Assembly (NCBI GenBank): GCA_016868785.1
Contig: VGFS01000002.1
Coordinates: forward strand, 28,050 to 92,049
Direction: 5' to 3'
Length of the DNA stretch: 64,000 nt
Origin: Bacteroidota bacterium
GTDB taxonomy: Bacteria > Bacteroidota > Bacteroidia > NS11-12g > UBA955
Under the pieces are notes generated by a model that saw nothing but the letters and a program-made list of their open reading frames with translations, was not told the origin of the DNA and did not search any database. This document shows positions 1 through 64,000 of this stretch, piece by piece (within the stretch, counting starts at the first letter, position 1; the number at the start of each line of letters is the position of its first letter). Position numbers and translations under genes: made by a program.

Positions 1-616
1 CGTTGGATTGGGCGCCTTGGATGGTTTTTTCGATTTCACGGGTGGTATAGAGTTCGTCATCGCTCCAGCCGGGGTAGTAATCATTGAGGGTATCGAAGAA
101 GGATTCTTTGGTTTCGAACAGGTTGGCATAGAATTCTTCGAGGAAGGCTTGTTGTTGCTCGAAGGTGGGTTGTTCGAAGAAGTCGATGTCGTTGACGAAG
201 TCCCACTCTTGCATCCACTGATAGAAGGTATCTAATTGGGCGGAGAGCTGATTCCAGTCGAAGGCGAAGGATTTGCGTTGGCTACCGGTGACGGCGCGAT
301 GCAGGTATTTCACCAGCGGCATGCGGTCTAGGAGTCCTAGTCTACGAATTTTGGTTTGATCGGGGTAGAACTTGGCTTTTTCAAGCGCTTGTTCTTCGAG
401 TAGGTATTGGGAAAGTTGGAAGGGAAAATCCAACAGAAAAAGATAAAAATCGTGGCTTTGTTGAATGGATTCTATGAGGTGAGAGAGGGTGTCGTCGAAG
501 TAGGTTTTTTGCTTAGGCGTAAGGGTGGGCCATTGGAAGTCTGACAGTGACTCTCCTTGTTGGAAGGAATAGAGCGACTGAAGGGCTTTGATGCGAACGA
601 GTCTTCGAGATATCAT
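1..616 (-). CDS. nusB: Transcription antitermination factor NusB (C-terminus runs off the left edge; absent from the ORF track)
   Basis: Reverse complement from 616 reads MISRRLVRIKALQSLYSFQQGESLSDFQWPTLTPKQKTYFDDTLSHLIESIQQSHDFYLFLLDFPFQLSQYL..., open to the window edge; Bacteroidota NusB N-terminus pattern. TATCTTTG box at complement 628-635. Confidence 0.85.
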   Translation of the reverse strand, partial: MISRRLVRIKALQSLYSFQQGESLSDFQWPTLTPKQKTYFDDTLSHLIESIQQSHDFYLFLLDFPFQLSQYLLEEQALEKAKFYPDQTKIRRLGLLDRMPLVKYLHRAVTGSQRKSFAFDWNQLSAQLDTFYQWMQEWDFVNDIDFFEQPTFEQQQAFLEEFYANLFETKESFFDTLNDYYPGWSDDELYTTREIEKTIQGAQSN

Positions 617-707
617 AGAACGAGGCTACAAAGATACGAAAATCCCCAGATTATTTCCACAAAATCCTGAACCAAACCCATCGGGAAGTATTAATTTTGC
701 GGCGCAT

Positions 708-1037
708 ATGGCGAAGATTACCTTTCAGTTTGAAGAAAAAAACCGCAACGATGTTACGGTTGAGATATTTGAGGGCGAGTCGATTTTGGAGGTGGCGTTG
801 GACAACGACATTCATTTGAACCACAATTGTGGCGGGGTGTGTGGGTGTTCAACTTGTCATGTTTATGTGGAGCGGGGCGAGGACTTGTTGCCAGACATGA
901 GTGATCGTGAGGAGGAGTATGTAGACCGTGCACGCAATCCGAAGTATAACAGTCGGTTGGCTTGTCAGTGCAAGTTGTCGGAGGACGGTGATTTGGTGGT
1001 AACGATCCCGGATCAGAGAGGAATCATAGGACATTAA
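708..1037 (+). CDS. 2Fe-2S ferredoxin (Isc-type)
   Basis: MAKITFQFEEKN...HNCGGVCGCSTCHVYVERG...RLACQC: ferredoxin Cys cluster; followed by IscX. Internal ATG 708 preferred over track start 588. Confidence 0.88.
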   Translation: MAKITFQFEEKNRNDVTVEIFEGESILEVALDNDIHLNHNCGGVCGCSTCHVYVERGEDLLPDMSDREEEYVDRARNPKYNSRLACQCKLSEDGDLVVTIPDQRGIIGH

Positions 1038-1046
1038 AAAAGAGAT

Positions 1047-1283
1047 ATGGAAATGTACGAACCCCCGATACAGTGGTCTGATTACGAGGACATTGCGATG
1101 AAATTGTACGAGCGATTTGGCGATGATTTTAGTGAGGCCAAGATTTACCGAATTCGGTTTACTGAGTTGTTGGAGTGGGTGTTGGAGGTCCCGAATTTCG
1201 CGGGAAGTCGCGAGGAGAGCAACGAGGGTCATTTGGAGATGATTCAGGCGCAGTGGGTATACGAGTGGAGGGATAATCAGTAA
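1047..1283 (+). CDS. iscX: Fe-S cluster assembly protein IscX
   Basis: PIQWSDYEDIAMKLYERFGDDF...RFTELLEWVLEVPNF, IscX family pattern, adjacent to ferredoxin. Confidence 0.85.
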   Translation: MEMYEPPIQWSDYEDIAMKLYERFGDDFSEAKIYRIRFTELLEWVLEVPNFAGSREESNEGHLEMIQAQWVYEWRDNQ

Positions 1284-1289
1284 AAACAG

Positions 1290-1297
1290 TAATTTTG
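1290..1297 (+). promoter_or_regulatory. Bacteroidota -7 box (TAATTTTG) upstream of the acyl-CoA dehydrogenase
   Basis: TAATTTTG matches TAnnTTTG; 22 nt before ATG 1320. Confidence 0.45.
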
Positions 1298-1319
1298 TAT
1301 TGAATTATATCAAAAGAAG

Positions 1320-2462
1320 ATGATGAATTTCGAATTGACAGAAGAGCATTTGGCGGTGCAGCAGGCGGCACGCGATTTTGCACAGACCGAGTTGTTGCCC
1401 GGCGTAATCGAGCGTGATAACGAGCAGAAGTTTCCAGCGGAGCAGATCAAGAAGATGGGCGAGTTGGGATTCATGGGAATGATGGTAGACCCCAAGTATG
1501 GTGGGGGTGGGATGGACACCATTTCGTATGTTTTGGCGATGGAGGAGATTTCCAAAATTGATGCATCGGCGAGTGTTTGTATGAGTGTAAACAACTCTTT
1601 GGTTTGTTGGGGATTGGAGGAGTACGGAACCGAGGAGCTGAAGATGAAATATTTGGTGGAGTTGGCGAGTGGACAGACGATCGGGGCGTTTTTGTTGAGT
1701 GAGCCGGAGGCGGGCAGTGATGCTACGAGTCAGCGCACTACGGCGATTGACATGGGCGACCACTATGTATTGAATGGTACCAAGAACTGGATTACGAATG
1801 GTAATTCGGCGAGTTACTATGTGGTTATTGCACAGACAGACGTGGAGAAGAAGCACAAGGGAATCAACGCGTTTATCGTGGAGAAGGCCTGGGACGGAGT
1901 AACTGTGGGCAAGAAGGAAGACAAGTTGGGAATTCGCGGCAGTGATACGCACAGCATTATGTTTCAAGACGTGAAGGTGCCCAAGGCGAATCGCATTGGC
2001 GACGACGGTTTTGGTTTCAAGTTTGCGATGAAGGTGTTGAGTGGCGGAAGAATTGGTATTGCTGCGCAGGCTTTGGGTATTGCGAGCGGTGCGTATGAGT
2101 TTTCATTGAAGTATTCTAAGGAGCGCAAGGCGTTTGGTACGGAGATCATGAATCACCAGGCGATTGCGTTTAAGTTGGCGGATATGGCCACTGAGATTGA
2201 GGCTGCGAGATTGTTGTGTTTGAAGGCAGCTTGGATGAAGGATCAGCATTTGAACTACGACCGTGCAAGTTCTATGGCGAAGTTGTTTGCCTCTGAGGTG
2301 GCGATGAAGGCGTCGGTTGAGGCGGTTCAGATTCACGGTGGCTATGGTTACGTGAAGGAGTACCATGTAGAGCGTTTGATGCGTGATGCAAAAATCACCC
2401 AGATTTATGAAGGTACGAGTGAGGTTCAGCGCGTGGTTATTTCCCGCGATATTTTGAAATAA
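1320..2462 (+). CDS. Acyl-CoA dehydrogenase
   Basis: 380 aa; FLLSEPEAGSDA, NGTKNWITNG, RKAFG, QIHGGYGYVKEYHVERLMRDAKITQIYEGTSEVQR. Confidence 0.95.
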   Translation: MMNFELTEEHLAVQQAARDFAQTELLPGVIERDNEQKFPAEQIKKMGELGFMGMMVDPKYGGGGMDTISYVLAMEEISKIDASASVCMSVNNSLVCWGLEEYGTEELKMKYLVELASGQTIGAFLLSEPEAGSDATSQRTTAIDMGDHYVLNGTKNWITNGNSASYYVVIAQTDVEKKHKGINAFIVEKAWDGVTVGKKEDKLGIRGSDTHSIMFQDVKVPKANRIGDDGFGFKFAMKVLSGGRIGIAAQALGIASGAYEFSLKYSKERKAFGTEIMNHQAIAFKLADMATEIEAARLLCLKAAWMKDQHLNYDRASSMAKLFASEVAMKASVEAVQIHGGYGYVKEYHVERLMRDAKITQIYEGTSEVQRVVISRDILK

Positions 2463-2483
2463 AATTACTCATAGATTAATGAT

Positions 2484-2511
2484 AAAAGGGCGCCGAAGGG
2501 CGCCTTTTTTT
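2484..2511 (+). terminator. Rho-independent terminator after the acyl-CoA dehydrogenase
   Basis: AAAAGGGCGCCGAAGGGCGCCTTTTTTT: hairpin plus T-run. Confidence 0.85.
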
Positions 2512-2699
2512 ATGGTTCTGGGGGGTTGTGTTGGTGGTAACAGGGTGGGTATCTGATCGTTCATTCATGGAATTGTTTCGGTCACCAAAATTCTTGTGTG
2601 CAAAAAATTTTATATCAATTCACTGAAAATTTATCGTTAAATATTGGTTGTTTACATAATCTTAACTATGATTGCTTGTTAAACCAATTTAAATAGCCT

Positions 2700-5600
2700 A
2701 TGAAACTTAAAGAATTACTCAAGCCTTTGGCGGCGGCGGCGGTCTTGACATCTTCTGTAGCGGCAGTAAATGCGCAGACAGCGGGGTCATCCACTGACAC
2801 TGGCAGGGTAGAAGAGGTGGTGGTAACTGCCTTGGGTATCAAAAAACAACAGCGCGCATTGGGTTACGCAGTTCAATCTGTTAAAGGAAAAGAACTTGTG
2901 GGATCGGGTGAGCAAAACGTTGTTCAAGCGTTGAGTTCAAAAGTAGCAGGTGCTTTGGTGACTAGTTCATCAGGAACGCCTGGTGCTAGTTCAAGAATCT
3001 TGTTGCGTGGTGCTGCTACGTTTACGGGTAACAACCAGCCGCTTTTTGTGGTGGATGGTGTGCCGATCGACAACAGCACGGACCAATCAACGGCTGGGGA
3101 TTATCCCTTTAACTCGAACCTTCAGGGGGTAAACAACTCAAACCGTGCGGTGGACATCAACCCTGATGACATTGAAAACATCACGGTATTGAAAGGTCCT
3201 GCGGCTGCGTCTTTGTATGGTGTTCGTGGTGCCAACGGTGCCATCATCATCACTACCAAGCGTGGACAAAAGGGCGGTAAGCGTTTCAGCGCTGAATTCT
3301 CTAGCACCATGGATTGGTCTAAGGTGAACAAGTTGCCAGAAAGGCAGTTTGTTTATGGCCAAGGACTTGGTGGGGGTGGACAGAGAATCGACTCTGCGGG
3401 TGTAAGAAAGAACTTCACCGGTACCATTCCTGCAGGATGGACTTTGGTAGACGCGGGTACCTCTGCAACTACGCCCAACTCTTGGGGACCTAAAATTGCC
3501 GACGGTAAGTCTTTCGACAACGCGGGTAATTTCTTCAAGACGGCGATGTCGATGACCAACAACTTGGGTGTAACTGTAAACGGTGACAATACCAGTGCGC
3601 GTTTCTCTGTGGGTAACACGCAGCAAGACGGTATCGTTCCAAATACTTCATTCAAACGTACAACCATTCGTGTGAACACCGATAGTCGTGTTACCGATAA
3701 GTTGAGCGTTGGTAGCAGTGTAAACTTGATTAACTCAGGGGGTACACGTGCTCAAAACGGTTCTAACTTGTCTGGTGTGATGTTGGGTTTGATGCGTGCT
3801 CCTGCTGATTTCAATTTGGCGGGTGGTGCCGGTGCAGATGGATACACTAACTCTGACGGTACACAATATCAGTATTTCCCCATTTACGATAACCCCTATT
3901 GGACAGTATATCGCAACCCATTTACGGATGATGTAAACCGCATCATTGGTAACTTGAATGCGCAGTACAAAGCGAATGATTGGTTGTCGATCAACTACCG
4001 TGTAGGTACTGACCAATACACCGATAGCCGTCAGCAAATTTTTGCTGTAGGTTCTTGGCAGCCTGATAACTCACCCGGTGGTGAAATTTCACAGAACGTG
4101 TTGCGTTACAAAGAAATTTACAGCGACTTGGTATTGAACGCCAACCGCAAGGTAAACGAAGATTTGAGCGTGAACATGACTTTGGGTAACAACTTGAACA
4201 CCCGTACTTCTAGCGATCAGTATTTGCGCGGTCGCGATTTGGCGGTTCCCAATTTCTACAACTTGAGCAATGCTTCAAATTTGTATGCTTCTCAAGGGTC
4301 TGGAACTATCAAAAACGCTGCGATTTTCGGAAGTGCTGAATTCTCATTCAAGAACTTCTTGTATTTGAATGCCAGCGGTCGTAACGAGTGGGCTTCTACC
4401 TTCGGTAACAAGAAAAGTAGCTTCTTCTACCCTTCTTTAAGTGGTTCGGTTGTTTTCTCTGAATTGATGGAAAAGGGTGGATTGATTTCATTTGGTAAAA
4501 TGCGTGTGGCTTATGCGCAAGCGGGTATTAACCCTCCAGCGTATGCTACTCGTACTTACTATGGTCAGCCTTTGTTCACCGATGGTTTCACTGGAGGATT
4601 GGGCTTCCCATATTTGGGTCAGAACGGTTTCGGACAGAGCAATGGCTTGGGTAACCAAGGTTTGATGCCTGAGCGCAGAACCAGCAAAGAGATTGGATTT
4701 GATGTACGTATGTTCGACAGTCGTTTGACGATTGATTTGACCTTGTATGAGCAGAAGTCTACTGATTTGTTGGTGAGCATGCCATTGGCCGCATCTTCAG
4801 GATACAGTAGTGTTCGTCAGAACTCTGGTACTATGACCAACAAGGGTATTGAGTTGATGTTGGGTGTAACTGCCATCAAGAACAAGAACTTGACTTGGGA
4901 AATTGCTGGAAACTTCGGTTTGAACAGAAACGAGGTATTGTCATTGGCTCCTGGTGTTGATGAGATCAACATCGAGGCTGCTTTCTCTAGCATTGGATCT
5001 TACGCGATTGTTGGTCAGTCTTACGGTTCGATGTATGGTTCACGCGTATTACGTCATTCAGACGGTTCAATGATCATCGGTGCCAACGGTTTGCCTGTGT
5101 TGAACAACACCCGTGGCAACATTGGTAACCCTTATCCAGATTGGATTGGAGCATTGCGCAACACGTTGAACGTAAAAGGTCTGAACATCACTGCATTGAT
5201 CGACGTGCGCAAGGGCGGAGACATCTGGTGTGGTACTTACGCTCGTTTGTCACAGTACGGCATCACTGCACCTGCTGCCGATCGTTCAGAAACATACACT
5301 ATTGAGGGTAAGCGTATCACTTCTGGTACACCTAAGTACGATTCAAAAACTGGTTTGATCACCAACGAAGGTGAATTGACTTTTGCAGAAAACACCAGGC
5401 AAATCAGCGCATTCAACTACTACCGCTCTTATTTGGGTGATGGTCCAGGAAGTTCTGCTGAAATGGCGGTTTACGATGGATCATGGGTACGTTTGCGCGA
5501 ATTGGGCGTAAGCTACAGAATCAACATGAAGGGCAACAAAAACTTGAGTTACATTGACTTGGGTGTTGTAGGTCGCAACTTGTGGTTGAGCACCAAATAT

Positions 5601-5717
5601 CCTGGGGTAGATCCTGAGACTAGCTTGACAGGTGCAAGTTCAAACATTGGTGGTTTCGACTACTTTAACAACCCTGGTTTGAAGTCGTTTATGTTCAACA
5701 TCAAATTGGGAATCTAA
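2700..5717 (+). CDS. SusC/RagA family TonB-linked outer membrane protein
   Basis: 1005 aa; signal peptide; VEEVVVTALGIKKQQRALGYAVQSVKGKEL plug; LFVVDGVPIDN; VLKGPAAASLYGVRGANGAIIITTK; followed by SusD. Confidence 0.95.
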   Translation: MKLKELLKPLAAAAVLTSSVAAVNAQTAGSSTDTGRVEEVVVTALGIKKQQRALGYAVQSVKGKELVGSGEQNVVQALSSKVAGALVTSSSGTPGASSRILLRGAATFTGNNQPLFVVDGVPIDNSTDQSTAGDYPFNSNLQGVNNSNRAVDINPDDIENITVLKGPAAASLYGVRGANGAIIITTKRGQKGGKRFSAEFSSTMDWSKVNKLPERQFVYGQGLGGGGQRIDSAGVRKNFTGTIPAGWTLVDAGTSATTPNSWGPKIADGKSFDNAGNFFKTAMSMTNNLGVTVNGDNTSARFSVGNTQQDGIVPNTSFKRTTIRVNTDSRVTDKLSVGSSVNLINSGGTRAQNGSNLSGVMLGLMRAPADFNLAGGAGADGYTNSDGTQYQYFPIYDNPYWTVYRNPFTDDVNRIIGNLNAQYKANDWLSINYRVGTDQYTDSRQQIFAVGSWQPDNSPGGEISQNVLRYKEIYSDLVLNANRKVNEDLSVNMTLGNNLNTRTSSDQYLRGRDLAVPNFYNLSNASNLYASQGSGTIKNAAIFGSAEFSFKNFLYLNASGRNEWASTFGNKKSSFFYPSLSGSVVFSELMEKGGLISFGKMRVAYAQAGINPPAYATRTYYGQPLFTDGFTGGLGFPYLGQNGFGQSNGLGNQGLMPERRTSKEIGFDVRMFDSRLTIDLTLYEQKSTDLLVSMPLAASSGYSSVRQNSGTMTNKGIELMLGVTAIKNKNLTWEIAGNFGLNRNEVLSLAPGVDEINIEAAFSSIGSYAIVGQSYGSMYGSRVLRHSDGSMIIGANGLPVLNNTRGNIGNPYPDWIGALRNTLNVKGLNITALIDVRKGGDIWCGTYARLSQYGITAPAADRSETYTIEGKRITSGTPKYDSKTGLITNEGELTFAENTRQISAFNYYRSYLGDGPGSSAEMAVYDGSWVRLRELGVSYRINMKGNKNLSYIDLGVVGRNLWLSTKYPGVDPETSLTGASSNIGGFDYFNNPGLKSFMFNIKLGI

Positions 5718-5738
5718 TTCTTAGGAAAGGATAAAAAG

Positions 5739-7139
5739 ATGAAAAAATTATTTGCAATTTTATTAGGAACAGCGGTTTTGTTCACTTCTTGTAAGAAGTG
5801 GGTATCTGGGCATGAAGTATCGCCCAATGCTCCCGGAGAGGCGAACCCCGCGTTATTGAACAGTGCTTGTCAGTTGGCGATTTTCGCTACTTACGGCGGT
5901 TCATTGTCGAGAACTACCAGCATGTGGACACAACACAGCGAGGGAGTTTCTAACCAATCGTTGGATCAGGGAGCCTACATCATTGATGAGGGTGACGTTG
6001 AGAACGAGTGGGGTGTAATTTACCAAGGTGGTTTGAAGAACATGCGTTTGTTGGAAAAAACTGCCGGCGATGGCAATCCTGCTTATCAGGGCATGGCGAA
6101 GGTCATGACTGCGATGATGTTGGGTGCTGCTACGGATATGTGGGGTGATATTCCTTGGACGGAAGCGTTGGATGGCGAAGCTGGAAACTACAGCGCCAAA
6201 TACGATTCACAGGAGAGCATCATTGCTGCTATGCAAACCATGTTGGATGACGCAGTTGTATTGTTGGACAAGCCCGATAATGCTTTGGCTCCAGGTTCGG
6301 ATGATTTCATTTACGGCGGAGATGCTGGCAAGTGGAAGGCGTTGGCTTATGCAATCAAAGCGCGTTATGCGATGCGTATTAGCAACCGCGATGCCAACTG
6401 GCACACCAAGGCTTTGGATTACGTAGCCAAGGCGAAGGCGGCTGGTTTCACCAGTTCTGCTGCTGATGCCAACTGTATCTTTGGTACCAATGCAAACGAG
6501 TACAACCAGTGGTATGCCTTCACCCAGGTGGAGCGTACTGGTTACATGTTGGCTGGTGCTAAGTTGGTTGACATCATGAACAGCATCAACGATCCTCGCA
6601 TTGGATTCTATTTCACTACGAACGACAGCGGACAGTACAAAGGTGCTGCGTTGGGAAGCCAGGCCGTGAAAAACATCAGTGATTTCGGTTCTTATTTTGC
6701 TTCTCAAAAAAGTGTTACGCCTTTGGCTACTTACGTGGAGTTGTTGTTCATTGAGGCTGAGGCACAATTTGCTGCTGGTAACAAGGCTGCGGCTGCTACG
6801 GCTCACAACGACGCCATCAAAGCGCACGTAGGGTTGGTAACTGGCAGTGCGGCTCCTGCTGCTTATGTAAGTTCACAGGCGAGTGAAACGGCTGGATCGA
6901 TCACTTTGGATAAGATTTTGACACACAAATATGTGTCGGGCTTCTCTATGATCGAGCCTTACAACGATTGGCGCAGAACGGGGGTACCTTCATTGAGTCC
7001 TTCTCCATTGGCGTTGATCACCGGCATTGCCCGCAGATACCCTTATTCTTTGGATGAGCGTTTGTACAACACCAAGTTCCCAGGAGCGATTGGTGTGAAC
7101 GACTTGGCCGATAAGAAGGTTTGGTGGGATAGCAAGTAA
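5739..7139 (+). CDS. SusD/RagB family nutrient-binding outer membrane lipoprotein
   Basis: Lipobox LFTSC; AATDMWGDIPWTEAL; YVELLFIEAEAQFAAG; downstream of SusC. Confidence 0.93.
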   Translation: MKKLFAILLGTAVLFTSCKKWVSGHEVSPNAPGEANPALLNSACQLAIFATYGGSLSRTTSMWTQHSEGVSNQSLDQGAYIIDEGDVENEWGVIYQGGLKNMRLLEKTAGDGNPAYQGMAKVMTAMMLGAATDMWGDIPWTEALDGEAGNYSAKYDSQESIIAAMQTMLDDAVVLLDKPDNALAPGSDDFIYGGDAGKWKALAYAIKARYAMRISNRDANWHTKALDYVAKAKAAGFTSSAADANCIFGTNANEYNQWYAFTQVERTGYMLAGAKLVDIMNSINDPRIGFYFTTNDSGQYKGAALGSQAVKNISDFGSYFASQKSVTPLATYVELLFIEAEAQFAAGNKAAAATAHNDAIKAHVGLVTGSAAPAAYVSSQASETAGSITLDKILTHKYVSGFSMIEPYNDWRRTGVPSLSPSPLALITGIARRYPYSLDERLYNTKFPGAIGVNDLADKKVWWDSK

Positions 7140-7182
7140 ATCGTTGTTGGGTGTGATTTAAGGATTGCATCGAATAGTTGTA

Positions 7183-7219
7183 ACAGGGAGGGCGGCCGCA
7201 GGCCGCCCTCCCTGTTTTT
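7183..7219 (+). terminator. Rho-independent terminator after susCD
   Basis: ACAGGGAGGGCGGCC-GCA-GGCCGCCCTCCCTGT-TTTT, 15-bp perfect stem. Confidence 0.9.
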
Positions 7220-7369
7220 ATGGGGGTTGTGGTTTTATGGGGTTACCGTATGGTGAGGGATGCGGCTTGTGGTAAGAGGGTAGTCTTTTTTAATCGGTTA
7301 GATACAGGTATAATCGGCAATAATCGGAAAGGGCCGACTGCATGTGTTGTTGTGATACAAATTGCATAC

Positions 7370-7690
7370 ATGGAAAATCAAAGTTATTCAGACAGGGCAT
7401 GGGAATTGGGATTCCACACCCTGGAGATGGTGAATCGCATGAACCGAGCAGATTTTGTGTTGTTGGGAGAGGAAATGATGAAAACGGCCAGGCAGGTTAG
7501 TACGGGGAGTCCGATGAACACCCGGGAAGAAATGTACGATGCCTATCAACGCTGTTTGCGTTTGATGAGTTATTTGCAGGCGGTGGAGGATATGGGAATT
7601 ATTTCTTCGGCGGAATACAAGGACTTGGAGATACAGATCTTGGCATTGACGAACCAGATTCAGGGGATGTACAAAAAAGCCCAATGTTAA
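7370..7690 (+). CDS. Hypothetical protein (helical, about 106 aa)
   Basis: MENQSYSDRAWELGFHTLEMVNRMNRADFVLLGEEMMK...; internal ATG preferred because the track start (7220) abuts the terminator. Confidence 0.6.
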   Translation: MENQSYSDRAWELGFHTLEMVNRMNRADFVLLGEEMMKTARQVSTGSPMNTREEMYDAYQRCLRLMSYLQAVEDMGIISSAEYKDLEIQILALTNQIQGMYKKAQC

Positions 7691-7765
7691 CTTTGTGTTA
7701 AATATGGATTAAGGGAATTTTTGTGTTTGGGCTGATGGTAAATTTGTCGCGATAAATTTATAATC

Positions 7766-8413
7766 ATGGCATTAAACAACATCCTCAGCGTTTTTTTACC
7801 CAAAGACAAGATCTTCTATAGCTTGTTTGAACAGTCAGCGGCCAACATCACCGAGATGGGTGTTTTGTTGCACCAATTTGTTTTCGAAACGGATCCAAAC
7901 AACCGTTTGTCTATCAGCAAGCAGATTGAAGATTACGAGCATAAAAATGACGAGTTGACCCACAAGATTTTTACAGAGTTGGGAAAAAACTTCATCACGC
8001 CGTTTGACCGTGAGGACATTCACTATCTGGCAACAGCCATGGATGATGTAGCGGATTACATTCATGCTTCTTGCAAGAAGATGCAATTCCACGGGGTTAA
8101 CCCACATGAGCAAGGCATTCAAAGCTTGGCAGAAATCATCACGCAGAGTGCTGCAGAGGTGGGTAAAGCGGTGATGCAGTTGCGCGAATTGAAACGTCCA
8201 GAAAAAATCATGGAGAGTTTGGTAAGAATCAATAGTTTTGAGAATCATGCCGACAACGTATTTGATATGAGTATCAAGAATTTGTTTGAAGTAGAAAATG
8301 ATTTTAAAGAGTTGATTCGCAAGAGAGAGGTTTACACCATCATGGAGGTTGCTACTGACAAGTGTGAGGATGTAGGCAACGTGATTGAAACCATCATTGT
8401 AAAATACGCCTAA
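7766..8413 (+). CDS. DUF47/PhoU-like phosphate transport accessory protein
   Basis: DIHYLATAMDDVADYIHASCKKM...TDKCEDVGNVIETIIVKYA, directly upstream of a PiT transporter. Confidence 0.9.
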   Translation: MALNNILSVFLPKDKIFYSLFEQSAANITEMGVLLHQFVFETDPNNRLSISKQIEDYEHKNDELTHKIFTELGKNFITPFDREDIHYLATAMDDVADYIHASCKKMQFHGVNPHEQGIQSLAEIITQSAAEVGKAVMQLRELKRPEKIMESLVRINSFENHADNVFDMSIKNLFEVENDFKELIRKREVYTIMEVATDKCEDVGNVIETIIVKYA

Positions 8414-8432
8414 TACTTATCGACTAGCGATT

Positions 8433-10097
8433 ATGTCTACGTTGGCAATTGTAATTATAGTGTTGGCATTGGTGTTTGATTATATCAATGGCTTTCACGA
8501 TGCGGCAAACTCCATCGCTACGGTGGTGAGCACGAAGGTGCTTACGCCATTGCAGGCGGTTTTGTGGGCGGCATTGTTCAATTTTGTGGCCTTCTTTATC
8601 TTCAAGGATCATGCGGTAGCCAATACCATTTCTAAAACGGTTATTGACAACTACATTACATTACCGGTGATTTTGGCGGGATTGATTGCTGCAATTTTTT
8701 GGAATTTGTTGACCTGGTGGTATGGCATTCCGAGTTCTTCAAGTCACACGTTGATTGGTGGCTTTGCGGGAGCGGCATTGGCTCATGCGTTTTACACCAA
8801 GGGTTGGGTTCCATTTGGAGAGGTGGTAGAGTTCGACAAAATTTCCAAGACGGTTTACTTCATATTATTGGCGCCACTGATTGGAATGGCGATGTCAATT
8901 TTCATTACCCTGGTGACCATCAAGCGCAACATTTATGGTAAAATGGCCGTGATTTTGATTTCTGCCGCGGCTTTGGGACTGATGTTTAATTCTTTCCGAC
9001 ATTCAAAATTGGAAGAGAATTTGGCCAAGTTTTACAAAGTGGACAAGTACAAAAAGGAATTGGCCAAAAAACCGGAGGATGAAACGGTTAAAAAGAAGTT
9101 TGAAAAAGCCACGGCCAATTATGATGCAAGCAAGTCATTGCTGGCGGATTATGATGAAGGCGCTGATTACGTGGCCGCTGAGATTGGAAAAACCGTTTCT
9201 TTGGATTATTTGATTGAAGGCAAATTGAAGGATTTGGTGGCCAAAAAAATTAAGTTGGACGTGGCCAAAAAAGTGGCTTTCTACGATGAGTCTAAGAAGC
9301 CCATCGTTGAAGAGAAGGAAGCCATTTTGGATGCTTGCAAACCCTTCTTTAAAAACTATGCGGCAGTGGGTGCTGACTCTACGGCACATGGTGTTGCTTT
9401 GGTGTTGGGTGTAACGGCCATTGGCGATTACGACAAGTTTGTTAAGGGGTTCAAGGTCGATATCGAGAAAGACTTGGCAAAGGAATTGGATCGGGCAGAC
9501 AACCGTTTCTTGTTGATGTGCATTTATGCGGTCATCTTCATCTTTATCCTGAGCTACATTTACTGTGAGGTGGTTAAAACGCCTACGGCTAATCGCATGG
9601 CCAACATGTTCAAAAAGTTGCAATTGTTGTCGAGCGCTGCCTTTAGTGTAGGCCACGGTGGTAACGACGCACAGAAGGTGATGGGTATCATTGGTGCGGC
9701 TTTGATTGCTGGCGGACAGATATCTGACTTCAAGGAATTGCCGAGTTGGGTGCCTTTGGCTTGTTATGCTGCGATTGGTTTGGGCACATTGAGTGGTGGT
9801 TGGAAAATCATCAAAACGATGGGAACCAAAATCACCAAGGTTACGCCTTTGGAGGGAGTAGCGGCGGAAACTTCGGGTGCCATGACCTTGTTCATGACTG
9901 AGCAAATGGGTATTCCGGTGAGCACTACGCACACCATTACAGGTGCCATCATTGGTGTGGGAGCTACAAAAAGACTGAGTGCAGTTCGTTGGGGCGTTAC
10001 CCGCAACTTGTTGGTAGCTTGGGTAATTACCATTCCTGTAAGCGCTTTGGTTGCTGGGTTGAGTTACTTGATTTTGGGCTGGTGCGGTGTTAATTAA
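8433..10097 (+). CDS. Inorganic phosphate transporter, PiT family
   Basis: YINGFHDAANSIATVVSTKVLTP; GIPSSSSHTLIGG; SVGHGGNDAQKVMG; GIPVSTTHTITGAIIGVG. Contains a long Lys-rich central insert. Confidence 0.94.
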   Translation: MSTLAIVIIVLALVFDYINGFHDAANSIATVVSTKVLTPLQAVLWAALFNFVAFFIFKDHAVANTISKTVIDNYITLPVILAGLIAAIFWNLLTWWYGIPSSSSHTLIGGFAGAALAHAFYTKGWVPFGEVVEFDKISKTVYFILLAPLIGMAMSIFITLVTIKRNIYGKMAVILISAAALGLMFNSFRHSKLEENLAKFYKVDKYKKELAKKPEDETVKKKFEKATANYDASKSLLADYDEGADYVAAEIGKTVSLDYLIEGKLKDLVAKKIKLDVAKKVAFYDESKKPIVEEKEAILDACKPFFKNYAAVGADSTAHGVALVLGVTAIGDYDKFVKGFKVDIEKDLAKELDRADNRFLLMCIYAVIFIFILSYIYCEVVKTPTANRMANMFKKLQLLSSAAFSVGHGGNDAQKVMGIIGAALIAGGQISDFKELPSWVPLACYAAIGLGTLSGGWKIIKTMGTKITKVTPLEGVAAETSGAMTLFMTEQMGIPVSTTHTITGAIIGVGATKRLSAVRWGVTRNLLVAWVITIPVSALVAGLSYLILGWCGVN

Positions 10098-10118
10098 TCA
10101 ACTGATATCATTGTAAGT

Positions 10119-10146
10119 GGCCCCCGGCGAAGCCGGGGGCCTTTTT
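10119..10146 (+). terminator. Rho-independent terminator after the PiT gene
   Basis: GGCCCCCGGC-GAA-GCCGGGGGCC-TTTTT. Confidence 0.9.
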
Positions 10147-10310
10147 GTTTATGGTACTCGGCAGCAAAGGCAAACCACCGCTTCATGTTGGGTGCGGCAT
10201 ATTCTTTGGGCCCAAGATTTTCTCAAATCATTCAGGGGATTCGTTAAAAGTAAATTGCACTTGTAAATTCATTTGTAATCGCCTTGTGTGAATCAGTACC
10301 TTTGAATGAA

Positions 10311-10904
10311 ATGTCGACCGACAAAGAAATTCCGAAGCCTCAAATTCATCCTACTGCTGTGGTGGATGAGGGCGCTGTGATTGGTGCGGGCACCAAGATT
10401 TGGCATTTTTGTCATATATCTGGGAATGCCGTTTTGGGCGAAAATTGTCAGGTAGGGCAGAATGTCTTTATCGACAACGACGTGGTGGTGGGTAGTGGAG
10501 TAAAGATTCAAAACAACGTTTCATTGTACAAGGGCGTGATGGTGGGCGATCAGTGTTTTATTGGTCCGAGTGCCGTATTCACCAACGTGATCAATCCTCG
10601 TTCGGCGGTTGTCAGGAAAACCGAGTTTAAAGCCACTCTTTTGGAGCAGGGTGTGAGTATTGGCGCCAACGCCACCATTGTGTGTGGGGTAAAGTTGGGT
10701 GCATTTGCCTTTATTGGTGCGGGCGCGGTGGTTACGGAAGACGTGAAGCCCTATGCTTTGATGGTGGGTGTACCGGCCAAGCAGGTTGGTTGGATGAGTG
10801 AATATGGAGAAAAGTTGGCGTTTGATGCCCAGGGCCATGCGGTTTGTTTGGGATCTGGGGTTAAGTATGTATTGGAAAACGGTCAAGTGAAAGTAGTATC
10901 ATAA
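10311..10904 (+). CDS. Left-handed beta-helix (hexapeptide) N-acetyltransferase, WlbB/WbpD-like
   Basis: IHPTAVVDEGAVIGAGTKIWHFCHISGNAVLGENCQVGQNVFIDNDVVVGSGVKIQNNVSLYKGV; start 10311 preceded by TACCTTTG at 10297-10304. Confidence 0.85.
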   Translation: MSTDKEIPKPQIHPTAVVDEGAVIGAGTKIWHFCHISGNAVLGENCQVGQNVFIDNDVVVGSGVKIQNNVSLYKGVMVGDQCFIGPSAVFTNVINPRSAVVRKTEFKATLLEQGVSIGANATIVCGVKLGAFAFIGAGAVVTEDVKPYALMVGVPAKQVGWMSEYGEKLAFDAQGHAVCLGSGVKYVLENGQVKVVS

Positions 10905-10906
10905 CC

Positions 10907-11941
10907 ATGGGAAAACGGAATATTTTGGTCACAGGGGGATTGGGATTCATTGGGTCTCACACTGTATTGTGTTTGGATGCGGCGGGGTACAATCCCATCA
11001 TCATCGATAATTTGCACAACTCACGCATCGAGGTTTTGGATGCTTTGACGTCGTTGTTGGGCTATCGTCCTACCTATGTTCAGGGCGATGTCAATGATAC
11101 TGAACTATTGCAGGGGTTGTTTGATGCGCATCGTCCGGAGGCGGTCATTCACTTCGCGGCGCACAAAGCGGTGGGTGAGAGCGTTGAAAACCCCTTGATG
11201 TATTATCATAACAACTTGGTTGGTTTGATTACTTTGTTGGATACCATGAAATTGAAGGGCTGTAGCAAAATGGTGTTCAGCAGCAGTTGCACGGTGTATG
11301 GCGAACCTGAATCAGTGCCCGTAAAGGAGAGTACTCCTACACGTCCGGCGGCAAGTCCTTACGGGGCTACCAAGCAAATGGCCGAGGTCATCCTCAAAGA
11401 CAATGCTTGGTGCGAGGTTCAGTGTCTTCGGTATTTTAATCCGGTGGGTGCGCATCCTACGGCAAAAATTGGTGAGTTGCCTTTGGGTGTTCCCAACAAT
11501 TTGATTCCATACCTGACCCAAACGGTGGCCGGAATTCGGGAGCGATTGACGGTTTATGGGGGTGATTATCCTACGGCGGATGGCACGTGTATTCGCGATT
11601 ATATCCATGTGATGGACTTGGCGGAAGCGCATGTGGCGGCCATCGACCGGTTGTTTTCCACTTCCAAGCAGTTAGATGTGTTACCTGGAGATCCCTCTGC
11701 TGGGGTATTTGAGGTGTTCAACATTGGTACGGGGGTTGGTTATTCTGTTCTGGAGGTGATTCAGGCCTTTGAGGCGGCCACGGGTAAAAAAGTGAATTAC
11801 ACGGTTGGCGATCGCAGGCCGGGTGATGTGGTGGCGGTTTGGGCCGATACCGACAAAGTAAACAATGTGTTGGGGTGGTCGGCAAAACGCGACCTTACCA
11901 CAATGATGAAAGACGCATGGCATTGGCAGGAAAACTGCTAG
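10907..11941 (+). CDS. galE: UDP-glucose 4-epimerase
   Basis: [56 protein letters not shown]. Confidence 0.95.
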
Positions 11942-12108
11942 GACGCGCCAAAATGTCGATCTAGGTTTCTGTATTGTATTGCTTCGGCGATGTGGTTTTT
12001 CTGTATTTGCTGTTCTCCTTCGAGGTCGGCAATGGTGCGGGCAATTTTCAGTAGTTTGTGATAGGCGCGCGCACTGAGGTTTAGTTTTTCCATGGCCAAA
12101 TTACTTGC

Positions 12109-12180
12109 GGATAACTTCAGTACAACTGTATACGAACAAGGCGATGATTATTTTTCAATAGCAGCAGAACCCAAAAATTA
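12109..12180 (+). pseudogene. 3' remnant of an unidentified foreign gene inside the yifB scar
   Basis: Frame reads [23 protein letters not shown] and stops 8 nt before the next ATG, as in an operon. Confidence 0.4.
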
Positions 12181-12188
12181 AGAACACC

Positions 12189-12233
12189 ATGTACATTATC
12201 AATAAGGAAACTAATAGGATTGAAAAGATAGAA
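12189..12233 (+). pseudogene. 5' remnant of a DUF4268/NucS-like nuclease-family gene
   Basis: ATG TAC ATT ATC AAT AAG GAA ACT AAT AGG ATT GAA AAG ATA GAA = MYIINKETNRIEKIE, resembling the N-terminus of that family (from memory); then runs into antisense yifB sequence. Confidence 0.45.
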
Positions 12234-12322
12234 ACGGCATGGCGCAAGCTTCAACAGATACTACAATCCCCTCTACACCCGCTAATGCGGCTGCATATCC
12301 CTTCACTACCATAAAAAAATTG

Positions 12323-12814
12323 TTATAAAATGGGCTGTCCTTTTTCTATTTTGATTCCGATGTCTACCACGCCATTTAATTTTTCATCCCGCATGTTTTG
12401 AGAGAGGGTCCAGGTGTAGGTTCCTGGGGCCATTTTTGTTTGAATATACACGGGTTTTAGGTAGGTGATGAGGTTCGACATGCCTTCTCCTAGCCAGCGA
12501 CCGGTTTGGTCGGCCAGTTCAATTTGCACTTGTTGTTTGGTGTTGGTATTGTTCCCTTGAATTTGGGAAATGAGCCAAATGTTGCTGTATGCGTAGGTTC
12601 CTTGAATACGCAAACTCAGGTACAGGTTGGTGTAGTGGGTTGAATCGTCGATGGTGAACGTAAATGTTTTTGAATCGCTCCATGACCAGGTTTTGTTGGG
12701 TATTTCTTGGAACTCTTCGGCCAGGGTATTTTTGGGCATGTCGCAGCTTGAGAACAAGGCGATGACGGTTGTGGTAAATGCCAGCAGGGTGTATTTAGGC
12801 AATGTGATTTTCAT
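12323..12814 (-). CDS. gldH: Gliding motility lipoprotein GldH
   Basis: Lipobox ALFSSC; about 160 aa GldH-type domain (NLYLSLRIQGTYAYSNIWLISQIQ...DIGIKIEK). Confidence 0.85.
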   Translation of the reverse strand: MKITLPKYTLLAFTTTVIALFSSCDMPKNTLAEEFQEIPNKTWSWSDSKTFTFTIDDSTHYTNLYLSLRIQGTYAYSNIWLISQIQGNNTNTKQQVQIELADQTGRWLGEGMSNLITYLKPVYIQTKMAPGTYTWTLSQNMRDEKLNGVVDIGIKIEKGQPIL

Positions 12815-13901
12815 GAATGAATTGTTTTAGAAGCGTTTGAATCATGGTTTGGGTTTCAACGAGTGGGGTTACCGCTGATGAAACCACAAATATTGGGACA
12901 TTGTTGGGCCAAAGGTATTGCAGTTTTACCCAATCTTTTCGGGTGGTGACCACGGCTAAATTGGGGTGAGTTTTTTGAATTTTTAGAAATTCTGCGGTGA
13001 TTTTCATGACACTGTCTTGGTTGAATCGATGGTGATCGGGCAGGGCATGATGTTTCACCACTTGGTCGTTTTTGAGGTTATTGAGCACTCTTTGAGGGTT
13101 GGCGATCCCTGTAACCAAAAAGATGGGTTCTGTGCTGAGTGTTTTGGAGGTATCGAAAGGCGAGGTGGGCGGGGTGGTTTGGGTAGACAGGAAACCGATG
13201 TGTTGTTCCCAGGCCACATTTTTTTGGGTTGTGGGGCTGAGGGACATCCATGTTTTCATGGAACGAAGCAAGGATTCCTTGGTGTGTTGTAATTCTGTCG
13301 GATTCAGGGTGTTGGGGCAGTTGGAAATCAGCACGGCGTTGGCATTTCTTGCAGCCCATGGAAATTCGCGAAGCCTGCCTGCGGGCATGGGCCAATCGCG
13401 GGTGAACAGTTTATGGTAATCACAAACGAGGATGCTCAACGTGGGGTTGAGGCGCAAATGCTGAAATCCATCATCGAGGAGCACCATCGACAGGCTTGGC
13501 GATTCGCGGTGCATGGTTTGGATACCGGTTACTCGGTTTTCGCATACCGCCATGGTATTGGCTTGTGCCTGGATGGCTGTGGCAATTTCTAGGGGTTCAT
13601 CGCCAATTTCATCGGCGGTGGATTGGTTTGTTAACCACCGGAATCCGGTTGTTTTGCGGTTGTATCCGCGAGACAGGATGCCAATGTTTTTTGGGGACTG
13701 TCCCAACAGCAAGAGTTGGCTATGGAGCCACATCAGGGTGGGTGTTTTGCCAGATCCGCCAACGCTTAGGTTTCCAACGACGATGTTTGGTAGGGTTGCG
13801 GTTTGTCTAAGTCCTGCGAAATCATAGATCCACCGTTTGACTTGGGCAATGATGCCCCAAATCAATCCGAGTGGCGACAGTATGATTCCGAGTATTGACA
13901 T
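12795..13901 (-). CDS. lpxK: Tetraacyldisaccharide 4'-kinase
   Basis: VVGNLSVGGSGKTPTLMWL; ILSRGYNRKT; GDEPLEIA; LLDDGFQHLRL; VTGIANP. Confidence 0.94.
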   Translation of the reverse strand: MSILGIILSPLGLIWGIIAQVKRWIYDFAGLRQTATLPNIVVGNLSVGGSGKTPTLMWLHSQLLLLGQSPKNIGILSRGYNRKTTGFRWLTNQSTADEIGDEPLEIATAIQAQANTMAVCENRVTGIQTMHRESPSLSMVLLDDGFQHLRLNPTLSILVCDYHKLFTRDWPMPAGRLREFPWAARNANAVLISNCPNTLNPTELQHTKESLLRSMKTWMSLSPTTQKNVAWEQHIGFLSTQTTPPTSPFDTSKTLSTEPIFLVTGIANPQRVLNNLKNDQVVKHHALPDHHRFNQDSVMKITAEFLKIQKTHPNLAVVTTRKDWVKLQYLWPNNVPIFVVSSAVTPLVETQTMIQTLLKQFIHENHIA

Positions 13902-15322
13902 CAGATGAGGTCGAAGGTTTGTCCTTTTTCTGGCAGGTGAACGGTGGTATGATCAACGTCGTTTGCCAGGAGTTCCATTTGGGTGGCATCGCCGTGCACC
14001 AGAAACAATTGTTTGAGGGAACCTTCATTGGAGGCATGGAAATAGTTGAGCATTTGGGGATGGTCTGGGTGGGCACTAAACACATCGGTGCGCTTGATTT
14101 TTGCGTGCACTGGACGGGGTTTGCCGTTGATTTCCACGAAATCTTGGCCCGAGAGCAATCGATGTCCGAGTGTACCTTCCGCACAAAAACCAGCGATCAA
14201 AATGGTGTTTTCGGGGTAACCCACATTGTTTCTCACGTGCATTTGAATTCTACCGCCTTCTACCATGCCGGCGGCGCTAATGATGACGCAGGGGGTGTTC
14301 ATGACGCTGAGCATTTCGCTTTCTTTTTCGTCTTCGATGATTTGCAGCAGTGGGAAATCGAACAGGCTCCCGTGTTGTTGTTGAAACGCTTGGGCTTCTT
14401 CGTTCAGGAAGTCGATGTTGTGCTGATAAACCTTGGTACTTCTGATGGCCAGGGGGCTATCGGTGAAGATGGGTATTTCGGGCAAACGACCGGCGCGGTA
14501 CAATTGGTGAATGGTAAAAATGATGGCTTGGGTTCTGCCCACGCTGAAGGCGGGAATCACCAACTTTCCACCGCGGTTAACACAGGTATCAATGATTTCT
14601 TCCAGGAGTGAATCCTCGGCTTTTTGGGAGTCGGTGGCGTGTTTTCTGCCGCCGTAGGTACTTTCAGAGACCAGGTAGTTCAAGCCCGACATAGGTTTTG
14701 GATCTCGCACCAACTTAGAATTGGCGTTGCCCAAATCTCCGGTAAAGCCCACCACGGTTTTTTGTCCGTTGTGGTTCACGGTAAACCGCACACTGGCTGC
14801 GCCGAGAATGTGACCGGCCTCGTAGAGGCTGATGCTAAATTCTTCATTGAAGGCATATTCTACACCGTAGGGCAGACTCACCGATTGGTCTAGCATTTCG
14901 GTGATGTGTTTTTTGGTATACAGGGTTTGCACTTGGGGCTGTTTGCCTTTTTTAAACCGTTTGCCAGAATTTTTCCAAATGGCTTTTTGTTTGGCTGCGA
15001 GTTCCATGCGCTGGATATTCAAGCTATCATGGAGGAGGTAATCGCTGAGTTCCAAGGTAGGTTCTGTGCCGATGATGGTGCCCGAGAACCCTTGTCTTAT
15101 CAAGTTGGGTACGTTGCCTGAGTGGTCGATATGTGCATGGGTAAGTATCAACAGATCAATGGATTTTGGGTCGAACGGAAACGAGGCATTTCTTTCTTCG
15201 AATTCTTTTCTTTTTTCATAATCCAATCCACAATCAATCAAAACCCGTGTGCCACTCGGAAGTTCCAGTAAATGCATGCTGCCTGTGACTTGTCGAGCCG
15301 CTCCCCAAAAAGTAATTTTCAT
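13901..15322 (-). CDS. MBL-fold RNA-processing exonuclease (beta-CASP/CPSF-like)
   Basis: LTHAHIDHSGNVPNLIRQGF; GFTGDLGN; VIPAFSVGRTQAI; beta-CASP and RNA-specificity regions (SAAGMVEGGRI; RPVHAKIKRTDVFSAHPD). Confidence 0.92.
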   Translation of the reverse strand: MKITFWGAARQVTGSMHLLELPSGTRVLIDCGLDYEKRKEFEERNASFPFDPKSIDLLILTHAHIDHSGNVPNLIRQGFSGTIIGTEPTLELSDYLLHDSLNIQRMELAAKQKAIWKNSGKRFKKGKQPQVQTLYTKKHITEMLDQSVSLPYGVEYAFNEEFSISLYEAGHILGAASVRFTVNHNGQKTVVGFTGDLGNANSKLVRDPKPMSGLNYLVSESTYGGRKHATDSQKAEDSLLEEIIDTCVNRGGKLVIPAFSVGRTQAIIFTIHQLYRAGRLPEIPIFTDSPLAIRSTKVYQHNIDFLNEEAQAFQQQHGSLFDFPLLQIIEDEKESEMLSVMNTPCVIISAAGMVEGGRIQMHVRNNVGYPENTILIAGFCAEGTLGHRLLSGQDFVEINGKPRPVHAKIKRTDVFSAHPDHPQMLNYFHASNEGSLKQLFLVHGDATQMELLANDVDHTTVHLPEKGQTFDLI

Positions 15323-15326
15323 CTCA

Positions 15327-15334
15327 CAAAATTA
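15327..15334 (-). promoter_or_regulatory. -7 box TAATTTTG, 4 nt before the MBL exonuclease start
   Basis: Minus strand TAATTTTG-TGAG-ATG(15322). Confidence 0.6.
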
Positions 15335-15487
15335 CGCTCAACCACGGGTTTTGATTGTGTTTGTTATCAACTGATTAATGATTTGTACAACGGTGTATTA
15401 ATGTTCGTTAGCTGGGGAACGACACAGTTTCAAGATTACGATTGGTTTAACAACAGGGAGATGGGTTTGCGATTGATTTCGTAGACC

Positions 15488-15495
15488 TATCTTTG
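15488..15495 (+). promoter_or_regulatory. -7 box TATCTTTG, 4 nt before rsmI start
   Basis: TATCTTTG-CTTT-ATG(15500). Confidence 0.65.
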
Positions 15496-15499
15496 CTTT

Positions 15500-16204
15500 A
15501 TGACAGTGGGAAAATTGTATTTGGTACCGACGCCAATTGGGAATTTGGGCGACATGACCTACCGGGCGGTGGAGGTGTTGAATACGGTGAGTAAGATTTT
15601 GGCGGAGGACACAAGAACCACGCGGGTTTTGTTGAATCATTATCAGATTCAGACGCGGTTGGAGAGTTTTCACCAGCACAACGAGCACGGGAAGTTGGCA
15701 TCGGTAATTCAGGAGTTGGCATCGGGCGCTCAGATTGCGCAGGTGAGTGATGCGGGAACGCCGGGCATTTCTGATCCGGGGTTTTTGTTGGCGCGGGCTT
15801 GTGTGGATGCGGGCATTCCTTTTGAGGTTTTGCCGGGTGCTACGGCGTTTGTGCCGGCATTGGTGAAGAGTGGATTTGCCTTACACCAATTCCGATTCGA
15901 GGGGTTTTTGCCTCAGAAGAAGGGTCGACAGACCCGCATTTTGGCGTTGGCGGCGAATCCGGATACCACGGCATTTTACGAAAGTCCGCATAAAATTCTG
16001 AAGACGTTGGAGCAATTGAAGGAGGCGTGTGCACCCCAGCGCAGAATCAGTGTTTCGCGGGAGATATCGAAGAAGTTTGAGGAGACGGTGAATGGCAGCA
16101 TCGCGGAGGTGTTGTTGCACTTTCAAAAACATACACCCAAGGGAGAATTTGTGGTAGTGTTAGAAGGGTGCAATGACAAAAGCACAGCGGGTTATGACAA
16201 ATGA
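15500..16204 (+). CDS. rsmI: 16S rRNA (cytidine(1402)-2'-O)-methyltransferase
   Basis: LYLVPTPIGNLGDMTYRAVEVL; LAEDTRTTRVLLNHY; VSDAGTPGISDPGFLL; LPGATAFVPALVKSG. Confidence 0.95.
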   Translation: MTVGKLYLVPTPIGNLGDMTYRAVEVLNTVSKILAEDTRTTRVLLNHYQIQTRLESFHQHNEHGKLASVIQELASGAQIAQVSDAGTPGISDPGFLLARACVDAGIPFEVLPGATAFVPALVKSGFALHQFRFEGFLPQKKGRQTRILALAANPDTTAFYESPHKILKTLEQLKEACAPQRRISVSREISKKFEETVNGSIAEVLLHFQKHTPKGEFVVVLEGCNDKSTAGYDK

Positions 16205-18071
16205 AAAATCAAAGCAGGGAACAATGACAAAACCCAAGAGAATTTCTCTCCTTTTGTTGGTGATACTGCCATCCATTCTGTTTTGGTTGGCATGGGAGCC
16301 GATGCCGTTTACACCCTTGGTTTTTGTGGCGTTTGCGCCATTGTTGATGCTTGCCCATCACGCGAGAAAAATGGGCGGGTGGCAGCATTTCGGGTTGGTG
16401 TTTTTATCGCTGTTGTTGTGGAACATCACCACCACTTGGTGGGTTTGGTTTGCCTCTGATGTGGGTGCAGTGGCGATGCTGCTGATGAACTCTTTTTTCA
16501 TGTTTTTGCCGTTTGGTTTGTGGCGGATGTGGGCGCGTTTATCGCCGCAGCAGTGGCAGTGTCGTTGGCGTGCAGATTACCTTTTCATAGCCATTTGGTT
16601 GTTGTACGAATTTGCCCACCATCGTTGGGATTTGTCGTGGCCGTGGTTGTGTTTGGGCAATGCATTTAGCGGGATGACGTGGTATGTGCAGTGGTACGAA
16701 TACACAGGTACGTTGGGTGGTTCTGCGCTGATTTTGTTGGTGAATGTGTGGGTTTATCGTTGGATGTTGCTGTGGCGCATGGCTGATGAGCGCGCAGTTG
16801 ATGGGGGCACAGATACCGCTTTGACGGGCATTTCTGATGTGAAAGCGCTTGATGGAACAGCGATTCCTTTTTGGAAACGCGGCAGGGTGAAACCCCTGTT
16901 AACGGCGCTGATTTTACTAGTTGTGATGGGGTTGATATCGGTGTGGTTGGGTCGTCGGGCGGAGGGGGATTTCATTTCGGACAAGGGCTATTGGGTGGCG
17001 TCGATTCAGCCGAATTACGACACTTACGAGGAGAAGTTTGTGTTGGATCCGATGCAGATGGTGAGGGAGATGCAGGCCACCACGGATTCGGCGAAGCGGG
17101 TGTTGGCGCGGCGCGGTGCGTTGTTGGATTGTGTGTTGTGGCCAGAAACTTCGTTGGTGAGCAGCATCAATGTGGATTTTATGGAATCGGATCAGCAGGT
17201 TTCGTTTTTGCAGGGGATACGCCTGCACGATTCGGGCAAAACCGATTATTTGATGGGGGTAAACATGGTAAAGTGGTATCCTTGGTCGGGCAAGGGCAAA
17301 CCGCAGGTGTTTATGCCGGACAAATCGATGGGGGTGGTGGCGGCGGCCCGACAGAGTAACGATCCCAATTATTGGTATACGCTGCACAATTCGGCATTGT
17401 GGTTGGGCGATTCGATTCGATACTACCACAAATCAAAGTTGGTGCCGGGCACGGAGCAGTTGCCGTTTGTGACTACTTTGCCATTTTTGGAGTCGCTGGC
17501 GATATCGTTGGACGAAAATTCTGCTTCAGGCACGTTGGGCAAGAGCTATCGGGCGATGGCTTTGGGCGATGGGGTGAAGGTGGCACCGGTGATTTGTTAC
17601 GAGAGCATTTACGGCGATTATGTGAGCGATTATGTGGGTGATGGGGCGCAGTGGTTGGCGGTGGTTACGAATGATGCGTGGTGGCGGAATACGGCTGGAC
17701 ACAAACAGCATTTTTCTTATGCCAAGTTGCGGGCCATCGAGCAGAGAAAGTGGGTGGGCAGGGCGGCCAATACGGGCATTTCGGGGTTCATTGATCCCAA
17801 GGGGGAGTCGGTAATGGAGTCGGTGTGGTATCAGGGCAGGGCGGGCAGGTGCGATGTTCCTTTGACCGATATTGTGAATTCGGTGGAACAGGGAAATGAA
17901 GAAGGCGATTTTGTGGTGGGTGCGGGCACGCAATTGGCGATGGTTCAGCGCATCGTGCCGAACAACAAAAAAACGGTGTATCAGCGGTTGGGTGATTTGG
18001 GCATTTTGGTGATTTTGTGGGTGATTTTGTGGCTGATGGCGTTACGGAGTCGGCGAAAGATGGAGCATTAG
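16194..18071 (+). CDS. lnt: Apolipoprotein N-acyltransferase
   Basis: Multi-TM N-terminus plus nitrilase-like domain (VLWPETSL; HKSKLVPGTEQLPF; APVICYESIYGDYV; VTNDAWW). Start uncertain among 16173, 16194 and 16224. Confidence 0.92.
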   Translation: MTNEKSKQGTMTKPKRISLLLLVILPSILFWLAWEPMPFTPLVFVAFAPLLMLAHHARKMGGWQHFGLVFLSLLLWNITTTWWVWFASDVGAVAMLLMNSFFMFLPFGLWRMWARLSPQQWQCRWRADYLFIAIWLLYEFAHHRWDLSWPWLCLGNAFSGMTWYVQWYEYTGTLGGSALILLVNVWVYRWMLLWRMADERAVDGGTDTALTGISDVKALDGTAIPFWKRGRVKPLLTALILLVVMGLISVWLGRRAEGDFISDKGYWVASIQPNYDTYEEKFVLDPMQMVREMQATTDSAKRVLARRGALLDCVLWPETSLVSSINVDFMESDQQVSFLQGIRLHDSGKTDYLMGVNMVKWYPWSGKGKPQVFMPDKSMGVVAAARQSNDPNYWYTLHNSALWLGDSIRYYHKSKLVPGTEQLPFVTTLPFLESLAISLDENSASGTLGKSYRAMALGDGVKVAPVICYESIYGDYVSDYVGDGAQWLAVVTNDAWWRNTAGHKQHFSYAKLRAIEQRKWVGRAANTGISGFIDPKGESVMESVWYQGRAGRCDVPLTDIVNSVEQGNEEGDFVVGAGTQLAMVQRIVPNNKKTVYQRLGDLGILVILWVILWLMALRSRRKMEH

Positions 18072-18208
18072 TCGGAGGCTACTATGAATGTGGCCATTGA
18101 GGTGGCGGTGGCTGCCATTTGATGGTTTTTTTGTTGCGCTGAATCGGAGATTCAAGTCCCAGAAAATTGGGTAGAAATTGGGTATCGGAAAGGCGTGAAA
18201 ATTTGATG

Positions 18209-18216
18209 TATCTTTG
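18209..18216 (+). promoter_or_regulatory. -7 box TATCTTTG, 4 nt before ATG 18221
   Basis: TATCTTTG-TGAT-ATG. Confidence 0.65.
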
Positions 18217-18220
18217 TGAT

Positions 18221-18514
18221 ATGAGCACTGATTTCCAACAGCGATTGTTGAGAATCCGCCTGAGGGTGGAGGAAGTGGCGCAGGAAAATGTGTCGTTGAA
18301 ACAGGCAAATTCCACCTTAACGGAGGAGTTGGAGGGGCTCAAGAAAACCATCGCACTACAAAAAAATGCCTTGGCAGAACTAAAAGAAGAGAATAAATTG
18401 ATTAAACTTGCAAAGGAAATGTCGATGAGTGGCTCAGACGTTCACGATTTAAAAATCAAGATCAACGAGCTGGTTAGAGACATTGATAGATGCATAGATT
18501 TACTAAACGAATAA
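18221..18514 (+). CDS. Hypothetical coiled-coil protein upstream of zapA
   Basis: MSTDFQQRLLRIRLRVEEVAQENVSLKQANSTLTEELEGLKKTIALQ... coiled coil; start supported by the promoter box. Confidence 0.75.
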   Translation: MSTDFQQRLLRIRLRVEEVAQENVSLKQANSTLTEELEGLKKTIALQKNALAELKEENKLIKLAKEMSMSGSDVHDLKIKINELVRDIDRCIDLLNE

Positions 18515-18522
18515 TATTTTAA

Positions 18523-18807
18523 GTGCAACCCAACGACAGCATTCTGATCAACGTAAACATCGACAATCGGGCGATGCGTTTGCGTGTAGCGGTCAAGGAT
18601 GAGGAGGATGTTCGGTTGTCGGCCCAAGTGCTCAACCAGCGCATCAATGCTTTCAAGAGTTTTCATGCGCAAGAACCCACAGACCGCTTATCGTGGGCGG
18701 CACTGGATTTGGCGGGCGAAGTAGTACGCCATGGCAAAAGCCATCGCAATTTGGACGATCTTCTGGAAGCGGAAATTTCGGCCATGGAGCGGCTCTTGTT
18801 TGCTTGA
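18523..18807 (+). CDS. zapA: Cell division protein ZapA
   Basis: GTG start; ILINVNIDNRAMRLRVAVKDEEDVRLSAQVLNQRIN... small ZapA-type protein upstream of rny. Confidence 0.82.
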   Translation: MQPNDSILINVNIDNRAMRLRVAVKDEEDVRLSAQVLNQRINAFKSFHAQEPTDRLSWAALDLAGEVVRHGKSHRNLDDLLEAEISAMERLLFA

Positions 18808-18873
18808 TAATATTGTTTACTCGGTAAAAATCTCTGTGTCTATCTCCGCAAAAAATTAAAGGAATAGCACAAA

Positions 18874-20415
18874 ATGGAAAACATCGTATTTATCCTCGCC
18901 GGACTCATTGTAGGGTTGGCCCTTGGATATGTTGTGTTTGTAGCGATGCGCAAATCACAGCTGGAAAAAGACAAGCAAAGCATCATTGAAGAAGCCAAAT
19001 TGCAGGGTGAGAACCTGAAGAAGGACCGTATTTTGGAGGCAAAGGAGAAGTACATGCAACTTCGTTCTGAGTACGAAAAAGAATCGAACCGCAGAAACAG
19101 CGAAATCGTAAACAGCGAAAATCGCATCAAGCAGAAGGAGCAGTCATTGGACGACAAAATCCGTGCGAACAAGAGCAAGGAGGATGAATTGGCCAAGACC
19201 AAAGAGCGTTTGGAATCGCAGATTGAGACCTACAAAGTGAAGGAGCGCGAGGCCCAGCAATTGATGGAGCAGCAGTTGGAACAATTGGAGAAAGTGGCGG
19301 GTTTGTCGGCCGCTGAGGCCAAGAACCAGATGTTGGAGAACATCAAAGTTCAATCGCACACGGAGGGCTTGACGTTGGCGAAAAACATCGTTGAAGAGGC
19401 CAAGTTGGGGGCTACCCGCGAGGCTAAGCGCATCGTATTGCAGACCATTCAGCGTACGGCGGCGGAAACGGCGATCGACAATACGGTAACCAGTTTCCCC
19501 TTGGAAAACGACGATGTGAAAGGCAGAATCATTGGCAGGGAAGGTAGAAATATCAAGGCATTTGAAGCGGCTACGGGCGTGGAAATTCTGATCGACGATA
19601 CCCCAGAAACCATCGTGTTGAGTTGTTATGACCCCATCCGTCGGGAGATTGCCCGTGTATCGTTAGAGCGTTTGATTCGCGACGGTCGTATCCACCCAGC
19701 GCGTATCGAGGAAGTGGTAGAAAAGGTGAAGAAGCAGGTGGAAGAGGAAGTGGTAGAGTGGGGCGAGCGCACCGTGGTAGACTTGGGCATTACCGGTTTG
19801 CATCCAGAATTGATTCGTTATGTGGGACGCATGCGTTTCAGAAGTTCATACGGACAGAATTTGTTGAAGCACAGCAGAGAGGTGGCGCGTTTGTGTGCTA
19901 CGATGGCTGCGGAGATGGGCTTGAACGTGAAGTTGGCGAAGCGCGCGGGCTTGTTGCACGATATCGGGAAGTGTCCTGACAACGACGAGGAAACCCCACA
20001 CGCTTTGTTGGGTATGAAGTTGTGCGAGAAGTTCGGCGAGCATCCTGAGGTGGTGAATGCGGTGGGTGCGCACCACGATGAAATTGAGATGACATCGTTG
20101 TTGAGTCCGGTGATTCAGGCTTGCGATGCGATTTCTGGTTCTAGACCGGGCGCGCGCAGGGGCGATGATCAATATGTGGAGCGTATCAAGGAGATGGAAA
20201 ATATGGCGTTGAGCTATCCGGGTGTGGAGAAGGCGTATGCCATCCAGGCGGGTCGCGAATTGCGTATTATCATGTCGGCCGAGAAATCGAACGACGAAAA
20301 TGCCGATACGTTGGCCTTTGAATTGTCGAACCGCATCATGACAGAAATGCGTTATCCTGGACAGGTGAAGATCACCGTGATCCGCGAGAAGCGCAGCGTG
20401 GGTATCGCAAAATAA
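18874..20415 (+). CDS. rny: Ribonuclease Y
   Basis: N-terminal TM and coiled coil; KGRIIGREGRNIKAFEAATGVEILIDDTPE (KH); LLHDIGK (HD); GRELRIIMSAE. Confidence 0.97.
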   Translation: MENIVFILAGLIVGLALGYVVFVAMRKSQLEKDKQSIIEEAKLQGENLKKDRILEAKEKYMQLRSEYEKESNRRNSEIVNSENRIKQKEQSLDDKIRANKSKEDELAKTKERLESQIETYKVKEREAQQLMEQQLEQLEKVAGLSAAEAKNQMLENIKVQSHTEGLTLAKNIVEEAKLGATREAKRIVLQTIQRTAAETAIDNTVTSFPLENDDVKGRIIGREGRNIKAFEAATGVEILIDDTPETIVLSCYDPIRREIARVSLERLIRDGRIHPARIEEVVEKVKKQVEEEVVEWGERTVVDLGITGLHPELIRYVGRMRFRSSYGQNLLKHSREVARLCATMAAEMGLNVKLAKRAGLLHDIGKCPDNDEETPHALLGMKLCEKFGEHPEVVNAVGAHHDEIEMTSLLSPVIQACDAISGSRPGARRGDDQYVERIKEMENMALSYPGVEKAYAIQAGRELRIIMSAEKSNDENADTLAFELSNRIMTEMRYPGQVKITVIREKRSVGIAK

Positions 20416-20427
20416 TTTGTTGGTACT

Positions 20428-21162
20428 ATGTACCTGACCATAGATTTTGGCAATACGGCATCAAAATATGCCCTCTTCAGCGAAGGGGGCATATTGCGTT
20501 TTCACGGGGTGTTTACCGATGTGGAGTCGTTGTTGCAGTGGGAGGGGATGCAGGGACAGGCGCTTGCGGCTTGTATTTTCAGCACGGTTCGGAAGGACAT
20601 TCCTTGGCTCACGGGGTTGGATTGTGCGGTCCATTTGTTCAGCAGCATTATGAAATTGCCGGTGACGATGGGCTATCACACGCCGGAAACGTTGGGTGCA
20701 GATCGCTTGGCGGGGGTGTTGGGTGCGCAGTGTTTGATGCAGCAGCGGGGCAGGGTTGGGGCGAGTTTGGTGATTGACGCGGGCACTTGCATCACTTACG
20801 ATTGGTTGGATGAGGGGGGCTGTTACCAGGGCGGCAGCATTTCGCCGGGGTTACACATGCGGTATTTGGCTTTGCATCAGCAGACGGGCAAGTTGCCGTT
20901 GGTGAGTCACGAAGCTTTTTCGGGGCAGGTGGGCAAAAGTACGCATGAGAGCATTTTGTGTGGGGTTCAGCAGGGGATTGCGGGTGAATCGCACCGACAA
21001 ATTGCGTTGTTCCTCGAAAAACACCCTGAAGGACAGGTATTTATCACCGGTGGCGACGGGTTATTCTTGGCGGAACAACAGAAAACAGAGATATTTGTAG
21101 AGCCTATGCTCGTTCATTACGGGTTGATGCACGCACTTCAACATCATGAGAAAGCTCAATAA
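20428..21162 (+). CDS. coaX: Type III pantothenate kinase
   Basis: LTIDFGNTASKYALF; TLGADRLAGVLGA; VIDAGTCITYD; GGSISPGL; FITGGDG. Confidence 0.94.
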   Translation: MYLTIDFGNTASKYALFSEGGILRFHGVFTDVESLLQWEGMQGQALAACIFSTVRKDIPWLTGLDCAVHLFSSIMKLPVTMGYHTPETLGADRLAGVLGAQCLMQQRGRVGASLVIDAGTCITYDWLDEGGCYQGGSISPGLHMRYLALHQQTGKLPLVSHEAFSGQVGKSTHESILCGVQQGIAGESHRQIALFLEKHPEGQVFITGGDGLFLAEQQKTEIFVEPMLVHYGLMHALQHHEKAQ

Positions 21163-22528
21163 ACAATTTTTCCTAGCGGTTCTGGTAATTCTGGGAGCAT
21201 CTCAAGGTCGGGCGCAGTCGGCGGGTGGACAGAATCTCACGTTCTCGCCTTACAGCAATTTCGGGATTGGCGAGTGGATTGGCACGAATCAGGTACAGTG
21301 CGGCAGTAATTTGCACACGCGTTCTGGGGCGTACTCCTACACCATGCACAATCCGGCTACATTGGGCAATTTGTACTACACCACGTTTGATGTGGGTGGC
21401 AGTTTCAAGGGGGCCAAGATTCAGGCGGGCGACCAAACGCAGACCTTTCAGGGGGGCGGATTGGGTTATTTGAACTTGGGTTTTAGGACTTACAATTACT
21501 ACCACAGGCGGGCGATGTTGGACAGTGGTTCCAAGCAAAAGCGGATCAAGAGCACGCGCTATGCCATCAATTCGGCGGTTTCGTTGCAGCCATTGACCAC
21601 GGTGGGGTATCAGTATACTTTTCGCGATAGCACGCCATTTATTAACCGGACGACCCATGCCGGGTATGGTGGGGTGAACATGGTGGAGTTGGCGAATGCC
21701 TTTCGTTTTGGTCAACACATCAGTTTGGGTTACAGCGTAGGTCGCGTTTTTGGTCAGTTGAACGACCAGTCGATTTTCAGTGTGCCGGACAGCAATGATT
21801 TGAATTTGTTGGAGGACATCAAATCGGTGAACGTGCATGGTATTCAGCAAAAGGTGGGGATCATGACGTATTTCAAGTTGGATTCTACTTACCACACGTT
21901 GGGTGCGAGTGCGCAATTTTTCACTGGGGTTACGGGTGAGCAGTTGCGGTTGACGCGCACGATGGATTTGGTAGGGAGCCAGGTATACTTGGTGGACACG
22001 GTGTTGAATGCGTTGTCGCCGAGAACACCGATGTCGTTGCCCAGCAGTTTTGGCGCGGGATATTTGTTTCAGTACCGTCAGCGTTGGTCGGTGTCGTTGG
22101 ACTACCGCAAGCAGGTTTGGGGCAGTTTGGATCCGATGTTTTTTGATGCGGGCAGGCGATACATGGACCGCACCGATTATGGCTTCACGTTTACGTTGAA
22201 TCCGAATGATTTCAAACACCCGAGTCACAAGAAAATGCGTTGGCCGGTGCGTGTGGGGGGTGTGTTGTCGGAGACCCAATATTCTTTCACCAAACCCAGC
22301 GGGGTTGGCAGCAACCGCATCATACAGCATCGCGCTTTTGTGGGTGTGGGTGTGCCATTGGTTCGCAGATACTATGACAATTCGGTGTTGAGCAGTGTGG
22401 TTCATCTGCAGTTGGACTATGTTCAGCGGGGGTTGGCATCGGACGGGTTGGCCAAGGAGCAATTCATCAATTTTACGTTGGGGTTGCAGTTGGGTGATTT
22501 GTGGTTTCAGCGTAGAAAATTCGATTAA
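21146..22528 (+). CDS. Putative outer-membrane beta-barrel protein
   Basis: Signal peptide ending in SQGRAQ; alternating aromatic beta-strands; lies between coaX and lptC. Confidence 0.7.
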   Translation: MRKLNKQFFLAVLVILGASQGRAQSAGGQNLTFSPYSNFGIGEWIGTNQVQCGSNLHTRSGAYSYTMHNPATLGNLYYTTFDVGGSFKGAKIQAGDQTQTFQGGGLGYLNLGFRTYNYYHRRAMLDSGSKQKRIKSTRYAINSAVSLQPLTTVGYQYTFRDSTPFINRTTHAGYGGVNMVELANAFRFGQHISLGYSVGRVFGQLNDQSIFSVPDSNDLNLLEDIKSVNVHGIQQKVGIMTYFKLDSTYHTLGASAQFFTGVTGEQLRLTRTMDLVGSQVYLVDTVLNALSPRTPMSLPSSFGAGYLFQYRQRWSVSLDYRKQVWGSLDPMFFDAGRRYMDRTDYGFTFTLNPNDFKHPSHKKMRWPVRVGGVLSETQYSFTKPSGVGSNRIIQHRAFVGVGVPLVRRYYDNSVLSSVVHLQLDYVQRGLASDGLAKEQFINFTLGLQLGDLWFQRRKFD

Positions 22529-22530
22529 TT

Positions 22531-23112
22531 ATGCGGGGGCTGTTGGCCATAGTTTTGCTGTTGCTGGTTGGGTGTAGCGATACGCACAACAAGGTGGTGG
22601 TGAAGAAAAAGAAAGGCACTTTCGAGAGCGCGGAATATGCGGAGAAGGTAACCATTGAGTACACCGATTCGGGCAAATTGAGGGCCCGGGTTTTCAGTCC
22701 AATACTGATGGCGGTGAAGGCCAAGCGCAATCCTTATTTGTTGATGAAGAAGGGATTAAAAGTAGATTTTTACGATGAGCAGGGCGGGTTGGAGAGTTAC
22801 ATGACGGCGGAGTACGGCATCAGTTACATGGACGATAAGAAAGTGATCGTGCGTAACAATGTAGAGATTTTGAACATCAAGGGGGAGACGCTCAACACGG
22901 AGGAGCTGGTATGGGATCAACAGTCGGGGGTGATCAGAACCGACAAGTTCGTCAAAATCACCGGGGAGGATCAAATCACCACGGGCACGGGTTTGGTGAG
23001 CAATCAGGCATTCACGGACTGGGAGATCATCAATTATTCAGGAACAATCAATTTACCCAATGATAAAAAACCACGTCCTCGCCCTCTTATCCCTGGTCGC
23101 GGCCGCTATTAG
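22531..23112 (+). CDS. lptC: LPS export ABC transporter periplasmic protein LptC
   Basis: Lipobox LLVGC; YLLMKKGLKVDFYDEQGGLESYMTAEYGISYMDDKKVIVRNNVEILNIKGETLNTEELVWDQ...GTGLVSNQ. Confidence 0.85.
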   Translation: MRGLLAIVLLLLVGCSDTHNKVVVKKKKGTFESAEYAEKVTIEYTDSGKLRARVFSPILMAVKAKRNPYLLMKKGLKVDFYDEQGGLESYMTAEYGISYMDDKKVIVRNNVEILNIKGETLNTEELVWDQQSGVIRTDKFVKITGEDQITTGTGLVSNQAFTDWEIINYSGTINLPNDKKPRPRPLIPGRGRY

Positions 23113-23260
23113 CGGAACCGAGAGTTTGTTACAGTTTTACGCTACGGGCGTTGGCTCGGCGGCTGGCTGGCTGATGTTGGCGGTATTTGGCGCGAGTTTT
23201 TACTTTTACGTGGGGTTTAAAAAGGCCCGACGGGAGATGATGCAACAAGGCAAACGCTAA
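23060..23260 (+). CDS. Small membrane protein (66 aa)
   Basis: Two hydrophobic segments; overlaps the lptC 3' end; ends 22 nt before pheT. Confidence 0.55.
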   Translation: MIKNHVLALLSLVAAAISGTESLLQFYATGVGSAAGWLMLAVFGASFYFYVGFKKARREMMQQGKR

Positions 23261-23282
23261 ATCTTTATCTTCGCAAGGCGTC

Positions 23283-25616
23283 ATGAAAATTTCCATTGAT
23301 TGGTTAAAGTCGCTTTTGCCCACGGAGGCATCGGCACAAGAAATATCAGATTTACTGTCGGTTAGCAGCCTGGAAGTCGAACACTTAGACACTTGGTACA
23401 GTGCGGGTTCGGGTTTGGAGGGTTTTGTGATTGGGGAGGTGGTAACGTGTGAGACGCATCCCAATGCAGACCGTTTGCGGGTGACCACGGTGAATGTGGG
23501 GGGTGAGTCGTTGTTGCCGATTGTCTGTGGTGCGCCGAATGTGGCGGCTGGACAGAAGGTGGTGGTGGCGTTGGTAGGCACAGAGATTGTGATGTTGGGC
23601 AAGGAACCGTTTGTGATTGGCAAGGCGAAGATTCGGGGCGAGGTTTCTGAGGGGATGATTTGTGCGGAGGACGAGTGCGGATTGGGGAGCAGTCACGACG
23701 GTATTATGGTTTTACCCAACGATGCGGTGGTGGGTACTTCTGCGGCTGATTATTTTGGTGTGGTGAAGGACCAGGTGATGGAGATTGGCTTGACGGCCAA
23801 CCGGGGGGATGCGGCGTCGCATGTGGGTGTTGCCAATGATTTGGCGGCGTTGTTACAGGTAAAATTTGATCGCATCGCCCATCATGAAGGGACGATTGAT
23901 GGGGCATGGAAGAGCAAGGGCGCAGGCATTTCGGTGAGCATCGAGGATGCGCAGTGGTGCGAGCGATACATCGCTTTGGAGGTGAATGGTGTGCAATTGG
24001 GGGAAAGTGTGGCCGTTGTAAAAAACCGGTTGAGAGCCATAGGCATTGAGCCGAGAAACAATGTGGTGGATGCTACGAATTACTTTTTGCATCAGACGGG
24101 ACAGCCGAGTCATGCGTTTGATGCCGACAAAATACAGGGGGGAATTACGGTGCGATTGGCGAAGGCGGGGGAGACGTTGGTGTTATTGGATGGCAAGAGC
24201 ATCGTGTTGCATGGGGAGGATGTGGTGATTGCGGACGAGCGTGGTGCGATTGCGTTGGCGGGGGTGATGGGCGGACAGGCCACGGCGGTATCGGCGGATA
24301 CGAAGCGGGTGGTTTTGGAGGTGGCGCATTTTCATCCAACGGCGGTGAGGAAGGCGGCGAAGCGACACAATTTGCACACGGATGCGGGTTTCAGGTTTGA
24401 GCGCGGGGTGGACAAGCAGCATATGGCGGAGGTGGCGATGCAGATTGCCCAGCATTTGGAGCAGCATGCGGGGGGTGTTTGGACTTCGGTGAGCGAGTTA
24501 TATCCGGTGGTGTTTGCGGAGCGTGTGGTGGAGATGAAGGTGAGGGATTTGTCGGCGTTTGCGGGCTTGGAAATTCCGGCGGCTGAGGCGAAGGCGATTT
24601 TGGAGCGATTGGGTTTTGGGGTTGAGGGCGAAGAGGCATTGAAGGTGCGTATTCCGGGCTGGCGCAACGATGTTGAGCAGGTGGTAGATTTATACGAGGA
24701 GGTGATGCGGATTTATGGGTACGATCGCGTGCCGATGAATGGCAAATTGCAGGCGACATTGGGCACGTTTGAGGGGATGAAATTGCGGAAGTCGGAGAAT
24801 GCGTTGCGACAGTTTTTGTGTGATCAGGGGTTGTTGGAGGCGGCGACGAATTCGTTGCATCCGGCGGCTTGGTATCCTAATAAAGAAGATTTGGTGTATT
24901 TGAGCAATCCATTGAGCAGCGACATGGACGTGATGCGGGCGTCGTTGATTCCTGGGCTGTTGCAGTCTGTGGCTTACAACATCAACCGCAAGGCCGAGGG
25001 GGTGAAATTGTTTGAGTTGGGTCGGGTTTACCAGAAGACGGCGAAGGGATTCCGGGAAACACCTACTTTGTCGATGGTTTTCTGGGGCGGTGTGGCTGCT
25101 GAGAGTTGGGAGTCTAAGCCCCAGGAGGTTGGTTTTTACGATATCAAGCGGTTGTTGCAGGGGCTGTTGGTGCGATTGGGCAGCAAGGTTTCTGTAGACA
25201 CGTTGGAGATTTTCAAGGCGCCGAAGGCGTGGTTGAAGGCGGCCGATATTTCTACTACGGTTTGGTGTGTGGAGTTGCCTTGGCGAAAGCTGTTGAGCAA
25301 CAAGGGCGAGGGTTTTGCGGTTGTGTCGGCACCCAAGTATCCGGGCATGCGCAGGGATTTGAGTTTGGTGGTGGATACATCGGCCACGTTTGCTTCGTTG
25401 ATGCAGGTGGTGAAGTCGGTGAAGGCACCGCTGTTGACCGATGTGCGGGTTTTCGATGTTTTCGAGGGTAAGCCGTTGGAGGCGGGCAAGAAGGCGGTGG
25501 CGATGTCGTTCCACTTCTTGAATCCGGAGGCCACGTTAACCGAGGCGGAGGTCGACAGCAAGATGCAGGCCTTCATGAAGGCCTTTGAGGCATCGGGTGC
25601 GTTGATTAGAAAATAG
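23283..25616 (+). CDS. pheT: Phenylalanine--tRNA ligase beta subunit
   Basis: MKISIDWLKSLLPT; tRNA-binding domain; TANRGDAASHVGVANDLAAL; B5, B3/4 and anticodon-binding (FDX-ACB) regions. TATCTTCG at 23266-23273. Confidence 0.97.
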   Translation: MKISIDWLKSLLPTEASAQEISDLLSVSSLEVEHLDTWYSAGSGLEGFVIGEVVTCETHPNADRLRVTTVNVGGESLLPIVCGAPNVAAGQKVVVALVGTEIVMLGKEPFVIGKAKIRGEVSEGMICAEDECGLGSSHDGIMVLPNDAVVGTSAADYFGVVKDQVMEIGLTANRGDAASHVGVANDLAALLQVKFDRIAHHEGTIDGAWKSKGAGISVSIEDAQWCERYIALEVNGVQLGESVAVVKNRLRAIGIEPRNNVVDATNYFLHQTGQPSHAFDADKIQGGITVRLAKAGETLVLLDGKSIVLHGEDVVIADERGAIALAGVMGGQATAVSADTKRVVLEVAHFHPTAVRKAAKRHNLHTDAGFRFERGVDKQHMAEVAMQIAQHLEQHAGGVWTSVSELYPVVFAERVVEMKVRDLSAFAGLEIPAAEAKAILERLGFGVEGEEALKVRIPGWRNDVEQVVDLYEEVMRIYGYDRVPMNGKLQATLGTFEGMKLRKSENALRQFLCDQGLLEAATNSLHPAAWYPNKEDLVYLSNPLSSDMDVMRASLIPGLLQSVAYNINRKAEGVKLFELGRVYQKTAKGFRETPTLSMVFWGGVAAESWESKPQEVGFYDIKRLLQGLLVRLGSKVSVDTLEIFKAPKAWLKAADISTTVWCVELPWRKLLSNKGEGFAVVSAPKYPGMRRDLSLVVDTSATFASLMQVVKSVKAPLLTDVRVFDVFEGKPLEAGKKAVAMSFHFLNPEATLTEAEVDSKMQAFMKAFEASGALIRK

Positions 25617-25618
25617 AT

Positions 25619-25626
25619 TAATTTCG
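25619..25626 (+). promoter_or_regulatory. -7 box TAATTTCG, 4 nt before ATG 25631
   Basis: TAATTTCG-CAGC-ATG. Confidence 0.55.
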
Positions 25627-25630
25627 CAGC

Positions 25631-26413
25631 ATGGATTTGACCAGTGTACTTTATGAGAAGCGCGGCAGTGTGGCGCACATCACGTTAAACCGTCCGGATG
25701 TTTTCAATGCATTCGATGAGACTCAGAGTTACGATTTGCAGGCGGCGTTGAAAGAGGCGGCCAAGGACTCAGAAGTAAGGGTTTTGGTGCTGACGGGTGC
25801 GGGCAAGGCATTCTGCAGTGGTCAGGATTTGAAGACGATTGCTGGTTCTAAAAACCGGTCGTTGAGTGACTCATTGTACAAGCGATATAACCCGATCATT
25901 AAGGCGATGCGCGAGATTCCCAAGCCCATCATTGGCAGGATCAATGGGGTAGCGGCGGGTGCGGGTGCGTCATTGGCCTTGGCATGCGATTTCATTGTGG
26001 CTGCTGAGAGTGCTTCTTTTATTGAAGTTTTTGTGAATGTGGGTTTGGTGCCCGATTCGGGATCTTCTTACTTTTTGCCCAAGGCAATTTCGCCGGCGCG
26101 GGCCTTTGAGATGGCTACGATGGCACCCAAAATTTCTGCGGCTCAGGCCATGGAGTGGGGGTTGATCAACCGGGTGGTTGCGTTGGAGGGCTTGGACGAA
26201 GAAGTGAATAAAGTGGCGGATTACTATGCTCAGGCGCCTACGATGGCGGTGGGCATGATCAAGAAAATGTTGAACAAGGCGGGACATTCCGATTTGCAAA
26301 CGATGTTGCAATACGAGGCCTATTGTCAGGAGATTGCGGGCAGGAGCGAGGATTACAAGGAGGGGGTAACGGCTTTCAACGAGAAGCGCAAGCCTGTTTT
26401 CAAGGGCAAGTAA
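25631..26413 (+). CDS. Enoyl-CoA hydratase/isomerase (PaaG-like)
   Basis: VLTGAGKAFCSGQDLK; GVAAGAGASLALACDFIVAAESASF; GLVPDSGSSYFLPK. Confidence 0.9.
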   Translation: MDLTSVLYEKRGSVAHITLNRPDVFNAFDETQSYDLQAALKEAAKDSEVRVLVLTGAGKAFCSGQDLKTIAGSKNRSLSDSLYKRYNPIIKAMREIPKPIIGRINGVAAGAGASLALACDFIVAAESASFIEVFVNVGLVPDSGSSYFLPKAISPARAFEMATMAPKISAAQAMEWGLINRVVALEGLDEEVNKVADYYAQAPTMAVGMIKKMLNKAGHSDLQTMLQYEAYCQEIAGRSEDYKEGVTAFNEKRKPVFKGK

Positions 26414-26493
26414 GGGATTTTTCCCCTAGGGGAATGGTCAAAGAAGTGTCAACCCGTGTGAAAGATTGACATTTTGCAGTAATTTGCGGCCTT

Positions 26494-27933
26494 ATGATGA
26501 TTTTTCCTGTTGGAAACTTGAGAAAACGAGTATTGGCCTCTGTGGCCATGGGTTTGCTTTCTGTGGGGGTTGTGCTTGCGCAGGGCGGTGCTACACCGGC
26601 GGTAAATCTGCACGCCGATGAGCCTTGTGGTTTTGTAACGGTGTTGCAGCAATTGGAGCAACAGTATCCGGGTTTCAAGGCGAATTACGACTTGCAGACG
26701 CAGCGTGCGAAGGAATCGGATGCGCAGAAATTGGCGTTGCAGGGGTTGGACCGAAGGAAAAAGATCATCCGTGATACGTTGTATTACTACGACACGGTGT
26801 ACACCATTCCGGTGGTATTTCATGTGATTTACAATGTGGCCAACGAGAATTTGCATGATTCGCTGATCATTTCTCAGTTGGAGGTGTTGAACCGAGACTT
26901 CAATCGGTTGAATGCCGATACGGTAAAAACGCGTGCTATTTTTAAGTCGCGCGCGGGAACCGCGCGCATACAGTTTGAGTTTGCCAAGGTAGACCCCAAC
27001 GGGGTGGCCACCACGGGCATTGTCAGGAAGTTGACGAGCAAAGCCACGTTTGCTTCAACCGGGGGCAGTATTCAAGATTTGATGAAGGCCACGGTTACGG
27101 GGGGCAACGACCCTTGGGACCCCACCAAATATTTGAACATTTGGGTGTGTGATTTGAGCGTGAACAACCAGGACAATTTGTTGGGTTATGCGTTTCCGCC
27201 ATATGGTCATCCATCATGGACGAGTAGTTCTTGGGTGGCAGATAGCAGACAAGGAGTTGTATTGCACTACAAGGTGGTGGGCCGCAACAATCCAAGGGCT
27301 ACTGGCGCCATTGCTTCATCGAACAAAGGCAGGTGTGCGGTGCACGAGGTGGGTCATTTCTTTGGGTTGCGTCATATTTGGGCCGATGACCAATATTCGG
27401 TAAACAAGTGCTTGGTGGATGACTATATCGACGACACCCCATTGCAGGGCATAGGTGCGGGTTTTACCTGCAATTTGGGTGGCAACACGTGTGTGGAGCC
27501 GAAGAACGACATGCCCGACATGTTCGAGAATTACATGGATTATTCTACCGAGGCTTGTCAGAACATGTTCACAAGGCAGCAGGTGCAGATGATGCGCACA
27601 TCGATCACGGATTTCCGCACGGAGTTACCGATTAAGCGGGAGATTATCACAAGGATGCGGATTTTTGACACGGTGGTGTACGACGAGGTATTGATTTATC
27701 CGGTGGATACGGAGTCGGATGTGGTGGTGGAGATCCGCAACGAGGACATTTTGGAACAGTTGGACGTTCAGTTTTTTGATTTGTTGGGCAGGAAGGTGAC
27801 GGAAGTCTACAAATTGAGCAAAAATGAAACCCGGTTCGACACCCAAACGTGGGCTTCTGGGTACTACGTGGCGGTGTTAAAACGCACCTCTGACGGCAAG
27901 GTGATTCGCAAGCAGAAGTTGTTTGTGGACTAA
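26494..27933 (+). CDS. Secreted M43-family (cytophagalysin-like) zinc metalloprotease with T9SS sorting domain
   Basis: HEVGHFFGLRHIW (HExxHxxGxxH); NYMDYSTEACQNMFT Met-turn; C-terminus VQFFDLLGRKVTEVYKLSKNETRFDTQTWASGYYVAVLKRTSDGKVIRKQKLFVD. Confidence 0.9.
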   Translation: MMIFPVGNLRKRVLASVAMGLLSVGVVLAQGGATPAVNLHADEPCGFVTVLQQLEQQYPGFKANYDLQTQRAKESDAQKLALQGLDRRKKIIRDTLYYYDTVYTIPVVFHVIYNVANENLHDSLIISQLEVLNRDFNRLNADTVKTRAIFKSRAGTARIQFEFAKVDPNGVATTGIVRKLTSKATFASTGGSIQDLMKATVTGGNDPWDPTKYLNIWVCDLSVNNQDNLLGYAFPPYGHPSWTSSSWVADSRQGVVLHYKVVGRNNPRATGAIASSNKGRCAVHEVGHFFGLRHIWADDQYSVNKCLVDDYIDDTPLQGIGAGFTCNLGGNTCVEPKNDMPDMFENYMDYSTEACQNMFTRQQVQMMRTSITDFRTELPIKREIITRMRIFDTVVYDEVLIYPVDTESDVVVEIRNEDILEQLDVQFFDLLGRKVTEVYKLSKNETRFDTQTWASGYYVAVLKRTSDGKVIRKQKLFVD

Positions 27934-29460
27934 TTAAAGTTCACGTCTCAACCGCGCCACGGGGATGCCAAGTTGTTCGCGGTATTTGGCCACGGTTCTG
28001 CGGGCGATATTGTAGCCTTTTTCTTTGAGCAGGTCCATGAGGGCTTCATCGGTGAGGGGTTTTCCTTTGTCTTCTTGTCCGATGGCATCCCCCAAAATCT
28101 TTTTGATTTCGCGGTTGCTGACTTCTTCCCCTTCTTCGTTGGTAAGTCCTTCGGAGAAGAAAAATTTCAGCGGGAAGATCCCGAAATCGGTTTCCACGTA
28201 TTTGCTGTTGGCCACGCGGGAGATGGTGGAGATATCGAGTTCTACTTGTTGGGCGATGTCTTTGAGAATCATGGGCCGCAGTTTGGTTTCATCGCCTCCT
28301 TCGAGGAAGAATTCGCGCTGACGTTGTACGATGGCTTGCATGGTTTTCATGAGCGTATTTTGTCGTTGTTTCACGCTATCAATGAACCATTTGGCGCCAT
28401 CTACTTTTTGCTTGATGTATTGAACGGCATCGCGGAGTTGTTTCTCTTTGTGGGCGCTGGACTCATAGGCCTTGAGGGTTTCCACATAGGAGGCGCTGAG
28501 GCGCAGTTCGGGGGCATTTCTGCCATTGAGTCTGACCTGTAGCACACCATCGTCGTTGCTGACGGAGAAGTCGGGCACGATGTACTGCGTTTTCACGCTC
28601 ACGCTGCCGGTTTCACCGGGTTTGGGGTTGAGTTTGAGGATCTCGTTCATGGCGGCTTTGAGCTGCTCATCGTTGATCTTGAGACTCTTTTTTATTTTGT
28701 CGTAGTGTTTTTTTGTGAAGGCCTCGAATTGCTCTGCGAGCAATTTCTCGGCCAAGTCAATGGCTGGATTGTCGCCATAGTCTTTTTTATACAACTGCAG
28801 CAACAAGCACTCTTGCAAGTCACGGGCAGCAATCCCTGGGGGGTCAAAGTTTTGGATTTTGATGAGCAGTCGCTCGAGTTTCGTTTCGGTGGTTAGGATG
28901 TTTTCGTTGAAGGCGAGGTCATTGACGATGCTGCGGAGTTCGCGACGCAAGTAACCATCGTCTTCGATGCTACCGATGAGGTGGTAGACGAGTTCGAGTT
29001 CTTGGTCTTCGAAGATGGCGCGGGCTTGCTCGTAGAGGTACTCGTGGAAGGTACTTTGCGCCGCCATGGGCATGTCTCGCTGCTCCTCACCATTGTAATC
29101 CTCGCCCATGCGGAAGCTGGAGTAATCGTCGTCGCCCCCGGCGCGCAGGAGTTCGTCTACGTTGATGTCTTGACTGTATTCGTCGTAGTCGCTGTTGACG
29201 TTCAGGTCTTCTGCGTCGAAATTGTCTTTGGATTCGTCGGATTTTTCGTTGCGCAGTTCTTGGTTGCGTTCTTCCGGACTTCTGTATTCTAGACTGTCGT
29301 TCTCACTCTCAAGATTTTCTAGTGCGGGATTGTCGAGCAGCTCCTGACTCACTTTTTCCTCAAAGTCTTGGGTGTTGAGTTGCAGCAGCTTGATGAACTG
29401 AATCTGCTGGGGACTCAGCTTTTGCAGAAACTTTTGCGATAACTCTTGTTTGAGGGCCAT
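27934..29460 (-). CDS. rpoN: RNA polymerase sigma-54 factor
   Basis: MALKQELSQKFLQKLSPQQIQFIKLLQLNTQDFEEKVSQELLDNPALE; RpoN box ARRTVAKYREQL. Start 29460 preceded by TATATTTG. Confidence 0.95.
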   Translation of the reverse strand: MALKQELSQKFLQKLSPQQIQFIKLLQLNTQDFEEKVSQELLDNPALENLESENDSLEYRSPEERNQELRNEKSDESKDNFDAEDLNVNSDYDEYSQDINVDELLRAGGDDDYSSFRMGEDYNGEEQRDMPMAAQSTFHEYLYEQARAIFEDQELELVYHLIGSIEDDGYLRRELRSIVNDLAFNENILTTETKLERLLIKIQNFDPPGIAARDLQECLLLQLYKKDYGDNPAIDLAEKLLAEQFEAFTKKHYDKIKKSLKINDEQLKAAMNEILKLNPKPGETGSVSVKTQYIVPDFSVSNDDGVLQVRLNGRNAPELRLSASYVETLKAYESSAHKEKQLRDAVQYIKQKVDGAKWFIDSVKQRQNTLMKTMQAIVQRQREFFLEGGDETKLRPMILKDIAQQVELDISTISRVANSKYVETDFGIFPLKFFFSEGLTNEEGEEVSNREIKKILGDAIGQEDKGKPLTDEALMDLLKEKGYNIARRTVAKYREQLGIPVARLRREL

Positions 29461-29464
29461 AGCA

Positions 29465-29472
29465 CAAATATA
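29465..29472 (-). promoter_or_regulatory. -7 box TATATTTG, 4 nt before rpoN start
   Basis: Minus strand TATATTTG-TGCT-ATG(29460). Confidence 0.6.
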
Positions 29473-29577
29473 GGCAAGGGCGCCCAAATAACAAATATCG
29501 TGCCAAAAATTTTAAACCCTTTTCTTATCTTTGTGCAAGCAATTTTTCAGACAACGCCAATAAACCATCGTTATAGC

Positions 29578-31122
29578 ATGAGCACACCAGATTTTACGTC
29601 TCCTTCCACTGTGATACAGGATTTGAAAAGCCAGATTGGCCAATCGGTTATTTTGCGTGGTTGGGTGGCCAACAAGCGCGAGGGCAAGGGCATTGTATTC
29701 ATCATTTTCCGCGATGGTACAGGATACTGTCAGTGCGTTGTAACGGCCGAAACGGCCAGCGAGTCTTTTTTGGAGGCGGCACAGTCGGTGAGTTTGGAGA
29801 CCAGTGTGGTGTTGAAGGGGTTGGTGCTATCCGATGAGAAACAGGTGGGCGGGGTTGAGTTGCAGGTGACGTCGGTGGAGGTTGTGGGTGTATCGGAGAA
29901 CTATCCGATTGCGAAGAAGGAGCACGGCATTGAGTTTTTGATGGACCAGCGACATTTGTGGTTGCGCAGCACGCGTCAGTGGGCCATTATGCGCATCAGA
30001 AACACCATCATTTACGCGATCCACGAGTATTTCCAGGGTGAGGGTTTTGTGCAGATGGACGCGCCCATTTTCACGGGCAATGCTTGTGAGGGTACGAGCA
30101 CTTTGTTTGAAACCGATTTTTATGGCGAGCCGGCGTTTTTGAGTCAGAGCGGACAGTTATACGGAGAGGCGATGGCCATGGCGATGGGTAGGATTTATAC
30201 GTTTGGTCCCACGTTTCGGGCGGAGAAGTCGAAGACGCGCCGGCACTTGTCGGAGTTTTGGATGATTGAGCCGGAGATGGCGTTTTACGACATTTTCCAG
30301 AACATGGATTGCATAGAGGGCTTTTTGCAGCATGTAGTGGGCAGGGTATTGGAGAAGTGCGAGCAGGAGTTGGAAACGATTGGCAGAGACACGGCTGTTT
30401 TGAAGAGCAGTTTGGGCACTTTCCCACGGATGACCTATGACCAGGCGGTTCGGATTATCAAGGGTGAGGAGGACGTGAACGGGGTAAACAGCATAAAAAG
30501 TTTGGAGGAGGAGTTGTTGCGTTCTGAACAGCAGTTGGTGGCGATAGATGCGGAGATTGCGGAGCGTGAGGCGAAGGTGGCCACGCCGGGGATGAAGAAG
30601 GGGGAGATCAATTTCCATCAGACGAAGATTACACAGTTGAAGCAGGAGAAGGCGGACGTGGAGGAGGATTTGCGGAACATACCGCAGTGGATTGCGAGTG
30701 CGAGGAATTTCGAGTATGGAAACGATTTTGGGGGGTCGGACGAGACGGTATTGACGCGGTTGTTTGACCGTCCGGTGATGGTCTACGACTGGCCACACGA
30801 GGTGAAGGCATTTTATTTGAAGCGGAATCCGCAGGACGCGCGCTTTGCGCGGGGTGTGGATGTGTTGGCGCCGGAGGGGTATGGAGAGATTGTGGGTGGC
30901 GGCGAGCGGGAGACGGACGTGGAATTGTTAACGTCGAAGATCCAGGAACACGAGTTGCCGATGGAGGCGTTTGAGTGGTACTTGGATTTGCGCAGGTACG
31001 GGTCTGTACCACACGCGGGTTTTGGGTTGGGCTTGGAGCGTTTGGTTACGTGGGTGTGCAAGTTGAAGCACGTACGCGAGAGCATTCCATTCCCACGGAT
31101 GTACGGCAGATTGACGCCTTGA
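29578..31122 (+). CDS. asnS: Asparagine--tRNA ligase
   Basis: ILRGWVANKREGKGIVFI; TFGPTFRAEKSKTRRHLSEFWMIEPEMAF; YGEIVGGGERETD; WYLDLRRYGSVPHAGFGLGLERLV. TATCTTTG at 29526-29533. Has an internal coiled-coil insert. Confidence 0.94.
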   Translation: MSTPDFTSPSTVIQDLKSQIGQSVILRGWVANKREGKGIVFIIFRDGTGYCQCVVTAETASESFLEAAQSVSLETSVVLKGLVLSDEKQVGGVELQVTSVEVVGVSENYPIAKKEHGIEFLMDQRHLWLRSTRQWAIMRIRNTIIYAIHEYFQGEGFVQMDAPIFTGNACEGTSTLFETDFYGEPAFLSQSGQLYGEAMAMAMGRIYTFGPTFRAEKSKTRRHLSEFWMIEPEMAFYDIFQNMDCIEGFLQHVVGRVLEKCEQELETIGRDTAVLKSSLGTFPRMTYDQAVRIIKGEEDVNGVNSIKSLEEELLRSEQQLVAIDAEIAEREAKVATPGMKKGEINFHQTKITQLKQEKADVEEDLRNIPQWIASARNFEYGNDFGGSDETVLTRLFDRPVMVYDWPHEVKAFYLKRNPQDARFARGVDVLAPEGYGEIVGGGERETDVELLTSKIQEHELPMEAFEWYLDLRRYGSVPHAGFGLGLERLVTWVCKLKHVRESIPFPRMYGRLTP

Positions 31123-31236
31123 TTTGGTGAAGAATTCAGTTTACCATTGATATTATTGGAATAAAAACAGAGGATTTAACGAATTACAACTTGCTGTTTA
31201 TCAATATTTTAATAAAAATTTTTGCCTTTTCCACAC

Positions 31237-31256
31237 TTTGTTAACATTTAAACAAA
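31237..31256. promoter_or_regulatory. Candidate operator of the downstream TetR regulator
   Basis: Inverted repeat TTTGTT-aacattta-AACAAA, located just upstream of the TATATTTG box (31265-31272). Confidence 0.35.
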
Positions 31257-31280
31257 CTTGTTGGTATATTTGCTCCCCCT

Positions 31281-32033
31281 ATGAGCACATCTACACGACA
31301 ATTGATCCTGCAACGTTGCTTTGAAGCGATACAGGCCAAGGGATTTGAGACCTTGCGCACCGATAAAGAGATCGCCCGTTTGAAAATCACCAAAGGTGCA
31401 TTTTATCATTATTTTCCCAACAAGGCGGAGTTGGGATATGCGGTGGTTGATGAGGTGATGTTACCCTATTACGAGCAGAAATGGGCGAGTTTGGCCAATA
31501 TTGAAATTGGTGTTGCTAAGGCCTTGATCGCTGTATTAGAACAAGAGAAAACCAAAGCTACAGAGACGAGTATCAAACGTGGTGACGTTTTAACCAACAT
31601 GATCTTAGAAATGAGTCATGTTGATGATATTTTTAGACAAAAGCTTGAAGTAGTGAATGAAGTTCAGGTTAAAATTATCCAGAAGGCCATTATGTCGGGC
31701 AGAATCGCTGGCGAATTAAAAAACCAAACCGATGCACGTTCAATGGCCTTGTACATAGTAGGACAGTTGATGGGTTGCTACACCATTTCTAAGGTACGTG
31801 CTTCCAAAGAAACGTTTGTGAGCATGGTGGGTACCATGCAGAAACAGTTGAAAGATGTTTTGGTGGCTGAAACAGCGGCTAGCAAGGTATCGGATGTGAC
31901 GGTGAATACGGTAACGTCTCCTTCAGGAGACAGGCCAAAGAGCACCATTGGGGTGGTGAATCCTTTTGCCAAGCCTGAGGAGAAAACGGAAGAGAAGTCG
32001 ACCCGAGGTGGGTGGTTCTCTCGCAACCGTTAA
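31281..32033 (+). CDS. TetR/AcrR family transcriptional regulator
   Basis: N-terminal HTH: ARLKITKGAFYHYFPNKAELGYAVVDEV; helical C-terminal domain. Confidence 0.88.
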   Translation: MSTSTRQLILQRCFEAIQAKGFETLRTDKEIARLKITKGAFYHYFPNKAELGYAVVDEVMLPYYEQKWASLANIEIGVAKALIAVLEQEKTKATETSIKRGDVLTNMILEMSHVDDIFRQKLEVVNEVQVKIIQKAIMSGRIAGELKNQTDARSMALYIVGQLMGCYTISKVRASKETFVSMVGTMQKQLKDVLVAETAASKVSDVTVNTVTSPSGDRPKSTIGVVNPFAKPEEKTEEKSTRGGWFSRNR

Positions 32034-32110
32034 TAAACAAGGATTCAAGGATGCCGCGGGTGTTGTTAGTTGCTCCCTGCGGTGAAATCCAAGAAACAAA
32101 TAGCTCAAAG

Positions 32111-32141
32111 AAAAAGGGCTTCCGCGAGGAAGCCCTTTTTT
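32111..32141 (+). terminator. Intrinsic terminator, probably bidirectional
   Basis: AAAAAGGGCTTCC-GCGA-GGAAGCCCTTTTTT between convergent TetR and S46 genes. Confidence 0.9.
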
Positions 32142-32162
32142 CGTTAATGAGTTAATCTGAAA

Positions 32163-34331
32163 TTATTTCACGATAGTCATTTCGTCGATCAGGTGCTTGG
32201 CGCCGCCCAATTTTTCAACGATGAACAACGTGTAACGAACGTCTAAGCTGATGGTGCGCTGAACCTTGGGTAGAAATGCGAAATCAGAGCTGATCGCTTC
32301 CCAGTTGCCGTCGAAGGCGGTACCAATCAACTCGCCTTTGGCGTTCATCACAGGACTTCCGCTGTTACCACCGGTGATGTCGTTGTCGGTTAGGAAGCAA
32401 GTGTGCAACTCGCCATCTTTGTCGGCATACTGACCGAAATCGCGGGCGCGAATCAAGGCCAATAAGGGTTGTGGTGCGTCGAATTCGAAATCGCCGGCTT
32501 TGTATTTCTCCAAAATGCCTTTGGCAGTGGTGAAATAAGAATAGCTCACGGCATCACGGGCGTCGTAAGCCTTCACGGTTCCGTATGTCAAACGCATGGT
32601 ACCATTGGCATCGGGGGCCATGGTGATGTTGTTGCTGGCCGACATCTCCAATTGGGCCGACAAGAACAAGCGGTTGGCGCGGTCGAGTTTGCTGTTGATG
32701 CCATCGAAAACGGGTTTCATATCAACCCGCAATTTGTTTACGTAACCGTTGGTGATCTTGTACAATAAATCGGCTTCCAACTTGCTGGCAGAGGGTTTGG
32801 CCAAGAATTTCGCCAAGCGCTCTTTGCTGGTGAAGATGGATTTGGCGAACAACAACTCGGCAATGGCTGCATAGTTGCGCTTGTTTTTAACCACCAAAGC
32901 AGTAAAATCAGCGGGCAATTGGGCAGGATCCAAATCTTCGTAGAGGTGTTTCAATACTACGGCCAACACCTCTTTTTCGATGCTTGGGTAGAACTCTTTA
33001 TACATCTCATCCAAACCACGCAAAATGGCGCGAGATGAAGTGTCTTTGGCATTGGCTTTCAAGGCATCGGCGAGTCCCTTGAATGAAAGGGCAAAGCTCA
33101 TGGCTTGGCTGTTAGAGATTCCGTCTTGGAAGTACACGGGGTACAATCCGTAAGTGTACAATTCGCGGTAGGCCTCGTCGTACAGAGAAGTTACATCCCC
33201 GTACACATCGGTCTTTTTGTTTTCACGCACCCAACGCTCAAACGCCAATTCGGCATTTTTGCGGGTATCGTAGAGTCCGTTGGGCTTGGCCAAATCGTTG
33301 GCTTCACCGTTGAATTTGTTCCAGTAGTTGCCGATGCTGGCCAAACGGTCTGAGTACATCAATCGCACCGACTCGTCTTGCTTCATGTAGGTTTCGTAAA
33401 CATCCATGATGTCGCGACGCAATTGCACACGCATGGGGCGTTCTTTGCTGGCCAAGTATTTGATGCCTTCGCTGTAGGTATAGCGGGTGGTACGGCCTGG
33501 GTAGCCCATGATCATGGCGTAATCACCGTCTTTCATGCCCCCGATGTTGATGGGCAGGTGGTGCGCTGGGGCAAAGGGTTTGTTGGCAGCATTGAAGTCG
33601 GCCGATTTGTTATTTCCATTTGCATAAATGCGGAACATGCTGAAGTCGCAGGTGTGACGGGGCCAACGCCAGTTGTCGGTCTCCCCACCAAATTTACCCA
33701 CACTTTCTGGGGGAGTTCCTACCAAGCGGATGTCGCGGTAAACTTCATAGTACATTGCCAGGTATTGGTTTCCGTTGTAGAACGATGAAATTTCCACCAC
33801 GTAGTTGTTGCGTTCTTCGCCCAATGCAGCGATCACGGCTTCTTTGGTTTTGGCGATTTGCGCGGCCACGGCTTTGGCGCGGGTGGCTTCGTCTTGGTTG
33901 ATGGCGATGCCGCCGAGTACTTGGCTGGTTATGTCTTCAATTTTGCGCAACAATCCGATGTTGAAATTGGCGGGGCGTTCTGCTTGCTGGTTGGCGGCCC
34001 AGAAACCATTTTTCAAGATGTTGTCTTGGTTGGTAGAAAGCTCTTGGATGGCTCCGTAACCACAGTGGTGGTTGGTGAGGAACAATCCTTGTTTGGAGAT
34101 GACTTCGCCGGTGCAGAACATCCGACCTTGCTTCGACATCAAACGCACGATGGCGTCTTTCACGGAGGCTTGGTTGATGGAGTAGATGTCTTCGGCAGAC
34201 AATTTCAATCCGCGGGCTTGCATGGGATCTTGGATCTTTTGCAGCAAGGTGAGCGGCCACATGCCTTCATCGGCCCGCAGCTGGAATAATGCTGAGAAGG
34301 CCAAGGCCAAACTTAATATGCGTTTTTTCAT
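32163..34331 (-). CDS. S46 family dipeptidyl-peptidase (DPP7/DPP11-like)
   Basis: Signal peptide MKKRILSLALAFSALFQLRA; DEGMWPL; LFLTNHHCGYGAIQ; DITGGNSGSPVMNAKGELIGTAFDGNWE. Confidence 0.94.
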   Translation of the reverse strand: MKKRILSLALAFSALFQLRADEGMWPLTLLQKIQDPMQARGLKLSAEDIYSINQASVKDAIVRLMSKQGRMFCTGEVISKQGLFLTNHHCGYGAIQELSTNQDNILKNGFWAANQQAERPANFNIGLLRKIEDITSQVLGGIAINQDEATRAKAVAAQIAKTKEAVIAALGEERNNYVVEISSFYNGNQYLAMYYEVYRDIRLVGTPPESVGKFGGETDNWRWPRHTCDFSMFRIYANGNNKSADFNAANKPFAPAHHLPINIGGMKDGDYAMIMGYPGRTTRYTYSEGIKYLASKERPMRVQLRRDIMDVYETYMKQDESVRLMYSDRLASIGNYWNKFNGEANDLAKPNGLYDTRKNAELAFERWVRENKKTDVYGDVTSLYDEAYRELYTYGLYPVYFQDGISNSQAMSFALSFKGLADALKANAKDTSSRAILRGLDEMYKEFYPSIEKEVLAVVLKHLYEDLDPAQLPADFTALVVKNKRNYAAIAELLFAKSIFTSKERLAKFLAKPSASKLEADLLYKITNGYVNKLRVDMKPVFDGINSKLDRANRLFLSAQLEMSASNNITMAPDANGTMRLTYGTVKAYDARDAVSYSYFTTAKGILEKYKAGDFEFDAPQPLLALIRARDFGQYADKDGELHTCFLTDNDITGGNSGSPVMNAKGELIGTAFDGNWEAISSDFAFLPKVQRTISLDVRYTLFIVEKLGGAKHLIDEMTIVK

Positions 34332-34412
34332 AATATAATTACCGCAAATTAACTCTTTTTTGGCCATAACTTTTTCCCCTTTTGTAGCCCAAAAAGCGGG
34401 AAATTTGAGGGG

Positions 34413-35423
34413 ATGGCATTAGTGACCTATACCGAGTTGGGCTTTTACTGTGCGCAGGCCGATTTATATATCGATCCGTTGCGTCGGGTGGCCAAGGCGT
34501 TGGTGACCCATGCCCACAGCGATCATGCCCGTCCGGGTATGCAGCACTATCTCTGTCATTCCGATTCGGTGGGTATTCTCAAACTCCGCCTCGGACAGCG
34601 TATTTCGTTGCAATCGATGGGGTATGGCGAGTCGATTTGGATGAATGGGGTGGAGGTTACGTTGTTTCCGGCGGGACATGTGCCAGGGAGTGCCCAAGTG
34701 CGGTTGTCGTACCGCGGTGAGGTCTGGGTGATCACCGGTGATTACAAAACGGTGGGGGATGGACTTTCGCCTGCTTGGGTGTCGGTGCGATGCCACCATT
34801 TGGTCACAGAGAGCACGTTTGCACTGCCCATTTTCCAATGGCGGGATCAGCAGTTGGTGTTTGATGAAATCAATGCTTGGTGGCGGGGGAATGCGGCGGC
34901 GGGACGGCCATCGGTATTGTTGGGGTATTCTTTGGGGAAGGCGCAGCGGATATTGAAGTATTTGGACCGCTCGGTGGGTGAGGTTGTTTGCCACGGCGCC
35001 ATCAGCGCTTCGAACCGGGTATTGGAGTCGGCCGGATTCGATTTCGGTCCTTGGGTTGACGCTACTGAGGGTTTGTCGGGTTTACGGGCTGGCGGAAGGG
35101 TATTGGACGGTAGTTTGGTTGTTTGTCCGCCGAACGCCTTGCGTTCGGCTTGGATCACGCCCTTGGGAAACTATGCGTTGGCCAATTGCAGCGGGTGGAT
35201 GGCGGTGAGTAAGTCGGGCGATTGGGGCGGGGTTGACAAGGGGTTTGTGTTGAGCGATCATGCCGACTGGCCGCAATTGTTGGAGGCGGTGCGGGCTTCG
35301 GGCGCTGAGCATGTGCATGTGACGCATGGGTTCAGTGAGACTTTGTCGCGCTACCTCCGCGAAACGATGGGCTTGGACGCCGATGTGGTGGAGCAGGCGA
35401 TGTGGGAAAGGACGGAAGAATGA
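34413..35423 (+). CDS. Ligase-associated DNA-damage-response exonuclease (MBL-fold)
   Basis: LGFYCAQADLYIDPLRRVAKALVTHAHSDHARPGM; PAGHVPGSAQVRLSYRGEVWVITGDYK; TESTFALPIFQW; GYSLGKAQRIL; FVLSDHADWPQLL. Confidence 0.93.
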   Translation: MALVTYTELGFYCAQADLYIDPLRRVAKALVTHAHSDHARPGMQHYLCHSDSVGILKLRLGQRISLQSMGYGESIWMNGVEVTLFPAGHVPGSAQVRLSYRGEVWVITGDYKTVGDGLSPAWVSVRCHHLVTESTFALPIFQWRDQQLVFDEINAWWRGNAAAGRPSVLLGYSLGKAQRILKYLDRSVGEVVCHGAISASNRVLESAGFDFGPWVDATEGLSGLRAGGRVLDGSLVVCPPNALRSAWITPLGNYALANCSGWMAVSKSGDWGGVDKGFVLSDHADWPQLLEAVRASGAEHVHVTHGFSETLSRYLRETMGLDADVVEQAMWERTEE

Positions 35424-36265
35424 TGCGCACGAAGTTCAATTTTATCGGACTTGAGGCACCCCAAAAGGTATCGATGGGCAAGTTAAAACTGTGGCTTTCG
35501 GAGTCGCTGGGGATGCCGATGTGGCTGATTGCGGAGAGTCAGCGTTTTGCGGGTTCGTTGAACGAGGCGTTGGCTTTGGTGTTGGGCGCCCCGGAGGGGG
35601 AGGTGTCGCGCTTGTATATCGAACAGGGTTTTGCACAGTGGGGTGGGTGGACGGACGGAGAGCAGCGAGCATGGGTTTTTCGGGTTTTGGTGTCGATGGA
35701 GGTGGAGGACCGACGAAGGTTTATGGCATTGCTGAACGGTCGGTTGGTTACGGGGTCGGCTTTGGCGGGCATGGCGGGCAGGGACGGAGCGGCATCGTCG
35801 GGAACCGAAACGGAAATGGCGGAGAACATCGCATCGGTATCTGTGAAGGTGAGGGCGGTGTTGTTGTATGTGCGTCCTATGGGACGATCGGTGTTGCAGT
35901 ACGAGCTCACTTTCGGACTTCGAACGGGGGAGGAAAGTGAGGTAACCTATGTGGGGTGTTTCAAGGCGGTGGTGGGCACGGACGAAGCGGGTGTGGCCAT
36001 TCACGGGCTGACCGATGAGTTATCGCTGTTGGAATGGATTGGATCGAATTTGGGCGAGCGGATCGGTCCGATACGGGGGGTAAGGGTGTCGGAAGTTTTC
36101 GAATTGCATTGCGATGGGGTGCAATGGAGCAAGCGTCACAAGGCCGGATTCAAGGCCGAGCGGGTGCGGGTGGTGTCGTGGTTGCGCGATACCGCGGGGG
36201 TATCGGGGTTGTGGGAGGTTAGAGACTGTCTCCCCAGGCCGAAGGATTTTGGGCAAAGCGGTTGA
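35420..36265 (+). CDS. LigB-type ATP-dependent DNA-ligase derivative lacking the adenylation domain
   Basis: N-terminus resembles the ligase N-terminal domain (KLWLSESLGMPMWLIAESQRFAGSLNEALALVL); C-terminus resembles the OB domain (VRAVLLYVRP...ELTFGL...GLTDELSLLEWIGSNLGERIGPIRGVRVSEVFELHCDGVQWSKRHKAGF). No KxDG motif. Start overlaps the upstream stop (ATGATG). Confidence 0.72.
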   Translation: MMRTKFNFIGLEAPQKVSMGKLKLWLSESLGMPMWLIAESQRFAGSLNEALALVLGAPEGEVSRLYIEQGFAQWGGWTDGEQRAWVFRVLVSMEVEDRRRFMALLNGRLVTGSALAGMAGRDGAASSGTETEMAENIASVSVKVRAVLLYVRPMGRSVLQYELTFGLRTGEESEVTYVGCFKAVVGTDEAGVAIHGLTDELSLLEWIGSNLGERIGPIRGVRVSEVFELHCDGVQWSKRHKAGFKAERVRVVSWLRDTAGVSGLWEVRDCLPRPKDFGQSG

Positions 36266-36857
36266 CGGTTTCCAGCTCGGAGGGTTGGATGAAACCGTGT
36301 TCGGCGGCAACGGCGGTGAGGGTTGGCAGGTTGGTGAGAGTATGCACGGGGATACCGGCCTCCACAAATTTTTCCATGGCATTGGCAAACCCGTAGGTGA
36401 ACAGGGCCACTACGCCGATGACTTCTGCGCCGGCATTTTGGACACCTTCTACGGCTTGGAAACTGCTTTTTCCGGTGGAGATGAGGTCTTCTACCAGCAC
36501 AATTTTATCGCCGGGGAGCATTTCGCCTTCCACTTGGTTTTTGAGTCCGTGTTTTTTGGGCTCGGGGCGCACGTAGCAGTAGGGCATGTTTATTTTATCG
36601 GCCGCCAGGGCACCATGGGCAATGCCGGCGGTCGCAATACCGGCCATTCGGTTGGCTTGTGGGAACTGATTTTGGATGAGGGCAGCCAACTCCTCAGCCA
36701 CGAAGGTGCGTACTTCTGGGTAGGAGAGCACCATGCGGTTGTCGCAATAGATGGGTGATTTGATCCCTGAAGTCCAAGTGAATGGTTGTGAGGGACTTAG
36801 TTTAACTGCCTTTATTTCTAGGAGAAATTTTGCTAATTTTGCGGCTGGATTGGACAT
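36219..36857 (-). CDS. pyrE: Orotate phosphoribosyltransferase
   Basis: AKFLLEIKAVKLSPSQPFTWTSGIKSPIYCDNRM; AGIATAGIAHGALAAD; IVLVEDLISTGKSS. Confidence 0.95.
   Translation of the reverse strand: MSNPAAKLAKFLLEIKAVKLSPSQPFTWTSGIKSPIYCDNRMVLSYPEVRTFVAEELAALIQNQFPQANRMAGIATAGIAHGALAADKINMPYCYVRPEPKKHGLKNQVEGEMLPGDKIVLVEDLISTGKSSFQAVEGVQNAGAEVIGVVALFTYGFANAMEKFVEAGIPVHTLTNLPTLTAVAAEHGFIQPSELETVNRFAQNPSAWGDSL
36834..36841 (+). promoter_or_regulatory. -7 box TAATTTTG for the NUDIX gene, inside pyrE coding sequence
   Basis: TAATTTTG ends 14 nt before ATG 36856. Confidence 0.45.
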
Positions 36858-37494
36858 GGAAGTGCAAAGTTATAAAATCTATTTCAACGACGGTGCTTTG
36901 GTAATCGCAGATTCTCCGGAAGCATTGCGCGGATTGAGTAATATGTATTTTATCGGGGACGACGAGCTGCAGAAGAGTTTCAAGATCTTGTTATCGTCGC
37001 AGAACAACGGGAAACCCTTGCATTTCGGGCTTATTTGTCCGGACCCCCAGGCCACCATTCGCGAGTTCATGGAAGATTTTACGGTGATTCAGGCAGCGGG
37101 CGGGTTGGTGTTCAACAAGGAGGATCAGTTGCTCACGATCAAAAGAAATGGGCTGTGGGATTTGCCGAAGGGGAAGATTGAGCGTCATGAGGACCAGATG
37201 GCGGCAGCGTTGCGCGAGGTGATGGAGGAGACGGGCATCAACATGATCAACATCAGCGACAAGGTGGGAGAGACCTACCATGTTTACTACGAGGACGACA
37301 TTTTGTTGTTGAAGGAGACGCATTGGTATTTGATGAACAGCACGGGCAAGGGCAAGTTGAAGCCACAGACGGAGGAGGGCATTTCAGAGGTGAAGTTTGC
37401 CGATTTGGACTGGTTCAATACGCCGGAATTCAATTCTTATCAGAGCGTGCACGACGTGATCAAACGTTGCGTGGCGCAATTCAAGTCCCACTAG
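36856..37494 (+). CDS. NUDIX hydrolase
   Basis: GLWDLPKGKIERHEDQMAAALREVMEETGI (Nudix box GX5EX7REUXEEXGU). Confidence 0.92.
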   Translation: MEVQSYKIYFNDGALVIADSPEALRGLSNMYFIGDDELQKSFKILLSSQNNGKPLHFGLICPDPQATIREFMEDFTVIQAAGGLVFNKEDQLLTIKRNGLWDLPKGKIERHEDQMAAALREVMEETGINMINISDKVGETYHVYYEDDILLLKETHWYLMNSTGKGKLKPQTEEGISEVKFADLDWFNTPEFNSYQSVHDVIKRCVAQFKSH

Positions 37495-37955
37495 TAGTTT
37501 GGGTTAACGCCTTCGGGCAGGTAGCGCTGGTAATCGGCTTTATGAATGATGAGGTCGCGGATGAGGGTGCTGCTCACATAGCTCATGGCGGGGTCGCACA
37601 TGATGAAAACGGTTTCAATTTCATTCCAAAGGGCTTTGTTGAGTTGAGCGATGTGGGATTCGTAGTCGAAGTCGCTGCCGTTTCTCAATCCTCGCAGCAG
37701 GAACCGGGCGTTCATTTTTTTACAAAAGTCTACGGTGAGTCCTTCGTAGGATTCGACGCGCACTTTGGGGTTGTTTGAGAAGGCGGTTTGGATCCATTCT
37801 TTGCGCAATTGCAAATCGAACAGGGTGGTTTTTTTGGTATTGACACCAACGGCGATGATGATTTCATCGAACAGTTCACTGGCGCGATTCACGATGTCTA
37901 CATGTCCGATAGTCACCGGATCAAACGTCCCTGGGAAAACGGCGATTTTGCTCAT
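37491..37955 (-). CDS. coaD: Phosphopantetheine adenylyltransferase
   Basis: AVFPGTFDPVTIGHVDIVNRASELFDEIIIAVG; LLRGLRNGSDFDYE; YVSSTLIRDLI. Confidence 0.96.
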   Translation of the reverse strand: MSKIAVFPGTFDPVTIGHVDIVNRASELFDEIIIAVGVNTKKTTLFDLQLRKEWIQTAFSNNPKVRVESYEGLTVDFCKKMNARFLLRGLRNGSDFDYESHIAQLNKALWNEIETVFIMCDPAMSYVSSTLIRDLIIHKADYQRYLPEGVNPNY

Positions 37956-38563
37956 TCTTGAACGAAGATAGTCATTGTGGTACTTCCGTATTCTTTTTTT
38001 GCGAATTCTTGTTCGGCGAATACGAGTTGGGGTTTGTGTTCGATGATGAGCCAGCCATCGGGTGCGAGCAGGGGCATGAGCAGCTGCGGGAGTCCTTGGA
38101 TGTTGGGCATGGCGTATGGCGGATCGGCGAAGATTATATCGAACAGAATGGGCGATGCACTCTCTGTTTGGCCGGCAGACTGACTTTCTAATTTGGCGGC
38201 AAACTCTCCCACCTCAAACCCGGGCAATCGGTTTTTGGCGAGGGTGGTTAGGGGGGTGAGGGCGTTGCCGGTGGCGATATGCCATGGATTTAGGTCCCAA
38301 CTTTTGGCGATGTGCTTTTGGTGGGCGATGTTTTTTTTGTCGAGGTCGATGCTATACACCGCTTGGGCATCTCGCGTGAGAAATTCCAGGGCGATGATGC
38401 CGGAGCCAGAGAACAGGTCGAGCACGGTGGTATCGGCGATGCCTTTTTGGTGGTCGATGGAATTGAACAGTGATTCACGCACCCTGTCGGTGGACGGTCG
38501 CACGTGGTTTGCGAACTGGGTTGGGATAATCCGCCCTTTTAGATGTCCGCCTGTGACACGCAT
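37952..38563 (-). CDS. rsmD: 16S rRNA (guanine(966)-N(2))-methyltransferase
   Basis: MRVTGGHLKGRII; RPSTDRVRESLFNSID; VLDLFSGSGIIALEFLTRDA; FADPPYAMP. Confidence 0.94.
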   Translation of the reverse strand: MRVTGGHLKGRIIPTQFANHVRPSTDRVRESLFNSIDHQKGIADTTVLDLFSGSGIIALEFLTRDAQAVYSIDLDKKNIAHQKHIAKSWDLNPWHIATGNALTPLTTLAKNRLPGFEVGEFAAKLESQSAGQTESASPILFDIIFADPPYAMPNIQGLPQLLMPLLAPDGWLIIEHKPQLVFAEQEFAKKEYGSTTMTIFVQE

Positions 38564-39270
38564 CCGGCCAATTTGATGAGGGGGGTAACGATGTGGAGCA
38601 GGGGCACTGCTGTTGTGGAAACCCAGGGCATTTGGGGTGATTTGACTTCGGCGTGGGGGATGAACTTTTGGAACAGTTGCGCGGTGGCGGCTTGTTGGGG
38701 TTCATCGCAGAGCACATAAAGGCCGAGTTGCTGTGGGGTTAATTTTTCTTCGTGAAAGGGCAGCAGGGCGTAGTATAGGTGTTCTTGGGTATTGGAACTG
38801 GGGTAGCGATTGGCGAAGATGAGTTCGCCGTTGCGGTAGGCAAATACGATGGCGGTTTGTTCGTGGAACCACAGCACGCTCACGCATTCTTTGTGGTTGG
38901 CATAGGTGTTGGCGATGGTGAACAGTCCTTGTGCCAAATGGTATTTGGGTGTTTCGGTGGGCAGGGGTTGTGGTTTGCCCGAGGGTTGAAACGCCAGTGA
39001 TGTGGCTTGGTTGAGTTTGCGGGTAATGCAGGGCTGAAAGCCGGGTATGGGTGCGTCTACAAAGGCCTGGGGGATGAGTTGCAGGTTTCCGTGCAGGTCT
39101 ACCCAGGTGATGTTTTCTTTGAGGGAGGCGGGGTGTTTCACGATCTCATAAGAGAGCGGTTGACACTGGGCGTTGAGTGACAAGTAGTGAGCGACATCAT
39201 TGTGGTACACGCCCAGAATTTGATGGACGGCGCCGGTTTGTTGGGTTTGGTGATGCCAGAGGGTGTTCAC
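38539..39270 (-). CDS. DUF3822 family protein
   Basis: About 240 aa, adjacent to rsmD as is typical for the family; GTG start preceded by TACCTTTG (complement 39276-39283). Confidence 0.75.
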   Translation of the reverse strand: MNTLWHHQTQQTGAVHQILGVYHNDVAHYLSLNAQCQPLSYEIVKHPASLKENITWVDLHGNLQLIPQAFVDAPIPGFQPCITRKLNQATSLAFQPSGKPQPLPTETPKYHLAQGLFTIANTYANHKECVSVLWFHEQTAIVFAYRNGELIFANRYPSSNTQEHLYYALLPFHEEKLTPQQLGLYVLCDEPQQAATAQLFQKFIPHAEVKSPQMPWVSTTAVPLLHIVTPLIKLAGCVSQADI

Positions 39271-39307
39271 GGGAGCAAAGGTAGGACAATTGTGGGGGCT
39301 AAGGAAG

Positions 39308-42300
39308 TCAGAAATCGGTGCCTACGCTCACCCGCATTCGAAATTGGAGGAAGTTGCTGTTGGTTTGCACGGCATTGACCCAAACGGGGAAGTCGAGCCG
39401 CAGGTTGATGGGTTTGGCGGCTTTGAGGGCTTTGTTTTTGGTGAGTGCGGAGGCGTTTTTTAGGTTAATGCTGGCACCAAATCCGGCATCAGCAAGTACG
39501 CGGCTGTACACTTGTTGGGTTACGGGTTGTTGTTGTTTGTTGGGTGAGGTGAGCGGCTGACCTAAGATACCGGCATCGCCAAAGAGGTAGGGGTTGAGAC
39601 TAAGGAACTTGGTTTTGGGCACCCAGCGGAAGAAGGGGGTAAGGTCTATGGCGGCGTTGAGGCCAAGTCCTCGGTTGCCACGGAAAAAGGCCAGGGTGGT
39701 GTCGTTCCCATTGGCTTGTTTCACGGTTTTTGGGGCGCTGTAGCCATTGAATCCACGCAGGTTGAGTCCGCCATTCACTTGGAGGGTGTTGATGGCGCGG
39801 TGACTTACGAAGTCGTACATGCCATAATCGCGGTAGAGGGATTGTTGGCCGAAGGATTCTTCGGGGTTGGCACTGGCGAGGTAGAGGACCGATTCTGGGG
39901 TTGGGTTGGTGCCGCCGCCGAGGTAGGCAAGTCCGCGGAGTCTCAGGGCCGATTTGCCCAGGGGTTGGTAGTGTTTCCATTCCAGCTGTACAAATCCGTA
40001 TTGCGAGTGGCTCCAGGGCGAGGGCATGCGGATATCGCATCGTACAGAACCCGATTTACCCCAGCCGCTATAGCCTTGTTGCAGGTAGAGGTTGAGGTGC
40101 ATTTGGGCGATGTAGCTCCAGTTGTTGGCGGTGGGGACGTAGCCATCTAGGATGTTGGATTGGGGAAAGAAGGGGTCGCGACCGTCGGTTTGATTGTTGA
40201 TCCAGGGGTTGTAGAGGGGGTTGTCGACGCTGTAGACGAGGCGGTGGTATCGCTGCATGGATTTGCCATAGAGGCCGTATTCGGTTTTGCCCAATTTGTT
40301 GAACCAGCCCATTTCGTGGGTGTTGATTTCGTTGTAGAGGAGGGATTGGTAGTAGTAGGTGCCGCCGCCGCGGGTTTGGTGTTTGAACAGGGCTTGGTAT
40401 TGCAGTTTTTGGGCGGGGGTGAAGCGGGCGTCGATGCCGGGGGCATAATAGAGGGAGAGGTTGAATTGCTTTTTCCGTCCGGCGTACTGTCCGCTCGCTG
40501 TCGCTCCCAGCAGCACGCCGGAGGCCACGTTGTATCGCAGGGCGGGTCTGACGAGGCCTTGGTACACGCCGAGGTAGTTGGTGTTGGCACCGTTGCCGAG
40601 GTCGAGCTGCCACTCACTGCGCTTTTTCCAAACGTTGTTGACACGGTTGATGTCGGCCAGTCGGCCGCTGCGATCCAGCCATACTTGCTTTACGCGGCCA
40701 TCTACGGGCATTTCGATGTCGAAGGTGTAGGTTGGACGAAGTCTGTCCCACCCGATCCAGGGTTTGAGGTTGTAGCGACCGGGTTTTTGGTATTGGGTAA
40801 CGGGGATGGTAACAGCGTAGAAGATATCGGAGGGTGCCACGTTGCGGTTGTTTGCGTCGCTTGTGGCGTTGGTGTTTAACTTGGGGGTGATGAGAAAGTC
40901 GAGGTCTACGGGCATCACCATTTTGCCATGTCGTTGAAGGGTTACGCGGTAGAAGTTGGGGGTTTTGAGCGGTGTGATGCGTTTGATGCCATAATCGGCG
41001 GCTTTGTTGGTCTGAAACCACTGATCGAAGAAGGCATTGAGGTCGGTCTGGGCACTGTGAATAATCGAATTTCTGAAGTCTTCGATGTAGGGGTGACAGA
41101 ATTTCCATTGTTCCACGTAATTTTTCATGGCTTGGAGAAAGACCGAATCGCCGAGGTAGTATTGGAGGTTGTAGAGCATGGAGGCGGTTTTGTAGTACAC
41201 GTGTTTGTAGCCGCCGCCGTGGCCTGTGGCCGAATGAAAATCGTTGGAATGGGTTTCAAGGACTTCATCGGTACCGTCGATGGCATCTTCCATGTAGCCG
41301 GCGAAGGCCCGTTTGAGTTCGGGTTGAGATTCTTTGGTGAGTTTGCGCATGCACCAGGCGGTGAGGAATTGGGTAAATCCTTCATCGAGGGCGGCTCGAT
41401 AGGTTTCGTTGGAGCCCACCATGCCGAAGAACCAATTGTGTCCCACTTCGTGGGCAATCAGACTTTGGTGGCTGGGGTAGTAACCGCCATCGAGGGTAAT
41501 CATGGGGTATTCCATGCCATCGGCGGCATCGGCGCAGACAATTTTTGGGTAGTTATACATGCCGAAATCGCGGCTATAGGTGGCGATGACTTTGGCGGTA
41601 AACTGGGCGGTTTGTTGCCATCCGGCGGCATTGTTTTCTTGGGCGATGGCCATGCATTGCACGCCATTCCAGGTGGTTTCGCCGATGCGGTAGGTGGGGT
41701 CGGCGGTCCAAGCGAAATCGTGCACGTTGATGGCTTGATAGTGCCAGGTTTTGTAGGTGCCGTTGGGTTGGGTGATCACTGAGGGCAGTGAGCCGATGGG
41801 TTTGTCTTTGAAGTTGGAGATATCGAGTTGTTTTCTCAGAGCGGCGGGCAGTACTTCGTTTTTGTTGACGAGGGTACCGGTGGCTTCCACCACGTAGTGG
41901 TTGGGCAGGGTGAGGGAGATATCGAAATAGCCATAATCGCCATAGAATTCCTTTTCCACGTGTTGGTCGGTCTCCCAGGTAAATTTGCGGTCGTACACGC
42001 AGATGCGGGGGTACCAATGCACGCCATTGAAGTGTTTGTAGCCGTGGTGGTCGTACACTTTCATGCGACGGCGGATGCTACCGCGGTCAAAGTAGGTGGT
42101 AAAATCGATTTTGAAGGTCATTTGCTCACCGGGTTTGAGGGGGGTGGGCAGTTTGATTTTGAGGAGGGTATTTTGGATTTCGAAGGGGATGTTTTGGGAT
42201 GGGCGGGGTTGGTCGTTTTCTTCGCGGATGGGGTTTTCTTCTGGGTTGATTTGGATGTTGTGGATGACGGTACCCAGCTTTTGCGATTCGTATTGTCCGT

Positions 42301-42661
42301 AGGTTATTTTGGCCCGATTTTGCTTGTACAGTTCATCGGTAAGCGAGCCGGGCTGCACGGCATTTTGGTAGAGGTGGAAGAAGGCTTCGGTGAGGGTATT
42401 GGGGGAGTTGTTGGTATAGACGAGGGATTCTTCGCCGTTGATGATTTCGGCATCCTCATTTAGGATGGCTTTGATGGTATAGTTAACATCTTGTTGCCAG
42501 TATCCTTGGTAGGGTTTTTTATTTTTCCAGTAGTGGGGGTTATTGGGCGATTGGTAGGGGTTGGGTGATTCTTGAGATGGTTGGGCTGTTGTGGCGGTGA
42601 TGCTGGCGGTGTGGCTGATGATTAGGGCCAGGGCGTATCCGAGGAGTTGGCGGTTCAACAT
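39308..42661 (-). CDS. M1 family metallopeptidase with C-terminal outer-membrane beta-barrel-like region
   Basis: LIAHEVGHNWFFGMVGSNETYRAALDEGFTQF (HExxHx18E); C-terminal ~420 aa rich in alternating aromatic beta-strands, ending FLQFRMRVSVGTDF. Confidence 0.88.
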   Translation of the reverse strand: MLNRQLLGYALALIISHTASITATTAQPSQESPNPYQSPNNPHYWKNKKPYQGYWQQDVNYTIKAILNEDAEIINGEESLVYTNNSPNTLTEAFFHLYQNAVQPGSLTDELYKQNRAKITYGQYESQKLGTVIHNIQINPEENPIREENDQPRPSQNIPFEIQNTLLKIKLPTPLKPGEQMTFKIDFTTYFDRGSIRRRMKVYDHHGYKHFNGVHWYPRICVYDRKFTWETDQHVEKEFYGDYGYFDISLTLPNHYVVEATGTLVNKNEVLPAALRKQLDISNFKDKPIGSLPSVITQPNGTYKTWHYQAINVHDFAWTADPTYRIGETTWNGVQCMAIAQENNAAGWQQTAQFTAKVIATYSRDFGMYNYPKIVCADAADGMEYPMITLDGGYYPSHQSLIAHEVGHNWFFGMVGSNETYRAALDEGFTQFLTAWCMRKLTKESQPELKRAFAGYMEDAIDGTDEVLETHSNDFHSATGHGGGYKHVYYKTASMLYNLQYYLGDSVFLQAMKNYVEQWKFCHPYIEDFRNSIIHSAQTDLNAFFDQWFQTNKAADYGIKRITPLKTPNFYRVTLQRHGKMVMPVDLDFLITPKLNTNATSDANNRNVAPSDIFYAVTIPVTQYQKPGRYNLKPWIGWDRLRPTYTFDIEMPVDGRVKQVWLDRSGRLADINRVNNVWKKRSEWQLDLGNGANTNYLGVYQGLVRPALRYNVASGVLLGATASGQYAGRKKQFNLSLYYAPGIDARFTPAQKLQYQALFKHQTRGGGTYYYQSLLYNEINTHEMGWFNKLGKTEYGLYGKSMQRYHRLVYSVDNPLYNPWINNQTDGRDPFFPQSNILDGYVPTANNWSYIAQMHLNLYLQQGYSGWGKSGSVRCDIRMPSPWSHSQYGFVQLEWKHYQPLGKSALRLRGLAYLGGGTNPTPESVLYLASANPEESFGQQSLYRDYGMYDFVSHRAINTLQVNGGLNLRGFNGYSAPKTVKQANGNDTTLAFFRGNRGLGLNAAIDLTPFFRWVPKTKFLSLNPYLFGDAGILGQPLTSPNKQQQPVTQQVYSRVLADAGFGASINLKNASALTKNKALKAAKPINLRLDFPVWVNAVQTNSNFLQFRMRVSVGTDF

Positions 42662-42665
42662 ATAA

Positions 42666-42673
42666 CGAAGTTA
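42666..42673 (-). promoter_or_regulatory. -7 box TAACTTCG, 4 nt before the M1 peptidase start
   Basis: Minus strand TAACTTCG-TTAT-ATG(42661). Confidence 0.5.
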
Positions 42674-42704
42674 CGGAATGGGGATGAGATGGTGGGGTTA
42701 GAAA

Positions 42705-42738
42705 ACAAAAAAGGCCACCGCGAGGTGGCCTTTTTTGT
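42705..42738 (-). terminator. Intrinsic terminator downstream of the OmpA-family gene
   Basis: ACAAAAAAGGCCACC-GCGA-GGTGGCCTTTTTTGT, symmetric. Confidence 0.9.
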
Positions 42739-42755
42739 TCTATGCAATGAGGGTC

Positions 42756-44387
42756 TTAGTAGCTCAATTTGAAGTCTACGCGACGGTTTTTCGCTTTTCC
42801 TGCGGAGGTAGCGTTGTCGGCGATGGGCATTTCTTGTCCGTATCCTACGGCAGTCATGCGGGCTTCTGCAACACCGCCGGCGGCCAAGTAGCGTCTTACC
42901 GCGTTGGCACGATCTTGGCTCAACGTTTTGTTGGCTTCGGGGGTTCCGTTGTTGTCGGTGTGTCCTTGAATTTCCACGCTAGCACCTGGGTAGGTATTCA
43001 ACAAGGTGGCCAAGTCATCCAAGCTCTTGAAAGAATTTGCGGTAATCACGGCTTTGCCGTTTTCGAAGTTGATGCCTTTGGCGGCCAAAGCGATTTTCTG
43101 AACCACTTCTTTCTTAATTTCTGGACAACCTTTGCTTGCAACGGTACCTGCTACATCGGGACATTTATCCACGTTGTTGTATACGCCATCACCATCAGAA
43201 TCAGGGCAACCTTCACCTGCAATCGCACCGGCGACATTAGGACATTTGTCTTGGCGATCTTCAACACCGTCACCATCAGAATCAGGGCAACCACCGAAGG
43301 CGGGTAAACCGGCAACTGTAGGACAACCATCCTCTTTGTCAGAGACACCGTCGCCATCCGTATCGGGGCATCCGTTGAATTTGGCAATACCTGCGATGGT
43401 AGGACAAGCATCTACTTTATCTTGGATACCATCGGCATCAGAATCAGGGCAACCACCGAATTCGGCAGGACCTGCAACATCTGGACACTTATCATCGGCA
43501 TCGAGGATACCATCTTTGTCGGTGTCGGCAGGACATCCTACACTGTCCACATAACGGCGGTATTTAGGCTCGGTGTTTTTACACAAATCGTATTTGTCTG
43601 GAATGCCATCTTCGTCTTTGTCTTTTGGCGCTTTTGGTGAAGCACCGTAGCCTTCGCCCACTGCGAATGTAACAGCGAACGAATGGAGAGCGTACATGTC
43701 GTTTGTGCGCCACAATTGATGCTTATAGATGTTGTGAACCGGATCTGGGTAAGATTGGGTAGCACCATCCCAAATATCGGACATGGTGTAGGTTCCAGTG
43801 AAGCTGTAACGCAAACCAATTCTTTCGGAAATGTAAAAGTTGATACCAAAAGCACCTTGCAGGGCTGCATTCAACTCGGTGATGGCAGGCTTTTTTGTTA
43901 GGTCGTAATAGTATTCATCTTGCACATATGGGTGTGGGCCCCATGTGATTTTGCTGTGTGCGTAAAATCCACCAACACTGGCTTGGAAGTAGGGGGCGAT
44001 TTTGGCGTCTTCAGAAAGGATGCTACCGTTGTTCAGTTTGAAACGGGCACCTACAGTGAAGTCGGCCAAGTTGGCACGGAACGACTGGTACATGTACTCT
44101 GGACGCAGGTTCCAGCCTTCCCATTTGCGTGCATATCCAACGTCTCCAGTAGATAAGTTAGCTACCAAATCCAACGAAGGATTGAGGTAGTAGCCGAAGT
44201 TGATTTGTACGGCTTGGTAATCGGGTCTACGGGCAAATCCCAAAGACGAACCAAGGTCGCCCAAATATTCGTGAATACCGCCACCTATTTCAAGGGAGTG
44301 GGATCCGGGCGATTGGGCTTGTGCGGGCACCGAGCACAGGGTTGCTAGGGCTGCAAAAACGGTTGATTTGAAGTAGTTTTTTTGCAT
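42756..44387 (-). CDS. OmpA family protein with thrombospondin type-3 repeats
   Basis: N-terminal beta-barrel; repeated DSDGDGVxDxxDxCPxVAG; C-terminal VEIQGHTDNNGTPEANKTLSQDRANAVRRYL...KNRRVDFKL. Confidence 0.95.
   Translation of the reverse strand: MQKNYFKSTVFAALATLCSVPAQAQSPGSHSLEIGGGIHEYLGDLGSSLGFARRPDYQAVQINFGYYLNPSLDLVANLSTGDVGYARKWEGWNLRPEYMYQSFRANLADFTVGARFKLNNGSILSEDAKIAPYFQASVGGFYAHSKITWGPHPYVQDEYYYDLTKKPAITELNAALQGAFGINFYISERIGLRYSFTGTYTMSDIWDGATQSYPDPVHNIYKHQLWRTNDMYALHSFAVTFAVGEGYGASPKAPKDKDEDGIPDKYDLCKNTEPKYRRYVDSVGCPADTDKDGILDADDKCPDVAGPAEFGGCPDSDADGIQDKVDACPTIAGIAKFNGCPDTDGDGVSDKEDGCPTVAGLPAFGGCPDSDGDGVEDRQDKCPNVAGAIAGEGCPDSDGDGVYNNVDKCPDVAGTVASKGCPEIKKEVVQKIALAAKGINFENGKAVITANSFKSLDDLATLLNTYPGASVEIQGHTDNNGTPEANKTLSQDRANAVRRYLAAGGVAEARMTAVGYGQEMPIADNATSAGKAKNRRVDFKLSY
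43123..43621 (-). repeat. Tandem TSP3 Ca-binding repeats (~81 nt/27 aa period)
   Basis: Serial units such as DTDGDGVSDKEDGCPTVAGLPAFGGCP and DSDGDGVEDRQDKCPNVAGAIAGEGCP within the OmpA-family CDS. Confidence 0.88.
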
Positions 44388-44521
44388 AGATTTTCTGTTA
44401 GAACAGGGTTATAATAGTTGACAAATATAGGAAATGAGGGTTTAAAAAAAAGTTTTTTCACAAATTTTGCCCATTTTTTGTTCGCATTCTGACGATGGCT
44501 CAAAAAATTTTGCGTCGTGTT

Positions 44522-45052
44522 TTAGTTAAACACCATCACGGCATTTCCGCTGCGTTGAATTTGGTAGCGGGCGAGGCGACCGCGGGCTTCGCCTTGGAGT
44601 GGGAAACCTGAGTAGGTATATTTGGAGCTACAGCAGGGTTGAAAGCCCGTGCTGGTGGGGGTTCCGCATTGCAATTGTATGTTCACGGAATCGGTCCAAA
44701 TGCGAGAGCAATTATCGAGGGGTTGAAACGCACATCCCCGTTCAAAGGCATACCAACTGTCGTCGTAGTCGTGGATGACGAGCACACCTTTGACGCCACC
44801 TTCGAAATAGGCATGGGAGCCGGGGTTGGCGAGTTGCATGTAGGCGGGCAGGTTGAGGTCGATGTTGAGGTTTACCGGACCGGTGGGAATTTTTTCTGTG
44901 ACTTGGCTATTCCCATCGCAGCTTTGAAGGGAAAGCAGGGCGGGCAGCAGCAGGGCAAAACCGAGGGCGAACCACCGAATGCCTTTATTGGGGGTAATTG
45001 GGTTGGCGGAATTCATGGTGGTTTTGCTGTTTGCGAGCAGGGTCATGATCAA
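44522..45052 (-). CDS. Lipoprotein, possibly Rieske-like fold
   Basis: Lipobox LLSLQSC; GVLVIHDYDDSWYAFERGCAFQPLDNCSRI...QCGTPTSTGFQPCCSSKYTYSGFPLQGEARGRLARYQI. Confidence 0.6.
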   Translation of the reverse strand: MIMTLLANSKTTMNSANPITPNKGIRWFALGFALLLPALLSLQSCDGNSQVTEKIPTGPVNLNIDLNLPAYMQLANPGSHAYFEGGVKGVLVIHDYDDSWYAFERGCAFQPLDNCSRIWTDSVNIQLQCGTPTSTGFQPCCSSKYTYSGFPLQGEARGRLARYQIQRSGNAVMVFN

Positions 45053-45891
45053 TCGTATTTGTAAAAGCCTTGCTTGGTTTTTTTGCCGTGGTGGCCGGCA
45101 TCTACTTTTTGTTGTTGGATGCGGCTGGGGCGGAATTTGGCATCGTAGTGAAACTGTTGGAACATGGAGCTGGTGACGCTAAAATTGGTATCGATACCGA
45201 TGAGATCCATGAGTTTAAACGGCCCCATTTTGAAGCCGCTGCTTTCGAGCAGGCGGTCGATGGCTTCGAGGGAGGCAGTATTTTCTTCGAGGGCTTTGAG
45301 GCTTTCTACGTAATAATGTCGGGCCACGCGATTGACGATAAATCCGGGGGCGTCGGCAGCGTAGACGGTGGTTTTTCCGAGTGACTGCGACCAGTTGAAG
45401 GCTTTTTCTGCCACGGCGGGGTTGGTGGCCACTCCTTTGATGACTTCCACCAATTTCATGATGTGGGCGGGGTTGAAGAAGTGCACGCCAACAACTCTGT
45501 CGGGGTGGTTGAGGCCAGCCGCGATTTGGGTGATGGGAATGCTGGAGGTATTGGTGGCGAAGATGGTTTCTGGGGTGTTGATGGTTTCTAGGAAGCCAAA
45601 GAGTTCGCGTTTGATGGGCAGTTGTTCGAGGACGGCTTCGATGATGAAATCGGCCACCAGGGTACGGCGGTCGGGGGTAATGCTGAGGAGCGACAGGGCT
45701 GCTGCGGCTTTGTCGGTGGTGGTTTTGCCTCTGGTAACGGCGATATCGAGTTGGTTTTGGATGTAGGCCTGTCCTTTTTCAAGGGCGGCGGGATGCACAT
45801 CGAACAGAACGGTAGGGTATCCGGATTGGATGCTACACAGGGCGATGCCTGATCCCATCACACCGGCGCCAATGACTGCCACTTTCATCAT
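45049..45891 (-). CDS. 3-hydroxyacyl-CoA (3-hydroxybutyryl-CoA) dehydrogenase
   Basis: VAVIGAGVMGSGIALCSIQSGYPTVLFD; ATNTSSIPITQIAAGLNHPDRVVGVHFFNPAHIMKLVEVI; DAPGFIVNR. TAACTTTG at complement 45897-45904. Confidence 0.94.
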   Translation of the reverse strand: MMKVAVIGAGVMGSGIALCSIQSGYPTVLFDVHPAALEKGQAYIQNQLDIAVTRGKTTTDKAAAALSLLSITPDRRTLVADFIIEAVLEQLPIKRELFGFLETINTPETIFATNTSSIPITQIAAGLNHPDRVVGVHFFNPAHIMKLVEVIKGVATNPAVAEKAFNWSQSLGKTTVYAADAPGFIVNRVARHYYVESLKALEENTASLEAIDRLLESSGFKMGPFKLMDLIGIDTNFSVTSSMFQQFHYDAKFRPSRIQQQKVDAGHHGKKTKQGFYKYD

Positions 45892-45921
45892 ACTTTCAAA
45901 GTTAGGGAAAGCGGTTGGAAG

Positions 45922-47172
45922 TTAGCGACCTTTCAACCAGCTTTGGGGATTTTGTTTTTCTTGTCCGTGCCAGATTTGGAATTGTAACACGGCTTTATCG
46001 TCGTCATCGGTCATAACTTTTCCAATGTGTTGATTCATGCGGATCACTTGTCCCTTTTCCACCAGCACCACAGAAAGGTGAGAATATACGGTGAAGAAAT
46101 CGCCATGGTTTACCAGCACGGCTTGACCTTGTCCGGGTATGTTGAGGATGGCGCTCACGGTGCCTTCGAAGACGGCGCTGGCAAGTGCTCCGCGGGGTGA
46201 GGTGATATCTACGCCATTATTGACGGTTGTGATTCCTTCTAGGTCGGGGTGTTCATGCACGCCGAAGGTTTGGGAGATGAAGCCGCGTTCTACAGGCCAG
46301 GGCAGGTTGCCTTTGTTTTTGGAGAAGGCGCCACCGATGGCTCGGGCCTGGGGCGATAGGAGATTTTCTTTGCCGGCGCTGCTGCTACCGCCTCCGCTGC
46401 TGGCTTTGCTGGCGCTGCTAACGGCGCGGGCTTTGCGTTTGCGTTCGGCCTCGATTTCTTTGGCGATCAACCGACTGATTTCGTTGTTGAGTCGGGCAAT
46501 GGCTTTTTCATTGTCGCGGATGCGATCGCGCAGTTCTTCTTCTTTGCCCGATAGTTCTTTGACTAGGGTTTGTTTGGCTTGTTTATCGGTCTCTAGTTCT
46601 TTGGATTCCTTTTCATTTTCGCCCATGAGCACGGATTTCTCTTGCTTTACCCCTTCCAGTTGGTTGATGGTTTTTCCGAGCGATTGGGCTTGGGCTGTGA
46701 TGGCGGTAATTTGATGTCGGCGATATCCCGAAATTTTTCTCAGGTATTTCCATCGGCGCATGGCTTGGGAGATGGATTTTGAGGAGAAAACGAAGGCGAT
46801 TTCACGTCCGCTTTTGCGGGTTTTATAAGCTTTGATGATGGTTTTCTTTAACTTTAGCTGTTGGGCTGCATGCTCTCTGGTGAGACTGTCGAGAAATTTT
46901 TGTTTTTGTGTGAGTTCATAATTCACCGAACGAATTTCCATTCCCAGGTTTTTGATGACCACCTGTCGCTGTTGGATGATTTGGTTGAGCGAATTGAGTT
47001 TATCGAGGGTGACCGACTTTTCTTTTTGGGTGGATGTCAGGGCCTTTTTTTGCTCGGCGATGACCCGTTGCATTTTTTTGCGTTTGGCTTCGAGTTGTTT
47101 GCGTGATTGGGCCTGTGTTGTGTTTGGCAACAGGGAGGTAATCAGCAGCAATATGAGGGCCAGGATGCGCAA
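45922..47172 (-). CDS. Murein hydrolase activator EnvC-like, M23 peptidase domain
   Basis: Signal peptide; long coiled coil; GIDITSPRGALASAVFEGTVSAILNIPGQGQAVLVNHGDFFTVYSHLSVVLVEKGQVI. Confidence 0.92.
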   Translation of the reverse strand: MRILALILLLITSLLPNTTQAQSRKQLEAKRKKMQRVIAEQKKALTSTQKEKSVTLDKLNSLNQIIQQRQVVIKNLGMEIRSVNYELTQKQKFLDSLTREHAAQQLKLKKTIIKAYKTRKSGREIAFVFSSKSISQAMRRWKYLRKISGYRRHQITAITAQAQSLGKTINQLEGVKQEKSVLMGENEKESKELETDKQAKQTLVKELSGKEEELRDRIRDNEKAIARLNNEISRLIAKEIEAERKRKARAVSSASKASSGGGSSSAGKENLLSPQARAIGGAFSKNKGNLPWPVERGFISQTFGVHEHPDLEGITTVNNGVDITSPRGALASAVFEGTVSAILNIPGQGQAVLVNHGDFFTVYSHLSVVLVEKGQVIRMNQHIGKVMTDDDDKAVLQFQIWHGQEKQNPQSWLKGR

Positions 47173-47175
47173 GGG

Positions 47176-47997
47176 TTATTTTGGGAGGGTTTGTTTTTTG
47201 TAGGAACTATCGATTTTGAACGGATACGAAGGTATTGCATCGTATCGGGCCGTTGTTAACGTCAAATCGACTTGTGCACTTTGTTGTGCACTGGTGGTAT
47301 TTATTTTAAGCGCCATGGGGAGGGCGGTGATGTCTCCGTTGGATTCTTTGGACACGTTGAGCCACTTATAGTGTTCTACTGTTGCTTCATTCTTTTGGTT
47401 TATGCGACTGCTGATTTCGGTGAGGCGCAGTTGTGAGAATACAGAGGTCTGAGTAGACGCTGTGTCAAAATAAGATTTGATTACCAAGGGATTGGTTTGG
47501 GTTGTGTAGCAAAGCAGATTGTGTGATACTAAAAAATTGTAAACAGAATTGGGTGGTGTTTCGCGGCTGCAGGTATCAACTAAGGGCTGTCCTACAAACA
47601 GATTTTGGATTTGTTTGATGCCGAGGGGGATGGGTGCTATTTTCAGGGCGTCTGACACGGGGATTTCGAAATAAACTTTTTCTGGATTGAGGTTGGGGAT
47701 TTCGTTGATGGCAATTTTGATGGTGTCTTTGTGGATGATGCCTTTGGCCACGGGAATTTGGACACCCACATTGGCGCTGAGGCTAAACCAGACGATGGAA
47801 TCGCGTTTCATGCGGATGCTAAGGACCAAGGGTGGGACGTCTTTATCATTTAAGTCAACATCGTACCGCCCGGTGAAATAGGTCCAGTGATTGTCTTGCG
47901 GCAGGCGGTTGTCCGTCAGCGGCAATTTTGTATTGGTTTGGGCCTGTGCGAGAGTATGGGTGCCTATTAGGGCGAGGAGGGTGAAAAGGGGCTTCAT
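47176..47997 (-). CDS. DUF4292 domain-containing protein
   Basis: Signal peptide; RMKRDSIVWFSLSANVGVQIPVAKGIIHKDTIKIAINEI; immediately upstream of envC-like gene. Confidence 0.75.
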   Translation of the reverse strand: MKPLFTLLALIGTHTLAQAQTNTKLPLTDNRLPQDNHWTYFTGRYDVDLNDKDVPPLVLSIRMKRDSIVWFSLSANVGVQIPVAKGIIHKDTIKIAINEIPNLNPEKVYFEIPVSDALKIAPIPLGIKQIQNLFVGQPLVDTCSRETPPNSVYNFLVSHNLLCYTTQTNPLVIKSYFDTASTQTSVFSQLRLTEISSRINQKNEATVEHYKWLNVSKESNGDITALPMALKINTTSAQQSAQVDLTLTTARYDAIPSYPFKIDSSYKKQTLPK

Positions 47998-48015
47998 GGG
48001 CTTGTGGGGTGGGGA

Positions 48016-49218
48016 TTATTTCTGTGAAGGAGGGGTTTTCAAATCCTGTGCCATTTGTTTCCAAAGGGTTAGGTATTGGACGGATTTGGCTTGATCGGCG
48101 ATGGAAATGGCGAAGGGGAGGTCGTTGGGAGAGAGTCCTTCTTGCTGATTGAGTTGGATCCAGAGATTCAATGCGGTTTCGGTTTCGGGCAGTTTGGGGT
48201 TGCCGAAGTTGGGGTGTTGTTGGGCGCGGTGCGAGGCGATACGCGCTTGGATTCTCAGGTATTGGTTAAGCACGAACGGGTCGGTTTCCACTTGGCTGTT
48301 GGCGGTTTCGGCATCGGCGAGTTCCCATTGGTTGTTGTGGGCGTAGGCAAAGGCGTTGACCAGGTTGTGGGCGGAGAACACGGGGGCTACGGATTCGAGG
48401 GAATCGGCCCAGATATGGGCTTCTTGGAAGCGGTTCGTTTCGAAGCTGAGGGCTAGGAATTTTCGGTATTTGTTGGGGGTTGAAAGGGCGTTGGGTTTGC
48501 TGTTGGGGGCAGATTGGTTGGTGCTTTTGTTGGGGTTATTTCTGTTGGTATTGAGTTGTTGAATTTGCAGTTGGTCGTTGGCGAGCTGTCGGAACTGGGC
48601 CAATTTTTCGGTATTGCCGAGGTGTTTTTCCCAAGTATCGCAGAAAGTGCGCAATTGTTGGGCTTGTTGGGTGCTGTTGGGGCCTTTGAGGGTTTGCGAC
48701 AGGGCGATGGCGGCAAAGTGATGAAAGGTAAAGGAATGGGGGTCGAGGGTGCAGAGCGTTTGGAAGGTGCTGGCGGCTTTGAGGGGTTGGTTGTGGTTGT
48801 ATTCGAGGTTGGCTTTGAGGAAGAGCAGATCGATGTTGTTGGGCTGCAGGGAGAGTCCGGTTTCGAGGTAGTGGAGGGCTTGGATGATATCGGGGGAATG
48901 GGTTTGGGCGCTGTTGTTTTTGGTGATGAAGGTATATTCTGCGGCGTGGAGTTGCGACAGGCGGAAGTAGGCGCCGAGGAGGAAGGGTTTGGTGGTGGGC
49001 GCGGAAAAGCTATCGATCAGTTGCTGAAAGGCTTGCTGGGCTTCGTGGAAGTTTTCGGCTTGGTATTGGGCTTCGGCGGAGTAGTAGGCCAGTTTGATGT
49101 TGGCAGGGGCATAGATTTCTTGGCTCGCAGACTGGGCGCGGGCGGGGGATGCGGGGGTTATCGCACCAAAAAGGGCAAAGAAAATGAATAGGTAGGGTCT
49201 AATTACTCTGGCAATCAA
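48016..49218 (-). CDS. Tetratricopeptide-repeat-like secreted protein
   Basis: Signal peptide YLFIFFALFGAITPASPARAQ; helical repeats (IKLAYYSAEAQYQAENFHEAQQAFQQLID...). Probable TTG start overlapping the upstream stop. Confidence 0.65.
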   Translation of the reverse strand: MIARVIRPYLFIFFALFGAITPASPARAQSASQEIYAPANIKLAYYSAEAQYQAENFHEAQQAFQQLIDSFSAPTTKPFLLGAYFRLSQLHAAEYTFITKNNSAQTHSPDIIQALHYLETGLSLQPNNIDLLFLKANLEYNHNQPLKAASTFQTLCTLDPHSFTFHHFAAIALSQTLKGPNSTQQAQQLRTFCDTWEKHLGNTEKLAQFRQLANDQLQIQQLNTNRNNPNKSTNQSAPNSKPNALSTPNKYRKFLALSFETNRFQEAHIWADSLESVAPVFSAHNLVNAFAYAHNNQWELADAETANSQVETDPFVLNQYLRIQARIASHRAQQHPNFGNPKLPETETALNLWIQLNQQEGLSPNDLPFAISIADQAKSVQYLTLWKQMAQDLKTPPSQK

Positions 49219-50225
49219 CCGATGCTGCTGAAATCGCCAAGACTGTATTCTTGGCTGGGGGTGCGGTTGCCTTTCACCGCAACGTGGTTGCCGATGAGGG
49301 AGTCGTGGCAGTTGAAATGGCTGAGTGAACATTGCCCTTGTACGATGGTGTTGCTGATGGTGCAGTTTTCCACGGACGAATTGTTGCCGATGGAGGTATG
49401 CGGACCGATCACGCAGTTTTTCAAAGATACATTTTCACCGATGAAACAGGGCTCATGGATGGTAACACTTTCATCGAAACGGGCGGCGACTCCGGCGAAT
49501 TCGGGGGCTTTGTTTACCAGCATGCGTTGGTTGGTGTACACCGTGGCGGCGTAATTGCCACAGTCGAGCCATTCATCCACGGCACCGGGGACAAACTGCA
49601 TGCCTTTGGATTTCATGTTTTCCATGGCGTTGGTGAGTTGGTACTCGCCTTTTTCACGGATATTGTTGTCGATCAGATACTGAATCTCGGCCTCCAAGGT
49701 CTCCCCACTTTTGAAGTAGTAGATGCCGATGATGGCCAGGTCGGACACAAATTCTTGGGGTTTTTCGATGAAGTCGGTGATGATGTTGTCTTGGTTGTAT
49801 TTCACCACACCAAACGAGCTGGGGTTGGCTACTTTGTGGACCCAGATTACCCCATCTTTGGTTTTGTCGAGGTTGAATTTTGTACGGAACAGTGTATCTG
49901 CAAAAGCCACGATGACATCGCCTTTGAGGCATTCGCGTGCGCAGAGGATGGCATGGCCGGTTCCTTCGGCTACATCTTGGTAGAAAATTTTCCCTTTGGC
50001 TCCCACGCTTTCGGCGATTTGAAGGAGTTCGGCTTCTACGGCATCGCCAAATCTACCTACCACGAAACCAATTTCATCGATGGATTCACCGCAAACGGCG
50101 GCGATGTCGGTGATGAGCCAATGCACGATGGATTTTCCAGCGACTTTGATGAGGGGTTTGGGGGTGGTAAGTGTATGAGGGCGCATGCGTTTGCCCATGC
50201 CGGCCATTGGGATGATGAGTTTCAT
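49215..50225 (-). CDS. Sugar-phosphate nucleotidyltransferase
   Basis: MKLIIPMAGMGKRMRPHTLTTPKPLIKVAGKSIVHWLI; C-terminal left-handed beta-helix. Confidence 0.92.
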   Translation of the reverse strand: MKLIIPMAGMGKRMRPHTLTTPKPLIKVAGKSIVHWLITDIAAVCGESIDEIGFVVGRFGDAVEAELLQIAESVGAKGKIFYQDVAEGTGHAILCARECLKGDVIVAFADTLFRTKFNLDKTKDGVIWVHKVANPSSFGVVKYNQDNIITDFIEKPQEFVSDLAIIGIYYFKSGETLEAEIQYLIDNNIREKGEYQLTNAMENMKSKGMQFVPGAVDEWLDCGNYAATVYTNQRMLVNKAPEFAGVAARFDESVTIHEPCFIGENVSLKNCVIGPHTSIGNNSSVENCTISNTIVQGQCSLSHFNCHDSLIGNHVAVKGNRTPSQEYSLGDFSSIG

Positions 50226-50295
50226 GAGGGGAAAGGGGTACTTTTTAAATCGTTAAAAATTGGTGCAAAGGTAAGGATTCGGAATGAATTGGGTG

Positions 50296-50739
50296 TTAGG
50301 GCTGTGTTACCCCGGTGCTACCGTACCCGCCATCGCCGCGTTGGGTGTTGGAGAGGGTATGGGTTTCGTTCCATTGCAAGGTGGCGTGTTGGGCGATGAC
50401 CATTTGGGCGATGCGTTCTCCATTTTGGATGGTGAAGGGGGCTTGACCGTGGTTGATGAGCAGCACTTTGATTTCACCGCGGTAGTCGGCATCGATGGTG
50501 CCGGGGCTATTGAGGACGGTGATGCCGTGTTTGAGGGCGAGGCCGCTGCGCGGCCTCACTTGCGCTTCATACCCTTCGGGCAGTTCAATGAACAATCCAG
50601 TGGGAACCAGAATCCGGGCTTGGGGCTCTAAAACCAGGGGCTCTGTGAGGTTGGCATGGAGGTCCATCCCGGCACTTAGGGCCGTTTGGTATTTGGGTAA
50701 GGGGTGTTGAGATTGGTTGATGATGTTAACGGCTAGCAT
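50296..50739 (-). CDS. dut: dUTP diphosphatase
   Basis: [67 protein letters not shown]. Confidence 0.97.
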
Positions 50740-52273
50740 GTCGTTTTTTCAAAAAGGTTTCTATCAAATAAATCATCGCCCCATAAATCATCGGCAAGAT
50801 AAAATAGCTGTATTGGGGCAGTTCGGGGCAGTATTGGGGCAGGAAGGTGACGGGCAAAATGGCCACGGAAAGGACGAACAAAAGCAATCCCACTTGGTAA
50901 GGAATGGGGTAGTTTTTTTGTCCGAAAGCATACCCCAGCACCACCAAGGTGGCATAGGCGGCGAGGGTGGTGTAGGCCGAGGCCACAAATCCGTATTGGG
51001 GGATGAACAAATAGTTGCCGATGAGGGTAACCACGGCTCCGGCGGCGGCGATGAGGCCACCCATTTTGGTTTGTCCCGACAGTTTATACCAAATGCTGAG
51101 GTTGTAGTACAATCCCAGGCACACGTTGGCACACAGCAGCACGGGGATGATCGAAAGTCCGCGTGCGTTGTTGTAATAAATGGGTTTTTGCATGAGCAGC
51201 GGGGCGATCCAGGGCATGAAAACCATGGTGAATAGGTAAATCCCGCCGGTGGCATAGACGAACATGCGCATCACGTAGGCGTATGTTTCTTTGGCATCGG
51301 CATCGCTGCTTTTGCTGAAGAAGAAGGGTTCTGCGGCGAATCGGAAGGCCTGAACGAAGAGGGTGAGGACCAGGCTGAGTTTGTAGAAGGCCGAGTACAT
51401 GCCTGTTTCGGCGTCGGCGATGTTGGCTGGCAAGAGGTTTTTGAGCAGCAGTCGGTCTATGGTTTCGTTGATCATCCCGGCGAGTCCAACGATGATGAGG
51501 GGGAGCGAGTATTGGAGCATCCGCTGTACCAGGGATACATCAAAGCCTTCTTTGAGTTGGGTGAAGGTGCTCGACAGCAGGGGCAGGGTGATGAGGGAGG
51601 CCAACAAGTTGCTGAGGAAGATGTTGGCGATCATGTTGTGGGGGTTGGCTTGGGTTTGTCCCCAAGTGGCGATGGACTGCCAGGTATCGCTTGGAAAGAG
51701 GTCGTGCGACAGGTGGAGTCCGAAGAAGGTATCGCGATGGTTTAGGACAAAGTCGCCGAAGGTGGGCGCTACAACGAGCAGTAAGAGGTTGGCGGCGATG
51801 TTGATGCCGATGTTGGAGAGTTTGATCCAGGCGAAGGACCAAGGTTTTTCTTGCTGACGCAACCAGGCAAATCCGAGCGCGGCGATGGCATCGGCGGCGA
51901 GGATGTATACGAGGTATTCGATGAGTTCGGGGTATTGGGGGTATCCCATCCAGTCCATGATTTGCGGTCCCATCCAACAGGCGGTGAGGACGGCGGCGCA
52001 GCCGGTGAGTATGAGGGTATAGGTTGCCGAGGAGAGGACTTTGGCGGGTTTTTGGGTTTGTTTGGAGAAGTGGAAGAAGGCGGTTTCAAGTCCGAGTGCA
52101 AAGACGATGGCCAGGAAACTTGCGTAGGTAAACATGACGCTCACCACACCGTATTCGGCTGGGGAGAGTTTGATCAGATACAGGGGTACGAGCAAATAAT
52201 TGATCAACCGACCCACCATGGTGCTGAGTCCGTAGACGGCGGTTTGCGAGGCCAATTTTTTGAGAACGCTCAT
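50726..52273 (-). CDS. Polysaccharide flippase/oligosaccharide translocase (Wzx/MVF-like)
   Basis: [45 protein letters not shown]; ~12 TM helices. Confidence 0.9.
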
Positions 52274-52277
52274 GGTG

Positions 52278-52285
52278 CGAATATA
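52278..52285 (-). promoter_or_regulatory. -7 box TATATTCG, 4 nt before flippase start
   Basis: Minus strand TATATTCG-CACC-ATG(52273). Confidence 0.5.
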
Positions 52286-52307
52286 GGGAGTTTGGGTGGG
52301 GGTTGGC

Positions 52308-52931
52308 TCAGGGGGTTGTTGCCTGAAATTGTTGAAATTGTTGGAAGTAGTCGGGGGCGAGCGGACCCAAATTGAACAGCAGGTCGATGGTGCTGAGGGG
52401 CGAGCGGAAGCCAAATTTGGTATCGAACACTTGGGGGTAGTTGGGCAGGGTGAGGGCTTGGTATTGTTGGTAGTATGGGGTTAGCAGTTGCTGTGCGATG
52501 ATTGATTTTTCTGCTCCGGGGGCGGGTGAGTATTGGGGTTGTTGGTTGATTTTTAGGTTGGTAAAAAGCACTTGGTTGCAGCCTTCGATAAGGTCTTGCA
52601 TGGTGGTGGGTTTTTCGTTGAACACGGCCCAAAATCGATAATCGTAATATTCGAAGAAGGGCGATTTGCCGTAGGCGGTTTGCCAGGCTTGTTTATGGTC
52701 TTTGATCCAGTTTTGGTTGTAGTTGATGCGCACGTGGGGGAGGGGGATGTTGCGGTCATCGTGGTGCACGGGCACCGAAAGTGGTTGGATGTTATTGGGT
52801 CCACCGATGGCATAACGATTGTGTCCGTTCTGTTTTTGGAAGGGCACATTTTGAAGGATGGAAAATTGCGACTGCTGTAGGCCGATGACAAACCATCGCA
52901 CATCGGGGAGGAGGGTATAGGGCAGGTACAT
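52308..52931 (-). CDS. WbqC-like family protein
   Basis: FQKQNGHNRYAIGGPNNIQPLSVPV...WIKDHKQAWQTAYGKSPFFEYYDYRF. Confidence 0.88.
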   Translation of the reverse strand: MYLPYTLLPDVRWFVIGLQQSQFSILQNVPFQKQNGHNRYAIGGPNNIQPLSVPVHHDDRNIPLPHVRINYNQNWIKDHKQAWQTAYGKSPFFEYYDYRFWAVFNEKPTTMQDLIEGCNQVLFTNLKINQQPQYSPAPGAEKSIIAQQLLTPYYQQYQALTLPNYPQVFDTKFGFRSPLSTIDLLFNLGPLAPDYFQQFQQFQATTP

Positions 52932-53425
52932 CAGGGGTAGAAGGGGAGGACGGGCAGGGTATCGGGACAGGCGACGAGGAGTTCTTTGAGCGATTTGCGG
53001 TGTTGGGGATGTCGGTAGTTGGGGGCGATGTCGGCCAGGGGCTGCAGCACAAACCTTCGGTTTTGCATGTATGGGTGGGGGATTTGCAGGGATTCTTTGT
53101 CGATTATTGAATCGTTATATAGTAATATGTCTATATCAATCGTTCTAGGTCCCCACGGGATATCGCGCCTACGACCGAGTTGTTTTTCGATGTATAAACA
53201 TTTGTTTAGCAGCATTTTGGGTGTGAAGGGTGTTTTGACGATGATGGCTTGGTTGAGGAAATCGGGTTGATCGGTATGGCCCCAGGCGGCGGTTTGGTAG
53301 AGGGCGGAGACTTTGACAATTTCACCCACTTGTTGGGCGATGAGCATTTGGGCTTTGCCGATGTTTTGCAATCGGTTTCCCATGTTGCCCCCAAGTCCGA
53401 GCGCTACCCAATTTTCGACGTACAT
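52931..53425 (-). CDS. folK: 2-amino-4-hydroxy-6-hydroxymethyldihydropteridine diphosphokinase
   Basis: VALGLGGNMGNRLQNI; YQTAAWGHTDQPDFLNQAI; RRRDIPWGPRTIDIDILLYND; IPHPYMQNRRFVLQPLADI. Confidence 0.96.
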   Translation of the reverse strand: MYVENWVALGLGGNMGNRLQNIGKAQMLIAQQVGEIVKVSALYQTAAWGHTDQPDFLNQAIIVKTPFTPKMLLNKCLYIEKQLGRRRDIPWGPRTIDIDILLYNDSIIDKESLQIPHPYMQNRRFVLQPLADIAPNYRHPQHRKSLKELLVACPDTLPVLPFYP

Positions 53426-53485
53426 GATGTCTGCGAAGATAAATACACCATGGCGAAGGTAGAGAACCCCTATTTTTGTGCTTCT

Positions 53486-56446
53486 ATGAAATCGATTTTT
53501 TCTTTGTTAATGGTTGTCCTGTGTGCATTTAGCGTGCAGGCCCAAGACGTTGTTGTGGGTTTGAATACGGCCACCACGGCGCAGTGGGAGGTCATCAGTT
53601 ATGGCAATGACCCGTTGAAGGTGAGGCAATACACGTTTGCCAATGGGTTAACGCTGATCACATCGACACAGAAAAAATCGCCCCGCATTTACACCATGGT
53701 GGCGGTGAGAACGGGATCGAAGAACGACCCAGCGGACCACACGGGTTTGGCGCATTACTTGGAGCACATGTTGTTCAAGGGAACGGACAAATACGGCAGT
53801 TTGGACTGGGCCAAGGAGGCGCCGTTGTTAAAGCAAATCGACCAATTGTATGAAAAGTATAACCACAGCACAGTTCCTATCGCACGGAAATCGATTTACC
53901 GGGCCATTGATAGTGTGAGTCAGTTGGCGGCGAAGTTTGCGATTGCCAATGAATACGACAAAATGTGTCAGGCCATGGGCGCTCAGGGCACGAATGCGTT
54001 TACCAGCAACGATGAAACGGTGTACATCAACGACATCCCATCGAACATGGTGAACAAGTGGATTGCTTTGGAGGCAGAGCGGTTCCGCAACCCTGTTCTG
54101 CGATTGTTTCACACGGAGTTGGAAGCGGTGTATGAGGAGAAAAACATTTCGTTGGATCGGGTGGGCGACAAAGTCTATGAGGTGATGATGGCGGATTTGT
54201 TCAAGAAGCACAATTATGGTTTGCAGACGACCATCGGAACGGTGGAGCATTTGAAGAACCCCAGTTTGGAGGCCATTCGCAATTATTATAACGACTATTA
54301 CGTGCCCAACAACATGGCGATCATCATGAGTGGTGATTTTGATCCGGATGCGGTGGCGCAGCAGGTATACGAGCAGTTTGGGTCTATGCAGCGCAAGGAC
54401 GTTTACAACTATGTTTTTGAGTTGGAGACGCCGGTGAACCAGGAGCGTACGTACGAGTTGGTGGATCCTGAGGCGGAGTATGTGAATGTAGGTTTTCGCA
54501 TTCCGAATGCGGGCACGGAGGAATCACGGGCCGCGAAGTTGATCGATTTGTTGCTGAGCAATTCCAAGGCGGGATTGATTGACGTGAATTTGGTGTTGAA
54601 GCAAAAGGTTTTATCGGCCTACAGCGGCGTGGAGCAACTGTCTGACTACGGCATTTTTTATCTTCAGGGATCGCCCAAGGAGGGACAAACGTTGGAGGAG
54701 GTAAAGGAATTGTTGCTGGGTGAGTTGGAGAAGATTCGCAAGGGCGAGTTTGATGCCAATTTGTTGAAGGCCATCATATTGAATAAGGAAATTGAGAAAA
54801 TCAAGGCGTTTGACGAGAATGAAAGTCGTTGTTTCTTGCTGAAAGACGCGTTCATTCAGGGGTTGGATTATCGCGATAAGTTCAATGAAATCGCCATGAT
54901 GAAGGAGATGTCGAAGGACTATTTGGTGGATTTTGCCAATGTATTTTTGAACATGGACCGTGTGGTGGTTTACAAGCGCAAGGGGGAGAAGCCGGTATCG
55001 GAAAAAATTGAGAAACCTGCCATTCATCCGGTGGAGTTGAATCGAGACAAGCAGAGTGCGTTTGTGAAGAATTGGTTGGCGTTGCCATCGGAAAAAATCA
55101 ATCCTGAGGTGGTGGATTTGAAAGCGGCCATACAGCAGGAGTACGTAGGTCCAGCGGTGATGCGTTATGTGAAAAACACCGACAATCGCTTGTTTAATTT
55201 GTCGTACCGCTACGACTACGGCACTTGGCACAACAAGGCGTTGGAGTTGTTGCAGGGTTACATTTCTTATGTTGGAACGGACGGGTACACTGCGGCGGAG
55301 ATCAGTCAGGCGTTTTATCGTTGGGGCTGTAGTTTTGGCGCCACTGCGGGAACTGAGCATTTTGTGTTTGGGGTTGAAGGTCCGGAAGAAAACTTCGATT
55401 CTGCGGTTTGGCTGTTCGACCGGCTGATGAACAATCCGAAGGTGGATGAGGTGGTTTTTGCATCGATGGTGGCGGATATTATTAAGTCTCGGGAGGATGC
55501 GAAATCAAATCCATCGGCCATTCGCAGTGCTTTGATGTCGTATGCGATGTACGGAGCCAACAATCCATCGAAGTGGGTGTTGAGCAATGCGGAGTTACAG
55601 AAAATGAAAGCGGAGGATGTGGTGAAATTGATGAAGGGGATTAAGAACATCAAGCATACTATGGATTACTACGGGGCTCGGGATAGGGCGGGTGTGACAG
55701 CATCGTTGCGGTTGTATCACCAATTGCCGGCAGATCAAACGAAGCATGAATTGGCGTTTCAGCTAGATAAATCGAAGTCGGTGAGTCAATTGTTTGCAGA
55801 AAAGGAAGTAACGCAGCCGGTGGTATATTTCACCCATTACGATCAGGTGCAGGCGAGTATCAACTGGTATTCCAGGGGATCGGTGTTGAGCGAGGCGGAG
55901 TCGCCATTGGTATCGGCGTTCAACCAATATTTTGGGGGTGATATGAGCAGTGTGGTTTTCCAGAACATCCGGGAGGCGAAGGCGTTGGCGTACAGTACTT
56001 ATGCGGTTTACCGTGCGGCCGGTTATAAGGGGAAATACAATTCCATGGTCGGATTTGTGGGTACGCAGGCCGATAAATTTCACGATGCGGTTGGGGCGAT
56101 GAATGAATTGTTGACCACGTTGCCGCAGAATGCGGAGGTGTTTGAGTTGGCGAAGAAGAGTTTGGCGAACCAGGTAGAGACGAATCGGTTGGAGCGTTCG
56201 CGCTATATTTCATCGTTGGATGCGAATATGGATCGCGGGTTTTCAACGGTGGTACCGAATCTGGAGAACTACAAGAAGTTATCGACTTTGGGTATGGTTG
56301 ACATCGCCAATTTCCACAAGGAAAGGGTGAGTGGCAAGCCGTATTCGTTGGTGGTTGTGGCTGACAGAAACCGGGTGAAGAAGGAGGATTTGTCGCGCTA
56401 CGGCAAGGTAGTAGAGCTAAAGATTGAGGATTTGTTCGGGTATTAA
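53486..56446 (+). CDS. M16 family metallopeptidase (insulinase/pitrilysin)
   Basis: Signal peptide MKSIFSLLMVVLCAFSVQAQ; GLAHYLEHMLFKGTDKYG (HxxEH); duplicated M16 domains. TATTTTTG at 53471-53478. Confidence 0.94.
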   Translation: MKSIFSLLMVVLCAFSVQAQDVVVGLNTATTAQWEVISYGNDPLKVRQYTFANGLTLITSTQKKSPRIYTMVAVRTGSKNDPADHTGLAHYLEHMLFKGTDKYGSLDWAKEAPLLKQIDQLYEKYNHSTVPIARKSIYRAIDSVSQLAAKFAIANEYDKMCQAMGAQGTNAFTSNDETVYINDIPSNMVNKWIALEAERFRNPVLRLFHTELEAVYEEKNISLDRVGDKVYEVMMADLFKKHNYGLQTTIGTVEHLKNPSLEAIRNYYNDYYVPNNMAIIMSGDFDPDAVAQQVYEQFGSMQRKDVYNYVFELETPVNQERTYELVDPEAEYVNVGFRIPNAGTEESRAAKLIDLLLSNSKAGLIDVNLVLKQKVLSAYSGVEQLSDYGIFYLQGSPKEGQTLEEVKELLLGELEKIRKGEFDANLLKAIILNKEIEKIKAFDENESRCFLLKDAFIQGLDYRDKFNEIAMMKEMSKDYLVDFANVFLNMDRVVVYKRKGEKPVSEKIEKPAIHPVELNRDKQSAFVKNWLALPSEKINPEVVDLKAAIQQEYVGPAVMRYVKNTDNRLFNLSYRYDYGTWHNKALELLQGYISYVGTDGYTAAEISQAFYRWGCSFGATAGTEHFVFGVEGPEENFDSAVWLFDRLMNNPKVDEVVFASMVADIIKSREDAKSNPSAIRSALMSYAMYGANNPSKWVLSNAELQKMKAEDVVKLMKGIKNIKHTMDYYGARDRAGVTASLRLYHQLPADQTKHELAFQLDKSKSVSQLFAEKEVTQPVVYFTHYDQVQASINWYSRGSVLSEAESPLVSAFNQYFGGDMSSVVFQNIREAKALAYSTYAVYRAAGYKGKYNSMVGFVGTQADKFHDAVGAMNELLTTLPQNAEVFELAKKSLANQVETNRLERSRYISSLDANMDRGFSTVVPNLENYKKLSTLGMVDIANFHKERVSGKPYSLVVVADRNRVKKEDLSRYGKVVELKIEDLFGY

Positions 56447-56652
56447 TCGATGGCCAATTCGTGGTTTTTTAGCCCGAATTCATCGTATAGTTTTTGCAGA
56501 CAATCGGCGGTGAAATGGGCTTTCATTGCCTCTAAATGTCTGGTATGGTGCATGTCTGTGCACGCAAAATCATTATTTTGTGAAAAGTGAGATCCGTTAA
56601 GTATCTGTGAATTTCGCCGAATAAATTTGGCTATTTGCGATTTTCGCCACAT
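56443..56652 (-). other. Short ORF (maximum 69 aa), possible gene remnant
   Basis: ...MKAHFTADCLQKLYDEFGLKNHELAID*; stop overlaps the M16 stop in TTAA. No family recognised. Confidence 0.25.
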
Positions 56653-56696
56653 CTTTACCCATAATTTTGTTGAAATTTCACGAAAAATTAAACAAA

Positions 56697-57902
56697 ATGA
56701 TGAAGAGCAAACAATTGACAGGACTGATTTTGGCTGGCTTAACGGGACTTACAATGTTGGGCATGGTGGCCTGTGATGGCGACAATCCCATCGGGGGTGT
56801 TGCGTTGAAAACGCCCAATTTGGCGAACGCGTCATCGTTTGATTACGAGTATGTTACGATGGTTAACGGCACTTCATTGAGCGTGAAGAATATGATTTTG
56901 GGCAGGTCGTTCAAGTTCACCAATGGATTTCCGGGCACAACGGGTAATATAGACACGGACATGCAGGAAGCGGCGATGACGTTTAGCAATGCCAGTGCGA
57001 AATTGGGTCGCGTTTTGTTTTACGACAAGCGCATGAGTTTGAACAACGCGGTTTCTTGTGGCAGTTGTCATCACCAGTCGTTGGGTTTCAGCGACCGCAT
57101 GCCTGTGAGTGTAGGTTTCGGTGGCAAGGTTACGCGCAGAAACAGCATGAGCATCAATAACCCTGTAAGCTTTAATAATTTGTTTTGGGATTCACGAGCA
57201 CAGTCGCCCATGGATTTGAGTTTACGTCCGGTATTCGACCACATCGAGATGGGTATGGAGTCTGACGAGATGTTGGAGAAGAAGTTGGCGGCCACGGATT
57301 TTTACGGTCCGTTGTTTCAGGAGGCTTTTGGATCTACGGAGATCACCCGCAGGAAGGTTTCTTTGGCGATGACTCATTTTGTTTCATCGATGGTAACGAT
57401 GAATTCCAAGAACGACAAGGTGAATGAGGGATTGGCGCAGTTCACGATGATGGAGAAGATGGGTCACGACTTGTTTTTCTCTGAGAGAGCGTCATGTTTT
57501 AAGTGTCACAGCGGCAGCAATTTCAGTGCACCTGACGATCCAGGTGGGGCTTATGGTGCGCCCACGGTTGCGGGTACTGCCAATGTTGGATTGGATAAAA
57601 CGTATGCCGACAATGGAAAGGGGAATGGTAATTTCCGTATTCCAAGTTTGCGCAACATTGAGCTGAGTGCGCCATACATGCACGACGGTCGTTTTGGTAC
57701 TTTGGAAAGTGTGATCGATCATTACAGTAGGGGCATACAGGCTCATCCTCATTTGGATGCCAATTTGAAGGATGACCGTGGCAATCCGAAGCGGATGAAT
57801 TTCACGGCGGAAGAGAAGGATGCGTTGATTGCGTTTTTGCGCACATTGACGGATGTTTCTTTCATTAGCAATCCGAAGTATTCAGATCCGTTTGCCAATT
57901 AA
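56697..57902 (+). CDS. Di-heme cytochrome-c peroxidase family lipoprotein
   Basis: Two haem motifs, CGSCHH and CFKCH; FRIPSLRNIELSAPYMHDGRFGTLESVIDHYSRG; N-terminal lipobox MVAC. Confidence 0.92.
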   Translation: MMKSKQLTGLILAGLTGLTMLGMVACDGDNPIGGVALKTPNLANASSFDYEYVTMVNGTSLSVKNMILGRSFKFTNGFPGTTGNIDTDMQEAAMTFSNASAKLGRVLFYDKRMSLNNAVSCGSCHHQSLGFSDRMPVSVGFGGKVTRRNSMSINNPVSFNNLFWDSRAQSPMDLSLRPVFDHIEMGMESDEMLEKKLAATDFYGPLFQEAFGSTEITRRKVSLAMTHFVSSMVTMNSKNDKVNEGLAQFTMMEKMGHDLFFSERASCFKCHSGSNFSAPDDPGGAYGAPTVAGTANVGLDKTYADNGKGNGNFRIPSLRNIELSAPYMHDGRFGTLESVIDHYSRGIQAHPHLDANLKDDRGNPKRMNFTAEEKDALIAFLRTLTDVSFISNPKYSDPFAN

Positions 57903-57952
57903 TTAGCGGGGGAGGTTATCCTTTTGGGGATAATGCCTTCTTTTGCAGGTAG

Positions 57953-59002
57953 ATGATTACAGACAATTCCATTACGGTATTGATACCTTCTGGTGCAGGT
58001 GCACCCGGATTTGCGGGTATTTGTCGGTGTTTGCGCGAGGAATCTGCTTGGCGGATTGTGGCGGGCGATGTGAATGCGCATGCTTATGGCCGTCAGCTGT
58101 GTGATGTTTTTTTGGTGGTACCACCGAGCAGTGATGAGGGGGCTTATTTGGAGGTGGTGTTGGGGGCTTGTGTTGCGCATGCTGTGGATGTGGTGTTACC
58201 GATTACCACGAGGGAGTTGGATGTATTGTCGAGGGGCAGGTCGCAATTTGAGGCATTGGGGGTTACATTGATATTGAGCGGTGCCGAATCTATCGGCATT
58301 GCGAATGACAAGGGGTTATCGGCACGGCAGGCCCAAGCATTGGGGTTGCCGGTGCCGGCTTTTGAGGTGTGCGGGGATTGGCTTTCGTTTGAGCGCGCGG
58401 TGATTTCGTTGCAGGAACAGGGACTTGGGGTTTGTTTCAAGCCGGTTCGGGGCAATGGGAGTCGGGGTTTTGGGATTGTGGTAGAATCGGTGGAGTTGGG
58501 TGTTTTTTTATCGCGCAAGGCGGGGGTAGAGCCGATGACCTTGGACGAGTGGCGGAGGCGTTTACCGGAGCGTTTTGAAATTCCGATGATGGTTTGTGGG
58601 TATATGGAGGGACAGGAATATTCGGTAGACATGTTGTGTGCGGGGGGGAAGACGTTGTTTTGTGTGCCGAGAACGCGCGACAAAATGATTGGTGGGATTA
58701 GTGTGGCGGGCAAGTTGGACCGCAATTTTGGGTTGATTGCATTTTGCATTCGGTTGGCGCAGGCGTTGGAGCTTGAAGGTCCGATCGGGATGCAGTGGAA
58801 GGAGGATGCTGCGGGGGTACCGCATTTGATAGAGATCAATCCTCGGTTGCAGGGCACCACATCGGTGTTGTTGTTGGCAGGGTTGAACATGCCGGTGGTT
58901 GCGGTGCGACAGGCGTTGGGGCTGCCTTTGGAGGCGAGCACGGCGGACATTGATTGGGGCAAGCGGTTTGTGCGGTTTTGGGACGAGCGATTGTTGGATT
59001 AA
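57953..59002 (+). CDS. ATP-grasp domain protein (carbamoyl-phosphate-synthase-like)
   Basis: VLIPSGAGAPGFAGICRCLREES; CFKPVRGNGSRGF; MEGQEYSVDMLCAGGKTL; PHLIEINPRLQGTTS. Confidence 0.88.
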   Translation: MITDNSITVLIPSGAGAPGFAGICRCLREESAWRIVAGDVNAHAYGRQLCDVFLVVPPSSDEGAYLEVVLGACVAHAVDVVLPITTRELDVLSRGRSQFEALGVTLILSGAESIGIANDKGLSARQAQALGLPVPAFEVCGDWLSFERAVISLQEQGLGVCFKPVRGNGSRGFGIVVESVELGVFLSRKAGVEPMTLDEWRRRLPERFEIPMMVCGYMEGQEYSVDMLCAGGKTLFCVPRTRDKMIGGISVAGKLDRNFGLIAFCIRLAQALELEGPIGMQWKEDAAGVPHLIEINPRLQGTTSVLLLAGLNMPVVAVRQALGLPLEASTADIDWGKRFVRFWDERLLD

Positions 59003-59048
59003 AATTGTGCTTGGGTAGTTTTGTGAATCTGAGTATCTTCGCAACATC

Positions 59049-59204
59049 ATGAATACTCAAAAGCGTAACACCAAAGGCTACTGGGCGCTCACTGTGATCA
59101 GTGGCTTGGCACTTACTTACCTTACGATTTTTCAACCTGAGGCTTTTTGGCTGGGTTTGCCTACTTTTTTTGGTGGGATTGCCATGGCCATGGATTGGGT
59201 TTAA
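59049..59204 (+). CDS. Small membrane protein, 51 aa (below ORF-track cutoff)
   Basis: MNTQKRNTKGYWALTVISGLALTYLTIFQPEAFWLGLPTFFGGIAMAMDWV*; TATCTTCG at 59034-59041, 7 nt before ATG. Confidence 0.55.
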   Translation: MNTQKRNTKGYWALTVISGLALTYLTIFQPEAFWLGLPTFFGGIAMAMDWV

Positions 59205-59273
59205 TCTTGGCTTTCATAACTTTTATTGTATCATGGGGTAAAACTGCCCCATAAATTCATTTATTTGCATACG

Positions 59274-60236
59274 ATGGCAAATCAAAATTGGTTCGATTTC
59301 GAAAAAGACATAGTAGAGCTGATGGATCAGCTTGAAAAAGCCAAGGAAACCCACGAGATGGGTAAATTGGACATGACAGATATGATGGCCACCTTGGAGA
59401 ACAAGATTGAGGAGGCCAAGCAGACGGTTTACGGCAATTTATCGGGATGGCAGAAGGTTCAAATTAGCCGACATCCGGAGCGTCCGTACACTTTGGATTA
59501 CATCGAAAACATCGCTACAGATTTCATCGAGTTGCATGGTGACAGGCAGGTGAAGGATGACAAGGCGATTGTGGGTGGATTTGCGAACATTGAGGGTAAG
59601 CCATTCATGATCATTGGGCAGCAGAAGGGCAGAAACACCAAACAGCGTCAGTTGCGCAATTTCGGTATGCCGAACCCAGAGGGGTATCGCAAGGCGTTGC
59701 GTTTGATGAAGTTGGCGGAGAAGTTCAATGTGCCGATTCTCACTTTGATTGATACGCCGGGTGCATCACCGGGTTTGGAGGCTGAGGAGAGGGGACAGGG
59801 CGAGGCCATTGCCAGAAACTTGTTGGAGATGAGTGTGTTGAAAGTTCCGGTTATCTGTGTGGTGATTGGAGAGGGTGCCAGCGGCGGTGCTTTGGGCATC
59901 GGTGTGGGTGACAGGGTTTTGATGATGGAGTACACTTGGTACAGTGTGATTAGTCCGGAAAGTTGTTCAAGTATTTTGTGGCGCACTTGGGAGATGAAGG
60001 AGCGTGCGGCGGAGGCATTGAAGTTGTCGGCCACGGATATGTTACAAAACAAATTGGTAGACGGAATTGTATCGGAGCCATTGGGTGGTGCGCATCATGA
60101 TCCACAGGCGGCCTATGACTCATTGAAGGCGGCGGTATTGCAGAGTTTGGGTGAGTTGGAGGGCATGGATCCGGAGGACAGAATTCAGGAGCGCATCGCA
60201 AAATTCTCTGCCATGGGAGTGGTTGTTGACGCGTAA
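59274..60236 (+). CDS. accA: Acetyl-CoA carboxylase carboxyltransferase subunit alpha
   Basis: [87 protein letters not shown]. Confidence 0.97.
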
Positions 60237-60257
60237 ACAAAGGTTTTTTCAGGGCCC

Positions 60258-61211
60258 ATGCAAACGAGGTTGAGCATTACGCAGTTGTTTGGGATAAAAT
60301 ACCCCATTGTTCAGGGGGGGATGATATGGTGCAGTGGCTGGGAGTTGGCCAGTGCGGTATCGAATGCGGGCGGTTTGGGATTGATTGGCAGTGGGAGCAT
60401 GTATCCCGGGGTTTTGCGCGATCACATTCGCAAGTGCAAGCAGGCCACGGACAAGCCTTTTGGGGTGAATGTGCCGTTGTTGTATCCAGACATTGAGCAG
60501 CATTTGTCGATTTTGGTTGAGGAGGGGGTAAAAATTGTCTTTACGAGCGCTGGCAATCCGGCCAAGTATACGGGTTGGTTGAAGGAGCGCGGCTGTACGG
60601 TGGTGCATGTAGTTGCCAACACAAAATTTGCGAAGAAGTCTGAGGATGCGGGGGTGGACGCGATTGTGGCGGAGGGGTTTGAGGCGGGTGGACACAACGG
60701 CAGGGAGGAAACCACCACGATGTGTTTGATTCCGTTGATTGTTGATTGTGTGTCGGTACCGGTGATTGCGGCGGGCGGCATTGGTTGTGGTCGGACGATG
60801 GCTGCGGCGATGTGTTTGGGTGCTTCGGGTGTTCAGGTAGGCAGTAGGTTTGCGGCGGCGGCGGAGAGCAGTGCGCATGCGTTGTTCAAGGAGCAGATTT
60901 TGTTGGCGGCTGAGGGTTCTACGGAGTTGACCTTGAAGGAGATCACGCCGGTGCGGTTGTTAAAGAATCCTTTTTACCAATCGGTGATGGAGGCGTATGA
61001 GCGCGGGGCTGATGTGGAAGAATTGAAATTGTTATTGGGAAGGGGCCGAGCGAAGCGAGGCATGTTTGAGGGTGATATTGTGGATGGAGAATTGGAGATA
61101 GGACAGATCAGTGCAAGGATTAATCGCATTGAAACGGCGGCTGAAATAGTGGAAGATATGGTGAGTGGCTATCGGGCCATCGCAGAGAATCGTTCATTTT
61201 TTAATGATTAA
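60258..61211 (+). CDS. Nitronate monooxygenase/2-nitropropane-dioxygenase-like FMN protein
   Basis: FGIKYPIVQGGMIW; EGFEAGGHNGREE; PVIAAGGIGCGRTMAAAMCLGASGVQVGSRF. Confidence 0.93.
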   Translation: MQTRLSITQLFGIKYPIVQGGMIWCSGWELASAVSNAGGLGLIGSGSMYPGVLRDHIRKCKQATDKPFGVNVPLLYPDIEQHLSILVEEGVKIVFTSAGNPAKYTGWLKERGCTVVHVVANTKFAKKSEDAGVDAIVAEGFEAGGHNGREETTTMCLIPLIVDCVSVPVIAAGGIGCGRTMAAAMCLGASGVQVGSRFAAAAESSAHALFKEQILLAAEGSTELTLKEITPVRLLKNPFYQSVMEAYERGADVEELKLLLGRGRAKRGMFEGDIVDGELEIGQISARINRIETAAEIVEDMVSGYRAIAENRSFFND

Positions 61212-61216
61212 CACAA

Positions 61217-61759
61217 ATGGATGCAGAGAACAAGCCTTGGAAAGTGATTTATTGCGCGAGCAGGCAGGAAAAGAAAGTATCGGCGTATTTTTCTCAGAGG
61301 TCAATTGAGCACTATTTGCCGTTGGTTAACAAGTTAAGGGTATGGAGTGACAGGAAGAAGTGGGTAGAAATGCCACTGTTCAATGCTTATATTTTTGTTC
61401 GGCCAACTGAAATTCAGCGTGATTTGGTATTGCAGGTTCCCGGTGTTGTGAAATTTTTACGTTGTAACGGTCAAGATGCATTGGTTCCTGAAAAGGAAGT
61501 ATCATTGATACAACGATTGATTGAAAAAGGATATCAGATTCAGCAGCAGGATATGTCGGTTCAATTAGAGCCTGGTGATTTGGTGCAAGTGTTGGACGGT
61601 CCTTTCAAAGGCGAGGAGGTTGAAGTCCATTATTCCGAAGATGAGGTGTATGTAATAGTTTCTGTGGAGGGTTTATCCAGTAGCTATAAGGTGAATTTAC
61701 CGCGGGAAGTATTAAAATTGAAGAAGAAAAGCAAAGACAGAGACAAAGCACTATGGTAG
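61217..61759 (+). CDS. UpxY/RfaH-type NusG-family transcription antiterminator
   Basis: WKVIYCASRQEKKVSAYFSQRSIEHYLPLVNKLRVWSDRKKWVEMPLFNAYIFVRP...; KOW-like GDLVQVLDGPFKGEEVEV. Confidence 0.92.
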   Translation: MDAENKPWKVIYCASRQEKKVSAYFSQRSIEHYLPLVNKLRVWSDRKKWVEMPLFNAYIFVRPTEIQRDLVLQVPGVVKFLRCNGQDALVPEKEVSLIQRLIEKGYQIQQQDMSVQLEPGDLVQVLDGPFKGEEVEVHYSEDEVYVIVSVEGLSSSYKVNLPREVLKLKKKSKDRDKALW

Positions 61760-62385
61760 GAAACACAATATTATTGCTATCGCCGCACACGGATGATGCG
61801 GAATTGGGCTGTGGAGCTACCATTGCCAAGTTGATCAGACAGGGAAAGAAGGTGTATTATGCCGCTTTCAGTGCTTGCGAGCAGAGTGTGATTGAGGGGT
61901 TTCCGAAGGACATTCTCATCCATGAGGTGAGGGAGGCCACTGCGGCGTTGGGCATTTTGCCAGAGAATTTGTTTTTGTATCGTTATGAGGTAAGGACGTT
62001 CAACTACCGCAGGCAGGAGATTTTGGACGATTTGATTCGGTTGCGCGAGGAATTGAAGCCCGATACGGTGATGATGCCTTGTTTGCACGACATCCATCAG
62101 GACCACAAGACCATGGCGGAGGAGGCGTTGCGGGCGTTCAAGTTTTGCAATGTGTTTTGTTATGAGTTGCCGTGGAACAATTTGAATTTTAATACAGCGT
62201 CGTTTGAGGTGGTGAGTGAGGAGGATGCGCAGGCGAAGGTGGCAGCTTTGTCGAAGTACCGCAGCCAAGCCCACCGGCCCTATGCCAACGAAGAATTTTT
62301 ACGCAGTCAGTTGCGAATGCGCGGGGTTCAGGTATCGCGTAGATACGCCGAAGTTTTCGAAGTGGTACGCATGATTTCGGAATAG
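61753..62385 (+). CDS. PIG-L/LmbE family deacetylase
   Basis: LLLSPHTDDAELGCGATIAKLIRQGKKVYYAAFS; PCLHDIHQDHKTMAEEALRAFK. Confidence 0.93.
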   Translation: MVGNTILLLSPHTDDAELGCGATIAKLIRQGKKVYYAAFSACEQSVIEGFPKDILIHEVREATAALGILPENLFLYRYEVRTFNYRRQEILDDLIRLREELKPDTVMMPCLHDIHQDHKTMAEEALRAFKFCNVFCYELPWNNLNFNTASFEVVSEEDAQAKVAALSKYRSQAHRPYANEEFLRSQLRMRGVQVSRRYAEVFEVVRMISE

Positions 62386-62387
62386 CG

Positions 62388-64000
62388 ATGGGTACCACAC
62401 CGGATAGCGCGGGGCGGTTGGTGCGGGGTGCAGAGCGATGGTTTTTTTACGCGGTTTTATTGGTGGTTGTTGTGGCGGCGGTGTTGCGGTTTGGGTGGAT
62501 GATGTCGATTCCGTTGACTAACGACGAAACATCGGCATTGATGCGTTTGCGGGTATCGGGTTTGGGTGAGTTAATCAACGGGGTGGTCTGGAACGACGGC
62601 CATCCGATGTTGATACAAGTTTTTTTGTGGTATTGGACGAAGTGGTTTGGAACGTCGGTGTGGGTGGTGAAGTTGCCATTTTTGTTGTGTGGTTTTGGGT
62701 CGGTGGTGGTGATGATACACATTGGGATGCGGTTGGGGAGGCCATGGGCGGGTTTGTTATCGGCCGGGATGCTGGCCACACTACAATTTCCGTTGATGTA
62801 CAGTGAGATTGCCCGACCGTACGCACCTGGTTTGCTGTTGTGTTTATGGTCGTTCTATTTGTGGCTACGCTGGGTGGGTTTGTGCGGTGGCGATTCTTCG
62901 CGGGTGGGGTTGTTGGCAGGTTCGATGGGATTGTTGGCGTTATCGGGGTATTTGGGGGCATCGAATCATTATTTCAATGTATTGTTTTTGGGGTTGTTGT
63001 TTTTGGTTGGGCTGGGTTGGGTACCGCGTCGGTATTGGCTGAGGTATTTGTGGCCATGGGCGTTGATGGTGGCGTTGTACGGGCATCAGATGGGGATTTT
63101 CTTTCATCATTTGTTGGTGGGAAGTCCGGGATGGTTATCGGTGCCAACGGTGGAAACGTTGGGGAAGCATGTGTTGTATTCGGTGGGATATAGTGTATGG
63201 ATATGGGCTTTGTGGTTGTTGGTTGGGTTGGTGATTTTGGTTTTGAGGATGAGGGGCCCCCGCGAAGCGGAGGAGACAGACGCGGCGTTGGGCTGTGTGC
63301 CTTTTGATGTCCGTGGGTTTGTTACTGTGTTGTTTTTGTATTTGATGCCGTTGTTGATTGCCTTTTTTTATTCTGTGTATCGCGCACCGGTATTTCAGGA
63401 TTCGGTGTTGTTGTTTTCCTTTCCTTTTGGTTTGTTGTTGGTGTTTTGGTGGTTAGATTCTGTGCGTTTTCCATATCGCTTGAAGGTGGCGATGTTTGTG
63501 GTTACGTTGGGGTTGAATGTATATACGTTGGCGGTGGACCGCAGGCATTTTGCTTTGTTTGGCAATCAGTCGTACGACGGGGCGGTGCGAACTTTTCAGC
63601 GTTGGGGGCTGGGTGATGGATCGGTTACGGCTGGGGGTAATGGGGTTAAGATTGGGGATTCTGCCTCGATGTGGGTATATGGGTTTGAGCCATTTTTCAT
63701 GGAATTTCATGCGGATGCGTTGGGATGGGATTTGAAGGGGTTAAAATCGAGGGGTATGGATGTGCGGTATTTGCGGGAGGAGACGGACAATTACGGGTTG
63801 TTCCGGGATCGGTTGCGGTTGCTGCGGGGCGATGATTTTTTTTATGCGAACATGGTGGGCATGGATCCGATGTTGCGGGTTTGGATACAGCAGGTTTTTC
63901 CGGTGTTGGTGAAAGAACAGTATGGTCCGGGGTACCACGTGATGCATTTTTCGAAAAAGGGGGTTGGGAAGGGGCCACTGTATCGGACAGAAAAAGCAAT
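62388..64000 (+). CDS. GT39/PMT-like membrane glycosyltransferase (3' end off the window; absent from ORF track)
   Basis: Frame from ATG 62388 is open to the edge: MGTTPDSAGRLVRGAERWFFYAVLLVVVVAAVLRFGWMMSIPLTNDETSALMRL...NDGHPMLIQVFLWYWTKWFG...YSEIARPYAPGLLLCLWSFYLWLRW; multi-TM. Confidence 0.8.
   Translation, partial: MGTTPDSAGRLVRGAERWFFYAVLLVVVVAAVLRFGWMMSIPLTNDETSALMRLRVSGLGELINGVVWNDGHPMLIQVFLWYWTKWFGTSVWVVKLPFLLCGFGSVVVMIHIGMRLGRPWAGLLSAGMLATLQFPLMYSEIARPYAPGLLLCLWSFYLWLRWVGLCGGDSSRVGLLAGSMGLLALSGYLGASNHYFNVLFLGLLFLVGLGWVPRRYWLRYLWPWALMVALYGHQMGIFFHHLLVGSPGWLSVPTVETLGKHVLYSVGYSVWIWALWLLVGLVILVLRMRGPREAEETDAALGCVPFDVRGFVTVLFLYLMPLLIAFFYSVYRAPVFQDSVLLFSFPFGLLLVFWWLDSVRFPYRLKVAMFVVTLGLNVYTLAVDRRHFALFGNQSYDGAVRTFQRWGLGDGSVTAGGNGVKIGDSASMWVYGFEPFFMEFHADALGWDLKGLKSRGMDVRYLREETDNYGLFRDRLRLLRGDDFFYANMVGMDPMLRVWIQQVFPVLVKEQYGPGYHVMHFSKKGVGKGPLYRTEKA

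Follow-up and report, generated by a model that had tools for sequence, protein, structure and literature searches.

A LigB-type DNA ligase without its nucleotidyltransferase core, encoded beside the ligase-associated exonuclease, is probably a non-catalytic partner of that nuclease

The window, a stretch of 64,000 nucleotides from a genus of uncultivated Bacteroidota, encodes a protein derived from LigB-type ATP-dependent DNA ligases that has lost the nucleotidyltransferase core and whose gene overlaps that of the ligase-associated exonuclease (Table 1). We consider it likely that this protein is a degenerate ligase turned non-catalytic DNA-binding partner of the exonuclease, because the 2 genes are present and lost jointly and share a conserved overlap, the coreless proteins are monophyletic, their dN/dS values are low, the retained domains have ligase folds and motif VI has been lost while the adjacent block has been kept. 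The absence of the helicase and phosphoesterase from the genus, the presence of LigA and the existence of exonuclease-LigB fusions elsewhere also count in favor of this explanation.

Table 1. Coordinates of the exonuclease/coreless ligase locus and its features in the window.
Feature	Position	Strand	Basis
MBL/beta-CASP ligase-associated exonuclease, 336 aa, apparently intact	34413..35423	+	TIGR04122 402.7 bits, VTHAHSDHARPG motif, genus-wide conservation
ATGA stop/start overlap of the exonuclease and coreless genes, 4 bp	35420..35423	+	Seen in all complete members of the genus
Coreless LigB-derived protein, 281 aa + stop	35420..36265	+	TIGR04120/NF006701 outer-part matches; orthologues in 10 further members of the genus, 9 of these complete
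Shortened ligase DNA-binding domain, residues ~18-107, all helical	35471..35740	+	Alignment with full-length ligases, AlphaFold2/Foldseek
Disordered linker at the missing nucleotidyltransferase core, residues 112-136	35753..35827	+	pLDDT <50; alignment gap versus full-length ligases
Ligase OB domain, residues ~139-256	35834..36187	+	TIGR04120 402-508 match, strand pattern, fold matches
SKRHKAG block with S, R, K and G invariant, residues 237-243	36128..36148	+	Invariant in 20/20 coreless and full-length sequences
Eroded motif VI site, residues 247-258; RFPRxxRWRxDK in active relatives	36158..36193	+	Sequence comparison

The exonuclease exceeds the cut-off of its family model TIGR04122 (402.7 versus 325 bits) and carries the metal-binding HxHxDH motif as VTHAHSDH; judging from family and motif, it is presumably an active nuclease. 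The preliminary description of this locus, which was based on the letters alone, had placed a coreless ligase beside this exonuclease, and the domain models, the alignment gap, the TIGR04122 match and the 4-bp overlap all bear this out. Overlapping of the 2 genes is a feature of all 10 complete genus members (4 bp in nine, 8 bp in G003), and the pair is flanked by an S46 peptidase gene and pyrE. The open reading frame at 35420-36265 had been correctly recognized but described as 287 aa long, a length reached only from an upstream GTG at 35402; from the ATG at 35420, it encodes 281 aa. The frame also shares 47 bp (window positions 36219-36265) with the 3' end of pyrE, which runs convergently. 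An LPKPQDSGQ-like C-terminal tail, conserved in the window subclade, was initially considered as a motif but was dropped, as it sits over the pyrE 3' end on the opposite strand; because of this overlap, it is probably pyrE, rather than the ligase-derived protein, that constrains the tail.

In the coreless protein, a ligase DNA-binding domain is joined by a disordered linker to a ligase OB domain, and there is no nucleotidyltransferase core. Clear similarity was found to 2 models only, both of LigB-type ligases, namely, NF006701 (E = 1.2e-17) and TIGR04120 (E = 6.6e-15), with matches that are far under the respective cut-offs and confined to the regions outside the core. At 55.1 bits versus a curated cut-off of 400, the window protein falls outside the TIGR04120 family; its coreless relatives score 29-114 bits. 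The NCBIfam match of the window protein covers mainly the OB part (TIGR04120 positions 402-508 corresponding to residues 143-255), and Pfam models gave weak, sub-cut-off matches that do not amount to recognition. The core and the KxDG lysine had been reported as absent from an otherwise intact frame; consistently, the gene has no match to PF01068, the model of the lysine-bearing core, and the core is missing from the alignment. The N-terminal LigB-type DNA-binding domain described previously is present but incomplete: approximately 45 N-terminal residues (about three helices) are also gone in the window subclade, whereas the G014 subclade retains them. In G005, G007, G011, and G014, positions ~1-145 and ~397-526 of the ligase model match within one 296-codon frame, and since both ends of the model are thus accommodated in a single frame, the core, with approximately 250 residues missing, has been excised neatly.

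Motif VI is required for adenylation chemistry. It reads RFPRxxRWRxDK in all 11 full-length sequences compared but in none of the 9 coreless ones, whereas the SxRxK(S/A)G block next to it is found in every one of the 20. The segment GVQWSKRHKAGF, previously regarded as motif-VI-like, is this conserved block just upstream, motif VI itself having been lost. Loss of the motif with retention of the block is the pattern expected if catalysis were abandoned while another function of the OB domain was maintained. AlphaFold2 models built with 20 aligned sequences reached mean pLDDT values of 81 (window protein) and 86 (its G014 relative), with pTM values of 0.50 and 0.55, respectively, which do not fix the placement of the domains relative to each other. 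In Foldseek comparisons with the PDB, ATP-dependent DNA ligases were the top match for both proteins (E = 7.1e-5 and 4.9e-9, respectively), and some of the alignments span both domains and skip the core; the fold check suggested in the preliminary description thus returned a ligase-like result. The model matches at both ends, the folds and the phylogenetic tree identify the coreless protein as a LigB descendant with homologous DNA-binding and OB domains. By the tests applied here, it is not a ligase, as it has no core, no KxDG and no motif VI and scores under the family cut-offs, and nick-sealing activity is predicted to be absent. Retention of the ligase shell suggests that it serves a function different from DNA sealing.

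Searches for relatives covered 58 genomes, including that of the window. The complete coreless gene lies beside the exonuclease gene in ten species of the genus (G000, G001, G002, G003, G005, G007, G009, G011, G012, and G014), and in an eleventh, G006, it is interrupted by the contig end. All named records bearing the gene are metagenome assemblies, and several of the genomes are incomplete. What appeared to be two copies in G003 is one gene located on overlapping contigs (C90 and C214). No member of the genus has a full TIGR04120 match; full-length ligases, in open frames of 531-621 codons, are encoded in sister genera of the family (G015, G016, G017, G019, G023, G028, and G033). Among the matches listed by profile searches of the order (111 genomes), a class sample (395) and a phylum sample (398), there was no coreless gene beyond the genus. 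The matches listed outside the genus are separate domain matches, which lie almost exclusively in full-length frames; there were also a small number of short frames, some of which were examined. One continuous match across both domains was seen, among the matches listed, in this genus only. Viral contigs yielded no relative and plasmids no match, and neither protein of the pair matched anti-phage defence models. The coreless proteins form a single clade with 100% support, the groups of which track the organism tree (pyrE and the neighbouring NUDIX gene), indicating a single loss of the core, in an ancestor inside the genus, after which the shortened gene was inherited by descent.

Across the 15 genomes of the genus, the co-occurrence of the 2 genes is perfect: 11 genomes carry both, and 4 (G004, G008, G013, and G010, the latter only 73% complete) carry neither. 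The S46 peptidase gene and pyrE are both present and adjoin each other in G004, G008, and G013. Given that G004 groups with the pair-bearing G005, G007, and G011 (modest support inside this group), it most likely lost the pair. Between its S46 peptidase gene and pyrE, at L119:1376-1501, there is a scar comprising two collinear exonuclease fragments, each of which outscores all 200 shuffles, and the sequence leading up to the pyrE end, DKVATFKSLREILPKR, by eye resembles the C-terminus of the G007 coreless protein, DQVSTIESLREILPKR, and lies partly inside the pyrE overlap. The locus is gone from G004, although the flanking sequences still share 94-97% identity with those of G007, indicating that an unused locus is erased quickly here. 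These observations bear on an alternative in which the coreless protein acts as an accessory that binds DNA mainly on behalf of other repair factors (LigA or a polymerase, for example) or shields nicks and ends from ligases, its adjacency to the exonuclease being inherited but not functional. The retained DNA-binding folds are compatible with such an activity, and hand-over to LigA is plausible, given that no DNA ligase other than LigA was found in the genome; nevertheless, the shared presence and absence of the pair among the 15 genomes, the conserved overlap and the joint loss in G004 all tie the protein to the exonuclease and make this alternative unlikely.

The coreless gene is constrained, although less than the exonuclease gene, as judged from its low but comparatively higher dN/dS. 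Estimates were obtained by NG86; deep dS is near saturation and is best taken qualitatively. In the deeper within-subclade pairs tested, dN/dS of the coreless gene is 0.16-0.39 (Z 5.9-10.4 against equality), and in two of the three closest pairs, it is 0.27 and 0.43 (Z 2.7 and 2.5); for the closest pair, G007/G011, the value of 0.66 (Z 1.0) is indistinguishable from neutral. The values for the exonuclease, from a comparison leaving out three sister-genus exonuclease rows, are mostly 0.04-0.2, and the coreless gene evolves clearly faster. Pairwise identity among the coreless proteins drops to approximately 22% with frames intact in ten species, and 24 alignment columns are invariant across the ten proteins. 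One could envision that the gene is a slowly decaying ligase relic without a job, remaining open by chance or through translational coupling to the exonuclease. Its faster evolution, the further N-terminal shortening in one subclade and the near-neutral value in one close pair fit such decay, but intact frames and invariant columns at this degree of divergence, dN/dS well under 1 in deep pairs and the erasure of the G004 locus between still highly similar flanks speak against it, rendering a relic quite improbable. A recent pseudogene is rejected outright, as independent relatives share the gene and selection acts on it. The recent in-frame deletion proposed as one of 2 possibilities in the preliminary description is likewise untenable for a gene that is found in eleven species of the genus, has diverged to this extent within one clade and is under purifying selection. 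The check for a simple pseudogene recommended there gave no refutation either, the coreless gene being under purifying selection.

The window genome, a draft of 79 contigs rated 100% complete, contains no PF01068 ligase core and no TIGR04120 match elsewhere; the sole DNA ligase identified there is an NAD-dependent LigA (785 bits). The possibility that a full-length ligase is hidden, raised at the outset, therefore gained no ground, there being no core elsewhere in the genome. An assembly or sequencing error, or a split ligase with the core encoded at another location, might be entertained for draft assemblies such as those of the window organism and its relatives, but the identical deletion recurs in ten separate assemblies, both models fail to find a core in a genome rated complete and a full TIGR04120 match is missing from every genus member, so that we regard this explanation as extremely unlikely. 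Absence of the other 2 genes of the Lhr cluster had been pointed out for the window and in fact extends across the genus, with no match over the cut-off to TIGR04121 (Lhr-type helicase) or TIGR04123 (phosphoesterase), so that the locus is not a four-gene cluster; both genes are present in sister genera. In G016 (locus L018), a member of a sister genus, the full-length ligase gene is directly followed by that of the helicase, and there is no exonuclease match over the cut-off, so the family also contains further incomplete forms of the cluster. This full-length ligase is represented in the alignment and in the tree.

The coreless protein has homologous DNA-binding and OB domains, the TIGR04122 neighbor and the SxRxK(S/A)G block in common with the LigB-type ligase of the Lhr cluster (TIGR04120/NF006701, "cisplatin damage response ATP-dependent DNA ligase"), but differs by the lack of the core (~250 aa), the KxDG lysine and motif VI and by scores far under the cut-off; unlike in the four-gene Lhr cluster, the Lhr helicase and phosphoesterase are missing from the window genome. 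Exonuclease-LigB fusion proteins, known in Opitutus terrae and Antarctic Dry Valley metagenomes (PMC10140301), likewise join the exonuclease and the LigB DNA-binding domain as one unit, although there a complete catalytic ligase is fused, whereas the window locus consists of two overlapping genes and no core. By analogy, these fusions would fit with a direct partnership here. The biological role of the LigB/Lhr/exonuclease pathway is not known (PMC10140301). The core-only LigC/LigE-type enzymes are likewise ATP-dependent ligases of reduced architecture that include an OB domain, but the reduction is opposite, the core and OB domain being kept and the DNA-binding domain being absent (PMC10140301). 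A Hyphomicrobiales assembly (L075) encodes a full-length LigB of 528 aa (3444-5381, + strand; 411 bits to TIGR04120) with the exonuclease (2743-3801, + strand) directly upstream. In this LigB, the motif I lysine is replaced by Q (EWQWDG) and motif VI is broken, with the KSG block kept. It resembles the window locus in its exonuclease neighbor but retains the core, belongs to an unrelated lineage and is represented by a single assembly; its sequence hints at a possibly independent, catalytically dead ligase, a step in the same direction as the coreless gene.

In the likely scenario of a non-catalytic partner of the exonuclease, the ligase core was lost once within the genus, and the DNA-binding and OB domains were kept in one frame under purifying selection. 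The two domains, tethered by the flexible linker, would retain their grip on DNA that is nicked, gapped or broken, and the coreless protein would place the exonuclease on this DNA, presumably within a physical complex, with sealing being left to the NAD-dependent LigA after a putative hand-over. Several observations count against this scenario, namely, the faster evolution compared to the exonuclease, the G007/G011 dN/dS of 0.66, the shortening of the DNA-binding domain and the fact that the model does not fix domain placement. The second possibility put forward in the preliminary description, a repurposed non-catalytic subunit in a two-gene module, is therefore supported by the joint presence and loss, the gene coupling, the folds and the loss of motif VI, while the DNA binding and nuclease recruitment proposed with it are predictions. 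On the more specific proposal, in which the ligase has been converted to a dedicated non-catalytic targeting subunit of an SNM1/Artemis-like bacterial exonuclease, the pair forming a minimal two-protein end-processing machine, our judgment is evenly balanced. In the open-access literature that we searched, no earlier account was found of a ligase of which only the outer domains are left, and the protein would be a clear case of an enzyme cut down to a DNA-holding shell, a "pseudoligase". The natural deletion of the core only, in a gene kept with the exonuclease despite loss of the helicase and phosphoesterase, sets the part that the ligase plays in binding apart from its part in sealing, a distinction that becomes directly testable with two small proteins. 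If the proposal is true, LigB in the ordinary four-gene cluster has a structural or targeting role that can be uncoupled from sealing, and this would also account for the full-length LigB of the Hyphomicrobiales assembly, which lacks the lysine and is encoded next to the exonuclease.
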